The translations under genes were made by a program, and so were the position numbers. Below are positions 1 through 64,000 of a stretch of 64,000 bases of DNA, piece after piece. The notes below the pieces were generated by a model that was given only the letters and a program-made list of their open reading frames with translations, had not been told where the DNA came from and did no database searches. Source of the stretch: Gammaproteobacteria bacterium (lineage in GTDB: Bacteria > Pseudomonadota > Gammaproteobacteria > Steroidobacterales > Woeseiaceae); assembly GCA_029863305.1 (NCBI GenBank), contig JAOTVR010000002.1, forward strand, positions 1 to 64,000, read 5' to 3'. Within the stretch, counting starts at the first letter, position 1. Each line of letters opens with the position of its first letter.

Positions 1-1548
1 TTCGCCTGAATCAGTAAACTTGATTGCATTGCCCACCAAATTCGTCAGTACCTGCCGAAGTCGGCCTGGGTCGGCATACACGGTGGAATCCAAATCGGCG
101 GGCGCCATACTGATGAGCTCGAGACCCTTCTTGTGCGCAACGCCGGCCAGGCCTTCGACCGTCTCCTCCAGAAGGTTGTTAAGGTCGGTTTCGAGCAAGT
201 CCAGCTCGAGCCTGCCTGCCTCGATCTTGGAGAAGTCGAGAATATCGTTGATGATATTGAGTAGTGACTCGGCCGACTCGTAGATGGTCTGCGTAAATCG
301 CTGTTGCTTGTTGTCGAGTTGTGTATCTTTCAGCAATTCAGTCATCCCAAGTACACCGTTCATCGGCGTACGAATTTCGTGGCTCATCCGGGCCAGAAAC
401 TCACTCTTGGTCTTGGACATGGCCACTGCTTCATCACGTGCGATCTCTGATTCCTGCCGCGCTTTTTCCGACTCTTCCTGAGCGTGACTAAGCCTTGAAG
501 TTAACTCGTTGAACTCGGCGGCGAGCAGGCCGACTTCATCGGATCGGCGGCTATCCGCCCTGGTACTCAAATTGCCGGTCTGCCGAATGCCGAACATCTG
601 ATCTTTCAGCGCTCTTATGGGCGAGATAATGATCCGCCGTGTGAACAACCAGGCGGATAGAAGAAAAACCATGCTGACCGCGATCAGAAAAGTCATAAAA
701 GTTTGAACAGCGGCCGAACCGATTTGTGTAATCCTTCGTGGTGTACGTACTTCGAGAACGACGGCAGGGGTGTCACGAATGTCTCGCAGAAGCCGATACT
801 GAATAATCGATGTGTCGGTGATTTGCTGGATCAGCCCCTCGTCGGAATCGACTAATCTCTGCATCGTGGTCGCTGTTCCGAAAGGTGCACTCTCAGGTGT
901 TACCGGGTGAATGGCGACGTCTGCTGTTGCGCGTTTGCCGAATTCGATTGCGCTGTCACTGCCAAGGAAGCGGCCAAGGACGAAACTACCGGCTGGTGGG
1001 CCGGTTTCATCGGACTTTAATATGGGATACGAGACTACGAGCAGCGGCGTGGATCGCGTTTGCAAAATTCCACTGTAAGAATGTTCGCTCGACGCATGAG
1101 AAGCAATCCGGTCAGATGCTGTCAGTGGCTGAAGCAGTTCATTCTCTAACGACAAATGGCTTCCGTCTGACGGGTCTGTCAGAGAGCTGTACAGCTGATT
1201 TCCATGCACATCGAAAACCAGCACCAAATCGATGTCGAGAGTGCGCCAGTATTCCGTGTCGAGGTTTTCAGGGCGGAAATCCGGATTTCGCCCCTGGGCA
1301 TAGGAGTAGGTTTCGTCCCAGAGTGTGTACTCTCTGTTGACAACCGCGAGTTCGCGGAAAGCCGCTTTCAACGCCTGATCCACTCTGGCAAGCGTGGTCT
1401 CGGAAGATTCGCGCTCGAACTCAGCGAACACAGGGAGCACAGATACTTGAAGGGCGAAGTAACTACCGACAGCAAAACTCAATCCGAGCACCAGAAATAG
1501 TGCGACGATCTTTTTGCCCAAACTCCATTTGGTCTTGCTGCGATCCAT
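1..1548 (-). CDS. Sensor histidine kinase (CHASE4-HAMP-HisKA), 3' end outside window
   Basis: Membrane histidine kinase that would autophosphorylate on histidine in response to a periplasmic cue. Only the first 516 residues are inside the window. They show a short basic N-terminus, a first membrane helix at about 13-33, a periplasmic CHASE4-like sensor with the TLWDETYSY motif (75-83), a second helix near 280-300, a HAMP linker, a short coiled coil and an H-box (MSHEIRTPMNGVLG) with phospho-acceptor His390. The N-box (NLVGNAIKF) begins just before the edge. The H-box matches hybrid kinases of the BarA/ArcB kind, so receiver and Hpt domains may follow outside the window. The ATG at 1548 is chosen because it gives a basic start ahead of the first helix. 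Kinase identity is firm; the ligand is unknown. Confidence 0.9.
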   Translation of the reverse strand, partial: MDRSKTKWSLGKKIVALFLVLGLSFAVGSYFALQVSVLPVFAEFERESSETTLARVDQALKAAFRELAVVNREYTLWDETYSYAQGRNPDFRPENLDTEYWRTLDIDLVLVFDVHGNQLYSSLTDPSDGSHLSLENELLQPLTASDRIASHASSEHSYSGILQTRSTPLLVVSYPILKSDETGPPAGSFVLGRFLGSDSAIEFGKRATADVAIHPVTPESAPFGTATTMQRLVDSDEGLIQQITDTSIIQYRLLRDIRDTPAVVLEVRTPRRITQIGSAAVQTFMTFLIAVSMVFLLSAWLFTRRIIISPIRALKDQMFGIRQTGNLSTRADSRRSDEVGLLAAEFNELTSRLSHAQEESEKARQESEIARDEAVAMSKTKSEFLARMSHEIRTPMNGVLGMTELLKDTQLDNKQQRFTQTIYESAESLLNIINDILDFSKIEAGRLELDLLETDLNNLLEETVEGLAGVAHKKGLELISMAPADLDSTVYADPGRLRQVLTNLVGNAIKFTDSGE

Positions 1549-1680
1549 TCGCCGTCCAAAATTCGTCCAATTGCATTAAAATAGCTCAACTTGAACGCAT
1601 TGGCGTCGACCCAATTCAAGTTTCTGACAGTTCTAACGGCCAGCACGGGAGATTCTTGAGACAGCCATCGGTGCCGGTGC

Positions 1681-1737
1681 GTTGCGGCCGAAAATGGGCG
1701 AAACCGCCCATATGTGGAAGACGCCGCGGCCGGCAAC
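1681..1737. repeat. Nested inverted repeat between the P5CDH and kinase genes
   Basis: An outer stem pairs GTTGCGGCCG (1681-1690) with CGGCCGGCAAC (1727-1737), with one bulged base. Inside it a perfect 7-bp stem, ATGGGCG/CGCCCAT (1694-1700 and 1705-1711), closes on a 4-base loop. There is no T-run, so this is not a classical terminator. It lies in the 235-base gap downstream of the aldehyde dehydrogenase and upstream of the kinase, both on the minus strand. It could act as a processing or attenuation hairpin, or be a remnant of a dispersed repeat. Confidence 0.45.
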
Positions 1738-1783
1738 GCGGCATTTACATGCCGTCAATCGGGCCGACAAACGCCCAAATCGT

Positions 1784-3367
1784 TTACAGGCTGGGTGGCG
1801 TTTCCCACTCCTCGGGAAGTGCCGCCTGATCCATGATGATCTCGCGGTGGCAGCTCCACGTGTGCCTGATCGCCTCGGGGGTACCGATGCCTGCACCTCT
1901 GGGGTCGCCGGCCGGACCGAACCAGTGGTTCTGCGGCGCACCCGTAGTCCGGGCCCGCATACCACAGTAGGTCGTGCCGTTGACGGTCGCGCCGAGCACC
2001 TTGTTCTGGAACACGGCATCGCCACTGACAACCGCGGCCGTCAGATGGTGAGACATGCGCTCAAGGAGCTCCAGGACGGCGGGTAGCTCTTCATCGCCGT
2101 AGGTGGTGACGATCTGAAACGGTCCGAATAACTCGGTGGTCAGCAGCCCGAAATGCTCCCCGCACAAGGCCGATACCGGTACGCGAATCGCTGTCGCTTC
2201 ATAAGCTCCATAACAATCCGGGATGCTGTGCCCGGTCAACGGTGAGCCACCGAACAGGAGTTCCGCGCCCGGCACTTCGAGTACCGCGTCGATATGTGCC
2301 TTGATCTGGTCATTATTCCAGGTCAACACCGGTCCGAGCGTCAGGTCGTCGAGCCCGCGACGCGCGGCGAGCGGGCCGAGCTTCGGCAGCAGAGCGTCGG
2401 CCCAGTTATCGTGGACGAACAGGATGCTTTGCGCCGAGCACTTCTGGCCCGCCGCATTGTAGGCGTCCTCATCCGACTGCCAGGCGACATAGTCGAGCCA
2501 CGCTGCGTCAAAGTCGGGCCCAATCACCTTCCAGTCGAAGCCCGCATCCTCTATGCGCACTGCACCATTCACCGCTACCGACGTGGCTTCGGCGACATGG
2601 CTTGAACCTGTAAACTGAACCAGCCGTATGTCGTCTTTGGCTTCTTCGATGAGTCTGCCCATGGTCCGTCCGCCACAATGAATCAAGTCCACATCGGCTG
2701 CAGGCAGGCCGCAATGAATCAGCAGACGCAAAAATTGCTCGATGACGACGTCAACCGTGGTAGCCGACTTCAGGAGTGGCCGGTTGCCCATGAACAGTGC
2801 ACCCATGACCTGCAGCGCCGGTATCTCGAGCGGAAAATTGAATGGCGCCACGATTACGACCGGACCGTAGGGCCAGCGGTAGCCGCGTGATTCCTGCCCG
2901 GTCCGGTCGCCCGGGTTAGAAAAACCGCGCGCCAGGAAGCGCACGCCATCACCGGCGAAGTTGTGCAAAAAAGTGCGCGTTACCGTGACCTCCGCCATGC
3001 ATTGATTCCAGCTTTTTGGCATGACGCGCTGTATGAGTTTGGTGAAGAAGTCCGCGACGTCCTGTTCTGCAAGCAGAGCCGCTGCTTTGGCGCAGACAGC
3101 GCCCAACGCTACGTAGCGCTCGACGTTCTTGAGCGGATTATGTAAGCCTGTTTTCGGGCAACTTTGCAGCCCGGCAACGAATGGAGCGATGTCCTGTGTG
3201 TCCGGCATCTCGATAAATCGTTCGCCATTCAACGGGTCGACGACGTGTAAGGTCTTCGAGTCGGACAGCCACTCTCCACCGACGAGATTTTGCAGCCTGG
3301 CAGGTGAGCGGGAGGTCATGCCCGCGAACGGGTCAACGGTGGCGAAGGATGCGACTCTATTGGTCAT
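1784..3367 (-). CDS. ALDH12-type 1-pyrroline-5-carboxylate dehydrogenase
   Basis: NAD-dependent aldehyde dehydrogenase, predicted to oxidise P5C/glutamate semialdehyde to glutamate, the last step of proline catabolism. The 527-residue protein has the PFNFPLE motif (175-181), Lys200, the FTGSS nucleotide-binding turn (252-256), Glu273 in an EDAGFDWK context and catalytic Cys310 in AAGQKCSAQS. The Glu context and the C-terminal block TTGAPQNHWFGPAGDPRGAG match, from memory, plant mitochondrial ALDH12A1 much better than the bacterial PutA or RocA types. It stands alone, with no proline dehydrogenase beside it in the window. The start has a GGGGA ribosome site just upstream. Family is sure; substrate is inferred from the ALDH12 likeness. 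Confidence 0.88.
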   Translation of the reverse strand: MTNRVASFATVDPFAGMTSRSPARLQNLVGGEWLSDSKTLHVVDPLNGERFIEMPDTQDIAPFVAGLQSCPKTGLHNPLKNVERYVALGAVCAKAAALLAEQDVADFFTKLIQRVMPKSWNQCMAEVTVTRTFLHNFAGDGVRFLARGFSNPGDRTGQESRGYRWPYGPVVIVAPFNFPLEIPALQVMGALFMGNRPLLKSATTVDVVIEQFLRLLIHCGLPAADVDLIHCGGRTMGRLIEEAKDDIRLVQFTGSSHVAEATSVAVNGAVRIEDAGFDWKVIGPDFDAAWLDYVAWQSDEDAYNAAGQKCSAQSILFVHDNWADALLPKLGPLAARRGLDDLTLGPVLTWNNDQIKAHIDAVLEVPGAELLFGGSPLTGHSIPDCYGAYEATAIRVPVSALCGEHFGLLTTELFGPFQIVTTYGDEELPAVLELLERMSHHLTAAVVSGDAVFQNKVLGATVNGTTYCGMRARTTGAPQNHWFGPAGDPRGAGIGTPEAIRHTWSCHREIIMDQAALPEEWETPPSL

Positions 3368-3459
3368 TTCTTGTCCCCATCTGAGATGTACTGAATTTTA
3401 GCTGAGTGGCGTCTGGCAATCGAATTGTGACGCCCTACGTCGCATGACGGGATACGCAC

Positions 3460-4227
3460 ATGTACAGTCGCAGCATGCCAAACGTCAATAAATTCGCCGC
3501 TCTGCTGCTGGCCGCAGGTCTTCTCCTGAACGAGGGCATTTGGGCGGACATCTATAAGTGCAAGGACGACGACGGCAACCTGATGTTCTCGCAGACTCCT
3601 TGCGCCAGGCAGGAGTCTGTCGTTGTCGGACCGTCGGAAAGCACCAAGAGCGATGTGGATTGTTCGCATGCCAACAAGTTCGCGAACACGACCGCGCGGA
3701 TGATGCGTCGCGGTTTCGGATCTGACGAGGTCTTTGATTACTACGGCGGGCTCGATTCACTTTCGAAAGGGTCGGTCGGCGTTATCAACTACGTGTATTC
3801 GTTTCGGACAAGTGCCGGTGTATCGCTCGAGAGGATCGCTGGTCTGGCTCAGGCAAAATGCGAGGCGAGGTCTTTTGGCAATGCCAATTGTGAGGCGCTG
3901 CCCACATCGTTCACCGAGAGTCTCGGTGGTTGCCAGGCCGGCGGTGAGGAAAACCCTGCGAGCCCGTCGGCGCAGGAGCCAGGTCCGCAGGAGATTCAGG
4001 CGGAGCTGAGTGCCGCACCCGCGCAGCAGGGAGGGGCGGATGCACGCCTGGCAGATCGTCCACGAGCAAGCGTCGCTGATGAAGATGTCACCGAGCAATG
4101 TAAGAAGATGTACCGTGACCAAATCGATGCGATCGATGCGCAGATGCGGCGCGGCTACTCGTCGGCTCAGGGCGAACAATACCGCGAACAACTTCGGGGC
4201 CTGACCCAGAAATTGCGTTCCTGTTAG
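3460..4227 (+). CDS. DUF4124 domain-containing secreted protein
   Basis: Protein of 255 residues with an N-terminal signal peptide (hydrophobic run about 12-26) followed by a DUF4124 domain, recognised by IYKCKDDDGNLMFSQTPC. A central cysteine-containing region (about 67-155), a Pro/Ala/Gln-rich low-complexity linker (about 158-205) and a basic helical tail with two cysteines follow. DUF4124 proteins are small envelope proteins of unknown role in Gammaproteobacteria. An alternative ATG at 3475 (MPNVNKF) would give a tighter signal peptide. It is transcribed away from the aldehyde dehydrogenase across a 92-base gap. Function is unknown. Confidence 0.8.
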   Translation: MYSRSMPNVNKFAALLLAAGLLLNEGIWADIYKCKDDDGNLMFSQTPCARQESVVVGPSESTKSDVDCSHANKFANTTARMMRRGFGSDEVFDYYGGLDSLSKGSVGVINYVYSFRTSAGVSLERIAGLAQAKCEARSFGNANCEALPTSFTESLGGCQAGGEENPASPSAQEPGPQEIQAELSAAPAQQGGADARLADRPRASVADEDVTEQCKKMYRDQIDAIDAQMRRGYSSAQGEQYREQLRGLTQKLRSC

Positions 4228-4246
4228 CCGGCCTCGAGGCAGCCAC

Positions 4247-4280
4247 AAAAAAAAAGGGCGAGACCCACAGGCCTCGCCCT
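4247..4280 (-). terminator. Rho-independent terminator of the cold-shock gene
   Basis: On the minus strand a hairpin with arms GGGCGAG and CTCGCCC (4256-4262 and 4273-4279) is followed by a run of nine T (4247-4255). It lies about 25 bases past the cold-shock stop codon. On the plus strand there is no T-run after the stem, so it should work in one direction only. Confidence 0.88.
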
Positions 4281-4303
4281 CGCAGTACTCAGTATCTAAC
4301 GAA

Positions 4304-4510
4304 TTAGACCGGTACGATGTTCTCCGCCTGCGGACCCTTCTGGCCCTGCGTTACGGTGAATTCAACCTTCTGGCCTTCGGCGAGCGTCTTGAAGCCGTCA
4401 CCCTGAATCGCGCTGAAATGCGCAAATACGTCGGGGCCGTTTTCCTGCTCAATAAAGCCGAAACCCTTGGAGTCGTTGAACCACTTAACGGTTCCTGTAG
4501 TTGTAGACAT
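4304..4510 (-). CDS. Cold-shock protein, CspA family
   Basis: Single-domain OB-fold RNA chaperone of 68 residues, the standard family length. RNP1 (KGFGFI, 15-20) and RNP2 (VFAHF, 28-32) are intact, as is the opening GTVKWFND. These proteins bind single-stranded RNA and melt secondary structure in the cytoplasm, either on cold shock or constitutively. The ATG is preceded by a clear AGGAGA ribosome site. A long leader and a promoter lie upstream and a strong terminator downstream, so the gene is its own transcription unit. Which csp paralogue it is cannot be told from the sequence. Confidence 0.96.
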
Positions 4511-4657
4511 AGTTGTCTCCTGTCAAACATTAGTAAATGTGGCCCTTTGATGGGGCCGTTTCGCTGAAAGTGTTGCTGTTACTTATGAAAAACAGGTCGA
4601 GCTACAAAAATGGAACATCGAAACGAAAAACATAAATAGTTGGCGTACATTCAAGCT
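4511..4657 (-). promoter_or_regulatory. Long 5' leader of the cold-shock mRNA
   Basis: About 147 bases lie between the predicted transcription start and the ATG, close to the roughly 160-base leader known for E. coli cspA. The leader is A/T-rich and holds a GGCCC/GGGCC stem-loop (4541-4545 with 4553-4557) about 30 bases before the start codon. By analogy this may be a temperature-responsive element; the sequence shows only the length and the hairpin. Confidence 0.5.
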
Positions 4658-4663
4658 GGGCGC

Positions 4664-4691
4664 AGTATATACGCCATGGGCAGGGAAACAA
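4664..4691 (-). promoter_or_regulatory. Sigma-70 promoter for the cold-shock gene
   Basis: Reading the minus strand, -35 TTGTTT (4686-4691), a 16-base spacer and -10 TATACT (4664-4669). The -10 box matches the consensus at five of six positions. Transcription would start near 4657. Confidence 0.55.
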
Positions 4692-4775
4692 GCTAATTTA
4701 GTCACTTTTTGAGCGTTTCGGAAATATCCACATATGAGAGAAATCCGCCAAATCTCCACCGGTGCGCCTGAGTAG

Positions 4776-5282
4776 ATGACGTTGCAGCTAAGACCCGGCG
4801 AGCCAGGTGACCTCAGTCGCCTGGTCGAAATCTACAATCACTACGTCAGCGAAACCCACGTCACTTTCGATACAGAGCCTTTCGCGGTCGGGGCACGCAC
4901 GCAGTGGTTCACCCAGTTTGCCGAAAGCGGGCCGTATCGGCTGCTGGTCGCGGAGCTGGATGGCGCTGTTATCGGCTACGCATCGAGTACCCGGTTCCAA
5001 CCCAAGCCGGCCTATGGCACTTCGGTTGAAACCACCGTCTACATTGATCATGCGCACACAGGCAAGGGCTACGGTGCGCCGCTTTATGCGCAGCTGCTGC
5101 AGCAACTGGTCGACGAGCAATCGGTGCATCGCGCCTACGGCGGTGTTGCCCTGCCAAACCCCCGGTCTGTCGCCCTGCATCAAAAACTCGGTTTTGCGCA
5201 CGTGGCCTCGTATCACGAGGTTGGCTACAAGTTCGGAAAATACTGGGACGTCGACTGGTTCGAGAAGGATGTTTCCAAATGA
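4776..5282 (+). CDS. GNAT N-acetyltransferase, phosphinothricin/methionine-sulfone type
   Basis: Cytoplasmic acetyl-CoA-dependent N-acetyltransferase of 168 residues. The opening (LRPGEPGDLSRLVEIYNHYV), the acetyl-CoA loop HTGKGYG (94-100), the block GGVALPNPRSVALHQKLGF (122-140) and the tail YKFGKYWDVDW (151-161) are typical of the PAT/MnaT/YncA group, which acetylates methionine derivatives and phosphinothricin. It is the first gene of a GNAT-VOC-MOSC operon and overlaps the next gene by 4 bases (ATGA). The ribosome site is weak. Family is sure; the natural substrate is not. Confidence 0.92.
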   Translation: MTLQLRPGEPGDLSRLVEIYNHYVSETHVTFDTEPFAVGARTQWFTQFAESGPYRLLVAELDGAVIGYASSTRFQPKPAYGTSVETTVYIDHAHTGKGYGAPLYAQLLQQLVDEQSVHRAYGGVALPNPRSVALHQKLGFAHVASYHEVGYKFGKYWDVDWFEKDVSK

Positions 5283-5725
5283 AAACAATGACGCTGCTGC
5301 TATTGGTGATGGGTATCACGGCCAGTTACGCGGGCGACGAATCGACGGACCTTGCCGGCGCGTATTTTGCGGTCATCGTTTCCGATATCGAGGTATCGCG
5401 CGAGTGGTACCGGAACAATTTGCAACTCGAGCAGCTAACGCGGTTCTCAGAAGAGGGTCGTTACGATGTCGTGAACCTCGCTCGACCCGGCCTGTTTGTC
5501 GAATTGCTCCAACTCGATGCCGCGACAGACAGACCAGAAGGTCGAATCCAGGGGCCATTCAAAGTTGGTCTTCTGGTTGCCGACGTAGAAGCATTCGCGG
5601 CATCCCTACCGGAGACAGGGACCGCCCCGCGCATTCTCCACGACGAGCGTAACAGGCTGTTGATGTTGCAGCTGCGCGATCCTGACGGCTATATTGTCCA
5701 GGTTATGCAGGTGCTCGAGGACTAG
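5279..5725 (+). CDS. Exported VOC (glyoxalase-fold) protein
   Basis: Protein of 148 residues with a signal peptide (hydrophobic run about 4-18, likely cut after SYA) followed by one vicinal-oxygen-chelate module. Visible VOC features are the opening GAYFAVIVSDIEVSREWY and the closing RDPDGYIVQVMQ. VOC enzymes bind a divalent metal across paired modules, so a dimer is likely. Exported VOC proteins are uncommon. It sits between a cytosolic acetyltransferase and a MOSC protein, with a 4-base overlap upstream and a 1-base gap downstream. Substrate unknown. Confidence 0.82.
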   Translation: MKTMTLLLLVMGITASYAGDESTDLAGAYFAVIVSDIEVSREWYRNNLQLEQLTRFSEEGRYDVVNLARPGLFVELLQLDAATDRPEGRIQGPFKVGLLVADVEAFAASLPETGTAPRILHDERNRLLMLQLRDPDGYIVQVMQVLED

Positions 5726-5726
5726 G

Positions 5727-6296
5727 GTGGGAATCGACGTGACGGCGGCAAAGCACTTGACGACAGCCCAGCTGGAAAAGGGACTCGACAATATATTGCA
5801 GTCACCAAGAGAAGAGGGCCGCCTCGAACTCATCGTCAGGCGACCCGATGTCGACCAACGTGAAACTGTCAGCACTGCGCGCCTCGATACCGACCAGGGC
5901 CTTGTGGGGGACAGCTGGTTAAAGCGTGGCAGCCGGCATATGCCCGACGGTGCCGCCGACCCGGACATGCAGCTCAACATCATGAATTCGCGCGTTGTCA
6001 GCCTGGTCGCCATTGATCCCGAGCGGCGCGAACTCGCCGGGGATCAGCTATATCTGGATATGGATCTGAGCACCGAAAACCTGCCACCGGGAACCCGTCT
6101 TGCCATCGGTGGCGCGATCATCGAAGTCACTGAGCCGCCGCATACAGGCTGCAAGAAATTCGCTGCGCGGTTCGGTCGTGATGCAATGCTGTTCGTCAAT
6201 TCCGGAGCGGGCAAGACGCTCAACTTCCGTGGCATCAACGCGAAGGTCGTACAGTCCGGCGACATCAAGACCGGAGACGTTGCGCAAAAACTCTAG
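5727..6296 (+). CDS. MOSC domain-containing protein
   Basis: MOSC domains bind a pyranopterin-type sulfur or molybdenum cofactor through a conserved cysteine; stand-alone members are often linked to detoxification of N-hydroxylated compounds. The conserved Cys is seen in EPPHTGCKKFAARFG, and the GLVGDSW and NFRGINAKV segments fit the family. A GTG at 5727, one base after the previous stop and with GAGG six bases upstream, is preferred. Longer starts would run into the VOC gene. It ends tail-to-tail with a 4-base overlap against the carboxylesterase. 189 residues with this start. Confidence 0.85.
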   Translation: MGIDVTAAKHLTTAQLEKGLDNILQSPREEGRLELIVRRPDVDQRETVSTARLDTDQGLVGDSWLKRGSRHMPDGAADPDMQLNIMNSRVVSLVAIDPERRELAGDQLYLDMDLSTENLPPGTRLAIGGAIIEVTEPPHTGCKKFAARFGRDAMLFVNSGAGKTLNFRGINAKVVQSGDIKTGDVAQKL

Positions 6297-7846
6297 TCGC
6301 GGCCGGCGATTCGGGCTCTGAACAAAGCACACAGCTCCGGCTCAGGGGCCCGAATCGTGAGCACCTCGTTCCCGAGTTCCTGAACAAGGAAGTCCGGTGC
6401 CCGGAACTGTGGCCAGTGAGGCGTTGCTTCAGAGTTGGGGTTACCCGTTGCTGCAAACTGAACCCAGTAGTCCATCATGGTGTCGGTCAGCGCGAGATCT
6501 ACATCGTTGGTGAGCATGTAGGCATCGTGCACGCCAAACGCGTACGCGTACTCGGCACCATGGAAAGCACCGACTTTTTGGCCGCCGGCATCTTCGCGGA
6601 CGCGGGTGAAGTAGTAAAGCCAGGCATCGCCGCCGGCCGCGGTCATGGCCGCGGCGGTGCTTTGGGTCGGACACAGATAGTTCTCGGCCGTCGTCAGGCG
6701 ATCGAGGGCGCGCCGCGGATCCACTTCGGCCGCGACGGCCGCCAGAGCTGCGGAGCTTTCCAGGTATTGAAGTTCTTCGGCTGCCGCAACAACGTCCGCA
6801 GTTGTCGCGTCGATGGCTATGGAGTCGAACCATTCGTCGGCGTTCGTACCCATGATCAACTCGTGATCCGCAAAGCGGCCGGCCTGAATGCCTTCCCACG
6901 TCGCTTCGGTGATCAGTTGACCATCGATGGCAGGAGAGTGGAAATATTCCGAGAACGCTTCCTCATAGACGTGCAATAACTTGTCGGCGGGCACCCGCCG
7001 CAGCTGCTCGAGCGATTCGCTCGCATCGAGTCCGAGAAGCTGCGCCAGCTTCACGCCGCGGGCCTGTTCAGCGGCAAGTGATACCTTATTGATCCCGTAG
7101 CCAGAGCTGCTTTGCAGAATCGCGCGATCAAACAAGGGCCTGGCGGCCTCGGCAAACATCAGCGCCAGAATGTCCTCGGCGCCGGCAGATTCCCCAAACA
7201 CGGTGATTCGATCGGGGTCACCGCCGAATTGTCGGATGTTTTGCCGTACCCATTGCAACGACGCAACGATATCCCAGAGTCCGAAATTCGCTAACGCCCC
7301 ATCGCGGCTCAACTCCGGGTGCGAGAGAAAACCGAACGCCCCCTGCCGATAGGCGACGGACACGACTACAACGCCTTTTTGCGCAAGTACATGGCCGTGA
7401 TAATTCGGTTCATACGACCAGCCGCTTCTGTTGCTGCCGCCGTGAACCCAGACCATGACGGGTAATCCTGCGTTGCCGTCGAGAGTTGCTGTCCAGATAT
7501 TGAGATACAGGCAGTCTTCGCTGACCTCGAGGTCCGGGTAGTAATCGGCCGAGCCACCGAATGTTTCGGCCATGTAGCGATACCAGTCGAGAATACGCAT
7601 CGTCTGCATGCATGCGGCCGCGAATTCAGTTGTCTGGCGGCGCTTGAGCTTTGACTGCAGCGTCTGTGGCGCACGCCAGCGCAGCTCCCCGACTGGTGGT
7701 TCGGCAAATGGCACGCCGAGAAACGCGGCGACTTTTCCTTCGCCCACGAACCTGCCGATCAGCCGTTCGCCGTCGACGTCGACGGCCGGGCCTCGATCGC
7801 AGCCGACGAGCACTAATGCAGCAATTAACGACACGAATCTGGACAT
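6293..7846 (-). CDS. Type-B carboxylesterase lipoprotein
   Basis: Alpha/beta-hydrolase of 517 residues that would hydrolyse carboxylic esters at the cell envelope. The N-terminus is a lipoprotein signal (LVLVGC, lipid on Cys16). Type-B marks are EDCLYLNIW (110-118), oxyanion HGG (135-137), nucleophile Ser220 in FGESAG, acid Glu338 or Asp337 in GTNADEWF and catalytic His429 in GAFHGAEYAY. All three catalytic residues are present, so it should be active. It lies 3 bases downstream of the BCCT transporter gene on the same strand, so the two are probably co-transcribed. Substrate unknown. Confidence 0.93.
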   Translation of the reverse strand: MSRFVSLIAALVLVGCDRGPAVDVDGERLIGRFVGEGKVAAFLGVPFAEPPVGELRWRAPQTLQSKLKRRQTTEFAAACMQTMRILDWYRYMAETFGGSADYYPDLEVSEDCLYLNIWTATLDGNAGLPVMVWVHGGSNRSGWSYEPNYHGHVLAQKGVVVVSVAYRQGAFGFLSHPELSRDGALANFGLWDIVASLQWVRQNIRQFGGDPDRITVFGESAGAEDILALMFAEAARPLFDRAILQSSSGYGINKVSLAAEQARGVKLAQLLGLDASESLEQLRRVPADKLLHVYEEAFSEYFHSPAIDGQLITEATWEGIQAGRFADHELIMGTNADEWFDSIAIDATTADVVAAAEELQYLESSAALAAVAAEVDPRRALDRLTTAENYLCPTQSTAAAMTAAGGDAWLYYFTRVREDAGGQKVGAFHGAEYAYAFGVHDAYMLTNDVDLALTDTMMDYWVQFAATGNPNSEATPHWPQFRAPDFLVQELGNEVLTIRAPEPELCALFRARIAGRD

Positions 7847-7849
7847 GAC

Positions 7850-9358
7850 TTAAACGGGGTGATCTGCCTGCAGGCTCTTGACCAGAGATACGGACATCAG
7901 GATGCCAACAGCCAGTATGGGCAGCGAAACGACGAGCAATACGACCTGTATCGCTTTGAGGTCTCCCCCAATGAACAGCAGGGATATGGGTAATGCCGCG
8001 AGCGCAAATGCCCAGAAGACCCGATGCCAGCGCGCAGGATCATCACCGGCCGACAGGTGCAGCGTTGCGCCCGAGGCCAGCGAGTAGGACGCCGAGTCAT
8101 AGGTCGTCGCTGCAAACACGATGGACACCAGGGCAAATACCGTGATTACCAATGGCGCAAGTGGCAGTGTCTCGAGCGTCGCCACTATTGCGGCGTCGCC
8201 GTTGACCGTGTTCATGACGTTGACGAAATCGAGGCCATCGGTCAGCTGCAGGAACAGTGCATAATTGCCGATGATCATGTAGAAGATCCAACTCCCGAGC
8301 GAACCGAAAATCAGCATGCCGGTGATGACCTGGCGGATGGTGCGACCGCGTGATATTCGGGTGATGAACAGGCCGACATACGGCGCGAAGGCTATCCACC
8401 ACGCCCAGTAGAAGATTGTCCAGCTCTCTACAAATCCCGATTTAGTAAACGGATCCGTCCAGAAACTCATACGCAGGAAATTCTGTGTCAGCATGCCGAG
8501 GCCATTGAGGCTCGTCTTCAGGAGAAATACAGTCGGGCCAACGACAAAAATGAACAACAACAGCCCCAGCGCCAGAAACATATTGATGTCACTCAAGCGC
8601 TTGATGCCCTGCTTCAGCCCGAGCCAGACGCTTAGCACGAACAGCGCGACACAAATACCCATCACCAGAACCTGGAGTTCGAAGCTGGTTGGGGTATCAA
8701 CCAACCATGCAAGACAAGCAGCGATCATTGGTGCCGAAAAACCGAGGCTCGTTGCGGCGCCGCCTATCAGTGCGATCATGAACAGGAAGTCGATCGCTCG
8801 TGCTACCGCGCCTTGCTCGCGTCCACGCAGAAACCAGTGACAGCTCAGGCTGAAGCGCAACACGTCCATCTTCTTCACGTAATAAGGGTAAGCAATCGCG
8901 ACCGCAGGCAGGCAGTAGAACGCCCAGGCGGTAAATCCCCAATGAAACAGACCATAAGTGGATGCCCACTCAGCGGCGGCGGTGCTTCCCGGCTCTGCCC
9001 CGAACGGCGGCGATTCGTAATAGAAAGCCCATTCCGTTGCGCACCAGTACATGAGCCCTGCCCCAACGCCGGCACAGAACAGCATTGCTATCCAGCTCAT
9101 CCGGCCGAACTCCGGTTCGCTGTCCGTATCGCCGAGTATGACTAGGCCGAAGCGGCTGCTGGCCAGCCAGACCAGGAAAGAGATAGCAGCGACGCTGGCG
9201 AGCAAGTAAAAGACGCCGAATTCGGCGGCGATATATTCGTACAGAGAACTCAGTAAGGCGCCGGCGGTGTCGGGTGATACTGCGAGCGGAATACAAACCA
9301 GCACGATGATCGCCACACAGGCGCCGAAGCTTGGCCAGTCAATTCTGCGCTGTTCCAT
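7850..9358 (-). CDS. BCCT family transporter
   Basis: Inner-membrane carrier of 502 residues for betaine, carnitine, choline or similar quaternary amines, usually driven by Na+ or H+. About 12 hydrophobic helices are visible. The family signature FYWAWWIAFAPYVGLFI and the glycine-rich stretch GAGVGAGLMYW are intact. The N- and C-termini are short, lacking the long regulatory tail of osmosensing members such as BetP. It is first in an apparent two-gene unit with the carboxylesterase and diverges from a small membrane protein across 58 bases. Substrate cannot be assigned. Confidence 0.94.
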   Translation of the reverse strand: MEQRRIDWPSFGACVAIIVLVCIPLAVSPDTAGALLSSLYEYIAAEFGVFYLLASVAAISFLVWLASSRFGLVILGDTDSEPEFGRMSWIAMLFCAGVGAGLMYWCATEWAFYYESPPFGAEPGSTAAAEWASTYGLFHWGFTAWAFYCLPAVAIAYPYYVKKMDVLRFSLSCHWFLRGREQGAVARAIDFLFMIALIGGAATSLGFSAPMIAACLAWLVDTPTSFELQVLVMGICVALFVLSVWLGLKQGIKRLSDINMFLALGLLLFIFVVGPTVFLLKTSLNGLGMLTQNFLRMSFWTDPFTKSGFVESWTIFYWAWWIAFAPYVGLFITRISRGRTIRQVITGMLIFGSLGSWIFYMIIGNYALFLQLTDGLDFVNVMNTVNGDAAIVATLETLPLAPLVITVFALVSIVFAATTYDSASYSLASGATLHLSAGDDPARWHRVFWAFALAALPISLLFIGGDLKAIQVVLLVVSLPILAVGILMSVSLVKSLQADHPV

Positions 9359-9416
9359 TCATCACCCTTTCGAAAACCGATTCGCATCGGTCCAGCCAGT
9401 TTGACAGAATGGACGC

Positions 9417-9965
9417 GTGACAAACAAGGTCAACAAGAGTGTGCTGCGCATTCGCAAACGACACACGCCGGCGGAGACGATCGAGGTCAGCGCACGCGAT
9501 CGGTCTCGCCTGCTGCAGCAACAATCCTTACGCGGTGCGCTTATCGGTGGCGTTATCGTCATCATCCTCTTCAGCGTTCTTTGGGCGATGACATCGGTGC
9601 TCCTCGACCGCATCTTCCCGTGGATGACGGTCGTGCTCGGAATGCTGATTGGCTTGACCGTGCGACGCGCTGGCCGCGGTCTCGACTGGCGCTTCCCCGT
9701 TCTCGCGGCGGCGATCGCGCTCATCGGTGCACTTGTCGGCAATGTCGTGGTTGCTGCCGCGTTCACGGCGGAGGACATGGAAAGGACGACATTCACGATA
9801 CTGCGGGCAATTACATCATTGACCTGGCCGGTTTTTTTCGACGAGGTGATATCGTCAGCAGATATAGTATTCGCGCTCTTTGGCGCGGCGATTGCGGCAT
9901 TTTATGCCAATCGCCGACTGAGTCGGGCCGAATATCTGGCGCTGCACAAATGGCAAGAGGATTAG
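9417..9965 (+). CDS. Hypothetical four-helix membrane protein
   Basis: Protein of 182 residues with a basic N-terminus and about four hydrophobic segments (roughly 41-60, 67-83, 92-114 and 143-163), ending in a short soluble tail. It begins with GTG. I do not recognise the family. It is followed after 4 bases by a glutathione S-transferase on the same strand, suggesting co-transcription. The reading frame has the hydrophobic and charged pattern of a real membrane protein, unlike the overlapping frames. Confidence 0.7.
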   Translation: MTNKVNKSVLRIRKRHTPAETIEVSARDRSRLLQQQSLRGALIGGVIVIILFSVLWAMTSVLLDRIFPWMTVVLGMLIGLTVRRAGRGLDWRFPVLAAAIALIGALVGNVVVAAAFTAEDMERTTFTILRAITSLTWPVFFDEVISSADIVFALFGAAIAAFYANRRLSRAEYLALHKWQED

Positions 9966-9969
9966 GGCG

Positions 9970-10617
9970 ATGTCGAGTGAGATCGAGATTTACGGTGATT
10001 CGATATCCGGCAATTGCTACAAGCTCAAGCTCGCTTGTGCACAGCTGGCGATCGATTATACGTGGCACGAAGTGGACATCATGGCCGGAGAAACCCGGAC
10101 AGAAGAGTATCTGGCCATGAATCCGAACGGCAGGGTGCCGCTGCTCGCGTTAACGGACGGCCGCTACCTGTCAGAATCGAACGCGATCCTCTGCTATCTC
10201 GCGCATGGCAGTGATCTGGCGGGCAGAGACCGCTTCGAAAAAGCCAACGTGCTGCGCTGGATGTTTTTTGAGCAATACAGTCATGAGCCTTATATCGCGA
10301 CGTCGCGCTTCATTATTAAGTACCTCGGTCGGCCCGAGGAGCGCGAAGGCGACCTTGAATCAAGGAAGGGCGGCGGCTATATGGCGCTCGACGTCATGGA
10401 GCGTGAGCTCACAGACCATGATTTCATGGCGAATGACACGTACAGCCTCGCCGACATTGCGCTGTACGCCTATACGCATGTGGCAGGCGAAGGCGGCTTC
10501 GATTTGAGCGGCTATCCGCGCATCAATGCGTGGTTGGAGAGAGTTGAATCGCAGCCGGGATTCGTACCGATGTCGAAAAATCCGCCACGGTCAGGGCCGT
10601 CAGACCGGCATCAATAA
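9970..10617 (+). CDS. Glutathione S-transferase family protein
   Basis: Cytosolic protein of 215 residues. The thioredoxin-like N-terminal domain shows SGNCYKLKLACAQL, the cis-proline motif GRVPLL and the glutathione-binding LSESNAILCYLA. The C-terminal helical domain contains SLADIALYAYTHVA, the usual N-capping box. Such enzymes conjugate or reduce electrophiles with glutathione; glutathione reductase is encoded nearby. It overlaps the convergent HD-domain gene by 18 bases. Class and substrate are uncertain. Confidence 0.93.
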   Translation: MSSEIEIYGDSISGNCYKLKLACAQLAIDYTWHEVDIMAGETRTEEYLAMNPNGRVPLLALTDGRYLSESNAILCYLAHGSDLAGRDRFEKANVLRWMFFEQYSHEPYIATSRFIIKYLGRPEEREGDLESRKGGGYMALDVMERELTDHDFMANDTYSLADIALYAYTHVAGEGGFDLSGYPRINAWLERVESQPGFVPMSKNPPRSGPSDRHQ

Positions 10618-11634
10618 ACCGTTGGATTCGATCGCTCTGCCAGTGAGCGAGCCGAGTTGCCGTTTAACCAGCATCTCGAGATCGTTGACGGCATTGACGA
10701 TACCCAGGAAGTAAGGTGGCTCGCGTCTTAGTAACGACCAGTCTCCCGACTCGATGACGCGAACCAGGTGCGAAATATTGTTGCGGATTGCGTCGATGTA
10801 CGGGTTTTGGCCGTCGTAAAGCACTTCGATGTAGCGATACACGCGATTGAACTTCCGATGCAGCCGATCTCGCATGACCTGTTGATAGAACGCCGGCGTC
10901 TTTTTCAGCAGATCGAGTCCGGACCGATAGCGAACCATGTATTCACCGGGACTCGAATTCTCGACTGCGACGCCGCCGACGACAAACTCCTTGTACAGCC
11001 GGTCACGGCATTTCTCGAGATAGCATCGATCAGCCATCTGCGCCATCAAATCCGCTGTGCCGATCAGGTGACCACAAATGATGTCGCGAGGATCATCGAG
11101 CTCGATCTTGTCCAGATCAAGTTCATAGCCGGTAAAATGTACGATCATGCTGCTGACGGCGACGTCTCTCGCCATGCCATGCTCGGGTAAATAGCGGCGC
11201 AGAAAATCCGCACTTCTCGATACGTGATACAGCGTGAATTCGGCGCCATTCGAAAAGTCGCTGTCTCGTTCATCATGACGAATGTAGCCCGAGTCGTGAA
11301 ATAACGAGGTGATGATCGCCATCTGCGCCCGGCGCGAGCCGAGCCTGTCTTTTTGCTCGGCGCTGCGCTCGTAGCCGGCGACAAGGCGCGCGAGCGCGAG
11401 CGTCATGTCCAGCGTGTGCTGCACATCGTGGTAAGTTGTATCGCAACCTTTGTAGCCGGGAAACCGACCGGTGAACAGGCGCTCGAAATCGTAAAACGCG
11501 AGCCATATCTTGTCGTACGAGGCGCCCGGAAATGTTTCTCTAAATAACTCGTATACTGCACTTCGAACCGAGGCCGGGTCACTGACCTTCACGGTATTGG
11601 TTACGTCGTAATCGTTACGGCGGTCTTGAGACAT
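10600..11634 (-). CDS. HD-domain phosphohydrolase, cyclic-nucleotide phosphodiesterase-like
   Basis: Metal-dependent phosphohydrolase of 344 residues from the ATG at 11634. The metal ligands resemble class I 3',5'-cyclic nucleotide phosphodiesterases: YHDVQHTLDM (68-77) takes the place of the eukaryotic HNxxHAxD box, followed by LFHDSGYIRHDE (111-122). This differs from bacterial HD-GYP enzymes, as no GYP motif is seen. A longer start at 11706 only adds a Lys/Asn-rich tail and is not preferred. A function in cyclic-nucleotide turnover is inference. It is convergent with the GST gene. Confidence 0.82.
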   Translation of the reverse strand: MSQDRRNDYDVTNTVKVSDPASVRSAVYELFRETFPGASYDKIWLAFYDFERLFTGRFPGYKGCDTTYHDVQHTLDMTLALARLVAGYERSAEQKDRLGSRRAQMAIITSLFHDSGYIRHDERDSDFSNGAEFTLYHVSRSADFLRRYLPEHGMARDVAVSSMIVHFTGYELDLDKIELDDPRDIICGHLIGTADLMAQMADRCYLEKCRDRLYKEFVVGGVAVENSSPGEYMVRYRSGLDLLKKTPAFYQQVMRDRLHRKFNRVYRYIEVLYDGQNPYIDAIRNNISHLVRVIESGDWSLLRREPPYFLGIVNAVNDLEMLVKRQLGSLTGRAIESNGLLMPV

Positions 11635-11825
11635 GATCCTGTTCTTATTATTTTTGTTCTTTGTCGCCGAACGACCGGCTGGCGCATTGCGTCTGATGTC
11701 AGTCAAGCGCCTCCCCCGGACTTTGGCTCATGTACTGAAATCATACACGGCAACCCTGCAAAAGACCGGGCAAATATCCGCAATATGTCATGTAAACGGA
11801 GTACAGCGACGGGCGACATCGGGGT

Positions 11826-12593
11826 CTAAAATTCGAATTCGGCAACGACAGGTGCATGGTCTGACGGCCTTTCCCAGGCGCGCGGTTCCTTGTCGACATA
11901 GCTGGCGCTGCAGCGACGCGTCATTGCATCGCTGGTCAGAATCAGATCAATACGCAAGCCGGCGTTACGCCGAAATCCCGCGGCGCGGTAATCCCACCAG
12001 CTAAAGCTCTTCTCGGGTTGATCGAACTTGCGGAAAACATCCGTCAGGCCCAACGCCAGCAGCTCATTGAGCGCCGCCCGCTCCTTCGGGCTGCACAATA
12101 TTGCTTCTCCCCATTTTTCGGCGTCGTAAACGTCCTGATCGGCAGGGGCGATATTGAAGTCGCCGAGCACGACCAGCTTGTCGTGCCGGGCCAGTTCCTC
12201 GGCCAGGTAGTCGCGCAATGCGGCGAGCCAGCCGAGTTTGTACTCATATTTTTCCGAGCCGACCGAGTGGCCGTTCGGGATGTACAGATTTACGACTCGC
12301 ACATCATCAATTGTCGTAGCGAGGACCCGGCGTTGTGGGTCATCGAAATTGGGTAGCTCGATCACAGGGTCTGCAGGATCGGACCGGCTGATTACTGCCA
12401 CGCCGTTGTAGGTCTTCTGGCCGTTGGCGATCGAGGTATAACCCACTTCGGCGAGGGCTTCGCCGGGAAACGCTTCCGTGACCTGCTTGATCTCCTGCAG
12501 TACCAAAACGTCGGGGTCGTTCGCTGCCAGCCACTCGAGCACTTGCGGCAGCCGCACCTTCATGGAATTCACATTCCACGTTGCGATCTTCAC
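11826..12593 (-). CDS. xthA: Exodeoxyribonuclease III
   Basis: Mg-dependent AP endonuclease and 3'-5' exonuclease of base-excision repair, 255 residues. All EEP-family motifs are seen: TWNVNSMKVR at the start, LQEIK, YIPNG, LGDFNIAP, RIDLILTSD and the terminal RPSDHAPV. It overlaps the oligopeptidase A stop by 4 bases, so the two are translationally coupled. A 191-base gap with no gene separates it from the HD-domain gene downstream on the same strand. Confidence 0.95.
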   Translation of the reverse strand: MKIATWNVNSMKVRLPQVLEWLAANDPDVLVLQEIKQVTEAFPGEALAEVGYTSIANGQKTYNGVAVISRSDPADPVIELPNFDDPQRRVLATTIDDVRVVNLYIPNGHSVGSEKYEYKLGWLAALRDYLAEELARHDKLVVLGDFNIAPADQDVYDAEKWGEAILCSPKERAALNELLALGLTDVFRKFDQPEKSFSWWDYRAAGFRRNAGLRIDLILTSDAMTRRCSASYVDKEPRAWERPSDHAPVVAEFEF

Positions 12594-14614
12594 TCGGCGG
12601 AGATTCCGCTCTGCCTGAGCAATGCGTCGAGCTCCGGCTTGCGACCGCGAAACGCAACATAGGCCTGCATGATGTCGCAGCTGCCGCCGATCTCGAGTAT
12701 CTCGCTGCGAAACCGCTGAGCCGTTTCACGATCGAAAATGCCGCTGTCCTCGAATGCGCCGAAAGCGTCGGCAGCCAGCACGGCAGCCCACTTGTAACTG
12801 TAGTAACCAGCCGCGTAGCCACCAGCAAATACGTGCGAAAAAGCGTGCGGCAGGCGGTTGTAGTCAGGATGAGAGAGCAGTGAGACCTCTTCTCGGACGC
12901 GGCGCAGGGTTTCGAGCACAGCAGGGCCCCTGACCGGGTCGTACTCGGCATGCACGCGAAAGTCGAATAGCGAAAATTCGAGCTGTCGCATCATTGCCAT
13001 TGCTGCGCCCACATGGCGGCTGTCGTCCAGTCGGTCGAAAAGTTCCCGAGGCAGCGACTCTCCTGTCTCGACATGTGCCGAGCATCGCCGCAGCACGTCG
13101 AAATTCCATGCGAAGTTTTCCATGAACTGGCTCGGCAACTCGACTGCGTCCCAGGGAACGCCGTTGATCCCGGCGATGCTCGGATAGTCAATGCGCGTCA
13201 GCAGGTGATGCAACATGTGGCCGAATTCGTGGAACAGCGTGACGACATCTTCGTGGGTCAGTAAAGACTGATGGTCGGCCCCGATTTCCGGCGGCGGAAA
13301 GTTGCAGACGAGATAGCCTACGGGCAAGGTCGTTTGGCCATTCAGACGCTTGCGTACAATGCACTCGTCAATCCAGGCACCATTTCGCTTGCCGCTGCGG
13401 GCGAAAAGGTCCATGTAGAAGCCGCCGATCGGTGCGCCCTTGTCCTGTACCGAGAAGTAACGGACATCTTCGTGCCACGTCGAAACATCTTCATGCGCCT
13501 CGAGCTTCACACCGTAGAGGCGTTCCGCGAGTTCGAAGAGTCCACGAGTAACGGTCTGCACCGGGAAGTACTGGCGCAGTGTCTCGTACGAAATCGAGTG
13601 TTTTTCCTGCTTGAACTTTTCGAGCCAGAACTGGTAGTCCCACGGTTTTAGCGCGATGCCGGCGAATTCAGATAGCTCGGCGAGGTCTTTCTTTGCTGAG
13701 GCTCGGGTACGTTCAGCCAATTCCTGCAGGAAGCCGATGACCTCGTCGGGTGTGTCCGCCATCTTCGTTGCGAGCGAGTATTCGGCGTAATTGGCATAAC
13801 CGATCAACTGCGCTGCCTCGTGGCGCAGGGCCAGGATCTCGTTGATATTACGGCTGTTATCCCAGTCGGGGTTATCTCCCTGATCCGATGCGCGCGTGAC
13901 CCAGGCGCGGTAGAAGGTCTCGCGCAGGCCAGGTTTCTCGGCGTGCCGCATGACGGCATCGTAGGTCGGGTAGTCGAGTGTCAGCAGCCAACCCTGCCGA
14001 TCGCGCTTGCGCGCGTCGGCTGCCGCGCGCTGCAGAATCTGTTGCGCGAGGCCGGCCAGTTCACTCTCATCGTCTATGTGCAGACACCAGGCGTCCTGCG
14101 CGTCCTGAATATTATGCCCGAACGCTGCCTGAGTCGCGGCCAGCCGCTGCTGGATTTCTTTGAATCGCGCTTTGTCGGCCTCGGGCAGGTCGACACCCGC
14201 AAGGTGAAAATCCCGCAAAGCCTGTCTGACGACACTTTTTTGGGCCGGGCAGGCGTCATCGGGCAGTTGTCGGTCAACGGCGGCATAGGCCTGCTGCAGG
14301 CGCTGGTTTTGTGACATCTCGGTGCCATGCTCGGTCATTAATGGAAGTGCTGCGTTGTACGCATCACGCCACTCGCTCGAACCGAGCACACCCTGCAGAT
14401 GGCTGATCGGAGACCAGACGCGGGAAAGCTCGTGTTCCATGTCCTCGAGCGGCATCACGAGAGAATCGAAATCCGGATTCGGGGTTGCGTCGAGCAGCGC
14501 TTCGAGCTTTTGCCGATGTGCTGCGATAAGCTCGCTCAGCGCCGACACGACCTGATCCGGATCAAGCTCAGCGAATCGGGGTAATGACGAGGTATTGTGG
14601 AGCGGGTTGGGCAT
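12590..14614 (-). CDS. prlC: Oligopeptidase A (M3 family metallopeptidase)
   Basis: Cytoplasmic zinc oligopeptidase of 674 residues that degrades short peptides, including cleaved signal peptides. The zinc site HEFGHMLHH begins at His462, and the downstream Glu ligand lies in the SQFMENFAW region. Length and the opening LPRFAELDPDQV match PrlC (about 680 residues). It is first in a two-gene unit with xthA. No residues are missing. Confidence 0.95.
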   Translation of the reverse strand: MPNPLHNTSSLPRFAELDPDQVVSALSELIAAHRQKLEALLDATPNPDFDSLVMPLEDMEHELSRVWSPISHLQGVLGSSEWRDAYNAALPLMTEHGTEMSQNQRLQQAYAAVDRQLPDDACPAQKSVVRQALRDFHLAGVDLPEADKARFKEIQQRLAATQAAFGHNIQDAQDAWCLHIDDESELAGLAQQILQRAAADARKRDRQGWLLTLDYPTYDAVMRHAEKPGLRETFYRAWVTRASDQGDNPDWDNSRNINEILALRHEAAQLIGYANYAEYSLATKMADTPDEVIGFLQELAERTRASAKKDLAELSEFAGIALKPWDYQFWLEKFKQEKHSISYETLRQYFPVQTVTRGLFELAERLYGVKLEAHEDVSTWHEDVRYFSVQDKGAPIGGFYMDLFARSGKRNGAWIDECIVRKRLNGQTTLPVGYLVCNFPPPEIGADHQSLLTHEDVVTLFHEFGHMLHHLLTRIDYPSIAGINGVPWDAVELPSQFMENFAWNFDVLRRCSAHVETGESLPRELFDRLDDSRHVGAAMAMMRQLEFSLFDFRVHAEYDPVRGPAVLETLRRVREEVSLLSHPDYNRLPHAFSHVFAGGYAAGYYSYKWAAVLAADAFGAFEDSGIFDRETAQRFRSEILEIGGSCDIMQAYVAFRGRKPELDALLRQSGISAE

Positions 14615-14670
14615 TGGCGTATCTGATGTCCGTTTCAGGCGCAGGATTCTAGCATAAGCTCACAGCAACA

Positions 14671-14715
14671 CCGGGGGTCAGAGCTCTTTTGCTCAACAGG
14701 GATCTGAACCTGCCA
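14671..14715. repeat. Degenerate GGGGTCAGAG repeat upstream of gor
   Basis: CCGGGGGTCAGAGCTCTTTTG (14671-14691) closely resembles one arm of the hairpin at 42745-42785 between argS and priA. The expected partner arm is only partly kept (GGGATCTGAACC, about 14699-14710). It looks like a decayed REP-type element lying in the gor leader. Confidence 0.4.
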
Positions 14716-14730
14716 GATTGCACCACATCG

Positions 14731-14745
14731 GGAGAAGTTGGTTTG
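14731..14745 (+). promoter_or_regulatory. Ribosome site deciding a TTG start for gor
   Basis: GGGAGA (14730-14735) sits seven bases before a TTG codon at 14743, which opens [12 protein letters not shown], the expected N-terminus of a glutathione reductase. The only longer start (TTG at 14689) lies inside the repeat-like sequence and has no ribosome site. Confidence 0.6.
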
Positions 14746-16078
14746 GCCGAAAAATTTGATCTTGTCGTTATCGGCGGTGGCAGTGGTGGCATCGCGCATG
14801 CCCGTCGAGCGGCTGAATACGGGGCGCAGGTGGCCGTTATCGAGTACGGGCCGTTAGGAGGCACCTGTGTCAATGTCGGTTGCGTGCCCAAGAAGATCAT
14901 GTGGTACACAGCGAGCCACGCGCATCATTTCGAGCATGCCGCTGATTATGGCTTCACTGTCAATGTCGATGGGCACGACTGGGCCGCGCTGAAAGCGCGC
15001 CGCGACGCCTACGTTAGCCGCCTGAACGGGATTTATGAGTCCAACCTCGACAGCAGTGGTGTTCGCTACATCGCGGGCGCAGCGCGGTTTGTGGACGCGC
15101 ACACTGTGGCGGTCGGCGATCGACAATACCGTGGCGAGCGCATCGTTATTGCCACCGGCGGACGGCCGCAGGTGCCTGACATCCCGGGCGCGGAACATGG
15201 CATTACGTCGGACGAATTTTTCCAACTTGAGAATCGGCCCGAGCGGGTCCTCGTCGCGGGCAGTGGTTACATCGCCGTGGAGTTGGCAGGTGTGTTCAAT
15301 GCACTGGGCAGCCAAACGCGGGTCGTGGTCCGCAAGGACAGCGTCATCAGGGAGTTTGACGAAATGCTGGGTGAACAACTCATGCAGGCGATGGAACATG
15401 ACGGCATCCAGGTAGAGACGCGGTTCATTCCGGCGCGTATCGAAAAGACGACTGCCGGGCTTGTCCTGCATGCCCAAGACGGCCGAAGCTTTGGTCCGGT
15501 TGACGCAGTGTTGTGGGCGATCGGACGTGCGCCGAATGTCGAGGGCCTTGCGGCGGAAAAAGCCGGCGTGGCAATCGACGTGCGCGGATTTATCCCGACA
15601 GACGAACTGCAGCAGACGAATGTCGAACACATTTTTGCACTCGGCGATGTCACTGGTCGCGCAGCGCTGACTCCGGTTGCTATTGCCGCCGGCAGGCGCC
15701 TCGCCGACCGCCTGTATGGCGGCATGCAAGGCAGACATCTCGATTACGAGCTGATTCCCACCGTCATATTCAGCCACCCGCCGATTGGCACGGTCGGATT
15801 GACCGAACAGCAGGCGCGCGCCCGGTACGGTGACGCCATCAGGGTCTACTCGTCCGCGTTTACACCGATGTACTATGCGCTGGGCGAGAAGAAGCAACGC
15901 TCGGTGATGAAGCTGATCACGACAGGCGACGACGAAAAGGTGGTTGGCTGCCACGTCATCGGCGATGGTGCGGATGAATTACTGCAGGGTTTCGCTGTGG
16001 CGATTCGGATGGGTGCGACGAAAGCGGATTTCGACGATACGGTCGCAATACACCCGACCAATGCCGAAGAGCTTGTCA

Positions 16079-16089
<11 letters not shown>
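14743..16089 (+). CDS. gor: Glutathione-disulfide reductase
   Basis: FAD- and NADPH-dependent enzyme that reduces GSSG to GSH in the cytoplasm, 448 residues from the TTG start. Motifs in order: FAD Rossmann [16 protein letters not shown], redox-active CVNVGC (Cys42 and Cys47), pyridine-nucleotide fold [13 protein letters not shown] followed by a basic VRK loop that favours NADPH, FAD motif IFALGDVTG and the C-terminal catalytic His in AIHPTNAEE. Full length. It overlaps the convergent aroE by 11 bases. It would support the GST encoded about 4 kb away. Confidence 0.94.
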
Positions 16090-18039
<1,950 letters not shown>

Positions 18040-18043
18040 TCAA

Positions 18044-18550
18044 ATGCATAGCAGTAAAGCCGCGATCGAGCGGCGTCAGCGGTTTGATCAGTACGTGGGC
18101 GTTTACCATCAGGACATGTACCGCTACGCAGCCTGGCTGAGCCGGGACAAGGCGATAGCTGAGGACGTCGTGCAAGAGGCCCTGCTACGGGCCTGGAAAT
18201 CGCTGGATGCGCTGCGTGACGAATCGTCTGCCAGGCAATGGTTGCTGACGATCGTGAGGAGAGAAAACGCGCGCTACTTTGAGCGCAAACGGCTCGAAAC
18301 GGTCGATATTGACAATCTGACGGCGTCACAGGCGGCTCTGCTGGCAGAGCAGCCGAACGAAGAGCTCGATGACATGCGGCAGGCGATTTACGAACTGGAC
18401 GATGATTACCGCGAACCGCTCGTGCTACAGGTCCTGATGGGCTACAGCACGAACGAGATCGCAGAGCAGATGGAGCTGAAGCAAGGAGCGGTGCTGACAC
18501 GCTTGCACCGGGCGCGAGCAAAGCTCAGGGAACACATGGCACGACAATGA
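18044..18550 (+). CDS. ECF-type RNA polymerase sigma factor
   Basis: Group-4 sigma factor of 168 residues with region 2 (YRYAAWLSRDKAIAEDVVQE and ALLRAWKSL) and region 4 (GYSTNEIAEQMELKQGAVLT), joined by a short linker. No extra domains. It overlaps the anti-sigma gene by 4 bases and heads the operon that ends in the HvfA-like peptide. ECF factors usually drive their own operon, so the peptide is its likely target. No convincing ECF-type -35/-10 pair was found in the 121-base upstream gap. Confidence 0.93.
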   Translation: MHSSKAAIERRQRFDQYVGVYHQDMYRYAAWLSRDKAIAEDVVQEALLRAWKSLDALRDESSARQWLLTIVRRENARYFERKRLETVDIDNLTASQAALLAEQPNEELDDMRQAIYELDDDYREPLVLQVLMGYSTNEIAEQMELKQGAVLTRLHRARAKLREHMARQ

Positions 18551-19263
18551 ATTGTGAAGACTACAGAGAAGCGATAGCAGCAGACCCGTCCTTCGACGGC
18601 GGGGCCGGGCACCTCACGGAATGTGCCGCCTGCCAGGCGTATCGCGCCGAGATGCAAGCGCTTGATGATGCGATCAGCCGCGCGCTTGCGCTCGAGGTGC
18701 CCGCTCTTCGCATGCCGGAATTGCCCGAGTTGTCTCAGTCCGGGTCCGACAATGTGATCGCGCTGCCGAAACGGAAGTGGGTGACTCCAAGCTGGTTTGC
18801 GGTTGCTGCGACGGTCGTTGTTGCTGCGGTGCTGGGTGTGCGCCTGATCGGTACGGGCATAGAACACGAGTCGTTGGCTGACGAAATCCTCGCCCACCTC
18901 GACCACGAACCTTATGCGCTGCGTGTTACCGACGTGGCGATAACGGATGAGCGACTCAATTCAGTCGTGAGCGCCGACGTCGCACGAGTGGATCGCAGCG
19001 TCGGGCTGATCTCGTATGCCCAGAATTGTGTGATCAATGGTCACGATGTGCCGCATCTCGTCATCCAGGGCGAGCGCGGACCGGTGACCATTTTGCTGAT
19101 GCCTGAGGAGATGCTGGACGGTCCGCAGTCGATAACAGGCGACAGCATCAATGGCGTCATTTTGCCGGTGGGTAACGGCAGTATTGCGATCCTCGGTGAA
19201 AGCGAAGAAAACCTCGACAGAATCGAGCAACAGGTTTTGAAAACGGTAGTGTGGAGCACATAA
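18547..19263 (+). CDS. DUF3379-type zinc anti-sigma factor
   Basis: Membrane protein of 238 residues. The N-terminal cytoplasmic part carries H22-x3-C26-x2-C29, the zinc-binding anti-sigma signature. One membrane helix follows at about 81-103, then a periplasmic domain of about 135 residues of the DUF3379 type. It should hold the sigma factor inactive at the membrane until a periplasmic signal arrives. The ATGA overlap with the sigma gene and a 63-base gap to the peptide gene place it in the same operon. The nature of the signal is unknown; metal stress is suggested only by the peptide. Confidence 0.85.
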   Translation: MNCEDYREAIAADPSFDGGAGHLTECAACQAYRAEMQALDDAISRALALEVPALRMPELPELSQSGSDNVIALPKRKWVTPSWFAVAATVVVAAVLGVRLIGTGIEHESLADEILAHLDHEPYALRVTDVAITDERLNSVVSADVARVDRSVGLISYAQNCVINGHDVPHLVIQGERGPVTILLMPEEMLDGPQSITGDSINGVILPVGNGSIAILGESEENLDRIEQQVLKTVVWST

Positions 19264-19285
19264 GCAATGCACTGCCTGAGAAGCT

Positions 19286-19298
19286 GCCCGGCTCGGGC
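19286..19298. repeat. Small hairpin between anti-sigma and peptide genes
   Basis: GCCCG (19286-19290) pairs with CGGGC (19294-19298) across a 3-base loop, about 15 bases before the peptide ribosome site. It may be an mRNA processing point that lets the peptide be made in excess of the regulators; no T-run follows. Confidence 0.3.
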
Positions 19299-19312
19299 GA
19301 ACAACCCCTAGT

Positions 19313-19317
19313 AGGAG
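19313..19317 (+). promoter_or_regulatory. Strong ribosome binding site of the HvfA-like gene
   Basis: A perfect AGGAG lies nine bases before the ATG at 19327, followed by a purine-rich spacer (AGAGAGAAA). This is among the best ribosome sites in the window and suggests abundant translation. Confidence 0.75.
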
Positions 19318-19326
19318 AGAGAGAAA

Positions 19327-19713
19327 ATGTCAGAGAAAAAAGTAGTTAAGCCAATCGCTCTAGCTGTGGGCGCTGCCCTTGCTGGTTCTTTCGCGCTGTC
19401 CAGCAGCATTGCCAGTGCCGATACGGTCGAGAGCCCGTTCGCAATGTCAACGCTGAGTGCCGGCTATATGCTGGGTGCGGGCGAAGGCTCGTGCGGCGGC
19501 GACAAAGAGAAAAAGGAAGGTGAAGCGTCCTGTGGTGGCGACAAGGAAGGTGAAGCGTCCTGTGGTGGCGACAAGGAAGGCGAAGCGTCCTGTGGCGGCG
19601 ATAAGGAAGGCGAAGCCTCTTGTGGCGGCGACAAGGAAGGCGAAGCCTCTTGTGGCGGCGATAAGGAAGCTGAAGGCGCATGCGGTGAAGGCTCTTGCGG
19701 TGGCTCTGTCTGA
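19327..19713 (+). CDS. HvfA-like RiPP metallophore (bufferin-type) precursor peptide
   Basis: Exported peptide of 128 residues. Residues 1-31 form a signal peptide (KKVVKPIALAVGAALAGSFA). A short core, SPFAMSTLSAGYML (36-49), is followed by a cysteine-rich tail. The tail has EGSCGGDK (53-60), five copies of EGEASCGGDK (64-113) and a closing EGACGEGSCGG (116-126), eight cysteines in all. From memory, the leader, the core and the EGxCG motifs match HvfA-family precursors. In those, cysteines are turned into oxazolone/thioamide groups by a DUF692 (MNIO) enzyme with a DUF2063 partner, and the product binds copper. Neither modifying enzyme is encoded in this window. Family likeness is fairly strong; modification here is inference. 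Confidence 0.8.
   Translation: MSEKKVVKPIALAVGAALAGSFALSSSIASADTVESPFAMSTLSAGYMLGAGEGSCGGDKEKKEGEASCGGDKEGEASCGGDKEGEASCGGDKEGEASCGGDKEGEASCGGDKEAEGACGEGSCGGSV
19516..19665 (+). repeat. Five tandem 30-bp coding repeats
   Basis: Five in-frame copies of a 30-base unit encoding EGEASCGGDK. Copies differ mainly at third codon positions (GGT/GGC, GCG/GCC, TCC/TCT, GAC/GAT), so the protein repeat is kept while the DNA drifts. This points to selection on the peptide. Confidence 0.92.
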
Positions 19714-19744
19714 TCACTGGCAAGCTCTGCTCACAAATGCAGAC

Positions 19745-19775
19745 AAAAGCCCGCGCAGTGCGCGGGCTTTTTTTT
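19745..19775 (+). terminator. Rho-independent terminator after the HvfA-like gene
   Basis: An 8-bp perfect GC stem (GCCCGCGC/GCGCGGGC, 19749-19756 and 19760-19767) with a 3-base loop is followed by eight T. Four A precede it, so weak action on the other strand is possible. It closes the sigma/anti-sigma/peptide operon 31 bases after the stop. Confidence 0.95.
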
Positions 19776-19905
19776 GGGCATGTGCCGGGGCGACTCGCAG
19801 CAACGATTATGCAATCAAAGACTGGAATCAGGTGCTGCAGACGCTTGTTGCGGTGGCTAGAATAACCGGATCAAAAGAGGTCGGGAACCTCAAAACGGGA
19901 CCACA

Positions 19906-20502
19906 ATGACTAAAACAGTAACGCGCTGCAAATGGGCTGAGGGTGTTGGGCTCAACTACATCGAATACCACGACCTGGAGTGGGGGGTGCCGATTACCGA
20001 CGACCGCGTGCAGTTTGAATTCTTGCTGCTCGAGGGCGCACAGGCGGGCCTGAGTTGGTCCACAATTCTCAACAAGCGGGATGGGTATCGGAAAGCTTTC
20101 GCTGATTTCGATGCACAAAAGGTCGCGCGCTTCACCGACAAACGCATCGAAAAATTGCTGCAAGACCCCGGCATTGTGCGCAATCGGCTCAAAGTGCGTT
20201 CCGCGGTACACAATGCCAGAGCGTTTCTTGCGGTGCAAAAGGAGTTTGGCAGTTTCAGCGAGTACATTTGGGGTTTTGTAGATGGCAAACCGATTCAGAA
20301 TAACTTCAGCAAAGATGAGGAGATACCGGCGACTTCAGCCGAGTCTGATGCACTGAGCAAGGATCTGAAGCAGCGTGGCTTCAAGTTTGTCGGCAGCACC
20401 ATCATCTATGCGCACATGCAGGCCACGGGTCTTGTCAATGACCACGTGGTTGGATGTTTTCGGCACAAACCCTGCGCCGCACTGGGCAAAGCGCGTTCCT
20501 GA
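19906..20502 (+). CDS. tag: DNA-3-methyladenine glycosylase I
   Basis: Base-excision repair glycosylase of 198 residues that removes 3-methyladenine from alkylated DNA. The zinc ligands known from E. coli Tag are all present: Cys8, His22, His180 and Cys184. The opening RCKWAEG, EYHDLEWGVP and the GAQAGLSWSTIL segment fit the family. It lies beyond the terminator, so it is a separate unit; the 192-base gap upstream shows no other gene. Confidence 0.95.
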   Translation: MTKTVTRCKWAEGVGLNYIEYHDLEWGVPITDDRVQFEFLLLEGAQAGLSWSTILNKRDGYRKAFADFDAQKVARFTDKRIEKLLQDPGIVRNRLKVRSAVHNARAFLAVQKEFGSFSEYIWGFVDGKPIQNNFSKDEEIPATSAESDALSKDLKQRGFKFVGSTIIYAHMQATGLVNDHVVGCFRHKPCAALGKARS

Positions 20503-20586
20503 ACTGCCTGCAGATACTTGCATTTGGCATTTTGCCGGTGGATCATCGGTGCATCCCGCGAACAAGACCACAAACAGGGGATCGCA

Positions 20587-21024
20587 ATGACTGACTTCCT
20601 GGATGGCAAACCATCGACAGCATTCTGGATCATTGGTGCGGCTGCACTGGTGTGGAACCTGATCGGCCTGGTGTTTTATTACAGCCACGTCACCATGACT
20701 CCTGAGGCGCTGGCCGGGTTCACGCAGGCGCAACAGGACTTTTTCGCAGCAACGCCGACGTGGGCGACCGCGGCGTATGCAACGGCGGTCAATGCAGGCG
20801 TGCTGGGAAGCCTGTTTCTCTTACTGCGCAAGGCATGGGCGACACCGATGTTTATCCTGTCGCTGCTTGGCATCGTTGTGCAGGACGTCAATGCGTTCGT
20901 GATGAACAACGGCATCGAGGTCTGGGGCATGGAGGGTGTGATTCTGCCCGTTATCGTGATTGTCATTGGCGTCGCGCTGCTTTTGTACTCGCGCTCCGCA
21001 AGAAACAAAGGCTGGCTTGCCTAG
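20587..21024 (+). CDS. Conserved four-helix membrane protein of unknown function
   Basis: Protein of 145 residues with four predicted membrane helices (about 12-32, 57-75, 82-100 and 113-135) and a short basic C-terminus (SARNKGWLA). The ATG at 20587 has GGGG ten bases upstream. Longer starts add a cysteine-rich stretch with no ribosome site. The pattern STAFWIIGAAALVWNLIGL recalls small membrane proteins common in gammaproteobacteria that lack an assigned role. It overlaps the convergent peptidase gene by 4 bases. Confidence 0.75.
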   Translation: MTDFLDGKPSTAFWIIGAAALVWNLIGLVFYYSHVTMTPEALAGFTQAQQDFFAATPTWATAAYATAVNAGVLGSLFLLLRKAWATPMFILSLLGIVVQDVNAFVMNNGIEVWGMEGVILPVIVIVIGVALLLYSRSARNKGWLA

Positions 21025-24000
21025 TTGCCGATTCTGATGACGGTTATTGCCGAGAGACCTTGCGGCGTGTTGTGCGAGACTCCGCCGAGATAAATCGTAT
21101 CCGCCAGCAGCCCCGACCAATTCACCGTAACGTTGTCTGTTGTCCCGGCATTGACGAACGCGGGCCCGCTGGTGGTCATGTTGCCCTGATCATCCACCAG
21201 CCCGAAAGACCAGGCGAGCAAGGTGTAGCGCGCACCCCGTCCGCCGATCACGTTATCCGTTGCGAAACCGTGCACCAGCACGGCATAGCGACCACCGGCA
21301 GGTAACAGGAAGTTGACTTCTTCGTTTGATGTCGGCTCGCCGCTCTCGCCGATCTTCACGCAGTTGATGTTGTCGGCGCAGTAGTAAACGTATAGATCCA
21401 GATCATCGTTGCCGTCCGTCAGGCTGTCGAATAGCGCGAATCGCAAATAGGCCTCGTCGGCCGGCACGTCGATCAAATGTGCTGTTACGCCATTGGTGGT
21501 GCGGAAAGAGAATGTCTTGGTCGAGTCATCGTCGACGAAGTTTTGCGAACCATCATCCTGCAGTACGACGAGCGGCAGGCGCAGGCCGTGCACGCCCGGC
21601 GTGTAGGCGCCTGTGTAGCCGAACTCGACCGGAAAGACCAGCGTACCGCTGGCGCCGAAATCGGTGACCTCGGCAGGCGCCGTAACGGATATCGGACGGA
21701 TGGCAAGCGCGCTGTAGACAGAATGACTACCGCTGTCCCAGCTAAGCGAGCCGAATCGCCACAGATCCAGTGGACCGGACTGGAAAGTGAACGTGACATC
21801 GAATGTTGCCGAAGCGCCTGGAGGCACATTGATGCTGGACGGGTTCACCGTAACGGCAATACCGGACGGTGCCACGATGTTCGCGGTGTATGTTTCTGCC
21901 TGATCGCTGACGTTGGTGACGGTTCTGCTGATGGTGCGCTGATTCGCCAGACGCTCAACGGCTATCGACGGCTGATTCAGGTCGGCTCCTGCGAATGAGA
22001 ATCCCGCCAGCGCCAGTTCGTCACAACGCTCCGCGGCAACGGCGGGTGACTGTGTGCCACACGCAAACGCATCGAACTCGTCGTCGCCGACGTCGTAAAC
22101 GAGTCCCGGGTCGACGGCATCGTTCGGCACAATATGTCCGGCGCCGAAGTCGAAAGGGTTTGCGGGATCTTCGCTGTCCGAGGCGGTGACTGACTGCCGC
22201 GCAGTCGTCATCAGGGCGGACTTGATGGCGGAAGGGTTCCAGTCCGGATGAGCCTGCAACAGAAGAGCAGCGACGCCGGCCACGTGCGGCGTGGACATCG
22301 AGGTTCCCGACAAATAAGCGAAGTTCTCACCCGGCATCGCGTTGGCTGCATCGGGCGTAAAGCCTGCAAGGATGTTAATACCTGGCGACGTGACATCCGG
22401 CTTGAGTATGTCCCCGGCAGGCCCCGGGCCGCGCGCCGAGAACGAAGCCATCACGTTACCTGTCTCGCTCTCGGTCAGCAGCAGGTCCTTGTCCATCACG
22501 ACCGAAACGACATTGCCGGCGTCGAGCTCGGCGAGGATCAGGTTGGCGTCAGCCTGGCCGATCATCAAGGCCGGTATGCCGGCAAGCTCAGCGTTGCCGT
22601 TCATCACGATCGGGTCACCGGCGATGTTATAAACCAGCACGGCGATCGCGCCGGCATCCTCAGCATTCGCGATCTTGACATCGAATTCACAACCGCCACG
22701 TTGCACCAGCGCAATGTTGTCTGCCACGTCAACCGAATTGACGAGCGGTTCACACGCATCGCTGGTTGTGCCGGCGGAGCCATCATCCAGCGTGTCATCG
22801 TCGTCATCGGCGAGAACGAGGTTACCTTCGATCGGGCCGTTGTCGGCCAGTGGTGGCGTGAAATTTGCTTCCTTGACAGCGTACTTTCCGGCAATGGCGG
22901 GCGGTGCGGTAATTTCCAGTGCCTCCAGCGAGGTCTCGCCGTCACGGCTGGACGCGGCCGCCGTAATCACCCACGGGCCGCCTGCAGGCGACCCGATCGT
23001 GCCGAGGTTAGGCCCTTCGTTGCCTGCAGCCACGACAGTCAAAACGCCAGCCTTGGTGGCGGCCATCAGGGCAAGGTCGTCCGGCGCGGTAAGCCGCAGC
23101 AGTGAACTGCCGACCGAGTAGTTGATGATATCGACACCATCTGCGACCGCCGCATCAATCGCATTGGCCAGATCGGATGTGTTGCAACTCGCTCGTTGGT
23201 CGCCAGGTCGCAGCCAGCAAGCCTTGTAGACAGCAACTCTTGCACGTGGCGCGACCCCTTCAACGCGACCAATGAACGTTCCAAATATCGATGCTTTGAC
23301 ACGATTGCCGGCAGCAGTTGTCGCTGTGTGCGTGCCGTGCCCATCGACGTCACGGGCCGAGCGGATTTCCCCTTCGTCGATCGGGCCCGAAGCCTCCGCA
23401 CCATCGATGAAATAGCGCGCACCGATCAGCTTGTTATTACAGTCGGCGGCTTCGAATTGCTCGCCGCTCTGACAAACGCCATTCCAGTTCTCGGGCGGTT
23501 CGAAAATAAGCGTATCCTCGCGCTTCTCGAAGCGCCGGCACAACCATTTGCCGAGGAACGTGTTTTCGGCCCAGTCACCCTGGCAGGCGCGTGGCCGGTC
23601 TGCTTCCCTGGTATCTTTGAGGGCCGGGTGCGCGGGTGCGACACCGCTGTCGATAAAGCCGATGATAATGTCTTCGCCATCCAGCCCCGGCGCCCCTCGA
23701 AGGCCGACCTCGGCATCAAAAAGCCCAAGAAAATCAAGACTATAGTTCGTTGCCAGAGGCCGAATCTCGTCTTCCCAGACATGCAGCACTTCGGGCAGGC
23801 TGTCCAGTTTGTGCGCTTGTGAAGGATGCATCCTGGCTGCGAAGCCGTTCAGCCCGAAGCGATAGCGATAGATCAATTCCGTGCCACTGCCGGCTTTCGA
23901 CAATACCTTGTCCTGCTCCGGAATCAGGCTGTCTGCATAGCTCTGTACTGCGGGGTTTGCTTTATCGAACCGGACGCGCGGCGCCTTTCTCGACGCGGCC

Positions 24001-24212
24001 TTTGTCGCTGCCTTGACCAGACCGGCATGATAATCGGCTGCCGACGGCGTAGCGAGCTGCACAATGTAAACCTTGCGAATGTTCGGATCGTCGCTGCCGG
24101 CCAGGCGAATCCCGCCGAGACTGCCCGCATCGCGCAGTCGGGATTCGTACTGAGCCTGCGTGCTCAGCGAAAACAGCAAGATGGCAAGCAGCGTTAGTCG
24201 CATCAGTTTCAT
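21021..24212 (-). CDS. Secreted S8 subtilisin-like peptidase with PA domain
   Basis: Serine protease of 1063 residues. Signal peptide 1-20, I9-like propeptide (about 46-150), catalytic Asp188 (GFIDSG), His292 (GHGTHT), oxyanion Asn398 (AAGNEGP), a PA domain inserted at about 485-575, Ser638 (SGTSMSTPHVAG), then a Fn3-like region and a long beta-rich C-terminal part with a CxxxxNC segment. The order S8-PA-S8 and the motif NPFDFGAGHI...DPGLVYDVG are typical of plant cucumisin-type subtilases. All catalytic residues are intact. It starts directly after the stop of the upstream AhpD-like gene, so the two are coupled. Probably a secreted nutritional protease. Confidence 0.93.
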   Translation of the reverse strand: MKLMRLTLLAILLFSLSTQAQYESRLRDAGSLGGIRLAGSDDPNIRKVYIVQLATPSAADYHAGLVKAATKAASRKAPRVRFDKANPAVQSYADSLIPEQDKVLSKAGSGTELIYRYRFGLNGFAARMHPSQAHKLDSLPEVLHVWEDEIRPLATNYSLDFLGLFDAEVGLRGAPGLDGEDIIIGFIDSGVAPAHPALKDTREADRPRACQGDWAENTFLGKWLCRRFEKREDTLIFEPPENWNGVCQSGEQFEAADCNNKLIGARYFIDGAEASGPIDEGEIRSARDVDGHGTHTATTAAGNRVKASIFGTFIGRVEGVAPRARVAVYKACWLRPGDQRASCNTSDLANAIDAAVADGVDIINYSVGSSLLRLTAPDDLALMAATKAGVLTVVAAGNEGPNLGTIGSPAGGPWVITAAASSRDGETSLEALEITAPPAIAGKYAVKEANFTPPLADNGPIEGNLVLADDDDDTLDDGSAGTTSDACEPLVNSVDVADNIALVQRGGCEFDVKIANAEDAGAIAVLVYNIAGDPIVMNGNAELAGIPALMIGQADANLILAELDAGNVVSVVMDKDLLLTESETGNVMASFSARGPGPAGDILKPDVTSPGINILAGFTPDAANAMPGENFAYLSGTSMSTPHVAGVAALLLQAHPDWNPSAIKSALMTTARQSVTASDSEDPANPFDFGAGHIVPNDAVDPGLVYDVGDDEFDAFACGTQSPAVAAERCDELALAGFSFAGADLNQPSIAVERLANQRTISRTVTNVSDQAETYTANIVAPSGIAVTVNPSSINVPPGASATFDVTFTFQSGPLDLWRFGSLSWDSGSHSVYSALAIRPISVTAPAEVTDFGASGTLVFPVEFGYTGAYTPGVHGLRLPLVVLQDDGSQNFVDDDSTKTFSFRTTNGVTAHLIDVPADEAYLRFALFDSLTDGNDDLDLYVYYCADNINCVKIGESGEPTSNEEVNFLLPAGGRYAVLVHGFATDNVIGGRGARYTLLAWSFGLVDDQGNMTTSGPAFVNAGTTDNVTVNWSGLLADTIYLGGVSHNTPQGLSAITVIRIGN

Positions 24213-24773
24213 TTAGTCGTCGCTATAGCCGCTCATTTCCTCATCGGAAAACTGCACGCCAAGGCCTTGTGCAATGCGATTGACAAAATTGAAGTATCCG
24301 ACGATCAGGGTCAAATCGAGAATATCGCTATCCGACAGCCCAACGGCGCGGAGTTCGCCGAGATCGCTTTCGGTCATGGCTGACGGTGCCGACGTCAGTT
24401 TTTCCGCATGACGAACGATGTTGCTCAGGCGCGGCTCGAGGGTTTCGAGGCCGTCCGCGGTCATCAGCATTTCCAGGGTCTCATCGTCCTTGACGTAGCG
24501 CCGCAGCGCCTCGGCGTGGTGATTGACGCAATAAGCACATTCGTTTTCCGCTGACACCACGACGCCGATCGCTTCTCTTTCCGCACGACTGAGCCCGGAC
24601 TTGCCGAACATGATGGTCATGTAGAGGTCGAGGTGATTGCCCATCGCGGTCGGATTCAGGCTGTGCACCTTGAGAATGTTCGATACTTTGCCGCGCTTTT
24701 GGACAAGCTCGGCATACAGAGTCGCGAGCTTGCCGTCGGCCTCGTCGACGTCGATTTCTTCTATCCAGGACAT
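24213..24773 (-). CDS. Peroxidase-related AhpD-like protein
   Basis: Protein of 186 residues of the carboxymuconolactone decarboxylase/AhpD fold. The redox pair and its proton relay are seen in ENECAYCVNHHAEAL (Cys79, Cys82, His86). Such proteins reduce peroxides through a disulfide relay in the cytoplasm. ATG 24773 is preferred over the GTG three bases upstream. Its stop touches the start of the secreted peptidase gene with no spacing. The pairing of a cytosolic redox protein with a secreted protease is odd and not explained. Confidence 0.87.
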   Translation of the reverse strand: MSWIEEIDVDEADGKLATLYAELVQKRGKVSNILKVHSLNPTAMGNHLDLYMTIMFGKSGLSRAEREAIGVVVSAENECAYCVNHHAEALRRYVKDDETLEMLMTADGLETLEPRLSNIVRHAEKLTSAPSAMTESDLGELRAVGLSDSDILDLTLIVGYFNFVNRIAQGLGVQFSDEEMSGYSDD

Positions 24774-24838
24774 CACTCGACGTTACCACTCAAGCGGTCA
24801 AAAGAGAATGTCCCGTGAGGGTTGCGGGAGGATTTCGC

Positions 24839-26740
<1,902 letters not shown>

Positions 26741-26755
26741 TGGATGTGTGTACGT

Positions 26756-29188
26756 CTAGTCGCCGGACTTTTTCTTGGCGGCTTTCTTGCGCGCCTTTTT
26801 CTTCGCCGTTTTTTTGGCCTTTTTCCCGGCTTTCTTCTTTTCGGTGGACTTGACGGCGGTTTTCTTTTTCGAGGCCTTTTTCTTGCCGCGTCTGCCGCGG
26901 ACCGGCGCGGCAGCCAGTAGTTCTATGCATTCTTCAAGCGTGAGAGACGTTGGCTCGCGGTCTTTTGGTACGCGAGCGTTTTTGGTTTTGTCGGTTATGT
27001 AGGGGCCATAGCGACCATTCAGTACCTGGATACCTTGTTCTTCAAAATCCTGAATGATGCGGTTTGCGTCCTCGATCTTCTTCGCTTCAATAACCTCGAG
27101 GGCGCGCGGCAAATCGATCGTATATGGGTCGTCATCCTTGATGGACACGTACTTGTCGCCGTAACGAACGTAAGGACCGAAGCGTCCGATACTCGCAGAT
27201 ACGGGCAGGCCGTCAGCCGTCTCGCCGAGTTTGCGCGGCAGCTTGAACAGCTCGAGCGCCTCTTCCAGAGTAATCTCGTTCATCTTCTGACCAGGTCGCA
27301 GCCCGGCAAATTTGGGCTTTTCCTCGTCGTCCTTTGTGCCAATTTGCACAAACGGTCCGTAGCGGCCCATGCGAACCGTCATTGGTTTGCCGCTTTTCGG
27401 GTCCGTGCCGAGTTCGCGAGCCTGAGCGACCTGTTCACGCGTGACTGATTCTTCCTTATCGTCGCAGAGCTTCTTGAAAGGCCTCCAGAAGCTGTCCAGC
27501 AGCGGCACCCAGTCGCGGTTACCGAGCGAGACTTCATCGAGGTCATCCTCGAGCTTCGCGGTGAAATCGTAGTCGACATATTGCGCAAAATGATCCGTAA
27601 GGAAGCCATTCACAATACGACCGATGTCGGTTGGATAAAATCGTTTGGAGTCAATCTCGACGTATTCGCGGTTCTTCAGAGTCGCAATGATGCTTGCATA
27701 CGTTGAAGGCCGGCCGATGCCGTATTCTTCGAGCGTCTTGACAAGGCTTGCCTCCGTAAATCGCGGCGGTGGCTCGGTGAAGTGCTGCTCGGGCCGCAGT
27801 TCGTCGAGGCTAATGACATCGCCCTCCACGATGTTCGGTAACAGCCTGTCACCATCATCGTCCTTACCGGCGTCGTCCTTGCCTTCCTTATAGACCGCCA
27901 TGAAACCCGGTTCGACCAGTATCGAGCCGTTGGCCCGAAACGTATGGCCGTCATCGGCCGGTCCGGCCGAAAATTCGATGGCAACCGTGTCAAATACGGC
28001 AGGTACCATCTGGCAGGCCATCGTTCGCTTCCATATCAGGGAATAAAGCTTGAACTGATCCTCATCAAGCGCGCCCTTGAGAGACTCCGGGGTTCGTGCA
28101 ACGGATGTTGGCCGAATTGCTTCGTGAGCTTCCTGCGCGTTCTTTGCTTTCGTCTTGAATGTGCGCGGCGACTCCGGAACGTTTTCTTTTCCGTAACGCT
28201 CGGCGATGACCTCACGTATTTCGTCAATGGCGACATCGGCCAGAGTGACCGAATCGGTACGCATATAGGAGATCAGGCCGACATTGCCTTCGTCAGGCAA
28301 TTCAATGCCTTCGTAGAGCTTCTGTGCGACGCGCATGGTCCACTGCGTGTTGAAGCCAAGCTTGCGCGATGATTCCTGTTGCAAAGTCGAGGTAGTAAAT
28401 GGTGCGGCCGGGTTGCGCCTGCGCTGACGTTTGGTGACGCTTTGCGTCGTGAGCTTCCCATCGGCTGCAGCCAGAATGGTCCTTTCGACAGCGCGTGCGC
28501 TTGCTTCGTTCTCAAAGCTGAACTGTTCGACTTTCTCGCCACCATAGGTTACGAGGCGGGAGACGAATGGTTGTTCGTCCTTGCTGACGTCGGCCTCTAT
28601 CGTCCAGTACTCGCGTGCTTTGAACGCTTCAATTTCCAGCTCGCGCTCGACGATCATTCGCAGTGCCGGGCTTTGCACGCGACCTGCCGACAAGCCGCGC
28701 TGGACTTTTTTCCACAGCAGCGGTGACAGGTTAAAACCGACCAGGTAGTCGAGCGCCCGGCGTGCTTGCTGCGCACCGACCAGATCGTCCGAGAGGTCAC
28801 GTGGGTTCTCGATCGCTTCCTGCACGGCGGCCTTGGTGATTTCGTGAAACACGACGCGATGCACCGGCTTACCGTTCAACGCGTTTTTCTCTTTAAGCAA
28901 CTCGATAAGATGCCAGGAAATTGCCTCGCCTTCGCGATCCGGGTCAGTTGCGAGATACAAGGCGTCGGCTTTCTTGAGCGCGCGCATAATTGCCTTGACA
29001 TGCTTTTCGTTGCGTTCGATTACCTGGTACTTCATCGAAAAGTCATTGTCGGGATCCACCGCGCCGACCTTGGGCACCAGATCACGCACATGGCCATAAG
29101 AGGCCAGGACGTCGAAGTCCTTACCCAGATACTTGCTGATCGTCTTCGCCTTGGCCGGCGACTCAACGATGACGAGATTCTTGGACAT
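26756..29188 (-). CDS. topA: DNA topoisomerase I
   Basis: Type IA topoisomerase of 810 residues that relaxes negative supercoils. TOPRIM residues Glu9 and DPDRE (82-86) and active-site Tyr308 (GLISYMRTDS) are intact. The C-terminal half lacks the tetra-cysteine zinc ribbons of E. coli TopA. It has three topoisomerase C-terminal repeats instead (the GRYGPFVQ, GRFGPYVRYG and GRYGPYIT cores) and ends in a lysine-rich tail of about 45 residues. Similar tails occur in Xanthomonas-like lineages. Central gene of the conserved smg-topA-tsaC-hemF block. Confidence 0.96.
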   Translation of the reverse strand: MSKNLVIVESPAKAKTISKYLGKDFDVLASYGHVRDLVPKVGAVDPDNDFSMKYQVIERNEKHVKAIMRALKKADALYLATDPDREGEAISWHLIELLKEKNALNGKPVHRVVFHEITKAAVQEAIENPRDLSDDLVGAQQARRALDYLVGFNLSPLLWKKVQRGLSAGRVQSPALRMIVERELEIEAFKAREYWTIEADVSKDEQPFVSRLVTYGGEKVEQFSFENEASARAVERTILAAADGKLTTQSVTKRQRRRNPAAPFTTSTLQQESSRKLGFNTQWTMRVAQKLYEGIELPDEGNVGLISYMRTDSVTLADVAIDEIREVIAERYGKENVPESPRTFKTKAKNAQEAHEAIRPTSVARTPESLKGALDEDQFKLYSLIWKRTMACQMVPAVFDTVAIEFSAGPADDGHTFRANGSILVEPGFMAVYKEGKDDAGKDDDGDRLLPNIVEGDVISLDELRPEQHFTEPPPRFTEASLVKTLEEYGIGRPSTYASIIATLKNREYVEIDSKRFYPTDIGRIVNGFLTDHFAQYVDYDFTAKLEDDLDEVSLGNRDWVPLLDSFWRPFKKLCDDKEESVTREQVAQARELGTDPKSGKPMTVRMGRYGPFVQIGTKDDEEKPKFAGLRPGQKMNEITLEEALELFKLPRKLGETADGLPVSASIGRFGPYVRYGDKYVSIKDDDPYTIDLPRALEVIEAKKIEDANRIIQDFEEQGIQVLNGRYGPYITDKTKNARVPKDREPTSLTLEECIELLAAAPVRGRRGKKKASKKKTAVKSTEKKKAGKKAKKTAKKKARKKAAKKKSGD

Positions 29189-29212
29189 AAAGATAGGTGC
29201 TCAGAAGCAGAC

Positions 29213-29234
29213 AACCGCGGATAGTGCCGCGGTT
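29213..29234. repeat. Inverted repeat in the topA leader
   Basis: AACCGCGG (29213-29220) and CCGCGGTT (29227-29234) form a perfect 8-bp stem with a 6-base loop, just downstream of the proposed topA -10 box. A second stem (GGTTCGC/GCGAACC, 29271-29277 and 29285-29291) lies upstream of the -35 box. They may be operator sites or leader hairpins; no T-run follows either. Confidence 0.4.
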
Positions 29235-29263
29235 CAATACAATGCCTGATAGTCGTGTGTCAA
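29234..29263 (-). promoter_or_regulatory. Possible topA promoter
   Basis: On the minus strand a perfect -35 TTGACA (29258-29263), an 18-base spacer and a weak -10 TATTGA (29234-29239). It lies in the 150-base gap between smg and topA and would start transcription about 40 bases before the topA ATG. The -10 match is poor. Confidence 0.35.
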
Positions 29264-29338
29264 GGAAATCGGTTCGCATGACTCGCGAACCGGGCTCAAA
29301 AAGTACTTGTGGAGGCGTTATGCAGCGACAATCGCTAG

Positions 29339-29815
29339 TCAGTGTATCGAGCCGGTACTCTCTTCAAAAACAAGGTCCTCCATGCGCGCATAGGCCAGCT
29401 CCTGTCCCGGCTGACTGAACAGGACCATTAGTACGACCCACTTGATTTGCTCGACGTCAATGTCGGTTGACTCCAGCGCAAGTAATCGGTCGACCAGGAT
29501 CTCGCGTTGTGTCGGCGAAAGAATGCCGATTTGCTCGAGGTAAGTAATATAGCCACGATTGGCGGAGTCGAGGCGCTCATGCTCGAAGTCGTTGTAGATG
29601 CGCGTGCCATGCGCGGTCTGTGCATTGAATGCAAGACCGTTCTGATGGTCCGTCAATCCATCGAGCCATTCCAGCGCGCGGTCTATCTCGAGGTCGGCAA
29701 AACCTGCCCGCGAAAGTTCGTCGCGCAGTTCGTTGTGATCGGCTTCGGGTTCTTCATCGGTGTCGACGTAAGTCTCAAAAAGATACATCAGTACGTCGAG
29801 TACATTTTCTTTCAT
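29339..29815 (-). CDS. smg: Smg family protein (DUF494)
   Basis: Small helical protein of 158 residues of the DUF494/Smg family, found beside dprA and topA across gammaproteobacteria. The start MKENVLDVLMYLFETYVD and the segment IEQ...VVLMVLFSQPGQE are typical. The ATG at 29815 is chosen; the longer frame runs back into the end of dprA. Function is not established. It lies 40 bases after dprA. Confidence 0.92.
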   Translation of the reverse strand: MKENVLDVLMYLFETYVDTDEEPEADHNELRDELSRAGFADLEIDRALEWLDGLTDHQNGLAFNAQTAHGTRIYNDFEHERLDSANRGYITYLEQIGILSPTQREILVDRLLALESTDIDVEQIKWVVLMVLFSQPGQELAYARMEDLVFEESTGSIH

Positions 29816-29855
29816 GCCTGGAGCGGCTCCCGTCCGTTGTCCAATCCAGTTTGCT

Positions 29856-30767
29856 TCAGCCCAGCAGCGAGTAGCGACCACCCGACAGCGATTCAACTTC
29901 TCCCTCTAGCTCCAGGATCAGGAGCATGGAGGAAACCTGCTCAATCGTCAAACCCGAGTTTTCGGCTAATTCGTCGATACCGGCCGGATCATGGCCCAGA
30001 TGTTTCTTTAGAAGTTGGTATTCATCGTCGAGGACGTCGGCAGGTGTCGCACTTGCTGTTGATTTCACAGTGTTTTGTCGGATATGGGCCACAAGTGGTG
30101 CAAGCTCTGCGAGGATGTCATCGGCCGTTTCCACGAGTTTCGCGCCCTGTCGTATGAGTTGATGGCAGCCTCGCGCAAGTGGATTATGGATAGAGCCTGG
30201 CAAGGCGAATATCTCGCGACCCTGATCGCCAGCGTGCCGCGCCGTTATCAGTGAACCACTCCGGCGTGCGGCCTCGACCACCAGCGTGCCGATACTGACG
30301 CCGCTGATCAGGCGATTTCGTTGCGGGAAGTTGGCTTTGCCGGGAGGCGTTCCCAGCGGAAACTCGCTGACCAGGGCACCATGTTGCGCGATCTGGTGTG
30401 CGAGGTCCCGGTTGGATGCCGGATACACGCGGTCGATGCCATGACCGAGAAACGCGATCGTCGCTGCTCCGGCATCGAGTGCGCCACGGTGCGCCGCAGT
30501 GTCAATTCCCTCGGCAAGACCACTGACGATGCAAAAACCGCAGCTGGCAAGATGACGCGCGAACTCGAATGCGTTACGGGCACCGGCTCGCGTCGGGTTA
30601 CGGCTGCCGACGATAGCGAGAGCGGGCATGTGCAGCAGGCCAGGGTCGCCGTTCACAAATAACTGTGCGGGCGCCCCCGAGATCTGCTCGAGAAGGTCGG
30701 GATACCCGGCATCGCCACGGGGAATCAGGTGATGTGCGGGTTGCTGTAACCAGTCGTTCTCGTCCAT
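29856..30767 (-). CDS. dprA: DNA-processing protein DprA, short form
   Basis: Rossmann-fold protein that binds incoming single-stranded DNA and loads RecA during natural transformation. 303 residues. GSR (54-56), SGLAEGIDTAAHRGAL, FPQRNRLISG, VVEAARRSGSLITA and the C-terminal winged-helix (DML1-like) are present. The N-terminal helical SAM-like region of E. coli DprA (about 60 residues) is missing: the protein begins where the family reads WLxQPxHHLIP. The frame has a stop about 45 bases upstream, so a longer start cannot recover it. A strong terminator ends only 11 bases before the ATG. Helicobacter DprA is also short, so it may still work. Confidence 0.9.
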   Translation of the reverse strand: MDENDWLQQPAHHLIPRGDAGYPDLLEQISGAPAQLFVNGDPGLLHMPALAIVGSRNPTRAGARNAFEFARHLASCGFCIVSGLAEGIDTAAHRGALDAGAATIAFLGHGIDRVYPASNRDLAHQIAQHGALVSEFPLGTPPGKANFPQRNRLISGVSIGTLVVEAARRSGSLITARHAGDQGREIFALPGSIHNPLARGCHQLIRQGAKLVETADDILAELAPLVAHIRQNTVKSTASATPADVLDDEYQLLKKHLGHDPAGIDELAENSGLTIEQVSSMLLILELEGEVESLSGGRYSLLG

Positions 30768-30778
30768 TTCTGCAGTGT

Positions 30779-30805
30779 AAAAAAAACGGCGCTTAAAAGC
30801 GCCGT
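30779..30805 (-). terminator. Rho-independent terminator after the LysM gene
   Basis: On the minus strand a 9-bp stem (ACGGCGCTT/AAGCGCCGT, 30786-30794 and 30797-30805) with a 2-base loop runs into eight T. It lies 25 bases past the LysM stop and directly before the dprA start codon, so dprA expression depends on read-through or on a promoter inside the hairpin region. Confidence 0.92.
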
Positions 30806-30830
30806 CTTTAATTCAAAGCTTGTCGCAGAA

Positions 30831-31886
30831 TTACGTTGGATTACGAACGTAGTCGAGCGTGTGCAGAGCCTGCGTTGCTTCCATAACGAGGCCGTAACCG
30901 ATGCGATCATAAACCTTGAAGACCATGAGGGTGCCGGCCTGCTCATCGGGAATCCGGACGCTGCCGCCTTCGACGCGGTCTTTTACGACCTCGCCCCTTT
31001 GCCAGACGGACAACACGTCACCAACAGCCAGACCGTCGTTGCTGCCGCGATTCATCACCACGACCTGGTATTGACCGATCTGCGTGACACCGCCGACAAC
31101 CGCGATGATCTGCCCCTCGATGTTGCTGGACGGCGCCTTCGGGAAGAAGTTCAGCGGAATTTCCACGGCGGCCGGAATCAAGCGGTCGCCCTGGACGGCC
31201 TCCTGCTTCGACGAAGTCAGATTCATCGTCGTCGGATCGCCGCCTCGCGTGACAACGCCGTCACCGATCTCGATGCCCTGGTAGCCAATCAGCCGATTGT
31301 CTTCCGGATCGATAAGCTTGTCGCCAATGTGCACGATATTGAATCGTTCGCCGGGGTTGGCGCTGCTACCGCGCACGTAAACGGTGTTCCCGGCAGCAGC
31401 AATCAGATGATCGCCCTTCGTCGACACAATGTACGGCAGCGAGTCGACCTCGCCCTTTTCGATAACGACCCCACGACTCAGGAACGCGGAGATCGAATCA
31501 TAGGAAATACTCGTAATTGCCTCGGTCAAAGGCGTAACCCGCGCCTCGGGAGAGAGGCGATAGCTGGAGCCGCGGACGGTGGTGACGCGCTGGGTGCCGT
31601 CGACGTAGACGAGCCCAAGTACGTCACCCGGGTATATAAGGTGCGGATTCTCGACCTGTGGATTGACATACCAGATTTCGGGCCAATACCAGGGGTCCCT
31701 GAGAAACGTTGCGGCGATATCCCAGAGCGTGTCGCCCACCTGTACGACATATTCGTCAGGGGCGTCTGCGGCGAGGCGAGCGCTATCTTGCGAAAACGCA
31801 GTGAGCGACCCCAGAGACAGTGCTGCGATCAGCGCAACAACGGTCAACCGAAGACGATTATTCAGAAATTTCTTGCTGAGGGACAT
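30831..31886 (-). CDS. Secreted LysM peptidoglycan-binding protein
   Basis: Envelope protein of 351 residues. Signal peptide 1-32, then one LysM domain (about 46-93, EYVVQVGDTLWDIAATFL to YPGDVLGL), then about 250 residues of beta-rich sequence with no known catalytic motif. It is the member of the lysM-dprA-smg-topA cluster usually annotated as a LysM or peptidoglycan-binding protein. ATG 31886 is chosen since it gives the signal peptide; the longer frame lacks one. It diverges from def across 233 bases. Confidence 0.92.
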   Translation of the reverse strand: MSLSKKFLNNRLRLTVVALIAALSLGSLTAFSQDSARLAADAPDEYVVQVGDTLWDIAATFLRDPWYWPEIWYVNPQVENPHLIYPGDVLGLVYVDGTQRVTTVRGSSYRLSPEARVTPLTEAITSISYDSISAFLSRGVVIEKGEVDSLPYIVSTKGDHLIAAAGNTVYVRGSSANPGERFNIVHIGDKLIDPEDNRLIGYQGIEIGDGVVTRGGDPTTMNLTSSKQEAVQGDRLIPAAVEIPLNFFPKAPSSNIEGQIIAVVGGVTQIGQYQVVVMNRGSNDGLAVGDVLSVWQRGEVVKDRVEGGSVRIPDEQAGTLMVFKVYDRIGYGLVMEATQALHTLDYVRNPT

Positions 31887-31934
31887 ATTCCTCGTGCTCC
31901 ATACAAGGTACTGGGACCTGTGGCTTTTTAGCGT

Positions 31935-31943
31935 TGCTATAAT
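31935..31943 (+). promoter_or_regulatory. Extended -10 promoter in the lysM/def gap
   Basis: TGCTATAAT at 31935-31943 is a perfect extended -10 (TGn plus TATAAT) reading toward def. No good -35 is seen, which extended -10 promoters tolerate. The leader to def would be about 170 bases. The same site read on the minus strand holds TATTAT, so it may also serve lysM. Confidence 0.5.
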
Positions 31944-32119
31944 ATGTCGTTCCGGTGCCGCTGAAGCTGCCAATCACGTCACACTTCCGGCTCCAGGCGG
32001 CGGTTGAAAGGCACTTTTTCTGGCGGCATTGTCTGATATCTTATTCAATAAAGTCAAACATTTAGGTCGTTTTTGTAGCAATTTACACGAATAAAGCGCG
32101 GAATTACCGCAACGAAATT

Positions 32120-32641
32120 ATGGCAAAACTGACAATTTTAGAGTTCCCGGACCCACGGCTCAGAACCAGGGCGACACCGGTAAAATCTGTCGATGCTGAG
32201 CTTGATACGCTGATCGACGATATGTTCGAGACGATGTACGACGCTCCCGGCATCGGTCTGGCGGCGACGCAGGTCGACGTGCACAAGCGATTGCTGGTTG
32301 CTGACGTGTCAGCGGACAAGAGTTCGCCGTACGTCTTCATTAACCCGGTCATTATCGAGAAAGACGGTGTGGTCGTTACCGAAGAAGGTTGCCTGTCCGT
32401 GCCGGGTTACTACGAAGAGGTTGAACGCGCCGAGCATATTCGTGTTCGCTATCTGGATCGCAAGGGCGATGACGTGGAAATGGATGCCGAAGGCTTGCTC
32501 GCCGTTTGTATTCAGCACGAGATCGATCATCTTGATGGCAAGTTGTTTGTCGACTACCTCTCCGAGGCGAAACGACAACGAATTCGCAAACGCCTGGTCA
32601 AAGACAAACGACATCGGACAGCCGAGGCTGTGACACTGTAA
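32120..32641 (+). CDS. def: Peptide deformylase
   Basis: Iron-dependent hydrolase that removes the N-formyl group from nascent proteins. 173 residues, with the three family motifs GIGLAA (44-49), EGCLS (89-93, metal Cys91) and QHEIDHL (132-138, metal His133 and His137, catalytic Glu134). The ATG lacks a clear ribosome site. Opens the def-fmt-rsmB cluster. Confidence 0.97.
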
Positions 32642-32660
32642 CAGCGGCAGTCATAAGGAC

Positions 32661-32712
32661 AGGCACCCTGAACCCTCTGTATTTGCGCTTTGCAGCGGCG
32701 AGATGAGGTGCC
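32661..32712. repeat. Imperfect inverted repeat between def and fmt
   Basis: AGGCACC near 32661 and its partner GAGGTGCC near 32705 flank about 40 bases of the 108-base def-fmt gap. The arms are short and the pairing imperfect. It resembles decayed REP-type intergenic repeats but could be chance. Confidence 0.25.
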
Positions 32713-32749
32713 CGCCCCTGTAATTGTGGCTTCAAAGAATTCAATCGCC

Positions 32750-33679
32750 ATGACGAATCCCAAAGTTATTTTTGCTGGCACGCCGGAATTTGCGGTTGCC
32801 TCCCTCAAGGCACTTGTCGAAAGTGGCTTCGTGCCCGTTGCCGTCCTGACACAGCCAGACCGACCTGCCGGTCGCGGTAAGCGTCTTACACCGAGCCCGG
32901 TGAAAGAATACGCAATCCGGCAGCACATCCCGGTCATGCAACCGGCGACTTTACGCGATGCAGAAGTTGTTGCGGAACTGCAGGCGCTTCGGCCGGATAT
33001 CCTGGTCGTTGCCGCGTATGGCCTGATATTGCCGCAGGAGGTGCTCGATATTCCGCCCGCCGGTTGTCTGAACGTGCATGCCTCGCTGTTGCCGCGCTGG
33101 CGAGGTGCCGCGCCGATACAAGCGGCCATACTCGCGGGCGATGTCGAGACGGGTGTATGCCTGATGTCCATGGAAGCGGGGCTCGACTCCGGGCCGGTCT
33201 ATGTCAGTGAGGCGGTGTCGATCGGCGAGCATGAGACCGCCGGTGATTTGCATGATCGACTTGCCGGTATTGGCGCCGCCCTGCTGGCCAGACACCTCGG
33301 CGATATCATTGATGGCGCACTCGAAGCCAGACAGCAGGACCACAAGTTCGCCAGTTACGCGCCGAAGATCAAAACAGCCGACGCGGAAATCGATTGGCGA
33401 CGGCCGGCCGTGGAACTGGATCGCCGGGTGCGAGCGTACAATCCCGTCCCGGGCGCATGGTTCATGCTCGATGAGGTCCGCATCAAATGCTGGAAATCGC
33501 GATGCCTGGCGGGAGTTGATGCGGCGCCAGGCACTGTCGTGGGGGCCGGCAATGACGGCATCACCGTATCCTGCGGTGAAGGTGCGCTGCTGATCGATTC
33601 GCTGCAGCGGCCTGGCAGGCGTGCCGTAACCGCCGGCGAGTTCTCATCGCAGGTCGATCTTGTCGGTCGGGTTTTGTGA
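32750..33679 (+). CDS. fmt: Methionyl-tRNA formyltransferase
   Basis: Formylates the initiator Met-tRNA using 10-formyl-tetrahydrofolate. 309 residues from ATG 32750, which gives the normal N-terminus (KVIFAGTPEFAVASL). The active-site block NVHASLLPRWRGAAPIQ and the Asp-containing SMEAGLDSGPVY are intact. The first frame ATG at 32690 only adds unrelated sequence. Ends in a GTGA overlap with rsmB. Confidence 0.96.
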   Translation: MTNPKVIFAGTPEFAVASLKALVESGFVPVAVLTQPDRPAGRGKRLTPSPVKEYAIRQHIPVMQPATLRDAEVVAELQALRPDILVVAAYGLILPQEVLDIPPAGCLNVHASLLPRWRGAAPIQAAILAGDVETGVCLMSMEAGLDSGPVYVSEAVSIGEHETAGDLHDRLAGIGAALLARHLGDIIDGALEARQQDHKFASYAPKIKTADAEIDWRRPAVELDRRVRAYNPVPGAWFMLDEVRIKCWKSRCLAGVDAAPGTVVGAGNDGITVSCGEGALLIDSLQRPGRRAVTAGEFSSQVDLVGRVL

Positions 33680-35004
33680 GCGGCATCAGAAGGGGTGCAA
33701 GGCTGCGGGCGACGGCGGCGCAAATCGTTGATGCCGTCGTCAGCGACGGCCGCTCGCTCGATGCGGCGCTGCGCGCGAGCGAAGATCGTGTTGCTGCGGA
33801 TGATCGCGCATTGCTGCGTCTGCTTTGCTATGGGGTTTTGCGACACTACTGGCGGCTGCAATTCTGGATCGAGGCGTTGCTCGACCGACCGCTCAAGCCT
33901 GGCGACCGCGTCGTCAATGCACTCCTGGCGGTCGGCCTCTATCAGCTCAACGATACTCGTATACCGGATCACGCAGTCGTCTCGCAAACCGTTGAAGCAG
34001 CGCGATCGTTGCGTCGACCGAAGCTCGCGTCACTGATCAATGCAATATTGAGACGCGCGCTGCGCGACCGGATTTTCGACACGCTGCCGTCAAATGAGTG
34101 TGCGCTGCATGATCATCCAGAGTGGTTGCTTGACGTGCTGAAGACCGACTGGCCCGATGACTGGCGCGATATCGTCGCGGCTAATAATGCCCGTGCGCCG
34201 ATGTGGCTGCGGGTGAACCCGGCAGCGACATCGGCGCCGGAATATGCCGAACAGCTTGCGGCGCAGGAGATAGCGTGCGAGCTTTTGGCTGCAGCGCCAC
34301 AGGCCGTGCGGCTGACCGAGCCGCGGCCTGTCGATAACCTGCCGGGCTTTGCGAGCGGGCACGTGTCCGTGCAGGATGCGGCCGCGCAGCTGGCGGCGGC
34401 GTTGCTGATCGATGGCACGAGAGGCCGGGTGCTGGATGCCTGCGCGGCGCCGGGCGGCAAGAGCGGGCACCTGCTCGAACTCGGCGGAGACCGAATCGAC
34501 CTGACCTGCGTAGACAGTGACGAGATGCGACTCGGCACTGTCGCGGCGAATCTCGATCGACTGGGCTTCGATGCAACCCTTATCGCCGCCGATGCATCGA
34601 AACCTGAGGAATGGTGGGATGGTTCGCCGTTCAATGCCATCCTGCTCGACGCGCCGTGTTCAGCCAGTGGCGTGATTCGCCGCCACCCGGACATCAAGCT
34701 ATTGCGGCGTGCGTCGGATGTTTACAAGGGTGCGGCCTTGCAGGCTCGCCTGCTGGCGGCACTGTGGCCGTTGCTGGCGGTGGATGGGCGTCTTTTGTAT
34801 GTGACGTGCTCCGTCTTTGCGGCGGAGAACGATGCGGTCGTGGCACGCTTTCTGCGGGAGACCGGGGATGCACGGGAATATGACTTGTTGCAAAATAACA
34901 ACATCCGCGATCTAATGCGGAGCAAGACCTGTGGCTACCAGATTCTGCCCGGAACGGCAGGTATGGATGGCTTTTACTACGCAGGTCTTGTGAAGGTCTC
35001 CTGA
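33676..35004 (+). CDS. rsmB: 16S rRNA m5C967 methyltransferase
   Basis: SAM-dependent RNA methyltransferase of 442 residues with an N-terminal NusB-like domain (about 1-140) and a C-terminal Rossmann domain. The SAM site DACAAPGGKSGHLLEL, the DAPCSASGVIRRHPD motif and the nucleophile in YVTCSVFAAEND are seen. GTG start, overlapping the fmt stop by 4 bases. Third gene of def-fmt-rsmB. Confidence 0.95.
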   Translation: MSGIRRGARLRATAAQIVDAVVSDGRSLDAALRASEDRVAADDRALLRLLCYGVLRHYWRLQFWIEALLDRPLKPGDRVVNALLAVGLYQLNDTRIPDHAVVSQTVEAARSLRRPKLASLINAILRRALRDRIFDTLPSNECALHDHPEWLLDVLKTDWPDDWRDIVAANNARAPMWLRVNPAATSAPEYAEQLAAQEIACELLAAAPQAVRLTEPRPVDNLPGFASGHVSVQDAAAQLAAALLIDGTRGRVLDACAAPGGKSGHLLELGGDRIDLTCVDSDEMRLGTVAANLDRLGFDATLIAADASKPEEWWDGSPFNAILLDAPCSASGVIRRHPDIKLLRRASDVYKGAALQARLLAALWPLLAVDGRLLYVTCSVFAAENDAVVARFLRETGDAREYDLLQNNNIRDLMRSKTCGYQILPGTAGMDGFYYAGLVKVS

Positions 35005-35011
35005 AGAAACG

Positions 35012-35626
35012 ATGTCGCGCGCATTCATCAACAGCCACAGCCAACGGAGCACGACGAGGTCACGTTGTCTGAGCGCTATTGCGGCCTTGTGTCTGCTGGT
35101 TCAGCCGGCCTCGGCACAGGATAACGTCGATCGGCCAGGCTATTTCGAGGTGCGCTCGGCGTCATCGCAGCTGCTGGACGGTGTGCATACGCTCGATGCG
35201 CGGCTGCAGCTCGTGCTCAGCAGCGAAGCGCTCGACGCTCTGGCGAGCGGTGTCGCGCTCACGATCGAGTTACAGATCGAAATGATTCGCGTGCGGCGAT
35301 TTTACATGGACGACGTAGAAGCCGAGCTGGCGGTCAGGTATGAACTCGAGTATCGGCCGCTGAGTCAACGATATATCGTCAGAAATCTAAACAGTGGTGA
35401 CCAGGATTCCTTCGCAACACTCTACTCCGCGCTGAACAGCCTCGGTCGGGTGCAGGGACTGCCAATTATTGACGACGCGCTACTGGAGGCGGATCGGGTC
35501 TACCGCATTCGGCTACGCGCAATGCTCAATACTCAGCAATACCCTGCGCCGCTCCGATTGCTCTTCTTCTGGCGCGACCAGTGGCAGTTACAAAGCGAAT
35601 GGTTTGAATGGTTGCTAGAGCGATAA
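35012..35626 (+). CDS. DUF4390 domain-containing exported protein
   Basis: Protein of 204 residues with a signal peptide (hydrophobic run about 18-34, likely cut after ASA) followed by a DUF4390 domain. In gammaproteobacteria this family is regularly encoded between rsmB and an NtrY-like kinase, as here, which suggests a role with the kinase, perhaps in sensing at the periplasm. That role is inferred from position only. It overlaps the kinase gene by 19 bases. Confidence 0.86.
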   Translation: MSRAFINSHSQRSTTRSRCLSAIAALCLLVQPASAQDNVDRPGYFEVRSASSQLLDGVHTLDARLQLVLSSEALDALASGVALTIELQIEMIRVRRFYMDDVEAELAVRYELEYRPLSQRYIVRNLNSGDQDSFATLYSALNSLGRVQGLPIIDDALLEADRVYRIRLRAMLNTQQYPAPLRLLFFWRDQWQLQSEWFEWLLER

Positions 35627-37830
35627 AACGGGTTGCATATACAGTTCTGGCTGCGGCTGGCGTAGGCCTTGTTCTTGTCGCGCTGTTTTTGCTCAGCCGC
35701 ACCGCGCAAAACTCGGACGACTTTAATCGTTTGCACAACGTCATACTTGCGATCAATGTCGCGGGCGTCGTTGTTTTGTTCGTCTTTCTCGTCGGCAATC
35801 TGTCACGGTTATTACGCGAGTACCGGACGCACGTACCAGGAGCGAAACTAAAGGCACGTATTGTCGGCATGTTCGTCGGCCTCGCCGTACTGCCATTGCT
35901 CGTCGTATTTTATTTCTCTATCCAGTTCATCAATCGCGGTATCGATACATGGTTTAACGTCGAAGTCGAGGCAGGCCTGGAAAATGCTCTCAAGTTGAGT
36001 CGCGCTGCCCTTGAGATGCAGATGCGCCAGCATCTGTATTCTACCCAGCAGATTTCGCAACGCCTGAGTGATGTCAGCGAGCGGCAGTTGATTTTCGAAC
36101 TCAGCATGATGCGCCGCGAAAGTGGCGCCAGCGAAATTACGATTTATGGAGCAAACAATCGAATTCTGGCGACGAGCTCGGACAGCTCGTCGGCGAGCTT
36201 GCCCAGACCCCTGGCTGAAGAAGTGCTGTTGCAGATGCAGCAGGACAGACCTTACGTCGCATTGGATCCCGACGACTTCGAGATTCGCACAGCCGTACTT
36301 TTCACCAGTCGCGGTCGCGCCGACCCGATCGGCGTATTACAGGCACACTTCCCGGTGACGGAGCGGCTTGCTCGCATGGCGAATAGTGTCGACACTTCGT
36401 ACCGAGAGTATCAACAGCTCGTATTTCTTCGCAAGCCGCTGAAGAGCACGTTCACGCTGACATTGACGGTTGTCCTGATGCTCAGCCTGTTATCGGCCAT
36501 CTACGGCGCCTTCGTGCTGTCGCGTCGTCTCGTCGCTCCGATTCAGGATCTCGTGGCCGGTACGCGAGCGGTCGCCGAGGGAGACTTCGATACACGACTG
36601 CCAACGCCGACACGCGATGAAATCGGGTTCCTGATCAGCTCATTCAACGATATGACACAGCGGCTCGCGACTGCACGACGCGAGGCGAGTTTGTCGCAGG
36701 CGCTGGTGGAAGCCGAACGAACTAACCTGGAGGTGATTCTGGCAAGATTGTCAACCGGTGTACTGGCGCTTGAGTCAGATCTGCGAATACGCACAGCAAA
36801 CCAGGCATCCGGCGCGATTCTCAGCGTCGATCTCGAGAGCAGGACGGGCGAATACCTGCCCGATGTTGCGAAGGGTCAATCGCTGCTTGAACAGTTCGTC
36901 GATGTGGCGCAGGTGCATCTCAGGGCTGGCGAAACCGAGTGGCGCGAGCAAATTGTGTTGCGTGGTGAGGTCGGTCGGCGCGTATTGACCTGCGCCTGCA
37001 CAACGCTGCCCGGGGACGAAAGTCATTCCGCCGGCTATGTCATCGTTTTTGACGACATCACGGCGCTGCTGCAGGCACAACGCGATGCCGCCTGGGGCGA
37101 GGTTGCACGACGCCTGGCGCACGAGATCAAGAATCCATTGACCCCGATTCAGTTGTCCGCTGAACGAATGCGGCGCAAGTATCTCGACACCATGCCCGAA
37201 GAGGACGCGCAAATCCTTGATCGGGCAACGCACACGATCGTGCAGCAGGTCGAGGCGATGAAAGAGATGGTCAATGCATTCAGCGATTATGCGCGTGCGC
37301 CGGACATCGAGCTCGGGATCTTCGACATGGACAAGCTCGTGCACGAGGTTGTCGATCTTTATCGTGCGCAGGAAAGCGGCATCGACATCGTACTGACGTC
37401 CGACCCGACCATGCCGATGATCGAGGCGGACATGGGCCGGATCCGGCAAATTCTGCACAACCTGATTCGAAATGCTACCGAGGCACTCGAGAACACGGCG
37501 AATGGGCGCATCGATTTGCATGTCAGTGCTGCTGAAATAGACGGAGTCGACGTCGTGCAAATCAGGGTTGAGGACAACGGTCCTGGCTTTGAAGAGGGCT
37601 CGCTCAGCCAGGTGTTCGATCCCTACGTGACGACGAAACCGAAAGGCACGGGTCTCGGGCTCGCTATCGTCAAGAAACTGGTCGAGGAACATCTTGGTTC
37701 GATCAGAGCTTATAACCATACGGAGGGCGGCGCAGTGATCAGTCTTCGATTGCCGCTCAATGAAGCAGCGCGTGAAGCGATAATTACCAAGGCGCCGGCC
37801 CGTGCTGACTTGAGGAGGGAAAGAGGGTGA
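35608..37830 (+). CDS. NtrY-like sensor histidine kinase
   Basis: Membrane kinase of 740 residues. N-terminal helices (about 6-29, 41-61 and 85-107), a periplasmic domain (about 110-280), a fourth helix near 283-306, HAMP, a PAS-like region (about 370-480), H-box with His505 (ARRLAHEIKNPLTPIQLSAE), N-box NLIRNATEAL, G1 VEDNGPGF and G2 GTGLGLAIVKKL. All kinase motifs are intact. Overlaps the response-regulator gene by 4 bases and the DUF4390 gene by 19. NtrYX systems are linked to nitrogen, envelope or redox control in other bacteria; the signal here is unknown. Confidence 0.93.
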   Translation: MVARAIKRVAYTVLAAAGVGLVLVALFLLSRTAQNSDDFNRLHNVILAINVAGVVVLFVFLVGNLSRLLREYRTHVPGAKLKARIVGMFVGLAVLPLLVVFYFSIQFINRGIDTWFNVEVEAGLENALKLSRAALEMQMRQHLYSTQQISQRLSDVSERQLIFELSMMRRESGASEITIYGANNRILATSSDSSSASLPRPLAEEVLLQMQQDRPYVALDPDDFEIRTAVLFTSRGRADPIGVLQAHFPVTERLARMANSVDTSYREYQQLVFLRKPLKSTFTLTLTVVLMLSLLSAIYGAFVLSRRLVAPIQDLVAGTRAVAEGDFDTRLPTPTRDEIGFLISSFNDMTQRLATARREASLSQALVEAERTNLEVILARLSTGVLALESDLRIRTANQASGAILSVDLESRTGEYLPDVAKGQSLLEQFVDVAQVHLRAGETEWREQIVLRGEVGRRVLTCACTTLPGDESHSAGYVIVFDDITALLQAQRDAAWGEVARRLAHEIKNPLTPIQLSAERMRRKYLDTMPEEDAQILDRATHTIVQQVEAMKEMVNAFSDYARAPDIELGIFDMDKLVHEVVDLYRAQESGIDIVLTSDPTMPMIEADMGRIRQILHNLIRNATEALENTANGRIDLHVSAAEIDGVDVVQIRVEDNGPGFEEGSLSQVFDPYVTTKPKGTGLGLAIVKKLVEEHLGSIRAYNHTEGGAVISLRLPLNEAAREAIITKAPARADLRRERG

Positions 37831-39194
37831 GCAGTTCTCATGTATTGGTAGTTGATGATGAGGCCGACATTCGCGCCTTGATTCAGGACATCTTGTCCGA
37901 CGAGGGCTACGGCGTGGTTGTAGCGGCGGATGCGGCCGAAGCGCGCAGGGCGCGGGCAGATGAGAAGTTTGATCTGATCCTCCTGGACATATGGATGCCG
38001 GATACCGACGGCATTACGCTGCTACGAGAATGGTCCGAGAACGGTGACCTGACTTGCCCGGTGGTGATCATGTCGGGCCATGGCACTGTGGATGCAGCCG
38101 TCGAAGCGACACGACTCGGCGCGTTCGACTTTGTCGAAAAGCCGCTGTCGCTTGCGAAGCTTTTGCGCACCGTCGAGGCGGCGCTGGAATCAGCGGACAA
38201 GCCATCAGCAGGTGCGCGCAGAATACTGCCGTCATTGCTGGCACCCGTCGGCCGAAGCGCGCAGATGCAGGCGCTGCGTGAAAAGGTGCAGCAGTACGCA
38301 GGGCACGATGAGTCTGTATTGCTAAGTGGTGAACCGGGAGCGGGGCGAGGGGCGTTTGCGCGCTATTTGCACGCATTGAGTTCGCGCGCTGATGAGCCGC
38401 TGGTGAGTGTAACGGCCGCTTCGCTTACGGAGGGCAGCGCCGAAGAACAGCTGCTTGGACGCGAACAGAACGGGGAAATTTACGCGGGCGCGTTCGATCG
38501 AGCGGCTAACGGCACGCTGGTTATCGACGAGTTAGGCGACCTCAATAATGCGGCGCAAAAGATACTGCTCGCCGTGATGGAAGACCGGGCTTATCGTCGC
38601 ATTGGCGGAACCGAGCCCATTAAGCTCAGGGCGCGAGTCGTGGCAAGCGTTGGCGCTGACTACGAAGCGAGAATCGAAGACGGTTCGTTGCGCCGTGACC
38701 TCGTCTCACATTTGGGCGTATTGAGTCTCAGGATTCCACCGCTCAGGGACTACTCCGAAGATGTTCCCGAGCTATTGGCGCATTACGTCGACAAGCTGGT
38801 AGACGCCGAAGGTCTTTCGTTTCGTCGATTCAGCGTTGCCGCGCAGAATCGACTGCGCAACTACCCATGGCCCGATAACGTACGCGAACTGAAGAACATC
38901 GTGAGGCGCCTGTTACTGACCGGTTCCGACAAAGACATCACGCTCGAAGAAGTCGAAGTCGAAATCAGCGCGGGAGCGCCGGCGGACGAACCGTTGGTCA
39001 AGCAGGACCTGCTGGCATTGCCGCTGCGTGAAGCACGAGAACAGTTCGAGCGGGCGTATTTGCAACAACAGCTGGTGCTGTGCGAAGGCAAGGTTGGACA
39101 ATTGGCGAAGCGCGTCGGCATGGAACGAACTCACCTGTATCGGAAGCTGCGATCGTTGGGCGTCGATTTCAAGTCGGTGTCAGCAGAGGATTGA
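37827..39194 (+). CDS. NtrX-like response regulator with degenerate AAA+ domain
   Basis: Response regulator of 455 residues: receiver with phospho-acceptor Asp54 (LLDIWMPDTDG), AAA+ domain (about 140-370) and a C-terminal Fis-type helix-turn-helix (QLAKRVGMERTHLYRKLRSL). Two AAA+ features are altered. Walker A reads GEPGAGRG (168-175) with Arg174 in place of the invariant Lys. The sigma-54-contacting GAFTGA loop is absent, replaced by EIYAGAFDRA (217-226). Walker B (LVIDE, 231-235) is kept. Loss of GAFTGA is known in NtrX, which does not activate sigma-54. The Walker A change suggests weak or no ATP hydrolysis. Likely a phosphorylation-controlled DNA-binding repressor or activator. Confidence 0.92.
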   Translation: MSSSHVLVVDDEADIRALIQDILSDEGYGVVVAADAAEARRARADEKFDLILLDIWMPDTDGITLLREWSENGDLTCPVVIMSGHGTVDAAVEATRLGAFDFVEKPLSLAKLLRTVEAALESADKPSAGARRILPSLLAPVGRSAQMQALREKVQQYAGHDESVLLSGEPGAGRGAFARYLHALSSRADEPLVSVTAASLTEGSAEEQLLGREQNGEIYAGAFDRAANGTLVIDELGDLNNAAQKILLAVMEDRAYRRIGGTEPIKLRARVVASVGADYEARIEDGSLRRDLVSHLGVLSLRIPPLRDYSEDVPELLAHYVDKLVDAEGLSFRRFSVAAQNRLRNYPWPDNVRELKNIVRRLLLTGSDKDITLEEVEVEISAGAPADEPLVKQDLLALPLREAREQFERAYLQQQLVLCEGKVGQLAKRVGMERTHLYRKLRSLGVDFKSVSAED

Positions 39195-39220
39195 GGGCCG
39201 CGAACGACACATTGTTCGTC

Positions 39221-39252
39221 GTCACGGCTCGCTGCGCTGCGCCTTACTTTCG
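39221..39252. repeat. Short dispersed repeat, copy A
   Basis: On the minus strand this reads CGAAAGTAAGGCGCAGCGCA then GCGAGCCGTGAC. It matches 50674-50704 closely (CGAAGTAAAGCGCAGCGAAG then CGAGCCGTGAG). It overlaps the last codons and stop of the CapA-like gene and lies in the gap between two convergent genes. Confidence 0.55.
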
Positions 39253-40419
39253 ATGAGCAATATCTCGCTCACGGTCCTGTGGCAACTGTCGGTCTGCCGG
39301 TAGTACGCGCCCATCCGGCAGGAAACGGAGGCCCGGGTTGTCGAAGTCCTCGGCGCTGAGGCCGCGCATCAGGTTCAATGCGCGTTGTCGGGGGTCGATG
39401 GAGGGTCCGTCGGGTCGCAGTTGAATCGTTGAGATAATCTCGCCCTCGACGAAACGTCCGTCACCATCCAGTGTCGTGACGAGTATTGGTGCGATACCCT
39501 TTATTCCGGCAACACTGATTCCGTAGTAGGTGGCGAAGTTGCCAAGACTGTAAGCGATCAGGCGATCCTTATAACGCTCCGCGGCCCGAACGACATGCGG
39601 GCCGTGGCCAATGACAAGATCGGCTCCGGCATCAACCATGCATCTCGCGAACAGCACGACATCGCCGCGCGGCTCGCCGTAATACTCTTCTTCGGCGAAC
39701 GGCAGGTTCCTGGCATTGACGCCTTCAGCACCACCGTGAAACGAAACAATGACGATGTCATGCGTACCGGCGTACTCGGCGACGGTCGCTTCCGCAAGCG
39801 CATAGTCGAGCATCATATTTGAGTCTTTTGTGACGGCGTAGGCGAGCACAGCTACCTGCAGGCCGTTGACGACGAGGCTCGCAAAATCGCCCTCTCGACC
39901 GGTGTGGTGGATACCCACCGCATCAAGCGCCGCCATCGAGGAGCTGCGGCCTTCCTCGCCAAAATCACGCGCATGATTATTCGCGAGACTCAACACATCG
40001 AAACCGGCGTCGCGGTAATAGCGCGCATAGCGCGTTGGGGAGCGGAACAGATAGCAGGCGTTCGGGTCTTTACATGTCTTGGCCGGTTCGCCCCCATCAA
40101 CAAGAACACCCTCGAGGTTGCCGAAAGCCAGATCAGCCGACGACAGGACGGCTGTCACGTCAGCCAGAAAGCCTGCGCCGTCGTCGTCAGGCAGATGATT
40201 CCGGGGATAGTCGGTGCCCAGCATCATGTCGCCAACCGACGCAATGCTGATCCGCATCAAACTCTTGTCGGGTTTGGCAGGCGGTATTGGCGCAGACGGT
40301 CGCGGCATCGCCGGCTCGACCTTCTTTACTGGCGCCGGTGCTTCATCGGGCGGAGCGGTCGCGCAGCCAGCGAGCGCAGCCAGCGCCAGCAAAGCCATGA
40401 TCGCCGCAGACTTAGTCAC
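39244..40419 (-). CDS. CapA family lipoprotein
   Basis: Envelope protein of 391 residues of the CapA/PgsA (PGA_cap) metallophosphatase-like family. From GTG 40419 it starts with TKSAAIMALLALAALAGC, a lipoprotein signal, then a Pro/Ala-rich linker and the CapA domain. Motifs seen: SVGDMMLG, FGNLEGVL, LSLANNHARDFG, SFHGGAEG, GHGPHVV and YSLGNFA. CapA homologues take part in capsular polyglutamate synthesis or act as poly-gamma-glutamate-type hydrolases; no capB/capC lies nearby, so capsule synthesis is not supported. ATG 40398 is an alternative start but shortens the signal. It overlaps the SPOR gene by 8 bases. Confidence 0.87.
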   Translation of the reverse strand: MTKSAAIMALLALAALAGCATAPPDEAPAPVKKVEPAMPRPSAPIPPAKPDKSLMRISIASVGDMMLGTDYPRNHLPDDDGAGFLADVTAVLSSADLAFGNLEGVLVDGGEPAKTCKDPNACYLFRSPTRYARYYRDAGFDVLSLANNHARDFGEEGRSSSMAALDAVGIHHTGREGDFASLVVNGLQVAVLAYAVTKDSNMMLDYALAEATVAEYAGTHDIVIVSFHGGAEGVNARNLPFAEEEYYGEPRGDVVLFARCMVDAGADLVIGHGPHVVRAAERYKDRLIAYSLGNFATYYGISVAGIKGIAPILVTTLDGDGRFVEGEIISTIQLRPDGPSIDPRQRALNLMRGLSAEDFDNPGLRFLPDGRVLPADRQLPQDRERDIAHRK

Positions 40420-40996
40420 CGAGCCTGATGCGAAGTACGTCAATCTGCGCGGAGCGCAGGCGACTGCGCAGCGTGTTGAGTTCGCCAAGATCGTTGGTTG
40501 GACCAATACGTACACGGTGATACGTCTTGTCGTCAATTGTGACGCGTTGTATCTGCGACTCGATGCCGTGCAAGGCCAGCTCGGCACGCCGCCGATCGGC
40601 ATCCGCATAGGCTGAGAAGGACCCCGCCTGCAATACATAGAGACCGGGTTCCAGGACAGCCTTGGGCTCAACGTCGGCGGCGACATCGGTTTCCTGCTCC
40701 GGAATGATAACCTCGAAGTTCGGCAACATGTCATAGAAGGTAAAGCGCTTTTCCGACGGTGCGGCTTCCTGCTTGTCACCCGCGACACCTTCTCCGTTGT
40801 CATCCAGGGAGTTCTGCAGGCTGGCCGGTTGCACCGCGGCTGGTTGCGCTGTGATTGCTGGCTTGCGGTCCTTAACGTAAACCGCAAAAGCAACAGACAG
40901 CCCGAGCGACAGTCCGAACAGCATCCACAGCCAGCCGGGATACCCCTGATTCTTCGTCGACCGGCGGCTCGAGTGGCGGCGTTTGCGTTTCGCCAT
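40412..40996 (-). CDS. SPOR domain-containing membrane protein
   Basis: Type-II membrane protein of 194 residues: basic N-terminus (AKRKRRHSSRRS), one helix at about 20-41, a periplasmic linker and a C-terminal SPOR domain (about 113-192, LYVLQAGSFSAYADADRRRA) that binds denuded glycan at the division site. It is the FtsN-like SPOR protein usually found next to argS in gammaproteobacteria. It shares one base with the argS stop. A division or septal role is inferred from the domain. Confidence 0.92.
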   Translation of the reverse strand: MAKRKRRHSSRRSTKNQGYPGWLWMLFGLSLGLSVAFAVYVKDRKPAITAQPAAVQPASLQNSLDDNGEGVAGDKQEAAPSEKRFTFYDMLPNFEVIIPEQETDVAADVEPKAVLEPGLYVLQAGSFSAYADADRRRAELALHGIESQIQRVTIDDKTYHRVRIGPTNDLGELNTLRSRLRSAQIDVLRIRLGD

Positions 40997-42735
40997 TACA
41001 TGGTCTCCGGCGCGGATACACCAAGAATTGCGAGGCCATTGGCGATAACGATCTGCGTCGCACGAATCAGCAAGAGTCGCGCGTTGCGCTGCTTGTCATC
41101 ATCGACTATGAACGCGTGGGCGTTGTAGTAGGTGTGAAAATCGTTCGCCAGGTCCCGGAGGTAGTGCACCAGATGTTGCGGCGCACGATTGTTTGCGGCG
41201 AGGTCAATGACCTCCGGGTAACGGCTCAGCGTCGTCATCAGCGCTTTTTCCTGCGGTTCCGTCAGTAGCGCAAGGTTTTCGCTGCCACTTGGCGTATCCC
41301 ATTCAAGCGATCTTTCCGCGAGTTGCCGGAATACGCTGGCGATACGGGCATGTGCATACTGAATGTAGTAGACCGGGTTATCATTTGACTCCGATTTGGC
41401 GACATCGAGATCGAAGTCGAGATGCTGGTCGTTGGATCTGGACACATAGAAGAACCGTGCCGCGTCGTTTCCAACTTCGGCCCGAAGCTGTCGCAACGTG
41501 TCGAATTCTCCTGAACGCGTCGACATCTGCATTCGCTGGTTACCCCGATACAGCGCAACGAACTGCATGAGTTCTACTTCGAGATCCTCAGCGGCGTAGC
41601 CCATCGCTGCCAGACCACCCTGAACACGGGTTACATAGCCGTGATGATCGGCGCCCAGGATGTCGATCAGGTGATCGAAGCCCCGCTCGCGCTTGTCGAA
41701 GTGATAGGCAATATCGGATGCGAAATAGGTCTTGTTGCCGTTCTCGCGAACCACGACGCGGTCCTTCTCGTCGCCGAAGTCCGTGGCGCGAAACCACGTT
41801 GCTCCATCCTCTTCATAGAGCATGCCTCGCTGCTCGAGCACGGCCAGCGCCTCGTCTATGCGATTGCTCGTCGTCAGGCTTTGCTCGGAGTACCAGCGAT
41901 CAAAAGTGACGCCGAACTCAGCCAGGTCCTCCTCGATATCCGCCCGAATCGATTCCAGAGCCTGTTGTCGAATGTGATCGAAGCCATCGGCACCCAGCGC
42001 GTCCTTCGCCGTCTTGATGAGCGCCTCAATGATTGCCTCCTTGTCGTCTTCGGGCAGGCCGTGCACCAGCCGTTCGGCGTCGACAACGGAACAGGCTTCG
42101 GTATTTATGCTGTCGGCAATGTCGCGAATATAGTCGCCGTGATAGCCGGCTTCGGGAAATGAAATGTCTACTCCCTGTGCTTCGAGCCAACGCAGCCAGA
42201 CACTGACTCCAAGTATGTCCATCTGACGTCCCGCATCGTTGACGTAATACTCGCGTTCCACCGGGTAGCCTGCCGCCTCGAGCAGGTTGCCCACGGTCGC
42301 ACCATAAGCCGCATGTCGCCCGTGGCCTACGTGCAGCGGGCCGGTGGGGTTTGCGGAAACGAATTCGAGCAATATGCGCGGCGCTTTTCTGGCTGGTTGC
42401 CGGCCATAGCGGGTCCCTTGATCAAGCACGGTGAGCAATTCGCGATGCAACGCCACGGCGCTAAGGTGGAAGTTGATAAAGCCCGGGCCCGCGATCGCAA
42501 TCTCGTCGACCAGCTCGCTATCAGCGAGATTCTCGATAATCTTCGCCGCGATATCACGCGGGCTCATTCGCGCCGGTTTTGCAAGGCGCATGGCGATGTT
42601 GGAGGCAAAGTCACCGTGGCTGGGATCACGTGTTCGCTCGACTGTGCTGGCAACGGCAATATCGGCGGACGCGTCAGCCAGTTCCGGCAGCGTGGCCAGA
42701 GCGTTCTCAAGAAGGTGTGCGACTATGGATTTCAT
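40996..42735 (-). CDS. argS: Arginyl-tRNA synthetase
   Basis: Class I aminoacyl-tRNA synthetase of 579 residues that charges tRNA-Arg. N-terminal Add-1 domain, HIGH-type motif HVGHGR (135-140) after FVSANPTGPL, the loop equivalent to KMSKS reading QMSTRSG, and the C-terminal anticodon-binding DALR domain. Full length. Followed directly by the SPOR gene and preceded by priA. Confidence 0.97.
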   Translation of the reverse strand: MKSIVAHLLENALATLPELADASADIAVASTVERTRDPSHGDFASNIAMRLAKPARMSPRDIAAKIIENLADSELVDEIAIAGPGFINFHLSAVALHRELLTVLDQGTRYGRQPARKAPRILLEFVSANPTGPLHVGHGRHAAYGATVGNLLEAAGYPVEREYYVNDAGRQMDILGVSVWLRWLEAQGVDISFPEAGYHGDYIRDIADSINTEACSVVDAERLVHGLPEDDKEAIIEALIKTAKDALGADGFDHIRQQALESIRADIEEDLAEFGVTFDRWYSEQSLTTSNRIDEALAVLEQRGMLYEEDGATWFRATDFGDEKDRVVVRENGNKTYFASDIAYHFDKRERGFDHLIDILGADHHGYVTRVQGGLAAMGYAAEDLEVELMQFVALYRGNQRMQMSTRSGEFDTLRQLRAEVGNDAARFFYVSRSNDQHLDFDLDVAKSESNDNPVYYIQYAHARIASVFRQLAERSLEWDTPSGSENLALLTEPQEKALMTTLSRYPEVIDLAANNRAPQHLVHYLRDLANDFHTYYNAHAFIVDDDKQRNARLLLIRATQIVIANGLAILGVSAPETM

Positions 42736-42744
42736 TGGAGTATT

Positions 42745-42785
42745 CCGGGTCAGAGCCCTTTATGACAAAAAGCCTCTGACCCCGG
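42745..42785. repeat. REP-like hairpin between priA and argS
   Basis: Arms CCGGGTCAGAG (42745-42755) and CTCTGACCCCGG (42774-42785) pair with one unmatched C, and the inner CTTT/AAAAG extends the stem. A related half-element lies at 14671. The GGGGTCAGAG core recalls REP elements linked to RAYT transposases; no such transposase gene is in the window. Confidence 0.6.
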
Positions 42786-42845
42786 TGGTTGTTCGGCCCC
42801 GATTTGCGAGGCGGCAATTCTACAGTGATTAGTTGATGCTGTCGG

Positions 42846-45053
42846 CTAAAACAGCTCAATCGGATCCACATCGATGGACCAGCGCACCTTGCGTGCCGCG
42901 GTGTCGTTTTCGAGTGCCGGCCGCAACCTGCCGAGCACTGCGTGCAGTGCTTTGCGGTCTGCGCTTTGCAGTAACAACTGCGCGCGGTAGCGTCCCGCCC
43001 TGCGAGCCATTGGTGCGTCGACCGGCCCGAGTACCCGCAGCTGACCGACCTGATACGACTCAATTCGCCGCCTCGTGTTTTCGAGAAATGCATGCGCGTC
43101 GTGCTTTTGGTGGGCAGCAGATCGAATCAATGCGAGTCTCGTGAAGGGCGGCCAGCGAGTCGCTTCACGTTCGGCGAGAGCATCATTCGCGACCTGTCCG
43201 TAACCGCCATTGATCAGGCGTTGCCAGAACGGGTTATCCGGAAACGCCGTCTGAATTATCACCTCGCCCTGGCGACTTTCGCGACCGGCGCGACCCGCGA
43301 CCTGGACAATGGACTGTGCGAGACGCTCGGCGGAACGAAAATCGGTACCGAACAGTCCCTGGTCCGCGTTGACGATACCGACCAGCGTCAGCTGCGGAAA
43401 ATGATGGCCCTTCGAGAGCATCTGTGTACCGACGAGAATGTCGGCACCGCCTTGCTCGGCGAGTGCCAGCGCTGCGTCGATGGCGCCCTTCTTTTGCGTG
43501 CTGTCGCTGTCGATGCGTTCAATTCGGTGGTCGGGGAAATGCTCACACAGCGCTTGCTCGAGTCTCTGCGTACCTTCGCCCAGCGGTCGAACCTCCGAGC
43601 CGCAGGCCGAACAGCTTGTGTCGAGAATTCTGGTCGCACCGCAGTGGTGACAGCGCAGCTGCTTGTCTTTTGCGTGCACGGTCATGCGCGAGTCACAACG
43701 CTCACACTCGGAGACGTGGCCGCAGCTCGCGCAAATCAGAGTTGGCGCAAAGCCACGACGATTCAGAAAAATCAGGGCCTGCCCACCTGCGAGCAAATGT
43801 TGCCTGATGCTTTTCAGCAACACATCACTCAGTCCATCACTTGCCGCAGCGCGGCTTAGATCGACAAGCCGGAGTGTCGGTGGTTTTGCACCGCCGGCGC
43901 GCTCCGGAAGCACGACGCGCTGGAAATTGCCCGCAGCGCAATGCTGCAGCATCTCGAGTGTGGGTGTCGCCGAGCCCAGCACCACAGCAATGTCGTGATG
44001 CTTGGCGCGCGCAATGGCCAGATCGCGGGCGGAGTAACGCAAGCCTTCTTGTTGCTTGAAGGAATGATCGTGTTCTTCGTCGATCACGATCAGCCCGACG
44101 TCCGGCAGCGGCGTGAATATTGCGGAGCGGGTGCCGACGACGAGCTTTGCCGCGCCCGAACGGGCACTGCGCCAACTCGAAAGGCGCGCCGTATCCGTCA
44201 ACCGGGAGTGCAGGACTGCTGGAGCTACACCGAGTCGACTCGACAAGCGCGACACAAGCTGAGGCGTCAGGCCAATCTCGGGCACCAGCACGAGCACCTG
44301 CTTGTCATGGTCGAGTACCTCTCGCATCAGCTGCAGGTAAATTTCGGTCTTGCCGCTACCTGTGACACCGTCGAGCACGAAGACTTCAAAGCCCTTCGCC
44401 TTGCGAATCGAGCTGAGGGCCTGGCGCTGATATTCGTCCAGTTCCGGCCCCGGCTCACCCGGGCAGGTCGCGGCGGGTTGGGCCTCATCGGCCACGGCTT
44501 CGAAGCGACTGATCAGGCCCTTTTCGAGCAGTGTCTTCGCCGCGCGGCGCCAGTTTGGCAGCTGCTCTGTCAGAGACTCGACATCGATGCCGTTGCCGCC
44601 GGCATCGCGCAGCAAATCGAGTAACTCCGCCTGTCTGGGCGCGCGTTTCGCAAGCATGCCGCTGTCGACCGATTCGCCTGCATCGGTGATGGCGACGCAC
44701 GCCACGCGTGGGTAAAGTGCCTTGCCCTGCCGCAGCAGAGTCGGCAGAGCGGCGGCCACTACTTCGCCTATCGGATGGTGGTAGTAGTTACTCGCAAATC
44801 GAATGAGCCACAGGTCGTCGTCACCGAGCAACGGCTTGTCATCCAGCGTCGCAAGGCTATGGCGCATCTTCGACGCCGGCAACTCGCTGCTGTCACTGTG
44901 CGCCATGACGACACCAACCTGGCGGCGCCGGCCAAAGGGCACAAGCACGCGGCTGCCGGGTGGCGCCGGAGCCCCGCGGTCAGCCGGCAAATAGTCGAAT
45001 TCGCGCGACAACGGCACATTGATGGCAACCTTGAGGATGCAGGTACTGGTCAC
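42846..45053 (-). CDS. priA: Primosomal protein N' (replication restart helicase PriA)
   Basis: Superfamily 2 3'-5' helicase of 735 residues that reloads the replisome at stalled forks. Seen: N-terminal DNA-binding domain, Walker A TGSGKT (231-236), DEEH box (IDEEHDHSFKQ), the aromatic loop QEGLRYSARDLA, two zinc sites (CASCGHVSECERC and CHHCG...CSACG) and the helicase C-terminal GTQMLSKGHHFP. Full length. Upstream of argS by 110 bases. Confidence 0.96.
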   Translation of the reverse strand: MTSTCILKVAINVPLSREFDYLPADRGAPAPPGSRVLVPFGRRRQVGVVMAHSDSSELPASKMRHSLATLDDKPLLGDDDLWLIRFASNYYHHPIGEVVAAALPTLLRQGKALYPRVACVAITDAGESVDSGMLAKRAPRQAELLDLLRDAGGNGIDVESLTEQLPNWRRAAKTLLEKGLISRFEAVADEAQPAATCPGEPGPELDEYQRQALSSIRKAKGFEVFVLDGVTGSGKTEIYLQLMREVLDHDKQVLVLVPEIGLTPQLVSRLSSRLGVAPAVLHSRLTDTARLSSWRSARSGAAKLVVGTRSAIFTPLPDVGLIVIDEEHDHSFKQQEGLRYSARDLAIARAKHHDIAVVLGSATPTLEMLQHCAAGNFQRVVLPERAGGAKPPTLRLVDLSRAAASDGLSDVLLKSIRQHLLAGGQALIFLNRRGFAPTLICASCGHVSECERCDSRMTVHAKDKQLRCHHCGATRILDTSCSACGSEVRPLGEGTQRLEQALCEHFPDHRIERIDSDSTQKKGAIDAALALAEQGGADILVGTQMLSKGHHFPQLTLVGIVNADQGLFGTDFRSAERLAQSIVQVAGRAGRESRQGEVIIQTAFPDNPFWQRLINGGYGQVANDALAEREATRWPPFTRLALIRSAAHQKHDAHAFLENTRRRIESYQVGQLRVLGPVDAPMARRAGRYRAQLLLQSADRKALHAVLGRLRPALENDTAARKVRWSIDVDPIELF

Positions 45054-45085
45054 GAGCGATTACTTGACATAATAAAATTCGACTT

Positions 45086-45104
45086 GTTGACGATAGATGT
45101 CAAC
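45086..45104. promoter_or_regulatory. Operator-like inverted repeat in the priA/sigma gap
   Basis: GTTGAC-N7-GTCAAC (45086-45091 and 45099-45104), a perfect 6-bp inverted repeat in the 163-base gap between divergent priA and the sigma-factor gene. A second TTGACA lies at 45064-45069. It could be a regulator site or a pair of overlapping -35 boxes for the two directions. Confidence 0.4.
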
Positions 45105-45216
45105 CGGGCATCCGGCAGGGCGTTAAATCTATGTGACACGGTAGTTCACCTCGTGATGGAGTCAAGAGGACCCGGAAGATGGATCTTGTCGGCATGTTGA
45201 CATGGAGTGGTACCGC

Positions 45217-45825
45217 ATGAACGCCGCGGCTGGTGTTTTTGCGGTATCGTGCACTCGCGAGCAATCGACGGGGGCGGGGACGCTGCAACGCGAACAGCAA
45301 CTCAATCAGTTCTTGGCTGACGTGGAGCGGCGGGCTTTGCGGATTGCCGAGATTGCGGTTCGTGACCGGGATGAAGCGCTCGATCTGGTGCAGGAGGCTA
45401 TGATCAAGCTGGCACGGAACTACGCCGATCGCCCGGGGGATGAGTGGACGCCATTGTTTTACAGAATATTGCAAAATGGAGTTCGTGACTGGCATCGCCG
45501 TCAAAAGGTCAGGAATCGTGTGATGGTGTGGTTTGGGCGCGGCACATCCAGCGAGGATGATTACGATATCGCCGCGAACACGCCGGATCCGGCGGGCCGG
45601 GCACCGGACGTTGAGTTGCAGACGCATGAAGCCATGCAACACCTGGAAGCATCGCTGCATGAACTGCCGGGGAGACAACGCGAGGCTTTTATGCTGCGCA
45701 CATTTGAAGGGCTTGATGTTGCGGGAACCGCCGTTGCGATGGGGTGCAGTGCCGGCAGCGTCAAGACACACTATTCCCGGGCGGTACATGCGCTGCGGAA
45801 TAAGTTGGGAGACCACTGGCAATGA
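45217..45825 (+). CDS. RNA polymerase sigma factor (ECF-like)
   Basis: Sigma-70 family protein of 202 residues. Region 2 includes RDRDEALDLVQEAMIKLARN and the helix LFYRILQNGVRDWHRRQ; region 4 includes LPGRQREAFMLRTFEGLDVA and GCSAGSVKTHYSRAVHALR. A stretch of about 40 residues links them. ATG 45217 is preferred because GGAG lies nine bases upstream; another ATG at 45202 has no ribosome site. It overlaps the next gene by 4 bases. This sigma/DUF3619/DUF3106 arrangement is recurrent in proteobacteria; its regulon is not known. Confidence 0.92.
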   Translation: MNAAAGVFAVSCTREQSTGAGTLQREQQLNQFLADVERRALRIAEIAVRDRDEALDLVQEAMIKLARNYADRPGDEWTPLFYRILQNGVRDWHRRQKVRNRVMVWFGRGTSSEDDYDIAANTPDPAGRAPDVELQTHEAMQHLEASLHELPGRQREAFMLRTFEGLDVAGTAVAMGCSAGSVKTHYSRAVHALRNKLGDHWQ

Positions 45826-46196
45826 ATGAACCAGGAAATGAAGAGCGCATCGCCAGGCAGGCGAAGGAACTCTTTGATGACAGCGTCGAGACGCTCGACG
45901 CGGCGACCTTGTCGCGCCTTAACCGGGGCAGGCATAAGGCGTTGGCAGAACTTCAAAAACCCGCCGGCATTATCAAGTGGGGCGGATGGCTGCCGGCAAC
46001 GGGTGTTGCGGCCGCTGTGCTCGTGACGGTTCTGGTCGTGCGCGGTACTGCGGATCTGGACCTGATGGAGGAGACGGTAACGGCGTCAGATTTCGAGATG
46101 TTGCTCGAGGAAGATAGTCTGGAAATGTTTGAAGATCTCGAGTTCTACGCCTTGCTCGACGAGGTAGATCTGGAAGCGAATGGCGATGTCGGCTAG
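45822..46196 (+). CDS. DUF3619-like membrane protein, probable anti-sigma
   Basis: Protein of 124 residues with a soluble N-terminus (about 1-48, RIARQAKELFDDSVETLDAA), one membrane helix (about 54-74) and an acidic C-terminus. Size, place and the pattern of the first 45 residues fit DUF3619, always encoded just after this kind of sigma factor and thought to restrain it. No zinc cysteines. Coupled to the sigma gene by an ATGA overlap. Confidence 0.75.
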   Translation: MNEPGNEERIARQAKELFDDSVETLDAATLSRLNRGRHKALAELQKPAGIIKWGGWLPATGVAAAVLVTVLVVRGTADLDLMEETVTASDFEMLLEEDSLEMFEDLEFYALLDEVDLEANGDVG

Positions 46197-46416
46197 CAGG
46201 TCGGCACTGATCGGTTCGTTGTTGCTGGGCTGCGGTGTGGTGCTCGCCGCGGATGATGAAGTTCCCGACGTGGCATTTCTGGAGTACCTGGGACTTTGGG
46301 AGGAATCGGACGAGGATTGGTTGATTTTTGATGAACCGATCACAGCCGATGCGGAAAAACGGAGCGATCCCGTGCCGGAAGGTAAAGAATCGACGGAGAA
46401 GACAGATGAGAGCTAG
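46180..46416 (+). CDS. Small exported acidic protein
   Basis: 78 residues with a signal peptide (MSASRSALIGSLLLGCGVVL, likely cut after LAA) and a very acidic mature part rich in Asp and Glu. A lipobox-like LLGCG is also seen, so it may be a lipoprotein. It overlaps the previous gene by 17 bases and the next by 11. I do not recognise the family; its fixed place suggests it belongs with the DUF3106 protein. Confidence 0.65.
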   Translation: MAMSASRSALIGSLLLGCGVVLAADDEVPDVAFLEYLGLWEESDEDWLIFDEPITADAEKRSDPVPEGKESTEKTDES

Positions 46417-46879
46417 GACTATTTTGGCTATCGCACTGCTCATGTTTGCAGGCCTCGCTGTGGCCGACGAGGAAGGCGTTGCGTGGGAAAGCCTGAGCGA
46501 GGAGCAACAGCGTGTGCTAAGTGGCTTCTCGGATGACTGGGACAACCTGGCGCCGGAGCGGCAGGCAAGGTTATCAATGGGCGCAGATCGCTGGGCGAGC
46601 ATGACGCCCAAGCAACGAACCGCTGCCCAGGAACGCTTCAGGAAGTGGAACAGTCTGCCGCCGGATCGCAGAGAGAAGATTCGTGACCGCTACCAGGTGT
46701 ATCGCGAGATGGCACCTGATGAGCAGAAGCGCGTAAGAGACAATTTCCGCCGCTACCAGAGAATGCCGCTGGAGCGCCGGCAGATGCTGCGCGATCGCTA
46801 TCGCGACATGTCTCCCGAGCAGCGCAAGCGGCTTCGAGAGCGACTGACGGACAGGCCGCGCACCACAAGCCGGGATTAG
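46406..46879 (+). CDS. DUF3106 domain-containing exported protein
   Basis: Protein of 157 residues with a signal peptide (RTILAIALLMFAGLAVA) followed by Arg/Glu-rich helices in a repeating pattern (LSEEQQRVL, LAPERQARL, MTPKQRTAA, LPPDRREKI, MAPDEQKRV, MPLERRQML, MSPEQRKRL). This is the DUF3106 pattern, about 14-17 residues per repeat. ATG 46406 has GGAG upstream and gives the signal peptide; the longer frame from 46328 does not. Likely a periplasmic, highly charged helical protein of unknown role, perhaps the effector of the sigma operon. Confidence 0.87.
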   Translation: MRARTILAIALLMFAGLAVADEEGVAWESLSEEQQRVLSGFSDDWDNLAPERQARLSMGADRWASMTPKQRTAAQERFRKWNSLPPDRREKIRDRYQVYREMAPDEQKRVRDNFRRYQRMPLERRQMLRDRYRDMSPEQRKRLRERLTDRPRTTSRD

Positions 46880-46945
46880 CCGGCTTCGCCCGCATCTAAG
46901 TAGAAATCCCGGTTCGACCCCGAATACCGATGTTGTTAGAGTACG

Positions 46946-46961
46946 CCCGTCCTACGGGAGG
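46946..46961 (+). promoter_or_regulatory. Hairpin overlapping the pntA ribosome site
   Basis: CCCGT (46946-46950) pairs with ACGGG (46954-46958), and the 3' arm runs into the Shine-Dalgarno GGGAGG (46956-46961) eight bases before the pntA ATG. Folding would partly hide the ribosome site. The stem is short. Confidence 0.35.
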
Positions 46962-46968
46962 CTAAGCA

Positions 46969-48504
46969 ATGAAGATCGGTGTACCAAAGGAGATTCACAA
47001 GGGTGAACGGCGCGTAGCGACGACGCCTGATGTAGCATCTCAGTTAATCAAGATGGGTTTTAGCGTCGCTGTCGAGACAGGCGCTGGTGCCGCGGCGAGC
47101 TACTCGGACGCGGCCTTCGAGAACGCGGGTTGCGAGATAGTGGCAACGGCGGCCGAACTCTGGTCGCAGGCGGACCTGGTTCTAAAGGTGCGAGCGCCGG
47201 AGGACGGCGAGGAAAAGCTGTTGCGGGCAGATCAGATCCTGATCAGTTTTCTCGCTCCCGGGCAGAACCCCGAGCTACTCGGACAACTCACTGACAGTGG
47301 CGCTACCGCCCTGTCGATGGACAGCGTGCCGCGTATCTCGCGAGCACAGAAGATGGATGCGCTTAGCTCCATGGCCAATATCGCGGGATACCGTGCGGTC
47401 GTTGAAGCGGCACAACACTTCGGGCGGTTCTTCACAGGCCAGATAACGGCAGCCGGCAAGATACCTCCCGCAAAGGTGCTGGTGATCGGCGCGGGCGTGG
47501 CCGGGTTGTCGGCGATCGGTGCCGCAAAAAGCATGGGCGCCATCGTGCGCGCTTTCGATACTCGCCCCGAGGTAAAAGAGCAGGTCGAGAGCATGGATGG
47601 TGAATTCCTGATGCTCGATTTCGCAGATGAAGACGGCACGGGTGAAGGCGGCTATGCCAAAGTGATGAGCGACGAATTCATCGCGGCTGAAATGGCGCTC
47701 TTCGCAGAGCAGGCCAAGGAAGTCGACATCATTATTACAACGGCGTTGATTCCCGGAAAACCCGCGCCGAGACTCGTTACGGCAGAAATGGTCAGCATGA
47801 TGAATGATGGCAGTGTCATCGTTGATCTTGCCGCCGAAACGGGAGGCAACTGCGAGCTGACAGAAGCAGACAAGGTTGTGCAGCGAGACGGCGTATCCAT
47901 CATTGGTTACACAGATTTGCCGAGTCGGCTGGCCACGCAATCGAGCCAGTTATACGCCACCAACCTGCGCCATCTGATCGCCGAGCTGTGTCCTGAGAAG
48001 GACGGCAATATCGTCGTCGATATGGAAGACGAGGTTATTCGTGGCGCGACCGTATGCAAAGATGGCGAGACAACCTGGCCGCCACCCGCGCCCAAGCTTT
48101 CGGCGGCACCGCCGCAAGCGGCAGCGCCGGCCCCGGCGCCCGCTGTAAGCGCAGGCAAGAAGTCGGTGGCGGGACCCGTCATCGCGATGGTGATTGGCGC
48201 ACTGGCCCTGTTAGCGCTCGGCGCTGTTGCGCCGCCGTCATTCATGGCGCACTTCACGGTCTTCGTGCTGGCCTGTTTTGTCGGTTACATGGTTATCTGG
48301 AATGTCACGCCGGCGCTGCACACTCCGCTAATGAGTGTGACGAATGCGATATCGAGCATCATCGTGATCGGCGCACTGTTGCAGATCAGCTCAACAGACA
48401 CAGTGATCATGTGGATCGCTGCAGCCACGGTATTGATAACGAGCATCAATATTGCAGGCGGCTTTGCCGTCACTCGGCGCATGCTCGAAATGTTCAGGAA
48501 GTGA
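46969..48504 (+). CDS. pntA: NAD(P) transhydrogenase subunit alpha
   Basis: Alpha subunit (511 residues) of the proton-pumping transhydrogenase, which moves hydride from NADH to NADP+ at the cost of proton motive force. The NAD-binding domain I (about 1-375) begins [17 protein letters not shown] and carries [15 protein letters not shown] and the RQD-loop region. After a Pro/Ala-rich linker come about four membrane helices (about 400-505). Fused form like E. coli PntA, not the split alpha1/alpha2 type. 7 bases before pntB. Confidence 0.97.
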
Positions 48505-48511
48505 GATTCAG

Positions 48512-49909
48512 ATGAATAGCGCTGGCATCGTAACAATGTCGTATATCGCTGCGACGGTCCTTTTCATTCTCGCCCTCGGCGGACTTTCCAATCCGGAAAC
48601 GGCACGTCGAGGAAACTGGTACGGCATAGCAGGCATGGCAATCGCGCTGCTGGCGACCATCCTCGGAGTCGTTACACAGCAATACGTGACCCTCATTGTT
48701 GCGTTGCTGATCGGTGGCAGCATTGGCCTGATACTGGCGCGTCGCGTACAGATGACCCAGATGCCCGAGCTTGTCGCCATCCTGCACAGCCTCGTCGGAC
48801 TTGCGGCTGTCATGGTCGGTTTCGCCAGCTTCATGGATCCGTCCGCACATTTCGAGGGTGTGGAACACACGATTCACAACATCGAGGTTTATCTCGGCAT
48901 CCTCATTGGTGCGGTCACCTTTTCGGGATCGGTCATCGCGTTCGGCAAGTTGAGTGCCCGCATCAGCGGCACTCCACTGACCCTGCCCGGACGGCATTTG
49001 TTCAATCTCGGGCTGTTGATTGCCGCGATATGGTTTGGTCGCGAGTTCGTGCTGCAAGCGGCCGCAGGCGGTGGACTCGAGCCCCTGATCATCATGACGG
49101 TCATCGCGCTGATCTTCGGCATTCACATGGTGATGGCGATCGGCGGAGCAGACATGCCCGTGGTTGTCTCGATGCTGAACAGCTACTCCGGTTGGGCGGC
49201 CGCCGCGACGGGATTCATGCTCAGCAACGACCTGCTGATCGTAACGGGCGCGCTGGTCGGCTCGAGCGGTGCAATTCTCAGCTACATCATGTGTCGTGCG
49301 ATGAACCGAAAATTCCTCGCGGTGATCGCAGGCGGATTCGGTACGGGTGGTGGCACAGTTGCCAGCGTTGGCGGCGAACAGCAGGGCGAAGTCGTACCAA
49401 TCGACGCCCAGGAAACCGCAGCTCTGCTCGCTGGTGCAAGAGAAGTGATGATCGTCCCGGGGTACGGCATGGCGGTCGCCCAGGCACAGCACATTGTTTA
49501 CGAGATCACACGCGCTCTGCGCGATAGCAAGGTCAACGTGCGTTTCGGCATTCACCCAGTCGCCGGACGTATGCCGGGACACATGAATGTTCTGCTTGCC
49601 GAAGCGAAGGTGCCGTACGATATCGTCTTCGAAATGGACGAGGTCAATGAAGACTTCCCCAACGTCGATGTGTCGATCGTAATTGGCGCGAACGACATCG
49701 TGAATCCATCGGCACAAGAAGAGCCCGACAGCCCGATTGCGGGGATGCCGGTGCTCGAGGTGTGGAAAGGCAAGACGACAATCGTGCTGAAACGCAGTAT
49801 GGCGACGGGCTATGCCGGTGTGCAGAACCCATTGTTCTTCAAGGAGAACACGCGGATGTTGTTCGGCGACGCCAAAGACAGCCTCGATGCGGTGTTCAAA
49901 GCATTGTGA
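48512..49909 (+). CDS. pntB: NAD(P) transhydrogenase subunit beta
   Basis: Beta subunit of 465 residues: about nine membrane helices (1-270) forming the proton channel, then the NADP(H)-binding domain III (about 290-465) with [33 protein letters not shown] and [15 protein letters not shown] 48512 is chosen over 48452, which lies inside pntA. Produces NADPH that glutathione reductase and biosynthesis draw on. Confidence 0.97.
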
Positions 49910-49987
49910 CGAATCGTATTGCTTTTTGACACGCGATCGGCAAACTTAGGAAGCATACAGTCGCGCAGGGCGCGATGAGGCTTACCG

Positions 49988-50641
49988 ATGCTTGCAGGAA
50001 TCGCTTCCGATATCTCGCAGCAGGTGCTGCGAACGGATGTAGCTGGGATGCCACTCGAGTGGATTGACTACCGGGAGGCGGTCCGGCTGTACCATGCCGA
50101 TCAGGTCGCCTATCAGACCGGAACGCTCCTCTACACCGTCTTTGGCGGATACAGCAGCATCGACGGTACCCGCAGCAAGGTCGACGTCAACTCGATCATC
50201 GCCACGCATGGCACGAGTCAGGGTCTTTCCCGCAATCGCGACAAGTATGTTCCCCCACTCAATAATCGAACGCTGTTCAAGCGCGATGCAAACCTGTGCC
50301 TGTATTGCGCGATGCGCTATCCGACTCGTGACCTGACTCGCGATCACATCACGCCGATCTCGAAGGGTGGTGGCGACACCTGGAATAATGTCGCGACGGC
50401 CTGTCGCCGCTGTAACAATTACAAAGGCGGGCGCACACCTGAGCAGGCGGCCATGCAGTTGATCGCTGTTCCGTTCACGCCCACGTACGCTGAGTACATC
50501 TATCTCAAGGGGCGCCGGGTTCTCGCTGATCAAATGCAGTATCTGCTTGCACACATTCCGCGCTCGAGCCCGCTACACGCGCGATTGAGCGGCCATCTCG
50601 CCGACGGCAAGGAAATCGTCGACGTTCACTTTCATGAATAA
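49988..50641 (+). CDS. HNH endonuclease
   Basis: Protein of 217 residues with a central HNH module: zinc pairs Cys104/Cys107 (LCLYC) and Cys139/Cys142 (ACRRCN), catalytic DH (119-120) in RDHITPISKGGGDTWNN. N- and C-terminal parts are family-specific. This stand-alone chromosomal HNH type is common in proteobacteria outside restriction loci; no methylase or mobile element lies nearby. It follows pntB by 78 bases. Biological role unknown. Confidence 0.9.
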   Translation: MLAGIASDISQQVLRTDVAGMPLEWIDYREAVRLYHADQVAYQTGTLLYTVFGGYSSIDGTRSKVDVNSIIATHGTSQGLSRNRDKYVPPLNNRTLFKRDANLCLYCAMRYPTRDLTRDHITPISKGGGDTWNNVATACRRCNNYKGGRTPEQAAMQLIAVPFTPTYAEYIYLKGRRVLADQMQYLLAHIPRSSPLHARLSGHLADGKEIVDVHFHE

Positions 50642-50653
50642 CGGTGCCGATCT

Positions 50654-50724
50654 CGAGCGGGGTGTCTGCTGCGCGAAGTAAAGCGCAGCGAAGCGAGCCG
50701 TGAGTGAAGCAAATGCCCCGCTCG
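50654..50724. repeat. Structured dispersed repeat, copy B
   Basis: Outer 9-bp perfect arms CGAGCGGGG/CCCCGCTCG (50654-50662 and 50716-50724) enclose an inner 7-bp stem GCTGCGC/GCGCAGC (50668-50674 and 50683-50689). The inner part (50674-50704) matches copy A at 39221-39252 on the opposite strand. It fills most of the 111-base gap between the HNH and exonuclease genes. The form suggests a small non-coding mobile repeat or a structured mRNA element. Confidence 0.65.
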
Positions 50725-50752
50725 TGTATCCGCGTGGCTATACTTGGGTGTA

Positions 50753-51643
50753 ATGCAATATCTCATCGACGCGAGTGTTTACGTGTTTCGGGCCTACTAC
50801 TCGATGCCCGAGGATATGGTTGACGGTGACGGCAACCCCATCAACGCTTTGTACGGATTCTGCAGGTTCCTCGGCGACTTCATGGAGCAGGTCAATCCGG
50901 AACACATCGCCGTGCTCTTCGATGAGAGTCTTTCGAAGTCTTTTCGTACGGAAATCTATCCCGAGTACAAGGCCAATCGAGACCCGGCACCCGAGGACCT
51001 CAAGCGCCAGTTTGGTCAGTGCCGGCGCTTCACTCGTGCGCTGGGCATCATGGACTGGGGGAGTCCAAGATACGAAGCCGACGACCTGATCGGGACGCTC
51101 GTAGAGCACGGACGGTCTGTCAACCGGCCGTCAACCATCGTCACGCGTGACAAAGACCTGGCCCAGTTATTATCGCCGGACGATGTCTTCTGGGACTTCG
51201 CCGGCAAAGGCAAGATCGGTTACGAACAGGTTGTCGACGTGTTCGGCGTGCCGCCCGAACAGATCGCCGACTTTCTCGCGCTCGCGGGTGATGCCGTGGA
51301 CAACATCAAAGGAGTGCCGGGTGTCGGCAAGAAGACGGCGACGGTGTTGCTGGAAAACTTCGGCAGCCTCGATAGTATCTACGACAATCTCGACAACGTG
51401 CATGAAATAAACGTACGTGGATCCAGGACACTGGGTGAGAAACTGGCAAAGCACAAAGACGCGGCATACCTCGCGCGGAGACTGACCGGGATTGCCTGCG
51501 ATGCGCCGCTCGACGATGCCGAAACGTCGTTGCGGAGATCACGGCCGAAACTCGGCGATATCAATGCACTGTTCGATGAGGCGGATATCGGTACGGCGCT
51601 GCGGCGGCAAGCTGAGCGAATATCGGATCTGAGCTGCGATTAG
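50753..51643 (+). CDS. 5'-3' exonuclease (FEN/PIN and H3TH type)
   Basis: Flap-endonuclease-like protein of 296 residues, like the 5' nuclease part of DNA polymerase I. The opening LIDASVYVFRAYY, acidic metal sites (VLFDESLSKSFR, YEADDLIGTL, TRDKDLAQLL) and the H3TH segment GDAVDNIKGVPGVGKKTATVLL are all seen. It would remove RNA primers or flaps. ATG 50753 is used; an upstream TTG (50744) adds three residues. Its 3' end overlaps the broken start of the kinase frame that follows. Confidence 0.93.
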   Translation: MQYLIDASVYVFRAYYSMPEDMVDGDGNPINALYGFCRFLGDFMEQVNPEHIAVLFDESLSKSFRTEIYPEYKANRDPAPEDLKRQFGQCRRFTRALGIMDWGSPRYEADDLIGTLVEHGRSVNRPSTIVTRDKDLAQLLSPDDVFWDFAGKGKIGYEQVVDVFGVPPEQIADFLALAGDAVDNIKGVPGVGKKTATVLLENFGSLDSIYDNLDNVHEINVRGSRTLGEKLAKHKDAAYLARRLTGIACDAPLDDAETSLRRSRPKLGDINALFDEADIGTALRRQAERISDLSCD

Positions 51644-51683
51644 CCGCGCCTTCCGCAAAACCGGCCCTGAATCCGCACTGGCC

Positions 51684-52385
51684 ATGTTTGAGGCCGAGGC
51701 GGACGGCCTGCGGGAAATTCAGGCAACGCGGACGATTCGTGTTCCGGAAATACTGGGGTGTGGCATCCAAAATGGCGAGAGCTTTCTCGAGCTCGAGCGC
51801 TTTACCTTCGATCGCGCAACGGCGGACACCGAGACAAAACTCGGTGAGCAGTTGGCCAGGTTACATCGTCACACGGCAGAGCGATTTGGCTGGTTTCGCG
51901 ACAATACGATAGGGCCGACACCGCAGATCAATGGCTGGTCGGACGATTGGGTGGCGTTTTTCCGTGAGAAGCGACTCGACTATCAACTCGAGCTCGCTGC
52001 GGCGAACGGTTATGGCGGGGAGGTCAAAGTCCGGGGTAATCGCCTGTCGCGCGAACTGTCCGGATTATTCGAAAACTATGAGCCCGTTGCCTCGTTGCTC
52101 CATGGTGATCTCTGGGGTGGCAACTGGGGAAGTGTCAATGGCGAGCCGGTGCTATACGATCCGGCGGTCTATTACGGCGATCGGGAGTCCGATATCGCGA
52201 TGACAATGCTGTTTGGCGGCTTCGGCCGGCCATTCTACGAAGCGTATGAAAAGAGCTGGCCAATGGCGCCCGGGCACGAACGACGCCTCCGGCTGTACCA
52301 GCTGTATCACGTTCTCAATCATCTGAATCTTTTCGGCCGATCGTATCTGAATCGAGCAGTACGCCTGATCGAAGATCTGACCTAG
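51684..52385 (+). CDS. Fructosamine kinase family protein, N-terminally broken
   Basis: Kinase of the fructosamine-3-kinase fold, which phosphorylates ketoamine adducts on glycated proteins. The 233 residues from the ATG hold LAMFEAEADGL-type sequence, catalytic SLLHGDLWGGN and the metal-binding DPAVYYGDRESDIAM. The family needs about 50 more N-terminal residues with a GGxxNEAYR nucleotide loop. The frame does continue upstream and shows CGGKLSEYRI (51600-51629). A TGA at 51630-51632 then interrupts it, and this stretch lies inside the exonuclease 3' end. So the gene is probably a recent pseudogene or makes a truncated, inactive protein. A sequencing error is possible. Confidence 0.75.
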   Translation: MFEAEADGLREIQATRTIRVPEILGCGIQNGESFLELERFTFDRATADTETKLGEQLARLHRHTAERFGWFRDNTIGPTPQINGWSDDWVAFFREKRLDYQLELAAANGYGGEVKVRGNRLSRELSGLFENYEPVASLLHGDLWGGNWGSVNGEPVLYDPAVYYGDRESDIAMTMLFGGFGRPFYEAYEKSWPMAPGHERRLRLYQLYHVLNHLNLFGRSYLNRAVRLIEDLT

Positions 52386-53149
52386 CCAGGGAACTGACTC
52401 AGATCGTCGGACTCCTCGACTTCGATCGCTTCACCGAGAAAGTCCTCATCGAATCCATACAGCATCGTTCCTTCGGGCGCTTGCAGGGCAATGAATGCAC
52501 CCTCGAACCCGGGAAACTTCTGATGTGGTAAATCGTGCCTGGCGATCAACGCACTGATTGCGTCTTTGTCCTGGCAGCGGAAGCACAACGATGGCCCGCC
52601 AAGAGCAATACTCTCGGACAGGCCCAGCGGTGCGCCACCGGCATCGAAACGCATGTGAGTTGTCGGTTCTTCCCGCATGCGCAGCAAGTTCGGCGCTACG
52701 GAAGCCCAGAAGCGGGCGGCGCGAACAGCGTCGCGGACGGGCAAAGATAGCTCAAACCAGGTTCCGCAAACTGAATCATTATCGAATTGGTCACCGCCGG
52801 AAAATGTGCGCGCCTCGAGCATGGTGACCATATGGCCATCGCGATCGGCAAGGCGGAGCTCATTAAACACGTCTTCGTCAAGGCGCATGAAATTGAAATT
52901 GAAGCCGTGGTCGGTCATTGCGCGTGCGTGCCTGGCAAGATCCTGTTGCACGAACGAAATCGCCGGTGCATCGAAAACCCGGTCGTGAAGACCGATGCAC
53001 AATACGCCATCACTGACGACGGCATAACGGTGCGACCAGACTTCGCCGATTTCAAGCTCCGTAAAACCGAGTAGCTTGTAATAGCTGAGTGATTCGAGGA
53101 TATCCGGAGTGTGTACGCTGAACTCGAGAAAGCGACCCAGGCTGCTCAC
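52382..53149 (-). CDS. Two-module VOC family protein
   Basis: Protein of 255 residues with two glyoxalase-fold modules (about 5-118 and 128-240), so one chain could form a whole VOC site. The first opens FLEFSVHTPDILESLSYYKL; the second WFELSLPVRDAVRAARFW and ends in APEGTMLYGFDE. The C-terminus is acidic. It overlaps the hemH stop by 4 bases and is thus coupled to ferrochelatase. Metal ligands are not all clear, so enzymatic activity is uncertain. Confidence 0.8.
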   Translation of the reverse strand: MSSLGRFLEFSVHTPDILESLSYYKLLGFTELEIGEVWSHRYAVVSDGVLCIGLHDRVFDAPAISFVQQDLARHARAMTDHGFNFNFMRLDEDVFNELRLADRDGHMVTMLEARTFSGGDQFDNDSVCGTWFELSLPVRDAVRAARFWASVAPNLLRMREEPTTHMRFDAGGAPLGLSESIALGGPSLCFRCQDKDAISALIARHDLPHQKFPGFEGAFIALQAPEGTMLYGFDEDFLGEAIEVEESDDLSQFPG

Positions 53150-54258
53150 GATGACGCGCCCATGGCGAGCGCTCGCTGTCGCGACTTGTCCTGTTCGCGA
53201 GCAACGTCGCTGGCGCTCCAGTCCGGAGACGACTCGGGCCAGCCACTGATGTGTCTCTCGATCAAGCGGGTTAGAAACGCAACATGATCATCGCGGGCAT
53301 TGAGCGCCGCAATATAGTTGAGGGAGCCACCGCCTGCCGCGCTGAAAATTTCCGCATTCTGCATCGCGATCTCTTCGAGTGTTTCGAGACAATCGGCGGC
53401 AAATCCCGGACAGACAACATCGAGCCGGCCGACGCCCTGGCGGCCGAGTTCGGCGACCGTTTCATCGGTGTAGGGTCGCAACCACTCGGCGCGTCCGACG
53501 CGCGACTGAAACGTCACGACCCAATCCTCATTGGCGAGTTCCAGCGATTCTGCTATCAGACGCGCGGTCTTTTGGCACTGGCAGTGATAGGGGTCGCCTT
53601 TGAGCAAGGTTTCCCGTGGTACGCCGTGGAATGAGAACAGCAATTTCTCACCGCGGCCGTGTTGCTCCCAGTGCTCACGAATGTTCTGCGCCTGCGCGGC
53701 AATGTAGCCGCGCGAATCATGGTAGTGGCTGATAAAGCGAAACTCGGGAACCCAGCGCCAGCTCTGCATCTCGGCAGTGACCGCTTCGAAGACCGATGCT
53801 GTCGTTGTGCCTGAGTACTGAGGGTACAGCGGCAGGCAAACGATGCGCCGCGCTCCCTGCGCCTGAAGCCGACCGAGTGCGGCCGGGATAGACGGCTCCC
53901 CGTACGACATCCCCAGTTCGACATTGACGGTCCCGGAGATACGAGCGGTCAGTTGCTGGGCAATAGCGTCGCTAATGTCTCGCGAGTGCAGTAGCAGCGG
54001 TGAGCCGAATTCGGTCCAGATTTTCTGATAGACCTTTGCGGATCGGGCGGGGCGCACGCGCAGAATGTATCCATTCAGGATGATCCACCACAATGGCCGG
54101 GGGACCTCGATTACGCGCGGATCCGACAAAAACTGTTTGAGGTATCGTCGCACGGCTGCCGTCGTCGGCGCGTCGGGCGTGCCGAGGTTGACCAGCAGGA
54201 CGCCGAGGGACTCGGGCAGCCCATGCTCGTATTGCGGTGTGGATTGGAACGTCGGCAT
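53146..54258 (-). CDS. hemH: Ferrochelatase
   Basis: Inserts Fe2+ into protoporphyrin IX, the last step of haem synthesis. 370 residues from ATG 54258, which has AAAGG just upstream; an upstream start (54291) has none. Seen: LGVLLVNLGTPDAPT, VELGMSYGEPSIPAAL, FSFHGVPRETL with the active-site His, TFQSRVGRAEWLRPYTDE and CPGFAADCLETLEEI with the metal-site Glu. No membrane anchor. Confidence 0.96.
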   Translation of the reverse strand: MPTFQSTPQYEHGLPESLGVLLVNLGTPDAPTTAAVRRYLKQFLSDPRVIEVPRPLWWIILNGYILRVRPARSAKVYQKIWTEFGSPLLLHSRDISDAIAQQLTARISGTVNVELGMSYGEPSIPAALGRLQAQGARRIVCLPLYPQYSGTTTASVFEAVTAEMQSWRWVPEFRFISHYHDSRGYIAAQAQNIREHWEQHGRGEKLLFSFHGVPRETLLKGDPYHCQCQKTARLIAESLELANEDWVVTFQSRVGRAEWLRPYTDETVAELGRQGVGRLDVVCPGFAADCLETLEEIAMQNAEIFSAAGGGSLNYIAALNARDDHVAFLTRLIERHISGWPESSPDWSASDVAREQDKSRQRALAMGASS

Positions 54259-54371
54259 GTGCCTTTCAAGCCATCTCGGACGCGCTAACATTAAACCAAA
54301 GGTCGTTCCTGCGCCACCAGGCAGGTCTATAATCCTTTGTCTTGATTGGAAATTGTCACAAGAAGCGAAGC

Positions 54372-54806
54372 ATGAACCCGGAATCTGAAAGTGCTAACAG
54401 TCACCCTCCCCTGTGGACTCTGATACGCGATATCGCGGTCCTGCAGGTCAAACTCATCGTTGACGGCGCTCGCGACCTGATACTGGTTCCTGCGTCGCTG
54501 ATCGCGGGTGTCGTCAGTCTGGTGAGGACAAAGGACGGTAAGCCGGGTCCCGAGTTTTATACCTTGATTGGTGTCGGCAAGCAGAGCGAGCACTGGATCA
54601 ATCTGTTCGGAGCGCTGAAGAATGCGCCGCCGCAAGTCGTCGAAGAGAATCGCTTTGGTGACGGCGATATCGATCAGGTCGTAGCGCGACTCGAGTCATT
54701 CCTTGTCGACGAATACAAGCGAGGTGCGGTCACGTCGCAAGCGAAGGAGCGGATCGAGAAAGCGATGGCGGCCATGCAGCGCCGTCGTAATGAAGACGAA
54801 CACTGA
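54372..54806 (+). CDS. Conserved hypothetical protein
   Basis: Protein of 144 residues. A hydrophobic stretch (about 24-51, DIAVLQVKLIVDGARDLILV and onward) may be membrane-associated; the rest is soluble with a basic, coiled C-terminal helix (QAKERIEKAMAAMQRRRNED). ATG 54372 is preferred to 54342 for the ribosome-site-like GAAGCGAAG. I do not recognise the family. It diverges from hemH across 113 bases. Confidence 0.7.
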   Translation: MNPESESANSHPPLWTLIRDIAVLQVKLIVDGARDLILVPASLIAGVVSLVRTKDGKPGPEFYTLIGVGKQSEHWINLFGALKNAPPQVVEENRFGDGDIDQVVARLESFLVDEYKRGAVTSQAKERIEKAMAAMQRRRNEDEH

Positions 54807-54849
54807 GATTCGTCTCATTCGCGGACCGAATTACACGGCCATGCCGCTC

Positions 54850-56136
54850 TTAGGCGGCTTCCATGATCGCAGCGACACCCATGCCGCCAGCCGTGCACAC
54901 CGATATAAGGCCGCGGCCCGAACCGTTTTCGCTCAGCAGCTTCGCCATCGTCGCGACGATGCGTGCGCCGGTGGCAGCGAACGGATGGCCAATTGCGAGG
55001 CTGCCCCCTTTGACGTTGAGCTTGGATAAGTCAATGGGGCCCATCGCCTGGTTACGGCCGAGGCGGTCGCGGCAAAACTGTTCGGACTGCCAGGCCTTCA
55101 AGGTTGCGATCGTCTGCGCCGCAAAAGCCTCGTGAATCTCGTAGAAATCGAAGTCCTGCAAGCGCAGGTTGGCGGCCTTGAGCATTTCCGACACGGCATA
55201 TGCGGGGGCCATCAGCAGGCCCTCGTCATTGACGAAGTTCACGGCGGCGACTTTTACAAAAGTCAGGTAGGCTGATACGGGCAGATTCTTCAGGCGCGCC
55301 CAGTCTTCGGACGCAAGCAATACAGCGGCGGCACCGTCGGTCAATGGCGTGCTGTTACCTGCCGTCATTGTCGCGTCTTCGCCCTTGTCAAATACGGGCT
55401 TCAATGCCGAGAGTTTCTCGAACGTCGTATCGCGGCGAACATTATTGTCCTCTTCGCAGTCCATGAAGGGTACAACCATGTCCTCGTACCAACCCGCGTC
55501 GTAGGCCGCAGCAGCTTTGACATGACTTGCCAACGCAAGTTGATCCTGATGTTCGCGCGGAATCTCCCACTGCTTCGCAGTGATTTCCATGCTTTGGCCC
55601 ATCGAGAGTCCGGTGCGTGGCTCGGTTACACCAGGGAACGCAGGTTTGAAGTGTGACGGCCGCAGGCGAAACCACGGCAGTATGCGCTGCATCGCAGAAC
55701 GCGCAGCATAGACGTCCAGGAGAATGGACCGGTAGTCGTCGTTGTATACGATCGGTGCGTCACTGATGGTGTCAGTGCCTCCCGCGATGCCGGAGTCGAT
55801 CTGTCCAAGCGCGATCTTGTTCGCGATCATCGCGCAGGCCTCGAGGCTCGTGCCGCAGGCGCGCTGCAGGTCAACGCCCGGTGTTTGTGGCGACAGTCCC
55901 GCGTCGAGTAAGGATTCGCGCGCCAGATTCCAATCGCGCGAATGCTTGATGACGGCGCCCAGCGCGACATCACCGAGCGTCTGCCCTTTAAGATCGTATT
56001 TGTTGATGAGGCCGCCGAGCGCGGCAGCCATCAGGTCCTGGTTGGAACACTTTCGATAAACTGAATGCGACCGGCAAAACGGGATTCGGGAACCCCCGAT
56101 AACTGCAACTCGATTAGCTCGACCATCGTGCAACAT
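54850..56136 (-). CDS. Acetyl-CoA C-acyltransferase (thiolase)
   Basis: Thiolase of 428 residues acting in fatty-acid beta-oxidation or ketoacyl-CoA metabolism. Nucleophile Cys94 (DLQRACGTSLEA), NEAFA-type loop reading YEIHEAFAAQT, GGSLAIGHPFAATGARI with the catalytic His and second Cys in CTAGGMG are all intact. Length and sequence style are nearer FadI/long-chain 3-ketoacyl-CoA thiolase than PhaA. The ATG at 56136 with GGAG upstream is chosen; the open frame continues upstream only as antisense to the MATE gene. No beta-oxidation partner is adjacent. Confidence 0.92.
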   Translation of the reverse strand: MLHDGRANRVAVIGGSRIPFCRSHSVYRKCSNQDLMAAALGGLINKYDLKGQTLGDVALGAVIKHSRDWNLARESLLDAGLSPQTPGVDLQRACGTSLEACAMIANKIALGQIDSGIAGGTDTISDAPIVYNDDYRSILLDVYAARSAMQRILPWFRLRPSHFKPAFPGVTEPRTGLSMGQSMEITAKQWEIPREHQDQLALASHVKAAAAYDAGWYEDMVVPFMDCEEDNNVRRDTTFEKLSALKPVFDKGEDATMTAGNSTPLTDGAAAVLLASEDWARLKNLPVSAYLTFVKVAAVNFVNDEGLLMAPAYAVSEMLKAANLRLQDFDFYEIHEAFAAQTIATLKAWQSEQFCRDRLGRNQAMGPIDLSKLNVKGGSLAIGHPFAATGARIVATMAKLLSENGSGRGLISVCTAGGMGVAAIMEAA

Positions 56137-56286
56137 GCGTTTTCTCCGTACAGATCTTGTGGCCTTGTGCGCGCCGTTAACTTTACACGATTCGCCCGCC
56201 GGATTCGCCCGCGATAACCGCCCCGCGAAGGGTGCGAATTTGCGCGGCGCTCCCATCTGCCGTCGGGAATGGGATACATTTGCCGA

Positions 56287-57636
56287 ATGTGGAGATCCGA
56301 GAATTGGCGCGAGGAAGTCCCGGCGCTTTTTCGTGTCGCCGGGCCACTCATCGTGAATAACCTTGCGGTCATCGGAATGCAATTCGCCGATACGGTCATG
56401 GCCGGTCGTCTGGGCGCGGAGTCGCTGGCCGCGGTTGCCGTCGGTGGCAGCGTCTGGTTTCTCGGTTTTACGCTGTGTCTGGGCATCCTGATGGCGATCT
56501 CGCCGATCGTGGCACGGCACTATGGCGCTGGTAACCTGCAACTGATCGGTCGTTATACGCGGCAAGGCATTTACATCGCCGTGACTTTCGGCGTGCTGCT
56601 GATCATCCTGGCTCACATTCTCGTGGAGCCGGTGCTTGTCGCGATAAGCATCGATCCAGGGTTTCGGGATATTACGGTTGGCTACGTGCTCGCTATCATA
56701 CCCGGCGCCCCCGCTATATTTGCGTTTCTGGCCCTGCGTTTTACGACAGAGGGAATCGGTCATACGAAACCCATCATGTACACGTCGATTTTCGCGTTGG
56801 TGTGCAACGTGTTCCTGAACTATGTGCTGATGTATGGCCACTTTGGTGCCCCGGCGCTCGGTGCGGTTGGCTGTGGCCTTGCGAGCGCAATCTCGATGTG
56901 GATCGTCATGTTGTCTCTGGTGATCCACACACTCGCGAGTCGTCGATTCCGGCCGTTAGCGATATTTTCCCGGTGGGAGCCGCCACGGCTGCCGGTGCTA
57001 AAAGAAATCGTAGTCCTGGGTGTACCCATCGCATTGACGATCACAGCCGAGGCGGGGCTGTTCAATGCCGTGTCGATCCTGATGGGAACTCGTGGAGCCG
57101 CGATTGCGGCTGCGCACCAGATCGCCATCAACTTCTCAGCGACAATGTTCATGATTCCGCTTGCGCTGAATTCTGCTATCACAATTCGTGTCGGGCACGC
57201 GCTGGGAGCCGGCAACACCGATGCGGCCCGATTCAGCGGCGCATTGGGTATTTTGATTTGTGGCCTGTTTATGAGCCTCTCTGCGGCATTTCTACTGGTA
57301 TTTCGCGATACGGTGGTCAGCGTTTATACAAATGACCAGTCTGTTTCGAGTATCGCCATAAGCCTGTTACTGATGGCCGCGGTGTTTCAGGTAGCGGATG
57401 GCGTGCAGATAGGCGCAGCGGGTGCGTTGCGCGGATTCAAGGACACCCGGGTACCGATGGTGATCAACATATTTGCCTACTGGGTGCTGGCCTTCCCGCT
57501 TGCTTACCTCGCAGCCGTCACATTCAAATCACCTCCAAGCTACGTCTGGGGCGGATTTGTCATCGGTCTCACTGTCGCGGCGATATTGCTGACCTGGCGC
57601 TACGCGAGGATTACTCGCAAGTACCTGGCGGACTGA
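56287..57636 (+). CDS. MATE family efflux transporter
   Basis: Inner-membrane antiporter of 449 residues with about 12 helices in two pseudo-symmetric halves, likely Na+ or H+ driven export of cationic drugs (NorM-like). Typical stretches are PLIVNNLAVIGMQFADTVMA near the start, LGAVGCGLASAIS and the closing IGAAGALRGFKDTRVPM. ATG 56287 is used; an ATG at 56269 adds six residues. It diverges from the thiolase gene across 150 bases. Confidence 0.93.
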   Translation: MWRSENWREEVPALFRVAGPLIVNNLAVIGMQFADTVMAGRLGAESLAAVAVGGSVWFLGFTLCLGILMAISPIVARHYGAGNLQLIGRYTRQGIYIAVTFGVLLIILAHILVEPVLVAISIDPGFRDITVGYVLAIIPGAPAIFAFLALRFTTEGIGHTKPIMYTSIFALVCNVFLNYVLMYGHFGAPALGAVGCGLASAISMWIVMLSLVIHTLASRRFRPLAIFSRWEPPRLPVLKEIVVLGVPIALTITAEAGLFNAVSILMGTRGAAIAAAHQIAINFSATMFMIPLALNSAITIRVGHALGAGNTDAARFSGALGILICGLFMSLSAAFLLVFRDTVVSVYTNDQSVSSIAISLLLMAAVFQVADGVQIGAAGALRGFKDTRVPMVINIFAYWVLAFPLAYLAAVTFKSPPSYVWGGFVIGLTVAAILLTWRYARITRKYLAD

Positions 57637-57645
57637 CGGCGCTGC

Positions 57646-59118
57646 TCAGATGCCGGGTTTGATATTGGCGTTGAGACGGAACAGATTCATCGGGTCGTAT
57701 TCGTTTTTCAGTGCAACCAAGCGCGGATAGTTCTCACCGTAGTTGCCCCAGGTCCTCTTCTCGTCATCCTCATTGAGGTTGGTATAGAAGCCAGCCATAT
57801 GCGGCTCCATCGCCTTGTAGTACTCACGTACGGCCGCAATCCTGGCTTCATTCTGCGTCGGGTCCTCGCTGAAATACATGATGCCGAAATTGAGAGCGAC
57901 GTCGCGGTGCGCGTAGGCAGTAGCGTCCGCTGCGACTCTTGAGGTGGCACCACCGAGGTGCTGGAACCAGGAACCTACCGTGCCACGGTTTGCGAATTCG
58001 ACAATGACATCGATGGCGTCCGGAGTGAGCTCTTTCAAAAAGCTCGACTTGAGGTAGTACTGTTTGCCATGACCGAGCAAGCCGTCGACACTGGTTTGTA
58101 TCTCGCGATACGGGAATGGCCCGAGGTCGCCATTCACGAGGCCGGGGTGAGCCAGCATTGGCGCCAAAGCCTTTTCGCCGGCCGCGTGATCACCGCACCA
58201 GACAACCTCAACCATGGCGATCGTCTTGCCGTCCTCGCCCGGGACGAAATTCGGCTCGATATTGGCTTCGTCAGGCACCGTTGCCTGCAGCTCAGCATAG
58301 AAATCGAGAAAGTCCTTGTCGAATTTGTAGAACAAGGTACCGCCGTAGACAACGGGATTGAACGGGTGCAAGCGATAAACGAACTCGGTGGCGATGCCGA
58401 AATTGCCACCCCCGCCCCGCAGCCCCCAGAATAAGTCGGGGTTCTCGTCTTCGCTGGCGCGAACGACATCGCCAGCGGCCGTTACAACGGTTGCCGCGAG
58501 CAGATTATCGATAGCCAGGCCCATTTTGCGATCGGTACGCCCAAAGCCGCCACCCAGTGTGAATCCGCCCGCACCGGTGTGAGAGACAATACCGGTTGTG
58601 GTCATCATTTCGTGCGCCGATGCGGCGGTGTCGATGTGGCCGAGCAACGATCCACCATCCGCCCGGAGCGTCATGGCGTCGGCATCAACGTCAACAGAGT
58701 GCATTTGCGACAGATCGATCATCATGCCGCCGTCGCTTGTCGACTTGCCGGGCAGGCTGTGCCCACCGCATTTCACCGACAGAAGAAGGTCGCGTTCACG
58801 GGCAAAAGTAACGGCATTGACCACGTCGTCGACCGTCACGCACTGTACGACTATCGCCGGCTGCTTATGATCGAACATGCCATTCCAGACTTGCTTTGCC
58901 GTGGCGTAACCCTCGTCAGCCTGGAGAAAAAGTGATCCTTGCAGGCTATCTGCAAGCTCATTGACAGCCGCGGTCTCGATCGAGAGTTCATTACCTTCTC
59001 TGGAGATAGCGGCAATCCGGCTGCCGACATCCACTTCGCGCTTTTCGGAGCTACAGCCGGGAAGCGTGCCCGCCACGGCCGCGGCCACGGCGGACTTGCA
59101 GAACGTACGTCTGTGCAT
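57646..59118 (-). CDS. FAD-linked oxidoreductase, berberine-bridge type, exported
   Basis: Protein of 490 residues. N-terminal Arg-Arg (3-4) in HRRTFCKSAVAAAVAG with a lipobox LPGC (Cys22) suggests Tat export as a lipoprotein. The PCMH-type FAD domain has VKCGGHSLPG with His120, the site of covalent FAD in the family. The second, cysteinyl attachment point seen in bicovalent members is not present (GIVSHTGAGGF). A C-terminal BBE segment ends with NYPRLVALKNEYDPMNLFRL. Substrate probably a sugar or phenolic. It lies 36 bases after the DUF924 gene on the same strand, with a good AAGGGGA ribosome site. Confidence 0.9.
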   Translation of the reverse strand: MHRRTFCKSAVAAAVAGTLPGCSSEKREVDVGSRIAAISREGNELSIETAAVNELADSLQGSLFLQADEGYATAKQVWNGMFDHKQPAIVVQCVTVDDVVNAVTFARERDLLLSVKCGGHSLPGKSTSDGGMMIDLSQMHSVDVDADAMTLRADGGSLLGHIDTAASAHEMMTTTGIVSHTGAGGFTLGGGFGRTDRKMGLAIDNLLAATVVTAAGDVVRASEDENPDLFWGLRGGGGNFGIATEFVYRLHPFNPVVYGGTLFYKFDKDFLDFYAELQATVPDEANIEPNFVPGEDGKTIAMVEVVWCGDHAAGEKALAPMLAHPGLVNGDLGPFPYREIQTSVDGLLGHGKQYYLKSSFLKELTPDAIDVIVEFANRGTVGSWFQHLGGATSRVAADATAYAHRDVALNFGIMYFSEDPTQNEARIAAVREYYKAMEPHMAGFYTNLNEDDEKRTWGNYGENYPRLVALKNEYDPMNLFRLNANIKPGI

Positions 59119-59154
59119 GGAGTTCCCCTTGTTCGATTCTTGTTTTTCTTAAGT

Positions 59155-59820
59155 CTAGCTGCCCTGACCGAAATCGGGGCTGTCGCCAGCCAGATATTCG
59201 TCTTCTTCGGGTGTGTTTTTTCGACCGAGCAACTTGTTGCGATGTGGAAATCGGCCGAACTGCTGAACAATGTCGTGATGCAGCTCGGCAAACTGCGCGA
59301 TTGTCTCGAAAGTCTCGCGAAGGGTCGGTGAAACGGCTTCAGCCAGGCGGTTGTAGATTTGCACGGCTTTCGCCTGCACTTTACGAGACTCGGCATGCTG
59401 CAAAGGCATATAAAAGAAAGCGCGCTCGATTGGCGTCAATCCCTGGTCGTTCTTTTGCATTGCGCCCTCGACACACAGTTTCAGCGCGACCTTGTCCATG
59501 GCGAAGGCATCGGCCGTGTTGCGATAGATGTTGCGGCGAAACTGATCCAGCAACAATATCAGCGCCAGACGACCACGCTTTTTGTGCGCCCAGTGATTAA
59601 GTCTGCCGTCGCTGGCCTTGTCGACATCGTCGGAGAACTCTTTCTTGCACTCGTGATCGAATACCGGATCGGCGCCAAACCAGATGTCCATGCGCTGATC
59701 GATCTGGGGCGCCGAGAGCTTCTGCTCCATGAACCAAAAGGACAGGATGGCGTCGATGCGGATCTGATCCTCATCGGTGATTGTCGCATCCATGCTTTCA
59801 CTGAGCAGTTTTACGGACAT
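59155..59820 (-). CDS. DUF924 family protein
   Basis: Helical protein of 221 residues of the DUF924/YPO3983-like family, with TPR-like helices. Typical stretches are ILSFWFMEQ, LDQFRRNIYRNTADAFAMD and ERAFFYMPLQHAES. An ATG at 59793 would also be possible and fits the family N-terminus better. Cytoplasmic; function unknown. It is first in a possible unit with the BBE oxidoreductase. Confidence 0.9.
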   Translation of the reverse strand: MSVKLLSESMDATITDEDQIRIDAILSFWFMEQKLSAPQIDQRMDIWFGADPVFDHECKKEFSDDVDKASDGRLNHWAHKKRGRLALILLLDQFRRNIYRNTADAFAMDKVALKLCVEGAMQKNDQGLTPIERAFFYMPLQHAESRKVQAKAVQIYNRLAEAVSPTLRETFETIAQFAELHHDIVQQFGRFPHRNKLLGRKNTPEEDEYLAGDSPDFGQGS

Positions 59821-59917
59821 CTGACTAGTCTCGGGCCATGTTGCGTGTCGATACTCGTTTCATTGTGACGCCGCGAAGCAAGAGTTTTGCGACCCAGGTC
59901 ACGATTTGGGATTTACA

Positions 59918-59931
59918 GTCCATTTATGGAC
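59918..59931. promoter_or_regulatory. Palindrome upstream of the lipoprotein pair
   Basis: GTCCAT-TT-ATGGAC, a perfect inverted repeat 25 bases before the first lipoprotein start codon. Placed where an operator would be. No matching -35/-10 pair was clear in the 135-base gap. Confidence 0.35.
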
Positions 59932-59955
59932 GCATTTCCCAGTAGACTTTAGCAG

Positions 59956-60426
59956 ATGATGGCTGTCCTTAGCGCAATCCCGTCTCGAATTGCAATCGCC
60001 GGACTCTTGAGTGTCTGGCTGTGTGGCTGTGGTGGTCCCGCAGAAGGCCCCGAGGAAGCGATTCGCAGCTGGGTCAAGCAGGGACGTGAACTGGCCGAGG
60101 CCAAAGATCGCCGCGCACTCGTCGGGATGATCTCGCCCAATTACACCGATGCCCGGGGTAACAACCGCGATGATATCGAAGACAAGTTCCGAATCTATTT
60201 CCTGCGCCAGAATAAAGTCGCGCTGATTACCCGCATCGAAGAACTTAATATCCACGCGGATTCGGCCGCCGACCTCGTGCTTTCTGTGGCCATGGCGGGG
60301 ACGAACGATGGCACCCTGGGCTTTAGTGCTGATGCTTACCGCTTTGAGATGGAATTCGAGCTGGAGGGCGGCAAATGGCTGCTGACGTCGGCCAGATGGG
60401 GCGATATCGGCGGAGACCTGCTCTAG
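59956..60426 (+). CDS. Putative lipoprotein with NTF2-like fold
   Basis: Protein of 156 residues with a lipoprotein-type signal (LLSVWLCGC, lipid on a Cys near 23-25) and a soluble domain of the NTF2/SnoaL kind: helical start EEAIRSWVKQGRELAEAKDR, then beta strands ending FELEGGKWLLTSARWGD. Such folds often bind ligands or partners without catalysis. It precedes a second lipoprotein by 21 bases. The fold call is moderately sure; role unknown. Confidence 0.75.
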   Translation: MMAVLSAIPSRIAIAGLLSVWLCGCGGPAEGPEEAIRSWVKQGRELAEAKDRRALVGMISPNYTDARGNNRDDIEDKFRIYFLRQNKVALITRIEELNIHADSAADLVLSVAMAGTNDGTLGFSADAYRFEMEFELEGGKWLLTSARWGDIGGDLL

Positions 60427-60447
60427 GACAATACGGAGGACCTGCAC

Positions 60448-60930
60448 ATGCCGAGACTCACACTGAAGCATCACGCGAGTGCGTTGATCGCCGCCTGCCT
60501 GCTCTCGGCCTGCGCCAGCACAGGCGATTTGATCAGTGCGCCGAGCGTTCGTCTCAGCAACATCGAGATGACGGGCATCGATTTCTCGGGTCAGACCTTT
60601 GTGCTCGATTTTGATGTGACGAATCCAAACCCGTTTCCATTGCCGATAACGGCTGTATCCTACGGGGTCGACCTGGACGGATTGCGCTTCGCGACGGGTG
60701 AAACCGAAGGTGGATTTACTATTCCGGCGTCCGGCGACGGCAGGTTTGCTATCAGCGTCGAACTCAATCTGCTCAAGACCGCACCGCAGCTCATGTATAT
60801 CGTCCGCGATGGCGTAATGCGTGACATTCCGTATGCGTTGACAGGGCAACTCGGGCTCGGCATTCCGTTGACCAGGCCGGTGTCGTTCGAGTCGACGGGC
60901 GACATTCGCTTGCGAGCCAGCGCTCGCTAG
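60448..60930 (+). CDS. LEA type 2 (WHy domain) lipoprotein
   Basis: Protein of 160 residues. Lipoprotein signal (ALIAACLLSAC), then an LEA14/WHy-type beta sandwich with the marker VLDFDVTNPNPFPLPI. These proteins are linked to desiccation and stress tolerance and sit on the outer membrane. It follows the NTF2-like lipoprotein closely, so the two are probably one operon. Confidence 0.88.
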   Translation: MPRLTLKHHASALIAACLLSACASTGDLISAPSVRLSNIEMTGIDFSGQTFVLDFDVTNPNPFPLPITAVSYGVDLDGLRFATGETEGGFTIPASGDGRFAISVELNLLKTAPQLMYIVRDGVMRDIPYALTGQLGLGIPLTRPVSFESTGDIRLRASAR

Positions 60931-60957
60931 CCATTCAGATCGCCGACCGTGCCTCTT

Positions 60958-60973
60958 GGTTACGCGCGTAACC
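60958..60973. promoter_or_regulatory. Perfect 16-bp palindrome between the LEA and gltB genes
   Basis: GGTTACGCGCGTAACC is a fully self-complementary 16-mer lying 27 bases after the LEA stop and about 230 bases before gltB. No T-run follows, so it is not a terminator. The remaining 273-base gap shows no further gene; it probably holds the gltB promoter, which I could not define. Confidence 0.4.
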
Positions 60974-61203
60974 ATCATTTGCGTGGCATGAATTTGGTCG
61001 GAATTGGCGGCGAATGCCTCGAAACTGGTTCGTTTTGAGGCTTTTGTCCCCGTGCGGTGGCTGCTCGAGCAAGACCTAACATATACTTCATCGTTCGGGC
61101 GGCGGCGGCGTACTCCAGCGTGCTGGCCCAATCCGGCGCTTGCAGCGCCACCTCAATGTGATAATTAACGGGGCGCGCGGATCGCGTGACTCTCAGGGCG
61201 TCT

Positions 61204-64000
61204 ATGACCGAGCGACAAGCAGCAGGTCTGTATGACCCGGCATTCGAGCGCGACAGTTGCGGCTTTGGACTGATCGCAAATCTCGACGACATGCCGAGCC
61301 ACTGGGTCGTCGATACGGCGATCTCCGCGCTCGCCCGTCTGACGCATCGCGGCGCAGTCGCGGCAGACGGCAAGACCGGCGATGGCTGTGGGCTGTTGCT
61401 CAAGTTTCCAAAGGCATTCATGCGCGCGGTCGGCGAAGATCTGGGCTTCTCACTCAACGCACGGTTTGCCGCTGGCAGTGTGTTTCTGCATCAGGATGAA
61501 GCGCGCGCGGACGCAGCCCGGGACGTCATCGGCACCGCAGTTCGCGAGATCGGTCTCGAGGTCGCCGGCTGGCGAGAGGTGCCGACCGACCCGTCGGTCT
61601 GTGGTGAACAGGCACTCAGGACGTTGCCTCGTATTGAGCAGGTGTACGTAAACGCACCGGACGGCATGCCGCGCGGTCGTTTCAACCGGCGCCTGTTTCT
61701 CGCCAGGCGCCGCGCGGAAAAGCGCATCGGTGAGGGTGCAGCGTATATCGCGAGTTTGTCGTCGGCCACGATCAGCTACAAGGGCATGATCATGCCGGGA
61801 GTGCTGCCGACGTTTTACCCGGACCTGCAGGACCCGCGGCTCGAATCCTCGGTATGTGTCTTTCACCAGAGATTCTCGACCAACACGTTGCCGCAGTGGC
61901 GACTTGCACAGCCATTTCGATTCCTCGCGCACAACGGCGAAATCAACACGATTCAGGGAAATCGTAACTGGGCGCAAGCCCGAGCGAAAAACTTCATCTC
62001 GGACAAACTGGACGACATATCCGATCTCGATCCGATTATCTCGCTCGTCGGATCAGACTCGTCGAGCCTCGACAACATGCTCGAAGTTCTGCGGGCAGGT
62101 GGCATGGACGTCTTGCAGGGCATGCGAATCCTGATGCCGCCGGCATGGCAGGCAGTTGACGACGTCGACCCCGATGTCAGGGCGTTCTACGAATTCTTCG
62201 ACTGTCAGATGGAACCCTGGGATGGTCCGGCCGGGATCGTATTGACTGATGGCCGTTATGCCGCGTGTTGCCTGGACAGGAACGGGCTGCGTCCGGCGCG
62301 CTACGTCATCACGAAAGACAGGCACATCACCGTGGCATCCGAGATCGGTGTCTACGATTACGAAGAAAAGGATGTTGTGACCAAAGGCCGTCTCGGCCCT
62401 GGTGAGATGTTGGCTGTCGACCTCGTGAATGGCGTGCTTCTCGACAACGACGACATTCACGACATCCTGAAAACGCGCGCGCCGTACAAGAAGTGGCTCA
62501 AAAAGGGCGTGCGCTACCTCGATTCAGAACTCATCGATACGCGCACTGCGGCCGAGCCGATGGAGCCGGAGGTGCTCGCGACGTATCAGAAGATGTTCAA
62601 TCTGACGCGAGAAGAGTTGCACGATATCGTCGCGGTGCTGGCCCAGGCGGAGCAGGAGGCGGTGGGCTCGATGGGTGATGACACGCCGATGGCCGTGTTG
62701 TCGCAGAAGATACGTTCACCGTTTGATTATTTCCGGCAGCAGTTCGCGCAGGTAACGAATCCGCCGATCGATTCGCTGCGCGAACGCATCGTAATGTCCC
62801 TGCAGACGAATATCGGACGCGAATCGAACCTGTTCGATATCGGCCCCGGACATGTCGAGCACGTCATCATGAATTCGCCAGTGCTGTCGCAAATGAAATT
62901 GCGGCAGCTGTTGAGCGACGACATGTACGCAGACAGCCATGCGTTTATTGATCTGAATATCAGCGAGTCGCTGTCCCTGCCGGAGGCGCTCGACGAAATT
63001 TGCGCACAAGCGGAACAGGCAGTATGTGCTGGCAAGCTGATTCTGATGCTCAGCGACCGCTACCTCGAACCGGGCAAATTGCCCGTGCATGCGCTGCTGG
63101 CGACAGGCGCCGTGCACCATTACCTTGTTCGCCTCGGCCTGCGCTGCGACGTCAATATCATCGTCGAAACAGGCGTTGCGCGTGACCCGCATCACTTCGC
63201 ATGTCTGATCGGATACGGTGCGACGGCGGTGTATCCGTATCTTGTTTATCAGTCGTTGCACGATATCGCGCAGCGCGGCAATCTCGACAAACAACAACAG
63301 CTCGGTCGCAGCTTTCGGCGCGGGGTCCGCAAGGGCCTTTTCAAGGTAATGTCGAAAATGGGCATCTCGTCGATCTCCAGTTATCGTGGCGCGCAGTTGT
63401 TCGAGATCGTTGGTTTGCACGAGGACGTCGTGCAGCGATGCTTTGCGGGTACGAGCTCGAGGATTCAGGGAACTGATTTTGCCGATCTGCAGGACGATCA
63501 GCGACAGCTTGCCGAAATGGCGTGGGAACCACGTGTGCCGGTTGGCCAGGGCGGGCTGCTGAAGTACGTGCATGGCGGTGAGTACCACTGTTATAACCCG
63601 GATGTCGTCGCCACCTTGCAGGCGGCAGTACGCAGCGGGGACTTCGATCGATATACGGAGTACGCGAAACTCGTCAACGATCGGCCGGTAGCGACACTGC
63701 GTGACCTGATGTCACTCAAGCCTGCCGGACCGCCAGTTCCGCTGGACGAGGTCGAGCCAGTTGAGGATGTCCTGGTCCGCTTTGACAGTGCCGGCATGTC
63801 GTTGGGGGCACTTTCTCCCGAGGCCCATGAGGCGTTGGCGATCGCGATGAACCGCATCGGCGCACGCTCCAATTCCGGTGAGGGTGGCGAAGATCCGTCA
63901 CGATATCGCACCGAGCGTGTCTCCAAGATCAAGCAGGTCGCGTCAGGCCGATTCGGCGTAACGGCTGAGTATCTTGTCAACGCCGAAGTCCTTCAAATCA
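61204..64000 (+). CDS. gltB: Glutamate synthase large subunit, 3' end outside window
   Basis: NADPH-dependent GOGAT large subunit; 932 residues of about 1500 are in the window. It takes the amide of glutamine onto 2-oxoglutarate to make glutamate. The N-terminal amidotransferase domain has its nucleophile Cys19 in ERDSCGFGLIA, so an 18-residue propeptide must be removed. HQRFSTNT, LAHNGEINTI and the central domain follow, then the start of the FMN synthase domain (MSLGALSPEAHEAL, RIGARSNSGEGGEDP). A gltD partner should follow beyond the edge. Confidence 0.96.
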   Translation, partial: MTERQAAGLYDPAFERDSCGFGLIANLDDMPSHWVVDTAISALARLTHRGAVAADGKTGDGCGLLLKFPKAFMRAVGEDLGFSLNARFAAGSVFLHQDEARADAARDVIGTAVREIGLEVAGWREVPTDPSVCGEQALRTLPRIEQVYVNAPDGMPRGRFNRRLFLARRRAEKRIGEGAAYIASLSSATISYKGMIMPGVLPTFYPDLQDPRLESSVCVFHQRFSTNTLPQWRLAQPFRFLAHNGEINTIQGNRNWAQARAKNFISDKLDDISDLDPIISLVGSDSSSLDNMLEVLRAGGMDVLQGMRILMPPAWQAVDDVDPDVRAFYEFFDCQMEPWDGPAGIVLTDGRYAACCLDRNGLRPARYVITKDRHITVASEIGVYDYEEKDVVTKGRLGPGEMLAVDLVNGVLLDNDDIHDILKTRAPYKKWLKKGVRYLDSELIDTRTAAEPMEPEVLATYQKMFNLTREELHDIVAVLAQAEQEAVGSMGDDTPMAVLSQKIRSPFDYFRQQFAQVTNPPIDSLRERIVMSLQTNIGRESNLFDIGPGHVEHVIMNSPVLSQMKLRQLLSDDMYADSHAFIDLNISESLSLPEALDEICAQAEQAVCAGKLILMLSDRYLEPGKLPVHALLATGAVHHYLVRLGLRCDVNIIVETGVARDPHHFACLIGYGATAVYPYLVYQSLHDIAQRGNLDKQQQLGRSFRRGVRKGLFKVMSKMGISSISSYRGAQLFEIVGLHEDVVQRCFAGTSSRIQGTDFADLQDDQRQLAEMAWEPRVPVGQGGLLKYVHGGEYHCYNPDVVATLQAAVRSGDFDRYTEYAKLVNDRPVATLRDLMSLKPAGPPVPLDEVEPVEDVLVRFDSAGMSLGALSPEAHEALAIAMNRIGARSNSGEGGEDPSRYRTERVSKIKQVASGRFGVTAEYLVNAEVLQI

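Follow-up and report, generated by a model that had tools for sequence, protein, structure and literature searches.

What becomes of a cysteine-repeat peptide that is encoded behind a sigma factor and its anti-sigma factor, with none of the expected modifying enzymes beside it? We examined such a locus in a window of 64,000 nucleotides (the whole stretch of DNA analysed) from a Woeseiaceae genome, where a three-gene operon at 18044–19713 encodes an ECF sigma factor, a DUF3379 zinc-type anti-sigma factor and an exported-type Cys peptide. The features of the locus are:

18011..18036, forward strand, putative ECF promoter GTAATAAA-N14-GGTC, 7 nt ahead of the sigma start codon
18044..18550, forward strand, ECF sigma factor, 168 aa (PF04542, PF08281 and NF009170 above cut-off)
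18547..19263, forward strand, DUF3379 anti-sigma factor, 238 aa (PF11859, conservation, AlphaFold2 model)
19327..19713, forward strand, HvfA/oxazolin-type precursor, 128 aa, with signal-like segment, conserved leader and eight ExxCG pentads
19513..19669, forward strand, 30-bp tandem repeat of EGEASCGGDK-type units (Tandem Repeats Finder, 5.2 copies, 94% matches)
19745..19775, forward strand, intrinsic terminator at the operon end (RNA fold −24.5 kcal/mol, z −4.23)

The sigma factor contains Pfam domains Sigma70_r2 and r4_2 above cut-off and scores 199.3 bits against NF009170 (cut-off 197). The anti-sigma factor matches PF11859 (DUF3379) at 102 bits (cut-off 33.2, E 4.1e-29), and the NrsF domain DUF1109 is absent among its Pfam matches. 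Near its N-terminus it carries a ZAS-type motif, H22-x3-C26-x2-C29, a predicted zinc site whose residues are kept in 30, 31 and 31 of 31 Woeseiaceae rows of the anti-sigma alignment, and each in 24 of 27 rows from outside the family. A hydrophobic helix spans residues 81–102, which we infer from the AlphaFold2 model (mean pLDDT 89) to be a membrane anchor. H117, C161 and H170 are conserved in the C-terminal domain, for which a PDB search returned no match at E ≤ 0.001, with RseB appearing from E 0.057 upward. The strong terminator that a preliminary description of the locus had placed at the operon end is upheld, with only 2 of 200 shuffled sequences folding at least as well; its T run is probably drawn into stem pairing, which would explain why a simple terminator scan of the window did not report it. 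A sigma-70 promoter scan of the window found none.

The third product starts with a conserved, hydrophobic, signal-like segment predicted to mediate export, followed by the conserved leader SPFAMSTLSAGYML and a core made up of the ExxCG repeat; this replaces the leader and core assignment of the preliminary description. All eight cysteines lie inside ExxCG pentads (EASCG five times, EGSCG twice, EGACG once), giving a repeated E-small-x-C-G pattern in an apparently exported peptide, without the Lys that precedes Cys in EGKCG. Across 82 family peptides, 687 of 689 cysteines sit in the ExxCG context, compared with 66 of 6979 non-Cys positions flanked by E at −3 and G at +1. Pentad position 3 is Ser in 561 of 688 cases and Lys in 62, and 31 of the 82 peptides hold at least one EGKCG. 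The HvfA profile search proposed in the preliminary description did return a match, but a sub-threshold one: the window peptide reaches 15.9 bits against NF050137 (cut-off 19.5) and stays under the cut-offs of the NCBIfam HvfA models. Among ten relatives tested, eight pass NF050137 and none passes NF050188 (cut-off 95). A class-wide search with a profile of the leader (A2) showed homology to leaders of precursors adjoining hvfBC, including EGKCG precursors in other gammaproteobacteria. The low complexity of the repeat and the sub-threshold score could also be expected of a repeat protein with a structural or general envelope-stress role that resembles HvfA by composition only; the leader matches beside hvfBC and the scores of the relatives make this very improbable. 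Its sequence places the peptide among the HvfA/oxazolin-type (captophorin) precursors, with Ser/Ala-Cys replacing Lys-Cys. The earlier view that an HvfA-like precursor forms the third gene of a sigma/zinc-type anti-sigma operon is thereby supported.

The MNIO and DUF2063 genes lie on another contig (C130) of the same genome, each as a single copy, adjacent to one another and followed by a DoxX gene. This operon adjoins nth and has no precursor beside it. Its first product, HvfB, matches PF05114 at 327.6 bits (cut-off 25) and has 3BWW as its best PDB match (2.4e-73), identifying it as an MNIO of the HvfB type by domain and by likeness to an HvfB-like structure. Precursor and enzyme genes are likewise far apart in a single-contig genome of the family (G105). 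A precursor hidden next to hvfB was considered and rejected, the gap between the DUF1841 gene and hvfB being only ~30 bp in this genome; a pattern search for Cys-pentad ORFs in 30 MNIO loci inspected found none. The sole other NF050137 match in the genome was dismissed as a second precursor since it overlaps a frame on contig C135 that we take to be proA-like. The leader profile found no second match in the genome besides the window peptide, and DUF2282 precursors gave no match in this genome and were found in 4 of 107 family genomes.

Of the 107 family genomes, 84 hold the triad of sigma factor, DUF3379 protein and peptide, and 81 of these also carry an MNIO gene. Besides the window, searches of the family gave 89 DUF3379 loci, all of which were read, and the peptide gene lies directly downstream in 84 of them (83 genomes), so the triad is more than a chance association. 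Among the remaining five, the locus of G001 lacks the peptide, contig ends truncate those of G021 and G079 and the second one of G009, and the second match in G027 is unrelated. Peptide and MNIO co-occur across the 107 genomes (Fisher p 4e-12), a co-occurrence that in part reflects genome reduction; for DUF3379 and MNIO, p is only 0.013 among genomes of at least 2.1 Mb. G001, which is 98% complete, has the sigma factor and the DUF3379 protein, with peptide and MNIO both absent, and MNIO is found without DUF3379 in five family genomes.

The two loci share a promoter-like motif. The exact pattern GTAATAWW-N14-GGTC has three sites in the 4.25-Mb genome, preceding the sigma–hvfA operon, hvfBC-doxX and a gene for an AhpC/TSA-type redoxin, while a reversed-pattern control has none; over the 107 family genomes there are 317 sites versus 51 reversed controls. 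The strict motif stands upstream of the sigma gene in 83 of 85 family loci, with a GGTC-to-ATG distance of 7 nt in 80 of the 85. It likewise precedes all 25 hvfB orthologs whose upstream DNA was available, and is present within 150 bp upstream of none of five MNIO paralogs. Redoxin orthologs lie downstream of 14 of 41 other motif sites examined, and single or few sites precede a molybdopterin oxidoreductase gene, thioredoxin-like genes or, in G011, a Cys-rich precursor with an MNIO gene. At about 11 of the 40 other sites read, the downstream gene is unrelated or unclear. The motif might instead belong to another regulator, or the hvfBC-doxX promoter might be only ancestrally similar, with no joint control by the sigma factor. 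Recognition of the motif by the sigma factor is a prediction from sequence, and the hvfB sites share both core boxes yet score low on the full matrix (4.0 here versus a sigma median of 42). Outside the family the distribution is patchy: of 35 loci, only 9 have a looser form near the sigma gene, and L203 (G244) and L212 (G286) are not among them. Against this stand the ECF-like spacing of the boxes (GTAATA-N16-GGTC, compared with GTAACC-N16-CGAA for Caulobacter SigF in the portion of that study available; PMC3511200), the position of the motif at the sigma gene itself, its restriction to three genes genome-wide and the lack of any strict site in G001, which has neither peptide nor MNIO. We judge separate control to be improbable, marginally more so than the lack of peptide modification discussed below.

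On the established gene content, family-wide conservation, split, leader homology to hvfBC-adjacent precursors and common motif, we read the operon, with a probability of about 0.74, as the regulator and precursor half of a split captophorin/oxazolin-type ECF regulon whose enzymes act in trans. The DUF3379 anti-sigma factor would hold the sigma factor at the membrane, and its C-terminal domain, presumably periplasmic and bearing H117, C161 and H170, would sense metal or oxidant stress. Once freed, the sigma factor would recognise GTAATAWW-N14-GGTC and drive its own operon, including the precursor gene hvfA, together with the unlinked hvfBC-doxX (MNIO, DUF2063 partner and DoxX) and the apparently exported redoxin. 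Since the enzymes lie behind what is apparently the same promoter, one stress signal would probably switch all parts together. HvfBC would modify the cysteines of the ExxCG repeat in trans, most likely to 5-thiooxazoles by homology to what is reported for HvfA and FonA, and the peptide, presumably exported by Sec, may serve as a periplasmic buffer for thiol oxidants or for a soft metal such as copper. Peptides of its kind are known to become copper binders.

The preliminary description had called the precursor an orphan, a label that falls away with an MNIO-DUF2063-DoxX operon carrying the common motif; it was right that the modifying genes are missing locally, and the whole-genome MNIO search it suggested located them. 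Its stress circuit gains from the common motif, although the peptide is not the sole likely output, as hvfBC-doxX and the redoxin gene carry the motif as well. It had offered modification in trans or an unmodified thiol buffer, and the former is favoured. For the peptide to work unmodified, its free thiols would buffer periplasmic metal or oxidants, and hvfBC-doxX would act elsewhere or be vestigial. Three genomes (G035, G063, G087) do keep the peptide without an MNIO or DUF2063 match; in G035 the contig breaks off at the motif beside nth, and hvfB may be missing merely from the assembly, but G063 is given as 100% complete. The prevalence of Ser over Lys at position 3 also fits unmodified thiols, and hvfBC could have a Buf2-type substrate, our precursor searches having covered HvfA-type and DUF2282 precursors. 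However, free thiols should not need so nearly invariant a pentad context, the leader is common to precursors adjoining hvfBC, the motif precedes every hvfB ortholog with upstream DNA, and those searches found no other precursor in this genome. We therefore consider an unmodified peptide unlikely.

Outside the family, 105 of 367 class genomes have a match to the leader profile at E ≤ 0.01, and among the 28 such loci listed, MNIO lies in the flanks examined in 16, nth in 14 and both in 9. Since hvfBC-adjacent precursors with a homologous leader are often near nth, the precursor gene appears to have moved; by gene order, the enzyme locus looks syntenic and the precursor alone displaced. In G244, sigma factor, DUF3379 protein, EGSCG precursor and hvfBC-doxX are joined in one locus. 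Beyond the family, 50 DUF3379 matches exceed the cut-off; among the best 40 of these, MNIO is present in the stretch read for 11.

Several known systems share parts of this design, as far as the available portions of the respective papers describe them. HvfA-HvfBC-HvfX (oxazolin) of Haemophilus influenzae likewise combines a Cys-repeat precursor with a secretion signal, an MNIO, a DUF2063/RRE partner and a DoxX-like protein, and its operon depends on the ECF sigma factor RpoE2/HrsE, whose anti-sigma has ZAS residues (PMC13419390, PMC7907618), a control logic similar to the one proposed here. In Haemophilus, however, the precursor is encoded with its enzymes rather than in an unlinked sigma operon, the motif is EGKCG rather than EGSCG/EASCG, and a cytoplasmic protein of 67 aa serves as anti-sigma, whereas the DUF3379 protein has an added C-terminal domain. 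Fontiphorin FonABC, of the captophorin class, has ExxCG repeats too, with a Lys-Cys core and a contiguous cluster unlike those of Woeseiaceae. FonBC tolerates Ala, Arg and Thr at pentad position 3, not Phe or Glu, and the enzyme requires position 5 to be small; Ser at position 3 is not among the substitutions in the accessible part of that report (PMC13097082). This tolerance and the small position 5 fit the Woeseiaceae pentads. Caulobacter SigF-NrsF has a membrane anti-sigma with Cys thought to face the periplasm, and its ECF regulon comprises DUF692/DUF2063/DoxX operons as well as a YedY-type oxidoreductase (PMC3511200), resembling our system in regulon logic, operon content and two-box promoter; there, DUF2282 bufferins lie beside the enzymes, and the anti-sigma is NrsF (DUF1109) instead of DUF3379. 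In a landscape study of MNIO enzymes, the Buf_EGKCG/oxazolin group represents the same precursor class, and a sizeable share of the Buf1 precursors, and of the Buf2 precursors, has no linked MNIO gene. Sigma and NrsF genes occur in Buf1 clusters, with no DUF3379 pairing found in the part of the study available, and ~4,000 MNIO enzymes lack an adjacent precursor of four known groups, hundreds of these adjoining other small Cys-containing ORFs (PMC12452194). Our literature searches found no mention of DUF3379 and no split sigma-precursor/enzyme arrangement.

These findings suggest a function for DUF3379 anti-sigma factors, assign a precursor to MNIO operons without a neighbouring one, and indicate that cluster-based RiPP mining can miss products where one regulator ties two loci. 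The Ser-Cys pentads offer a test of MNIO substrate rules, and the motif makes the regulon testable by simple reporters. A broader reading, to which we give slightly less than even odds, is that, throughout Gammaproteobacteria, ECF sigma/DUF3379 pairs form a hitherto unrecognised class of switches dedicated to metal-binding peptides made by MNIO enzymes. The Woeseiaceae switch would have captured the precursor gene and would run a distant enzyme operon via a shared promoter, the product would be a Ser-Cys captophorin, and Cys/His residues in the C-terminal part of the anti-sigma factor would compete with the peptide for the same metal or oxidant, providing direct feedback. If true, split systems would account for some of the MNIO operons without a neighbouring precursor. 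Woeseiaceae are widespread in marine sediment. In the accessible part of a study of copper surfaces in seawater, Woeseia is among the dominant groups (PMC6917582).

The precursor-like peptide of the window is encoded behind an ECF sigma factor and a DUF3379 anti-sigma factor, in a three-gene locus (the triad) with the following members:

18044-19713, + strand, first gene: ECF sigma factor, 168 aa
Same stretch, + strand, 4-bp overlap with the sigma gene: DUF3379 anti-sigma factor, 238 aa
Same stretch, + strand, starting 63 bp after the DUF3379 gene: exported-type peptide (hvfA), 128 aa

RNA folding places a strong hairpin with a T run downstream of the peptide gene, and the neighbours of the triad are a divergent hemB (ALAD) upstream and a methyladenine glycosylase gene downstream. 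All eight cysteines of the peptide fall within ExxCG pentads (EGSCG twice, EASCG five times, EGACG once), which lie partly inside a 30-bp tandem repeat. The peptide scores under the cut-off of the HvfA model; judged by its leader and pentads, its sequence is of the HvfA type, not that of a proven oxazolin.

The genome containing the window (4.25 Mb, 200 contigs) has a single gene for an MNIO enzyme (PF05114, hvfB), located on contig C130 and followed immediately by the only DUF2063 gene of the genome (hvfC) and then by a DoxX gene; DUF1841, separated from hvfB by a gap of ~30 bp, and nth lie upstream. Thirty other MNIO loci read from Woeseiaceae comprise 25 orthologs (71-88% identity) and 5 paralogs (33-39%), with nth upstream of hvfB in 23 of the 25 orthologous loci and the remaining two cut off, and a pattern search for Cys-pentad ORFs came up empty at all 30 loci. 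In a genome assembled as a single contig, the triad and MNIO loci are found at 0.10 and 2.48 Mb. This arrangement is best explained by a split ECF regulon, in which unlinked hvfBC would modify the peptide in trans, with the pentads as its core repeat.

The two loci share a promoter-like motif. GTAATAWW-N14-GGTC occurs in 83 of 85 sigma upstream regions of the family, and a looser form in all 85. Since the motif ends 7 nt before the sigma start codon in 80 of the 85, transcription of the sigma operon would start at or near that codon. The identical two boxes and spacing precede hvfB in 25/25 orthologs (own genome and 24 others; one further ortholog had no upstream DNA and was left out), and the motif is absent from the 150 bp upstream of all five MNIO paralogs. 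The own genome holds three strict sites, before sigma-hvfA, hvfBC-doxX and an AhpC/TSA-family gene, and no site of the reversed control pattern. At a tolerance of one mismatch, the 13-position form GTAATAAA-N14-GGTCW retrieves only the sigma-hvfA and hvfBC-doxX sites, with one reversed control. Across the 107 family genomes, 317 motif sites compare with 51 reversed controls. A version of the motif with one mismatch is also seen at 29544-29569 of the window.

Profile searches found DUF3379 in 87 of the 107 family genomes and MNIO likewise in 87, both together in 82 and neither in 15. The peptide gene lies directly 3' of DUF3379 in 84 of 89 family loci read (83 genomes, window not counted); the five exceptions are one genome with sigma and DUF3379 and without the peptide (G001), three loci cut by contig ends (G021, G079 and the second G009 locus) and a second DUF3379 match in G027, which was rejected as unrelated. 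Counting the own genome, 84 genomes carry the triad and 81 of these also MNIO; two of the 84 (G063, G087) keep the peptide, yet lack MNIO and DUF2063 matches. Co-occurrence of peptide and MNIO gives a Fisher p of 4e-12 over 107 genomes, in which relatives are non-independent and small genomes lack everything; for DUF3379 and MNIO, restriction to genomes of at least 2.1 Mb gives p 0.013. The leader profile also retrieved 80 named loci, labelled Woeseiaceae, Woeseia, Gammaproteobacteria, Proteobacteria, Chromatiales or 'Bacterium MnTg04'. Sigma and DUF3379 are matched in 76 of these, and in the other four the sequence ahead of the peptide is cut short by a contig end or starts close to one (three with a partial anti-sigma, one with nothing). 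Beyond residue 35, the 82 peptides compared have 689 cysteines, of which 687 stand in ExxCG, with Ser (561), Lys (62), Ala (34) or Thr (16) at position 3 in most of the 688 pentads. These residues agree with the tolerance of FonBC reported in PMC13097082: Ala, Arg and Thr, and not Phe or Glu, at position 3, and Gly or Ala at position 5.

Outside the family, 367 genomes of the class were searched with the leader profile, and 105 of them have a match (E <= 0.01). Among 28 such loci returned with flanks of about 1.5 kb each side, MNIO is present in 16, nth in 14, both in 9 and neither in 6; in two more, a contig end leaves the MNIO match weak or missing. These neighbours suggest that the order nth ... 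hvfA-hvfB-hvfC is frequent outside Woeseiaceae, and synteny thus points to hvfA having left the nth-hvfBC locus within the family. In G244, a non-family genome, sigma and DUF3379 are divergent to an EGSCG precursor gene that leads into hvfBC-doxX, and in another, G286, a sigma-DUF3379-EGKCG precursor triad has no MNIO within the 14 kb read. The looser GTAAT-N17-GGTC lies near the sigma start in 9 of 35 non-family loci with a detected sigma, and not in those of G244 (L203) and G286 (L212).

The DUF3379 protein, a putative membrane-bound sensor, carries a ZAS-type motif (H22, C26, C29) and a helix modelled at residues 81-102; in its C-terminal domain, H117, C161 and H170 are each conserved in 31/31 family rows and in 22, 25 and 23 of 27 rows outside the family. 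MNIO lies near DUF3379 in 11 of the best 40 of 50 over-cut-off non-family matches (~8 kb read each side where the contig permits); chance would give ~1 or fewer, a rough estimate that assumes 1-4 MNIO genes per ~3 Mb genome, numbers taken from the family.

ECF control of such peptides is already known from Haemophilus, where RpoE2 controls a DoxX/COG3220/DUF2063 operon under HOCl (PMC7907618), and from Caulobacter, where the SigF regulon includes two DUF2282-DUF692-DUF2063 operons as well as a YedY-type gene (PMC3511200); the Hvf (PMC13419390) and Fon (PMC13097082) products are reported as 5-thiooxazoles. The literature searched contained neither DUF3379 control of such peptides, nor a precursor inside a sigma operon with its enzymes elsewhere, nor the Ser-Cys class of precursor.

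Other genes also follow the motif. At 41 sites read (40 hand-picked further sites and the third site of the own genome), redoxin orthologs occur at 14, the own one counted, with 51-69% identity to it. The other kinds, with Pfam run on one member of each, were:

DUF547-like genes: 4 sites
Small peptide ending in RNDI: 3 sites (L229, L239, L245)
YHS-like genes: 2 sites
Thioredoxin-like genes: 2 sites
DUF1223 gene: 1 site
Molybdopterin oxidoreductase gene, presumably of MsrP type: 1 site
DoxX gene: 1 site (L236, genome G046)
Cys-rich precursor ahead of a second MNIO (paralog): 1 site (L261, genome G011)
Site adjoining nth at a contig end: 1 site (G035)

The RNDI peptides, from three genomes, are 65-67 aa long, and the one member tested has no Pfam match. 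At L236 the motif lies 137 bp ahead of DoxX in a 1.5-Mb genome with no DUF3379, MNIO or DUF2063 matches, possibly a remnant of hvfBC-doxX. The Cys-rich precursor, also without a Pfam match, is one that we take to be bufferin-2-like; as it and the MNIO paralog share the motif, this second RiPP may belong to the regulon. The remaining 11 of the 40 sites precede four thiamine-enzyme-like genes, presumably acetolactate-synthase-like, with three of these four sites scoring below zero, and seven unclear or unrelated genes. After the low-scoring site L258 (G006) stands what we take to be a different sigma factor.

Another block, TTTTCCCTGTATTTAG-N4-GGTTTCNACG (17954-17983), is located between hemB and sigma, ~90 to 60 bp ahead of the sigma gene, and occurs once only in the window. 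Its first 15 bases recur with at most two mismatches in 76 of the 85 family sigma upstream regions, and the block may be bound by a second regulator or act as the promoter of hemB.
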